Shown: positions 1-13,500 of the stretch, one piece after another
Numbering within the stretch: the stretch's first letter is position 1
Layout: every line of letters starts with the position of its first letter
Assembly (NCBI GenBank): GCA_031288615.1
Contig: JAITRC010000002.1
Coordinates: 1-13,500, forward strand
Length of the DNA: 13,500 nucleotides
DNA from: Tannerellaceae bacterium
Lineage (GTDB): Bacteria; Bacteroidota; Bacteroidia; Bacteroidales; Tannerellaceae
Direction: 5' to 3'
Made by a program: the position numbers and the translations under genes
The notes under the pieces: model-generated
Told to the model about the DNA's origin: nothing
Databases searched by the model: none
What the model saw: the letters and a program-made list of their open reading frames with translations, nothing else

Positions 1-2734
1 TAAAGTACATCTGGTTGGTGCCAGAGCCTGTAAGCTTAAAGGCTTCGTAATTAGCAAGAGTGCCTGTTTGCGCGCCTGTGAAAGTGTTACCCCCAGCAAG
101 TTTCATGAAGTCTCCAGAAGCGTCTGCTGAAAGCACACCACCATTTACCGAAAGCCCTGCGCCGATGCTCTCAAAAGGCTTGTTGAATACGCTGCTCCAA
201 AACGGAACAGTTTGCCTTGTACCGAGTTCACCGTCTATTACGATAAACGAATTCGCTAAGTCGAGTGTGTTGAAAGGTTTTCCGGTTGTTGTTGCCCACG
301 TGGGAGTGGGAGCAGTTAGCGTGTTGTTCACAACACTTAAGCCTGACCCGATGGAGCTGAATGGCTTTGAGGTCACTTCCGACCAGGTTGTCAAGGTAGA
401 AAGTTCATCTGCTGTCACTATAAGCCCCTGGCCGATGGAACTGAAGGGCTTTCCGGTTGTTGTTGCCCAGGTGGGGGTAGCGGCAGTGGCTGAAAGCACA
501 TCACCCGTTACCATTAAGCCTGTTCCGATTGAAGTGAAAGGCTTTGAAGTCACCTCTCCCCAAGCCGGAGCAGTGGCCGTTGCTGAAAGCACATTGTTAC
601 TTACTGTAAGCCCCGTTCCGATTGTGCTGAAAGGTTTGTGCTGAACGTTATTCCACTCCGGCGTTCCTGAAGACTGCCCTCCATACGCTCCATCTGCCCA
701 ACCCTTCGTTATATACTCATTGTCGTGGTAATGCCATGGGTAATTGTCTGGGTCAGTACCCCAAGATAGCGTATGCTCATCATCAACTACTACCTCTGTG
801 TCAAAATACGATGCCCCCCTTGACTGAAATTTGACGCCATTATACCCTCCAGGAACTTGGCCAAATGTGATTGTGGCTTGGTTGTCTGGTTTTCCAAACG
901 CAAGTTTTAAATCGGTGTTGTGCAGGCCGATACTTGCGTTATTTGCCCCCATAAGCATGTCTATGTTATTCGGGCGCACGTTAAAATATGCGCCTTCGTT
1001 TTGGCGCACAGTAAAATCGGCATTGGTGTTCACCGCAAACGTATTTTTTTTCGTGAACTCATTGTCGTCGTCTAACTTTGCATCACTATCAGAAACCGTT
1101 GCAATAGCAGCGTTAAGTTGTGACTGTGTTACAAAGTTCCTGGTGTCTATGTCTACCGTCCCGTTTTCATACACATAGAACTTATTGCTGAACCTGTTAA
1201 ATGGCTTTCCGGATACATTGTCCCAGCTTGGGTATACGTCGTTGGTAACGTACAGTTCAAAGTCTGTGTCAGACTTTTGAATGACAGAAAGCCCAGAACC
1301 GATTGAGGTGAAAGGCTTTTCTTTTACCTCTGCCCATGTGGAAGCCTCACCGCTATACTGCGGAACACTTGTGGAAACCCATGTACATGCGTCGTATCTC
1401 CATGGCCGTTCGTTGGTGGTGATAGGTTCTTCGTAAAAATTCGTGTTCACCTCAAAGGGATTCCCCAAATAGGTACCGCCGTTTGGCCAGCCCACTTCCT
1501 TAAAGTTATCCACCATTGTATACATTGCAGGTTTGTTGGTGGGGGGAACGTATTCCGCATAAAAGAACATGGTGTCTCCGTTCTGTAACGCCACAATGGA
1601 ATCAATCTTGAAACCTGCCAATGAATCAAGTACCAGCGTAGATAGTAAGTTTGATTTGTTTACGCCGAAGCCGTGGATATACTTATATGAATTAGGGCGT
1701 CTGCTTTCAACGTCCCAAGCACCGTGAACCAAGTCGAGTTCAAGATACCGAGGGAATTTGGTATACTGCGAACGCGAGAGTATCTGCCACCCCAATAGCT
1801 GATACTTATGGCCTATCATGTTTTGAAGTCCAAACATTGTGAACTTGCCTTCCACCCCAGGCGCCTTCTTCATGTAGGCTATATCATTCAATGGGGCGGT
1901 AGGACTGTCATTGTAGGATGCCACCATCACCGGTTTGCCCTTTCTTAGTGTCATGCCTCCATAACTTCTTACCGCAATCTCACAACCCTGCATATCGTTC
2001 GATTGACGGCTATAAAAACGAAGGTATAGGTTTCCATAGGCCTGCTCCCGCACCCCTATCAGGCGTAATCCTTCAAAGTAAGGAGAGCCGCCCAGGTAGG
2101 TTACTTCTTCAATATTACACCAATCCGCTCCTGAACTATGCCCTGATATTCGGTAACGTTCGTAAAACCGGTAGCGGTTGTTTCTGAAGTTGGTGTAGTG
2201 GGGTATAATATCGAACTCCGCAAACCATTTTCCATATGTGCCTGCGAACGAAATCTCATATATCATATCCTGATTAACCTGAACCGTGTCATAGTCTCCA
2301 CTCGACCAAAGATAACCGCCGGGGACTACTACATCGTTCTCAACTAAAAGACCGTCTCCTATTATACTGAAAGGCTTAGAAGTTACAGCTGACCACAAAG
2401 GTGTTTGGGCTTTTGCGACAAGCACCTCACCGTCAACGGCAAGACCCTCACCGATTGTACTGAAAGGCTTCTCTTCCACTTCACGCCAAAAAGGTGCTTC
2501 GATGGTAAGCGCGTCTCGCACAACTGTCGCACCTGAACCTATTGTACTGAAAGGCTTCCCCGTCACATCCCCCCACGCCGGTGCATCCCCCGACGTGAAA
2601 GTACTGTTTGCCCACTCCCGAATGGCCGCCGCCGTATCCCCAAGCTCGGCTTTGAATTTGACCGCCGCCGACACCGCGAACACGATTGCCATCCCTACTA
2701 TCAGCCCCTGTTTACCCCTTTCTAACCTCTCCAT
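1..2734 (-). CDS. Phage-tail-fibre-like repeat protein with N-terminal membrane segment (3' end outside window)
   Basis: A single frame runs without a stop from ATG at 2734 to the left edge (911 codons). AGGAAAGG lies just upstream and an in-frame TAA sits five codons before the ATG, which fixes the start. Residues 10-25 are a hydrophobic segment after a basic N-terminus (signal anchor or signal peptide). Eleven repeats of about 28-33 residues follow the pattern W-x-x-V-T-x-K-P-F-x-x-I-G-x-G-L, with Trp at 54, 83, 114, 467, 504, 694, 725, 756, 784, 813 and 846. Residues 140-450 form an aromatic-rich non-repeat region; 534-547 (NFVTQSQLNAAIAT) and 877-884 (KLAGGNTF) resemble tail-fibre linkers. 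From memory of the family, W..VTGKP repeats and such linkers are typical of phage tail fibres; the membrane segment is not. A prophage receptor-binding protein or a cell-bound adhesin of phage origin would both fit. The coding frame is certain, the function much less so. Confidence 0.72.
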   Translation of the reverse strand, partial: MERLERGKQGLIVGMAIVFAVSAAVKFKAELGDTAAAIREWANSTFTSGDAPAWGDVTGKPFSTIGSGATVVRDALTIEAPFWREVEEKPFSTIGEGLAVDGEVLVAKAQTPLWSAVTSKPFSIIGDGLLVENDVVVPGGYLWSSGDYDTVQVNQDMIYEISFAGTYGKWFAEFDIIPHYTNFRNNRYRFYERYRISGHSSGADWCNIEEVTYLGGSPYFEGLRLIGVREQAYGNLYLRFYSRQSNDMQGCEIAVRSYGGMTLRKGKPVMVASYNDSPTAPLNDIAYMKKAPGVEGKFTMFGLQNMIGHKYQLLGWQILSRSQYTKFPRYLELDLVHGAWDVESRRPNSYKYIHGFGVNKSNLLSTLVLDSLAGFKIDSIVALQNGDTMFFYAEYVPPTNKPAMYTMVDNFKEVGWPNGGTYLGNPFEVNTNFYEEPITTNERPWRYDACTWVSTSVPQYSGEASTWAEVKEKPFTSIGSGLSVIQKSDTDFELYVTNDVYPSWDNVSGKPFNRFSNKFYVYENGTVDIDTRNFVTQSQLNAAIATVSDSDAKLDDDNEFTKKNTFAVNTNADFTVRQNEGAYFNVRPNNIDMLMGANNASIGLHNTDLKLAFGKPDNQATITFGQVPGGYNGVKFQSRGASYFDTEVVVDDEHTLSWGTDPDNYPWHYHDNEYITKGWADGAYGGQSSGTPEWNNVQHKPFSTIGTGLTVSNNVLSATATAPAWGEVTSKPFTSIGTGLMVTGDVLSATAATPTWATTTGKPFSSIGQGLIVTADELSTLTTWSEVTSKPFSSIGSGLSVVNNTLTAPTPTWATTTGKPFNTLDLANSFIVIDGELGTRQTVPFWSSVFNKPFESIGAGLSVNGGVLSADASGDFMKLAGGNTFTGAQTGTLANYEAFKLTGSGTNQMYF
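125..667 (-). repeat. C-terminal cluster of six W..KPF repeats (residues 690-870)
   Basis: Six successive protein repeats start at Trp 694, 725, 756, 784, 813 and 846. Those at 725 and 784 read W-(G/S)-E-V-T-S-K-P-F, and those at 756 and 813 read W-A-T-T-T-G-K-P-F, giving an A-B-A-B order. The 19-base string ttccggttgttgttgccca occurs at 280-298 and 451-469, 171 bases (57 codons) apart, so the pair was probably duplicated as a unit. Confidence 0.85.
2315..2587 (-). repeat. N-terminal cluster of three W..KPF repeats (residues 50-140)
   Basis: Three repeats with Trp 54, 83 and 114 follow the membrane segment, each ending in KPFS-(T/I)-IG. Two more divergent copies (Trp 467 and 504, about 1160-1357) lie in the middle of the protein. 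The repeats probably form a rod or spacer; that is inferred from their regular spacing. Confidence 0.85.
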
Positions 2735-2757
2735 TGCCTTTCCTTTTTATTTGTCAC

Positions 2758-2782
2758 AGTAGTTCGGGATTTCCGAACTACT
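2758..2782 (-). promoter_or_regulatory. Perfect 10-bp hairpin just upstream of the tail-like gene
   Basis: The arms agtagttcgg (2758-2767) and ccgaactact (2773-2782) are exact reverse complements around a 5-base loop. The element ends 23 bases before the ATG at 2734, next to the ribosome binding site. It could be a leader hairpin shaping translation, an operator for a dimeric repressor, or an upstream terminator. No T-run follows directly on the minus strand, so a terminator is the least likely. No promoter was found nearby. Confidence 0.5.
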
Positions 2783-2862
2783 ACTATTACATACTTTCAT
2801 GGAGGCGCGGCTGGAGAGGCGCGGGGAAGCAAGAAGTCAGATGGATACAGGGAAAAAATTAA

Positions 2863-2944
2863 TTGCACAAATTCACAGATTTGTTGCGAGGTGTGAATAA
2901 ATCAGTTCACATTTGTTTACAGAGAGGTGTCTGGAGGAGGGGAG
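2863..2944. repeat. 82-bp direct repeat, copy A
   Basis: Aligns without gaps to copy B, 189 bases downstream, at about 66 of 82 positions by eye. The first 22 and last 14 bases are identical; the middle varies. It contains two nested inverted repeats: acaaat/atttgt with a 6-base loop, and attcaca/tgtgaat. A further ttcaca lies downstream. Confidence 0.85.
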
Positions 2945-2986
2945 AAAAAGGGGGTGAAAAAGAGGGGGAGTGGTGAAAGTAAGGAG

Positions 2987-3001
2987 CCGTCGTAACGACG
3001 G
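2987..3001. repeat. Small hairpin with TCG-TAA-CGA core, copy 1
   Basis: ccgtcg-taa-cgacgg: a perfect 6-bp stem with a 3-base loop, extended by wobble pairs and followed by TTTT on the plus strand. The core tcgtaacga is shared with the hairpin at 3244-3258. Confidence 0.6.
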
Positions 3002-3051
3002 TTTTGTGGCGCTACGCGGTAGTCACGGGGGTGTCAGAAAGCGAAGAGGAG

Positions 3052-3133
3052 TTGCACAAATTCACAGATTTGTAAAGGAGTGTGAATAAAGTCGTTAAGG
3101 GTTGTTCACAGAGTGGGATCTGGAGGAGGGGAG
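3052..3133. repeat. 82-bp direct repeat, copy B
   Basis: Second copy of the block at 2863-2944. Both inverted-repeat pairs (acaaat/atttgt and attcaca/tgtgaat) are kept, as is the downstream ttcaca, while loops and the spaces between them have changed. This suggests that the short motifs, not the whole block, are under constraint, as in protein-binding iterons or a structured RNA. Confidence 0.85.
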
Positions 3134-3243
3134 GGGGAGGAAGTCAGCAGCGCGAGGAGAGGGGGTGTTCAAGAAGTCAAAGAGCGAAGAGGACATAGTC
3201 ACGGGGCGAAGATAGGGGGCGAAGAATGTAAAAATTCACGACG

Positions 3244-3258
3244 GCATCGTAACGATGC
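3244..3258. repeat. Small hairpin with TCG-TAA-CGA core, copy 2
   Basis: gcatcg-taa-cgatgc: a perfect 6-bp stem with the same 3-base loop and inner three base pairs as the hairpin at 2987-3001. The outer stem bases differ but still pair. Confidence 0.6.
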
Positions 3259-3321
3259 ATTTATTGCAGAGAAGTAGATTGGAAGTAGTAACGGAGGGGG
3301 GATGGGGGAAGTACCTGAGTA

Positions 3322-3337
3322 CATTGAGAACTACGGT
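3322..3337 (+). repeat. Left inverted repeat of the candidate invertible promoter
   Basis: cattgagaactacggt is the exact reverse complement of 3445-3460. The match stops at both ends of the 16 bases, giving a defined recombination-site-like unit rather than a long palindrome. A diverged direct copy of the sequence at its right end (actacggtgacgaaaag, 3330-3346) also occurs at 3462-3477. Confidence 0.9.
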
Positions 3338-3444
3338 GACGAAAAGCGCAGAAAACGTGATGGGGTGATGGAAAAAAGTGGCTTGGATTTTATTACGGAT
3401 TACCGGAAACTCTTAAGTTTGCACGGTTTTAGTAAACAATGTAT
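3338..3444 (+). other. Candidate invertible DNA segment carrying the SusC/SusD promoter
   Basis: These 107 bases are bounded by perfect 16-bp inverted repeats and contain one recognisable promoter box, pointing right toward the SusC-like gene. No TAnnTTTG box was found on the other strand of the segment. Bacteroides species are known to switch capsule and SusC/SusD-type genes by inverting short promoter segments between repeats of this size with a site-specific recombinase. Position, size and content all match that pattern; inversion itself cannot be seen in one sequence. Confidence 0.75.
3388..3421 (+). promoter_or_regulatory. Bacteroidetes-type promoter of the SusC/SusD operon
   Basis: TAAGTTTG at 3414-3421 matches the Bacteroidetes -7 consensus TAnnTTTG exactly. 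The -33 element is poor: TTTT at 3388-3391, 22 bases upstream, is the best candidate. Transcription would begin near 3428, giving a leader of about 80 bases before ATG 3506. The box lies inside the candidate invertible segment, so this is the ON orientation. Confidence 0.65.
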
Positions 3445-3460
3445 ACCGTAGTTCTCAATG
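3445..3460 (-). repeat. Right inverted repeat of the candidate invertible promoter
   Basis: accgtagttctcaatg is the exact reverse complement of 3322-3337. It lies in the presumed 5' leader of the SusC-like mRNA and ends 45 bases before the chosen ATG at 3506, so inversion would not disturb the coding sequence. Confidence 0.9.
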
Positions 3461-3505
3461 GACTATGGTGATAAAAGGTGTAACCGTCCATTTAATAAGT
3501 TCAAT

Positions 3506-6500
3506 ATGAAAAAAAGAGTAGGTTTTATCTGGGTTTTAGCCCTGTGGATTGCCGGCGTACAAGCCCTTTCCGCGCAGCAAACCAGCCTCACCGGCATTGT
3601 GCTGGGTGAAGAGGATGGTGAGCCGATCATCGGTGCATCTGTCGTTGTCAAAGGTGCCTCCACGGGCACGATCACCGACATCGACGGACGCTTCGCCCTC
3701 GATGCCCCTAAGGGGGCTACCTTAATCATCTCCTATGTCGGGATGAAGCCTATCGAGATCAAACCCCTCGATAACAAGCCCCTACGCCTTATCATGTCCG
3801 TCGACGCGCGTGCCCTGGATGAGGTCATCGTCGTGGCCTATGGCACCGCCAAAAAAAGCTCCTTCACCGGCTCCGCCACGGCCGTAGGTGCACAGATCCT
3901 CGAGAAACGCGTCCTCTCCAACGTCACCTCAGCGCTCGAAGGCTCCGTTTCGGGACTTCAAGTAACCTCCGGTATGGGTCAGCCAGGGTCGACCCCTTCC
4001 TTCCGTATCCGAGGCTTCGGAAGTATCAACTCCTCGACCACCCCCCTGATCATCCTCGACGGTGCCGTCTTTGACGGAAACCTCGCCGACATCAACCCCA
4101 ACGACATTGAGTCGATGACGGTCCTTAAGGACGCCGCCTCGACCTCCCTCTACGGAGCCTCCGCCGGCAATGGGGTGATCCTGGTCACCTCCAAATCAGG
4201 CAAAGGGGATAGCGGCTCTCATTCGGTGAACCTCTCGATCTCACAAGGGTTCTCCCAGCGCGGTATCCCTGAATACGACCGCCTCGACGTCTTCCAATAC
4301 TACCCCGCCCAATGGCAGATGCTTCGCAACAAATACCAATATGGTAGCAGCGCCCTCTCCGCCCTTGAGGCCAACCAAAAAGCCTCCGACAACATTGCCT
4401 CTACACTGATCTACAACCCCTTCAAAGGCATTGATCCTAAGGAAATTGTTTCCGTGGACGGCCTCCTGAACCCCAACGCCACTCAACTCCTTTACGGCGA
4501 TGACCTCGACTGGGAAGGTGAGTTTTTCGGAACAGGCCATATCCAGGACTACAACCTCTCCTTCACCTCCAAATCAGACAAGTCCGATGCCTTCGCCTCC
4601 GTCAACTACCAGGACAATAAGGGCTATGCACTCGCAACCGGCATGGAACGTTTCACGGGACGCGTCAACTACAACATCTATCCCGTCAAGTGGTTCAAAG
4701 CGGGCCTGAATATCTCCGCCGCCCACTCCATCTCCCAAAACACCACCGCCGATGATTCCGGTAACAGTACCGCCTACAACAACTTTTTCCAGTTCTCCCG
4801 CCTCATGGCGCCCATCTACCCCATCCATAAACATGATGACATCACCGGTGAATACATCCTTGATGCCACCGGACAAAAAATTTACGACTACGAAAGTGCC
4901 CGATTGACCCACACCGGTCGTGATGCGTTGGTCGAAACCCTCTGGAATGAACGAGGGTATGAACGAGACCAATATAACGGCCGCACCTTCGCCGAATTCA
5001 CCTTCCTTCCCGGCCTCAAACTCAACCTTTCCGCCAACCTCGAAGGTCGAAACCAACATTACAGGACCTATGAAAACATCTTCGTGGGCGATGGCAAAGG
5101 CTCGGGACGTATGGATATCGAACACCGTCGCTACCGCACCCACCAATTCAATCAGCTCCTGACCTACCAAACGGCCCTCAACAACCATCACCTCGACCTT
5201 TTGGCCGGCCACGAAAGCTATGGGTACCGCTACGAATACCTCCACGGCACCCGTCAAGGTGAAAGTATTGCCGGATTGCATGAGTTCGGCAACTTCGTCA
5301 CCATCAATACCCTCTCCTCCTTCACCGATAGCTACAAAAAAGAAGGCTACCTCTTCCGCGCCAACTATGACTTCGATGACCGCTACTACGCCTCGCTCTC
5401 CTACCGTCACGACGGCTCTTCCCGCTTCTATAAAGACAACCGGTGGGGGGACTTCTGGTCTGCCGGCCTCTCCTGGAGACTTGACCAGGAAGACTTCCTG
5501 AGCTCCGCCGAGTGGGTGGACAACCTCAAGTTTCGCGCCTCTTACGGTGAAACAGGGAACGATAAACTCCTCAATTCAAGCGGAGGCAATATCTATTACG
5601 CGTGGCAGACGCTCTTCAACCTCACCAGTAGCGCCGATGAATCGGGTGTATACTTCGACTCCTTCGGGAACAAAGATCTGCAATGGGAAACCGTCGTCTC
5701 GTCTGATGCCGCTGTAGAATTCGGCCTCTTCGGCCGGCTCTCCGGTTCCATTGAATATTACAACCGGTACTCCCGTTCACTCCTGTTCTCCGTGCCCACA
5801 CCTACCTCCACAGGTGTAGCCGACATCTACAAAAATATGGGGCGGATAGACAATTACGGGGTAGAGATTAACCTGGAAGGTGACGTCTACAAAACGCCCG
5901 AGTGGAGGGTGAACCTGGGCGCCAATGCCAGCACCATTACGAACCGCATCAAGAGCCTTCCCCCCGAAACACCCACCATCGTCAGCGGTACCAAGCGCTA
6001 CGAAGTAGGACACTCCCGGTACGACTTCTGGCTGCGCCAATACGTGGGTGTGGATCCTGAAACCGGTAATGCGCTGTACCTGTTCGACGCCGAAAACCAA
6101 ATTGAAGACGCTACAGTCTTTGAAAAAGACGGTAAACAGGTGACCACGACCCTCACCAAAGCTCTCTACGCCTACTCAGGCTCCACTATCCCCAAAGTCT
6201 ACGGGGGCTTCCATGCTACGGTAGACTACAAAGAGTTCGAACTCTCGGCGATCTTCTCCTACCAGCTCGGCGGTAAGATGCTGGATGGAGGTTACCAAGC
6301 GCTCATGAGCGTGACCGAATACGGCTACGCCATGCATACCGACGTCCTCAAGGCTTGGAAACAGCCCGGTGATATCACCGACGTTCCCCGCCTTGACGAC
6401 TCTCGAGGTTCTAATTTTGACGGTACCTCTACCCGTTGGCTCATCTCCTCCGATTACCTCAACGTCAAAAGCATCACCCTGAGCTACGGCCTCCCCAAAA

Positions 6501-6673
6501 AGTTCCTCCGCCCGATAGGGTTCAAATCCTTGCGCCTATCTGTTTCTGCCGAAAACCTCTGGCAGTTCAACGCGCGTAAAGGTCTGAACGCCGCGGCGGA
6601 GTTCAACGGCATCGTGTACAACGCCTACCTGCCCGCGCGTACTCTCACCGCCTCGCTGAACCTCTCCTTCTAA
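3506..6673 (+). CDS. SusC-family TonB-dependent outer-membrane transporter
   Basis: Imports glycans or other ligands across the outer membrane with energy from TonB; it works with the SusD-like lipoprotein encoded next. The protein has 1055 residues from ATG 3506. That start gives a clean signal peptide (basic MKKR, hydrophobic core, cut near residue 23 before Gln). An in-frame ATG at 3458 would add 16 charged residues and lies in the right inverted repeat, so it is less likely. Residues about 27-100 form the carboxypeptidase-regulatory-like domain usual in SusC. A TonB-box/plug start DEVIVVAYGT follows at 105-114, then the plug motif around 180-233 (PLIILDG, DIxPNDIES, VLKDAAS, YGxxAxNGVI). 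The remainder is beta-barrel, ending in a terminal Phe (LNLSF). Length is normal. It is the first gene of a two-gene operon and its promoter looks phase variable. The substrate cannot be told. Confidence 0.97.
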   Translation: MKKRVGFIWVLALWIAGVQALSAQQTSLTGIVLGEEDGEPIIGASVVVKGASTGTITDIDGRFALDAPKGATLIISYVGMKPIEIKPLDNKPLRLIMSVDARALDEVIVVAYGTAKKSSFTGSATAVGAQILEKRVLSNVTSALEGSVSGLQVTSGMGQPGSTPSFRIRGFGSINSSTTPLIILDGAVFDGNLADINPNDIESMTVLKDAASTSLYGASAGNGVILVTSKSGKGDSGSHSVNLSISQGFSQRGIPEYDRLDVFQYYPAQWQMLRNKYQYGSSALSALEANQKASDNIASTLIYNPFKGIDPKEIVSVDGLLNPNATQLLYGDDLDWEGEFFGTGHIQDYNLSFTSKSDKSDAFASVNYQDNKGYALATGMERFTGRVNYNIYPVKWFKAGLNISAAHSISQNTTADDSGNSTAYNNFFQFSRLMAPIYPIHKHDDITGEYILDATGQKIYDYESARLTHTGRDALVETLWNERGYERDQYNGRTFAEFTFLPGLKLNLSANLEGRNQHYRTYENIFVGDGKGSGRMDIEHRRYRTHQFNQLLTYQTALNNHHLDLLAGHESYGYRYEYLHGTRQGESIAGLHEFGNFVTINTLSSFTDSYKKEGYLFRANYDFDDRYYASLSYRHDGSSRFYKDNRWGDFWSAGLSWRLDQEDFLSSAEWVDNLKFRASYGETGNDKLLNSSGGNIYYAWQTLFNLTSSADESGVYFDSFGNKDLQWETVVSSDAAVEFGLFGRLSGSIEYYNRYSRSLLFSVPTPTSTGVADIYKNMGRIDNYGVEINLEGDVYKTPEWRVNLGANASTITNRIKSLPPETPTIVSGTKRYEVGHSRYDFWLRQYVGVDPETGNALYLFDAENQIEDATVFEKDGKQVTTTLTKALYAYSGSTIPKVYGGFHATVDYKEFELSAIFSYQLGGKMLDGGYQALMSVTEYGYAMHTDVLKAWKQPGDITDVPRLDDSRGSNFDGTSTRWLISSDYLNVKSITLSYGLPKKFLRPIGFKSLRLSVSAENLWQFNARKGLNAAAEFNGIVYNAYLPARTLTASLNLSF

Positions 6674-6692
6674 CCCTTAATACCATACAAAC

Positions 6693-8189
6693 ATGAAAAA
6701 GATAATTGCACTGTCTCTTACCTTACTTGTCATCTCTTGGGGGTGCACCGAAGATTATCTCGACACCAACCCCACCGACCAGACTCCCGAAGGCCTCATC
6801 TCTTCCTCAGTAGAGAATCTACGCCTGAGTATCAATGGCATTCACCGCCGCATGGTGTCCCAAGCCGGCTCTAGTCAGGGACTGGGCGGTGAACCCGGTT
6901 ACATTGTCAGCCGAGAATCCCTGGGCGATGACATGACGTGGAAAACCAATACTTGGCACATGACGACGCATGCTTGGCAAGCGCACCGCTCCGCCACCAA
7001 CTCCGTTGTAAGCTTCCCTTGGCAATATTACTACTACTGGATACTGGGTGCCAACTTTGTACTCGAAAACCTGCCCCCCTTCGAAGAAACCAATCCCGAC
7101 CTGCATGATGGCCTCAAAGGAGAAGCGCTGTGCTTCCGTGCCTTCGCCCATTTCAACCTCGTCCAGCTGTACGCCAAACGTTTTGCTGCCGGTGAAGCGA
7201 ATGACAACCCCGGCATCCCCTACCGCCTTTCCTCCGAAACGGTGCCCCTGGCCAGGCATACGGTAGCTGAGGTGTATGAGTTCATCAATCAAGACCTTGA
7301 TGAAGCCATTATCCGCCTTGAGAATTATGCTCCCGAAGACGCTCCCTCCGCCGACCGTCGCACCCACTTCACTATCGAAACAGCCCTAGCCCTCAAAGCA
7401 CGCGTGGCGTTGGCTCAACAGGATTACGCTACTGCCGCTGATGCCTCCTCAAAAGCCCTCGCACAGGCCAAGGTGCAAGGCTACCAACTCATGCAGGGCA
7501 ACGAGCTTTTTCACGGCTTCGCCACTATGGGCAATGACGTCAAAGAAATGCTCTGGGGTGCACTCACCAAAAAAGACCAAACGGTCTATTTCTACTCCTT
7601 CTACGCCTACATGTCTTGGAACTTCGGAGCTACAGCCGTCCGTCAAGGCGTCAAAGCCATCTCCCTGGATACCTACGACAAACTCTCGCCCACCGACCTC
7701 CGTCGTCAGTGGTGGGATCCCGAAGGTAGCTCGAACGGTCTTCCGGCCACCAGCTATATCCCGTACCCCGGCCAGGTACGTAAGTTCCGCGCCGAATCTA
7801 CCGGTGACCCCGTGGGCCATTTCCCGTACGTGCGCATCGCCGAACTCTACCTCGTCCAGGCCGAAGCCCTCGCCAGGCAAGGGCTTGATGCCGAAGCCCA
7901 AACCGTCCTGACCGAGTTCGCCCTCACCCGCGACCCCGAATACCAGGCAAGCAACACCGGCGCTGCCCTCATCGAAGAGATCATGACCCAGCGACGTATT
8001 GAGTTGTGGGGTGAAGGGTTCCGCTGGTTCGACCTCAAGCGTCTGAACCTCCCCCTCGACCGCAAAGGCTCCAACTTCGATGTCGCCTTCTGCGGACTCC
8101 TCGAAGTACCCGCCGGTGACGCCCGTTGGCAATACGCCATCCCCCAGAAAGAGCTTGATGCGAACCCCCTCATGACCACCAACGAATAA
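6693..8189 (+). CDS. SusD/RagB-family surface lipoprotein
   Basis: Caps the SusC-like transporter on the cell surface and binds its ligand. The 498-residue product has a lipoprotein signal with the lipid-bearing Cys at residue 18 (ISWGC), followed by the N-terminal SusD pattern EDYLDTNPTDQ. Family landmarks appear in order: RAFAHFNLVQLYA, then GIPYR and HTVAEVYEFINQDLDEAI, then an ALALKARVAL helix. Near the end are YVRIAELYLVQAEAL and the motif RRIELWGEGFRWFDLKRL, closed by IPQKELDANP. It is slightly shorter than many relatives but complete. Only 19 bases separate it from the SusC gene, so both are read from the same promoter. No glycoside hydrolase, sigma factor or anti-sigma gene follows, so the substrate is unknown. 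Confidence 0.96.
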   Translation: MKKIIALSLTLLVISWGCTEDYLDTNPTDQTPEGLISSSVENLRLSINGIHRRMVSQAGSSQGLGGEPGYIVSRESLGDDMTWKTNTWHMTTHAWQAHRSATNSVVSFPWQYYYYWILGANFVLENLPPFEETNPDLHDGLKGEALCFRAFAHFNLVQLYAKRFAAGEANDNPGIPYRLSSETVPLARHTVAEVYEFINQDLDEAIIRLENYAPEDAPSADRRTHFTIETALALKARVALAQQDYATAADASSKALAQAKVQGYQLMQGNELFHGFATMGNDVKEMLWGALTKKDQTVYFYSFYAYMSWNFGATAVRQGVKAISLDTYDKLSPTDLRRQWWDPEGSSNGLPATSYIPYPGQVRKFRAESTGDPVGHFPYVRIAELYLVQAEALARQGLDAEAQTVLTEFALTRDPEYQASNTGAALIEEIMTQRRIELWGEGFRWFDLKRLNLPLDRKGSNFDVAFCGLLEVPAGDARWQYAIPQKELDANPLMTTNE

Positions 8190-8197
8190 CCCCCCTC

Positions 8198-8234
8198 TTG
8201 CGCCGGAGTAAGAAACAACCTTACTCCGGCGCAA
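8198..8234. terminator. Perfect 15-bp hairpin between convergent operons
   Basis: ttgcgccggagtaag (8198-8212) and its exact reverse complement (8220-8234) enclose a 7-base loop. It starts nine bases after the SusD-like stop codon, and its right arm contains the last codons and stop of the Fic gene, read on the other strand. A bidirectional terminator is the natural reading. No T-run follows on either strand, so termination may be inefficient or need other factors. Confidence 0.65.
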
Positions 8235-9030
8235 TCCCTATCCCCGATTCTACAAACAAAGCGAAGTGCTTCTTCACACTTACATCCTCCTCCAAAGCCT
8301 GCAAAATAGCCTTGAGCATAAACACAATAAAGGATTCCGAATCGGCGGCCTTCTGTGAAGCCGCCAAGGCTTCATAGTAACCCTGTTGATTGTCATAGAC
8401 GACAGTCTCCAACGGTAGCCACGCAAAAAGACGGTTCCACTGCGAAAGCACAAGCGTTTGCCAAAGGCGGCCTATTCTCCCGTTACCATCCATGAAAGGG
8501 TGTATAAACTCAATCTCAAAATGAAGGACGGAACTCTTGATCAAGGGATGTAGATCCGACTGCTTACCCCAAGCGAGTAAATCGCTAATCAGTTGCGGTA
8601 CAAATTGATAGCCTGCCCCGGGATGAATCAGCTTGCTACCGTCAAACACCCCCACTCCCTGAGAACGAAAATGCCCCGCGTCCTTGAGCAAATCCAGGGT
8701 CATAAACCGGTGGGCTTTGAGGAAATCCTTGACCGTGTAAGGATCGTATTCGGACAAATGCGCATAAGCTTGATAGGCGTTCTTCACTTCCAGAATCTCG
8801 TGAGGCATGGCCAAAACACGCTTACCGTCAATAATATCGGTGACCTGTCCGAGTGAAAGGGTATTGTTCTCAATGGCCAAAGACGATTGTATAGAACGTA
8901 GCCGGTTGATTTTTCTCAGGCGTAGATTGCGGCTATATTCATCGGTGTTTTTCAATTCGCCGACCTTCTCTGCAATTTTAGCGACGAGGTCGACCGCATG
9001 GGCGTTGAGGGTGTATGTGGGTATGTTCAT
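8221..9030 (-). CDS. Fic-family protein, class II self-inhibited AMP-transferase
   Basis: Fic enzymes transfer AMP (sometimes another nucleotide part) from ATP to a hydroxyl group of a target protein in the cytoplasm. The 269-residue product has the full catalytic motif HPFMDGNGRIGR at 177-188, with catalytic His177. The N-terminal helix carries S50-L-A-I-E54-N55, which matches the inhibitory pattern (S/T)xxxE(G/N), where the Glu blocks ATP binding. Its position before the Fic core makes this class II. Start: ATG 9030 is preceded by AAGGAAAGG and a promoter-like box at 9051-9058. The gene stands alone, convergent with the SusC/SusD operon, with no antitoxin-like partner beside it. The target is unknown. 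Confidence 0.95.
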   Translation of the reverse strand: MNIPTYTLNAHAVDLVAKIAEKVGELKNTDEYSRNLRLRKINRLRSIQSSLAIENNTLSLGQVTDIIDGKRVLAMPHEILEVKNAYQAYAHLSEYDPYTVKDFLKAHRFMTLDLLKDAGHFRSQGVGVFDGSKLIHPGAGYQFVPQLISDLLAWGKQSDLHPLIKSSVLHFEIEFIHPFMDGNGRIGRLWQTLVLSQWNRLFAWLPLETVVYDNQQGYYEALAASQKAADSESFIVFMLKAILQALEEDVSVKKHFALFVESGIGIAPE

Positions 9031-9050
9031 GATGCCTTTCCTTGCTGTTT

Positions 9051-9058
9051 CAAAGATA
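9051..9058 (-). promoter_or_regulatory. -7 box of the Fic gene
   Basis: Read on the minus strand this is TATCTTTG, an exact match to TAnnTTTG. TTTA lies 18 bases upstream as a possible -33 element. Transcription would start about 14 bases before the Fic ATG, leaving room for its ribosome binding site. Confidence 0.6.
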
Positions 9059-9089
9059 GAAAGTATATTGCATTTCTAAACGAGGAAGC

Positions 9090-10319
9090 ATGAAGGTGGT
9101 TATTCTGAGTACTTACGCGCATGAGGGAGGAGCCGCGATCGCGGCTGAACGGCTTCAGGCCGGCCTACGGAAGATAGGCGTTGACGCGGCTATGCTGACC
9201 GCTGCCGGTCTCAATTCCTCCCGACTGAAAAGACTACGCCACTTCCTCCGCTTTGTCACCGAACGTCTCGTCATCTTCATCGCTTGTCGCTTCCGTCGGC
9301 CGAACCTCTTCAAAGTCTCCATCGCCAATACGGGGACAGACCTCTCCCGTCACCCCCTCGTGCAACAAGCCGATATCATCCACCTGCACTGGATCAATCA
9401 GGGTTTCTTAGCGCTATCGGATATCCGTAAGCTCCTGCAGCTCGGTAAACCCCTCATCTGGACTATGCACGACATGTGGCCATTCACCGGCATTTGCCAT
9501 CATGCATGGAAATGTGAACGGTACAAGGATAGCTGCGGATATTGTCCGTTTCTGGAAAGCGGCAAAAAAAAAGACTTGTCATATCGAACGATGCAAAAGA
9601 AACTGCAAATAAAACAGGAGAATATCCGGTTTGTGGCAGTGAGTAAGTGGCTCAAAGCAATAGCTATGCAAAGCCAGATGGGGGGGGGTAAAATACAGGA
9701 AATAGCGGTGATCCCGAACACATTAGATACAGAAATGTTTCGCCCCATGCCGAAAAAAATGGTACGCCAAAAGCTATCCCTCTCTCTGAAGAAGAAAATC
9801 ATCCTGATGGGAGCCGCAAAGCTAAATGATCCGATCAAAGGATTTAAATACCTTAAAGAGGCCTTATACATACTGAAAAAGAAAGAAGAAGAGCTGCTAC
9901 TGATACTTCTGGGGGAAATAAAAAAGGACGATGGTTTTTTGTCCTCCGTGCCGATAGAATGTAAGTATGTAGGAAAACTATCAAGGAGCTGTGAGATGGC
10001 AGAATGGTATGCGGCAGCAGATGTGACGGTAGTATCGTCGCTATATGAAACTTTTGGACAGACGCTAATAGAAGCGATGGCGTGCGGGTGCCCCACGGTG
10101 AGCTTTGATAACAGCGGTCAGACAGATATCATTGACCATAAACAAACCGGTTACCTCGCCCATTACGAGGATGCAGAAGACCTGGCCGAAGGTATCCTTT
10201 GGGTCTTGAACCACAATCATGACGGTCGGCTTTCCGTCGCCTGCCGGCACAAAGTAGAAACCAGCTACGCCGACTCCGTCGTCGCTCAGGAATACCTTAA
10301 GCTCTATAGCTCTCAGTGA
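9090..10319 (+). CDS. GT4-family glycosyltransferase with homopolymer tracts
   Basis: Probably adds a sugar from a nucleotide-sugar donor to a surface polysaccharide or lipid-linked glycan in the cytoplasm. The 409-residue product starts with the GT-B opening MKVVILSTYA-HEGGAA, a glycine-containing N-terminal loop. HLHW (98-101) and MHDMWPFTG (126-134) follow, then a Cys cluster at C136, C142, C149 and C152 seen in many Bacteroidales GT4 enzymes. The C-terminal domain has the donor-site pattern E320-x7-E328 with the following ACGCPTV. GAGGAAGC precedes the ATG. From about 9560 to 10110 the DNA becomes AT-rich, and this part contains nine A (9564-9572) and nine G (9680-9688). The frame is intact here. 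The 3' end overlaps the convergent gene by seven bases. Donor and acceptor are unknown. Confidence 0.93.
   Translation: MKVVILSTYAHEGGAAIAAERLQAGLRKIGVDAAMLTAAGLNSSRLKRLRHFLRFVTERLVIFIACRFRRPNLFKVSIANTGTDLSRHPLVQQADIIHLHWINQGFLALSDIRKLLQLGKPLIWTMHDMWPFTGICHHAWKCERYKDSCGYCPFLESGKKKDLSYRTMQKKLQIKQENIRFVAVSKWLKAIAMQSQMGGGKIQEIAVIPNTLDTEMFRPMPKKMVRQKLSLSLKKKIILMGAAKLNDPIKGFKYLKEALYILKKKEEELLLILLGEIKKDDGFLSSVPIECKYVGKLSRSCEMAEWYAAADVTVVSSLYETFGQTLIEAMACGCPTVSFDNSGQTDIIDHKQTGYLAHYEDAEDLAEGILWVLNHNHDGRLSVACRHKVETSYADSVVAQEYLKLYSSQ
9564..9572 (+). repeat. A9 homopolymer inside the GT4 gene
   Basis: Nine consecutive A encode Lys159-161. A slip of one base would shift the frame before the C-terminal donor-binding domain. 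Confidence 0.95.
9680..9688 (+). repeat. G9 homopolymer inside the GT4 gene
   Basis: Nine consecutive G run from the last base of Met197 through Gly198-200. Poly-G or poly-C tracts of this length are classic slippage sites in surface genes of other bacteria. Related GT4 enzymes, as far as I recall, do not need a triple Gly at this point. Confidence 0.95.
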
Positions 10320-11884
10320 AGTTGAAGCGGCCGTTCACTGCAGGCATTAGGTGGGTGAATGCGAAGCAGGTGGGTAATCGTGGGAGCGATTTGCGTGGCC
10401 TTGACAGCTTCAGCATGCCTCTCGGCAGCGATGCCGTTACCGAAAAAGACCACAGGTGCCGGCACAATATTGTGCCGGATCACCGGCAAGGGTGGGAATG
10501 TCCTCCCCGAGGGCGTAGTCCGCTCAAAGTCCAAGCGGCGCCCAGGTTGTAGACGCAGGATGAGGTCTCCCCTCCGCGAAGAATGTGTACCCACATCCCC
10601 GTCCATCGCGTCAGGCGTGAGCACCTCCTGCACCCCCGTGAACTCCCGCACAAAGTCCGCCGCCGTGTGCCGCACCGTAGAAAGTGCCAAGCCCGCATCG
10701 TCAATAGCCTTCCGCTCAAGGTGTATCTGCCCGTTATGATAGCCCCGTACCCACTTACGTTCCTGTCCGTAAACGGCCATCAGGTACATGTTCAGTAGAG
10801 CCAAGCAACGCTTGGGGTAGAATACCCCATAATGACGCAGAATAGTCTCCGGATAATCCTCCTCCGTATCGAAATAGCCTGTCCCCGTAAGCACAATCAG
10901 TGTGTGTGACAGGCCGACTTTCGTGTCAATCACCTGCAAGAATGTATCCAGATTAGCATCCAAGCGGAGGTACAGGTCTTGCACCTCGCGTGTATATTCC
11001 TTGTCCCTTTGTGGTCGGAAAAGGCCGGCATGGAAGGTGATAGCCAGTAGATCGGGGACAGGTCTTGCTCCCAAAACCCCGAACTCAAGGAAGCGGATAG
11101 CCAGCTGCGTGATCTCATCATTCACGAAAGGTGAGGTTTTGAAGTCAGGGATAGACTCCGGGTTATCAGGTGGGAAGGTGTGCCGGAACGGCAGATCATC
11201 AAGCAAATAAGGGAAGGCGCAGTACTCCTCAAGCGGCAGCCTCGGTACCCACACCATAGCCCCCAACCGCGCCGAAAGTGCCTCCGGCCCATTGTTGTAC
11301 CGGTCTACGTACCAAGGTAAATCCCTATAAAAGGTAGTAGTAGCCCACTTCCCATTGGCGTCATCTATCCAGAAAGCCGCGTCGCCGGCATGCCCCGCAG
11401 AGAGAATGGCCGCCTCCGGTGTCGCGGCGATGGCAAACACTTGACTACGTCCTTTGGATGCGATCTTCAGCTCGTCGCCGAAGGTGGAGCTGATAAGCGC
11501 CTTGGGCGAGAAATGGTTGTCGGTGTAGTTACCCAGAAAGTCGGCGTCGTAAAGGATGGAGTATTCCCGCTCGGTATCGAAATCGAACGCCCGACTACCA
11601 TCAATTCCGTGCAACGCAGGGTTAGTGCCCGTGCAAAGGGTGGCCATTGCGGTAGCGCAATCTAAGTTGGGGAAGTCAAAGTCTACGCCTGCAAACACCG
11701 TCCCAGCCCCAAGCAACCGCTTGAAGCCCCCTTGAGAAAGGGTAGCGGAGAAGTACTCAAGATAATCCCCCCGCAATTGATCCACAGCGATAAAAACCAC
11801 CAGATGCGGCGCCTCCGCCTTTGCCCCCACATGCAAAGCAACAAGCAGCCACGCCATAGCCGCTCTCGCCCATCCCCACATCAT
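10313..11884 (-). CDS. Exported alkaline-phosphatase-superfamily protein with degenerate active site
   Basis: The 523-residue product has a signal peptide (hydrophobic 9-20, cut near residue 23 after AKA), so it acts in the periplasm or outer membrane. Fold markers are clear: VDQLRGDYL (34-42, with Asp35 at the usual metal site), GGFKRLL, CTGTNPALHGI (84-94), REVQDLYLRLD (299-309) and a C-terminal APTI motif. Compared with PafA-like phosphatases, as I remember them, the nucleophile Thr position appears to be Cys76 and the following G-P-G-H is gone. The D-x-x-x-H metal ligands are replaced by FHAGLFRPQR (284-291 region), and the L-T-x-D-H metal site reads LTGTG (332-336). I infer a pseudoenzyme or an altered chemistry. 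Its ATG overlaps the stop of the GT2 gene (ATGA, 11881-11884), so translation is coupled and a shared glycan or lipid pathway is likely. Confidence 0.87.
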   Translation of the reverse strand: MMWGWARAAMAWLLVALHVGAKAEAPHLVVFIAVDQLRGDYLEYFSATLSQGGFKRLLGAGTVFAGVDFDFPNLDCATAMATLCTGTNPALHGIDGSRAFDFDTEREYSILYDADFLGNYTDNHFSPKALISSTFGDELKIASKGRSQVFAIAATPEAAILSAGHAGDAAFWIDDANGKWATTTFYRDLPWYVDRYNNGPEALSARLGAMVWVPRLPLEEYCAFPYLLDDLPFRHTFPPDNPESIPDFKTSPFVNDEITQLAIRFLEFGVLGARPVPDLLAITFHAGLFRPQRDKEYTREVQDLYLRLDANLDTFLQVIDTKVGLSHTLIVLTGTGYFDTEEDYPETILRHYGVFYPKRCLALLNMYLMAVYGQERKWVRGYHNGQIHLERKAIDDAGLALSTVRHTAADFVREFTGVQEVLTPDAMDGDVGTHSSRRGDLILRLQPGRRLDFERTTPSGRTFPPLPVIRHNIVPAPVVFFGNGIAAERHAEAVKATQIAPTITHLLRIHPPNACSERPLQLH

Positions 11885-12834
11885 AGCTCCTCCCGAATCA
11901 CGTAGGTGTTGCGCCCCGACGAGTTACGGACGATCAGCTCACCGATAAACCCCGTCAGGAATAGCTGCGTCCCCACAATCATCCCCGTCAGCGAGATATA
12001 AAAGAAGGGGGAATTGGTGACCAGAGGACGGAGTACTATCTCCGGTGACAACATAGACGCAAACTTGGCCGCCAAGACAATCACCAAAGCGATGAAGCCC
12101 ACCAGAAACATCACCGTCCCCAGTACGCCGAAAAAGTGCATCGGCTTTTTCCCGAAACGCGAAGTGAACCAAAGCGTGATCAGGTCAAGGTATCCGTTAA
12201 AAAACCGGCTCACCCCGAACTTTGTTGTCCCGTACTTACGTGCCTGGTGTTGCACTACCTTCTCCCCGATACGCCTGAACCCTGCTATCTTTGCTAAGTA
12301 GGGGATATAGCGGTGCATGTCATTATATACCTCAATGCTTTTGACCACCTCTCGCCGATAGGCCTTCAGCCCACAATTAAAATCATGCAAGCCCAAGCCC
12401 GAAAATTTTCGTGCCGTAGCATTAAACAGCTTCGTAGGCAGAGTCTTGGAGAGAGGATCAAACCTTTTTTTCTTCCATCCGGAAACCACGTCATAGCCCC
12501 CCTCACCAATCATACGGTATAGCTCCGGAATCTCGTCGGGGCTGTCCTGCAGGTCGGCGTCCATCGTAATGACCACCTCGCCTTCGGCACGATGAAAGCC
12601 GCAATGCAAAGCCGGCGATTTGCCGTAATTGCGCCGGAAACGGATGCCATGTATATGGGGATTGTCTTGGCTCAAGCCGCAAATCACCCCCCAGGAGCCA
12701 TCCTCGCTGCCATCATCCACGTAGATCACTTCATAGCTCAACCCCGCCTCCTCTGCCACCCGGACTATCCACGCATTCAACTCCGGAAGAGACTTTGCCT
12801 CATTGAATAACGGTACCACTACCGATAAATCCAT
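11881..12834 (-). CDS. GT2-family polyprenyl-phosphate sugar synthase, DPM1/GtrB-like
   Basis: Likely transfers a sugar from a nucleotide sugar to a polyprenyl phosphate at the inner membrane, supplying a lipid-linked donor. From ATG 12834 the product has 317 residues. The GT-A domain shows VVVPLFNE near the start, DDGS (40-43), the metal-binding D92-A-D94 in DADLQDSPDEIP, and QARKYGTTK (197-205), which matches the family's product-site pattern. Two C-terminal membrane helices lie at about 232-256 and 277-302, as in GtrB. An in-frame GTG at 12858 would add eight residues. ATG was chosen because the family begins directly with this motif and the putative transcription start falls next to the GTG. 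It is the first gene of a two-gene operon with the phosphatase-like gene. Confidence 0.93.
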   Translation of the reverse strand: MDLSVVVPLFNEAKSLPELNAWIVRVAEEAGLSYEVIYVDDGSEDGSWGVICGLSQDNPHIHGIRFRRNYGKSPALHCGFHRAEGEVVITMDADLQDSPDEIPELYRMIGEGGYDVVSGWKKKRFDPLSKTLPTKLFNATARKFSGLGLHDFNCGLKAYRREVVKSIEVYNDMHRYIPYLAKIAGFRRIGEKVVQHQARKYGTTKFGVSRFFNGYLDLITLWFTSRFGKKPMHFFGVLGTVMFLVGFIALVIVLAAKFASMLSPEIVLRPLVTNSPFFYISLTGMIVGTQLFLTGFIGELIVRNSSGRNTYVIREEL

Positions 12835-12862
12835 CCCCTTTGCTTCTATTTTGGTCACTCTG

Positions 12863-12870
12863 CGAAGGTA
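12863..12870 (-). promoter_or_regulatory. Putative -7 box of the GT2/phosphatase-like operon
   Basis: Read on the minus strand this is TACCTTCG, one base from TAnnTTTG and followed by C as is common in this phylum. Transcription would start near 12856, about 20 bases before ATG 12834. No clear -33 element is visible. Confidence 0.4.
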
Positions 12871-12892
12871 GGAAGTTTTCGGGCGGAATTAT

Positions 12893-12900
12893 TATTTTCG
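12893..12900 (+). promoter_or_regulatory. Putative -7 box of the exported-protein gene at 12948
   Basis: TATTTTCG, again TAnnTTCG followed by C, points right. Transcription would start near 12907, giving a 40-base leader. No convincing -33 element is visible. Confidence 0.4.
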
Positions 12901-12947
12901 CCGCGTGAATGCATCAAGATGTGGTCTTTAACCTAAACAGAAACAGA

Positions 12948-13500
12948 ATGAAAAATCACTTACAGACAGGAGTGTTGATGCTTGCTTTGAGCCTTAGCAC
13001 CGCCGGTGCATCGGCACAGTGTGAAGAGTCCGTTGACCGGAAAGCCTGCAAGCCGCAATGGAAGCTGGCCATAGAATATGGTGTCAACGAGTTCTTCGGG
13101 AATTTTGACCGCCCCGCCCAAATTCGGCAGTCCGGTAGTTCCTCTGAGGATGGCTATGATTATGGCTCCGGTTATGGCCCTAGCTCTAACTTCGATATCT
13201 ATGGGTTGCACTACAATACCGGCCGCAATGACGGGCACACCCTCCGGTGTTCATACATCGGACTCAAGCCGGAGGTCTTTTTTATGGACGGACAGTTGGG
13301 TGTCGCTGCCGGCCTTCGCTGGTATCGTACCGATAGTGAGTTGAGAGATGACAGGACTCTCTTATGGAGAGTAGAAGAAGACCTCCGGACGGATTATTTT
13401 CGGGTGGAAAGTATAGAAAGGGATTTTCACCTGCTCGGTGTCCCGCTGGAGGTGCGCTTCTTCCCTGAACAGATAGACAGGGAGTTCCAGCACTACATCA
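12948..13500 (+). CDS. Exported protein, probable outer-membrane beta-barrel (3' end outside window)
   Basis: The frame is open from ATG 12948 to the right edge (184 codons). It begins with a signal peptide cut near residue 23 (ASA before Gln24). After Cys25 and Cys34 come alternating strands such as WKLAIEYG, DIYGLHYNTG, LRCSYIGLKPEV and LGVAAGLRWY. Then DFHLLGVPLEVRFFP (159-173) recalls the 'LxxPLxxR' strand of small Bacteroidetes outer-membrane barrels. A Ser/Gly/Tyr-rich, low-complexity stretch at 62-80 may be a surface loop. The leader is AT-rich without a clear ribosome binding site, common in this phylum. It is transcribed divergently from the GT2 operon with 113 bases between their chosen starts. 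The family is not identified with certainty. Confidence 0.7.
   Translation, partial: MKNHLQTGVLMLALSLSTAGASAQCEESVDRKACKPQWKLAIEYGVNEFFGNFDRPAQIRQSGSSSEDGYDYGSGYGPSSNFDIYGLHYNTGRNDGHTLRCSYIGLKPEVFFMDGQLGVAAGLRWYRTDSELRDDRTLLWRVEEDLRTDYFRVESIERDFHLLGVPLEVRFFPEQIDREFQHYI

Follow-up and report, generated by a model that had tools for sequence, protein, structure and literature searches.

Does the inverted repeat in front of a SusC/SusD operon of a Tannerellaceae bacterium enclose a promoter that the cell can turn around? We asked this of the window (the whole 13,500-nucleotide stretch of DNA that was analysed here), for which a preliminary description had proposed a phase-variable invertible promoter controlling the operon. 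Comparison with related genomes makes it, in our judgement, highly probable that the element is an invertible susC/susD promoter in the ON orientation, and that it is one of a set of inversion sites common to other Tannerellaceae.

The inverted repeat and its surroundings

The starting point was a perfect 16-bp inverted repeat (3322-3337 and 3445-3460) that had been described as enclosing 107 bp. This repeat is real: it is the longest perfect inverted repeat in the window at spacings of 40-500 bp, and none of 300 dinucleotide-preserving shuffles reached 16 bp at the same spacings (the largest reached 14). The 16 bp are not the whole recombination site, which spans 25 bp. When the repeat is extended outward, 22 of 25 bases are paired, and each arm is a 25-bp site in which a 5-bp core is flanked by two mirrored half-sites of the AGTTC/GAACT type. 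Tyrosine-recombinase sites are built in this way. Read on one strand, the arms are ACCTGAGTAC-ATTGA-GAACTACGGT and ACCATAGTCC-ATTGA-GAACTACGGT; their half-sites agree with the family consensus at 17/20 and 19/20 positions, respectively, and the cores ATTGA and TCAAT are reverse-complementary. The exchanged segment would run from core to core (Table 1).

Table 1 Predicted recombination sites, promoter box, and genes of the element (window coordinates)
Feature	Position	Strand	Remarks
Left recombination site, ACCTGAGTAC-ATTGA-GAACTACGGT	3313..3337	+	Outer half 7/10 and inner half 10/10 to the family consensus
Right recombination site, + strand ACCGTAGTTC-TCAAT-GGACTATGGT	3445..3469	-	Core reverse-complementary to that of the left site; site lies within the predicted 5' leader of susC
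Predicted inverting segment, core to core	3323..3459	.	Holds the 107-bp interior 3338-3444; inferred from comparison
Promoter -7 box TAAGTTTG, exact TAnnTTTG (Bacteroidota)	3414..3421	+	Faces susC
susC-like TonB-linked outer membrane transporter gene, 1055 aa	3506..6673	+	TIGR04056, 731 bits; predicted target
susD-like lipoprotein gene, 498 aa	6693..8189	+	SusD family match; predicted to be co-transcribed

The exact -7 box pointing at the SusC-like gene, also reported previously, was found within the interior. By itself this box is weak evidence for a promoter, because the window contains 10 exact TAnnTTTG boxes over both strands of its 13.5 kb, so that simple arithmetic gives a chance of about 8% of meeting one within 107 bp. 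No good -33 box accompanies it, and the two boxes scored together gave P = 0.395. Across the 50 elements described below, the two-box score was at P ≤ 0.1 in six; since this score fails to single out the window, we do not claim that every element contains a promoter.

Downstream of the element, the families of the SusC/SusD gene pair were confirmed (Table 1). The susC gene likely starts at ATG 3506 with a signal peptide (MKKRVGFIWVLALW...), which places the right repeat after the predicted transcription start but ahead of the gene and agrees with its earlier assignment to a presumed leader. Beyond susD lie Fic-domain, glycosyltransferase, and PafA-like phosphatase genes. A search of the eight main open reading frames of the window against recombinase families returned no match at E 0.001.

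Several other features of the window were observed. Two 82-nt direct repeats (2863-2944 and 3052-3133), 80% identical and 189 bp apart, sit between the upstream gene and the putative invertible element without an Rfam match, and the Rfam scan of the window at gathering score gave no match at all. An open frame of 911 aa on the minus strand (2-2734) runs off the window; its repeats are often about 93 bp apart, and it has only a sub-threshold match to DUF6944. A perfect inverted repeat at 8198-8234, with 15-bp arms and a 7-nt gap, separates the end of susD from the convergent Fic gene and is possibly a bidirectional terminator.

The homologous locus and the wider family of sites

We compared the window with the closest relatives found, which were Tannerellaceae metagenome-assembled genomes that we take, from their isolate names, to come from termite guts. 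Their SusC proteins are 82% (locus L002) and 68% (locus L001) identical to that of the window, and the closest SusD match has 80% identity. L002 carries a perfect 24-bp inverted repeat before the orthologous susC, its arms separated by 143 bp; the half-sites are of the same kind as in the window, but the core differs (CAACAGG versus CATTGAG over 7 bp). L001 has no such site pair before SusC. When the interiors of the window and L002 were aligned with one of them inverted, the score was 48, a value that 1 of 500 plain shuffles and 26 of 3000 dinucleotide shuffles attained, whereas in the same orientation the score was 25, which was reached by 347 of 500 and 2429 of 3000, respectively. The inverted alignment includes the -7 box, and the two -7 boxes coincide in this one pair of loci. 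Because the interiors align only when one is turned, the promoter of the window would face SusC (ON) and that of L002 would face away from it (OFF). The reversed homologous interior thus supports the earlier suggestion that the window was sequenced in the ON state.

The site is far from unique in the genome of L002 (G001). A search of G001 for AGTTNNNNNNNAACTAYGGT with at most one mismatch gave 96 matches over both strands, where one site may score on both, versus 9 for the pattern read backwards; the same search gave 4 matches versus 2 in the genome of L001. We surveyed 20 regions of G001, choosing sites by their half-sites alone and pairing neighbors 80-600 bp apart, and added the window and regions of eight other family genomes around part of their known sites. 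The survey of these 10 sources returned 131 sites in 366 kb versus 9 in the reversed sequence. The sites formed 50 pairs in 8 of the 10 sources, with at least 29 in G001 and none in the stretches of G045 and G046; 31 sites were left unpaired, some of them at contig ends. Although the pairs had been chosen by half-sites alone, the cores were reverse-complementary in 50 of 50, and no other relation was seen.

The 29 G001 elements have 19 distinct cores, and a core was common to both elements in 14 of 406 between-element comparisons; core addresses are largely, but not entirely, private to their loci. One weak half-site is present in each of several paired elements of G001 and G041. Some elements have more than two sites: at three loci of G003 (L189, L191, and L192), the site occurs twice at a spacing of 35-36 bp, both copies having the same orientation and the same core.

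Among the SusC loci examined, 4 of 30 have a core-matched pair upstream (the search that yielded these loci matched 62 of 123 genomes), and none of 600 shuffles produced a pair. The other 26 homologues are without an element, three of them having <600 bp of upstream sequence. The SusC targets in G001 include the L002/L074 locus and, by N-terminal sequence only, L073 and L088.

How far does the site extend? The preliminary description had suggested searching other genomes for the same 16-bp repeat, and this search came back empty: the exact pattern TTGAGAACTACN{98,128}GTAGTTCTCAA had no match in the genome contigs, so it is the half-sites and not the core of the window that are conserved. Of 393 Bacteroidales genomes, 13 contain the 19-bp site (49 copies in G001 and one in each of 12 others). 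The reversed 19-bp control also matches many Bacteroidales genomes (seven times in G393), and at this strictness no spread beyond the family is therefore shown. Among 17 genomes of other SusC loci searched for the site, one had matches (two sites); the viral contigs searched had none. The relaxed pattern TAGTTCN5GAACTA was rejected: it occurs in 33 of 123 family genomes, but its reversed control gives up to 4 matches per genome. In G014, which is without an orthologue of the candidate recombinase treated below, the relaxed pattern matches seven times, in tandem groups 23-92 bp apart with no inverted core match. A search for the site string in the literature, with most subscription journals outside its reach, found no paper. 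The motif may already be in print; papers on Bacteroides fragilis reportedly list a repeat class of spaced AGTTC/GAACT form.

In G001 the site is also found inside coding regions. Three tandem acyltransferase-like genes (L091:2256-5628) have an inversion pair inside each coding region; PF01757 was identified in the one that was scanned. Copy 1 aligned to copies 2 and 3 with scores of 131 and 119 when inverted versus 54 and 56 in the same orientation, whereas copies 2 and 3 aligned to each other with 121 in the same orientation and 55 when inverted. The segment of copy 1 is thus opposite to that of copies 2 and 3, and both orientations are open in frame. At a SusC gene (L073:5213-8480), a segment that faces away carries the promoter box, the start codon, and the signal peptide. 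Reversing this segment in silico joins them to the gene in one stop-to-stop frame of 1051 codons, versus a frame of 996 codons without a signal peptide in the assembled orientation.

Other G001 elements lie between genes. At L077, L086, and L089, six genes of similar N-terminal sequence stand beside five elements with an interior of 126-127 bp; the one gene scanned is an FkbM methyltransferase, and only one of the six genes has the promoter box directed at it in the assembly. We also recorded runs of T in the direction of transcription, with gene directions assigned from maps of open reading frames. At least 6 T in the 8 bases right after the gene-distal site were found in 15 of 25 intergenic elements (L072-L091) versus 0 of 25 once the elements were reversed in silico. 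The site stem with its T-run may act as an invertible intrinsic terminator in these 15 elements. Pfam matches mark some of the genes behind these elements as glycan-related (GT2, GT1, and LicD). The window element is outside this class, with 0 T of 8 after the upstream site.

Candidate recombinase and alternative explanations

The anatomy of the site leads us to expect a tyrosine recombinase. The search of G001 for Phage_integrase genes turned up three, one of which is divided between two frames. The product of L069 is XerD-like (329 aa), with SAM-like and catalytic domains and no arm-binding match. Its motifs TGMR, HSSR, GH, and IYSK, presumably the catalytic ones, are in place, and XerA is its best match among solved structures (E = 1.8e-10). 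We searched 123 family genomes with a cut-off of our own choosing (E 1e-70) and found L069 orthologues in 39; stop codons fell inside the aligned stretch in 10 of the 39 best matches, perhaps beyond the end of the gene. Sites with at most two mismatches were present in 20 of the 123 genomes (reversed-pattern control: 2 of 123). The orthologue was present in 18 of the 20 site-bearing genomes versus 21 of the 103 others (Fisher test: P = 4e-9, kinship ignored). With kinship again ignored, the figures were 12 of 14 versus 27 of 109 when at least two sites were required (P = 1.5e-5), and 7 of 8 versus 32 of 115 when at least three were (P = 0.0013). The exceptions to this co-occurrence are G054, which has seven sites without an orthologue, and G042, which has only a fragment; a further 21 genomes have the orthologue and no site at up to two mismatches. 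The second G001 integrase, L071, was found at E 1e-60 in 14 genomes, 2 of them site-bearing.

The SusC loci with an upstream pair are in orthologue genomes in 4 of 4 cases, versus 4 of 26 for those without (Fisher test: P = 0.0026). Around 38 of the 39 orthologue loci there were 5 core-matched and 2 unmatched pairs, versus 0 and 2 in reversed sequence. A SusC match lay in the stretch of 25 of the 38 loci, but we give little weight to the nearness of the recombinase to SusC genes as support. Among the 393 Bacteroidales genomes, the recombinase was found at E 1e-50 in seven, of which G001, G033, and G304 are also among the 13 site-bearing ones. Parabacteroides distasonis (L271) has an enzyme 54% identical, placed between SusC/SusD operons, and a core-matched pair at a distance of about 5 kb; the site-specific integrase next to these operons is WP_005855634.1. 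In Bacteroides sp. CACC 737 (L272), an enzyme 48% identical lies between SusC genes and is enclosed by a core-matched pair (2 mismatches) whose sites are 2.7 kb from each other. B. finegoldii (L273), with an enzyme 50% identical, has neither SusC genes nor a pair nearby. In the relative, the candidate recombinase is not beside the element, which fits the earlier proposal of an enzyme acting in trans.

An inverted repeat in a leader need not recombine at all, and the right site is predicted to fold by itself (-12.6 kcal/mol). A fixed repeat that binds a regulator or forms a hairpin in the leader RNA would, however, need no asymmetric core that changes from locus to locus and is common to distant copies, as was seen in 50 of 50 pairs, nor would it be found with its interiors in opposite orientations, and we give this explanation hardly any credence. 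It is very unlikely, but somewhat easier to imagine, that the element is a relic, which once inverted and became locked ON when the recombinase was lost or the left outer half-site decayed. That half-site is indeed degenerate (7/10), but the 16-bp repeat with the whole core is still perfect, and a weak half is equally present in several paired elements of G001 and G041.

Inversion could also be real and be the work of another enzyme, either a serine invertase of the Mpi/Hin type or a tyrosine recombinase other than the L069 orthologue. The link with L069 is a correlation with exceptions (G054 and G042), family genomes carry many tyrosine recombinases, and no site with at most one mismatch was found within 1.5 kb on each side of 30 of the orthologue loci (L112-L141). 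Two half-sites around a variable 5-bp core nevertheless fit a tyrosine recombinase, the Mpi repeat ARACGTTCGTN, as given in the accessible part of PMC8375218, differs from the site in the window, and G001, searched for Phage_integrase, has three such genes. On balance, we regard another enzyme as unlikely.

Proposed switch and comparison with known systems

We therefore return to the invertible promoter. We propose that a tyrosine recombinase encoded elsewhere would bind the mirrored AGTTC/GAACT half-sites of both 25-bp sites, and that strand exchange within the common core ATTGA would reverse the segment between them. In the sequenced orientation the -7 box would drive susC-susD (ON), and in the reversed orientation the promoter would face away (OFF). 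The core would serve as an address, in that both copies at one locus must match, and as cores differ between most loci, recombination should stay local. Strand exchange, promoter activity, and the identity of the enzyme in the organism of the window are inferred. The phase-variable promoter of the preliminary description is supported by the site pair of L002 with its opposite interior and by the pairs in G001, the matched cores, and the co-occurring tyrosine recombinase.

We lean, by a little, toward a broader reading as well: a genome-wide switchboard in this (probably termite-gut) Tannerellaceae group, with one master tyrosine recombinase, a common half-site, and a 5-bp core address. It would have three uses, namely the flipping of promoters (SusC and FkbM-type), the making and unmaking of terminators, and the flipping of protein-coding ends (the start of SusC and the C-terminal part of the acyltransferase). 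With this element, an uncultured lineage, probably from termite guts, joins the bacteria in which surface transporters appear to be switched by inversion. It also suggests a rule that can be tested: if sites have a half-site in common and a core specific to the locus, a single enzyme could operate dozens of switches that are largely independent, and the chromosome would be spared from scrambling.

The predicted terminators of the 15 intergenic G001 elements resemble the cwpV switch of Clostridioides difficile (RecV), in which, according to the accessible text of PMC2784873, inversion was proposed to bring a stem and a U-tract into place for an intrinsic terminator in the OFF state; the window element, with no T-run after its upstream site, differs from that switch. 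The Mpi inversions of capsule promoters in B. fragilis are likewise the work of a single enzyme on many invertible promoters of surface genes, but Mpi is a serine recombinase whose repeat, in the portion of PMC8375218 available to us, is not matched by the site in the window. A similar setting is that of inverton group 131 of the hCom2 gut community. As far as the available sections of PMC11892184 describe it, this is the largest inverton group (68 of 72 from Bacteroidota), is enriched before TonB receptor and RagB/SusD genes, carries the Bacteroidota promoter motif, and has no significant link to any invertase group. The window element is likened to it by its SusC/SusD-type setting and promoter motif. 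An L069-type enzyme and its site would be a candidate pair for this SusC/SusD-associated group that, in those sections, lacks a linked invertase.

Tyrosine recombinases that act on more than one locus are known from B. fragilis. In the system described in the accessible part of PMC4747536, one such enzyme inverts a local and a distant promoter of the TAnnTTTG type, at exopolysaccharide and outer-membrane or lipoprotein gene clusters; these are two target regions, versus the at least 29 site pairs of G001. The tyrosine recombinase Tsr0667 is credited with three SusC/SusD clusters and nine other regions (Nakayama-Imaohji 2009, as cited in the parts of PMC4747536 and PMC11852207 available to us). 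Going by those accounts, it resembles the proposed enzyme in inverting DNA at SusC/SusD genes and at other loci, and relatives of our candidate also adjoin SusC/SusD genes. Compared by description, Tsr0667 serves a shufflon of SusC/SusD clusters, whereas the window has a simple two-site promoter switch. By analogy, the window element would work like the SusC/SusD inversions of B. fragilis and is of a known kind.
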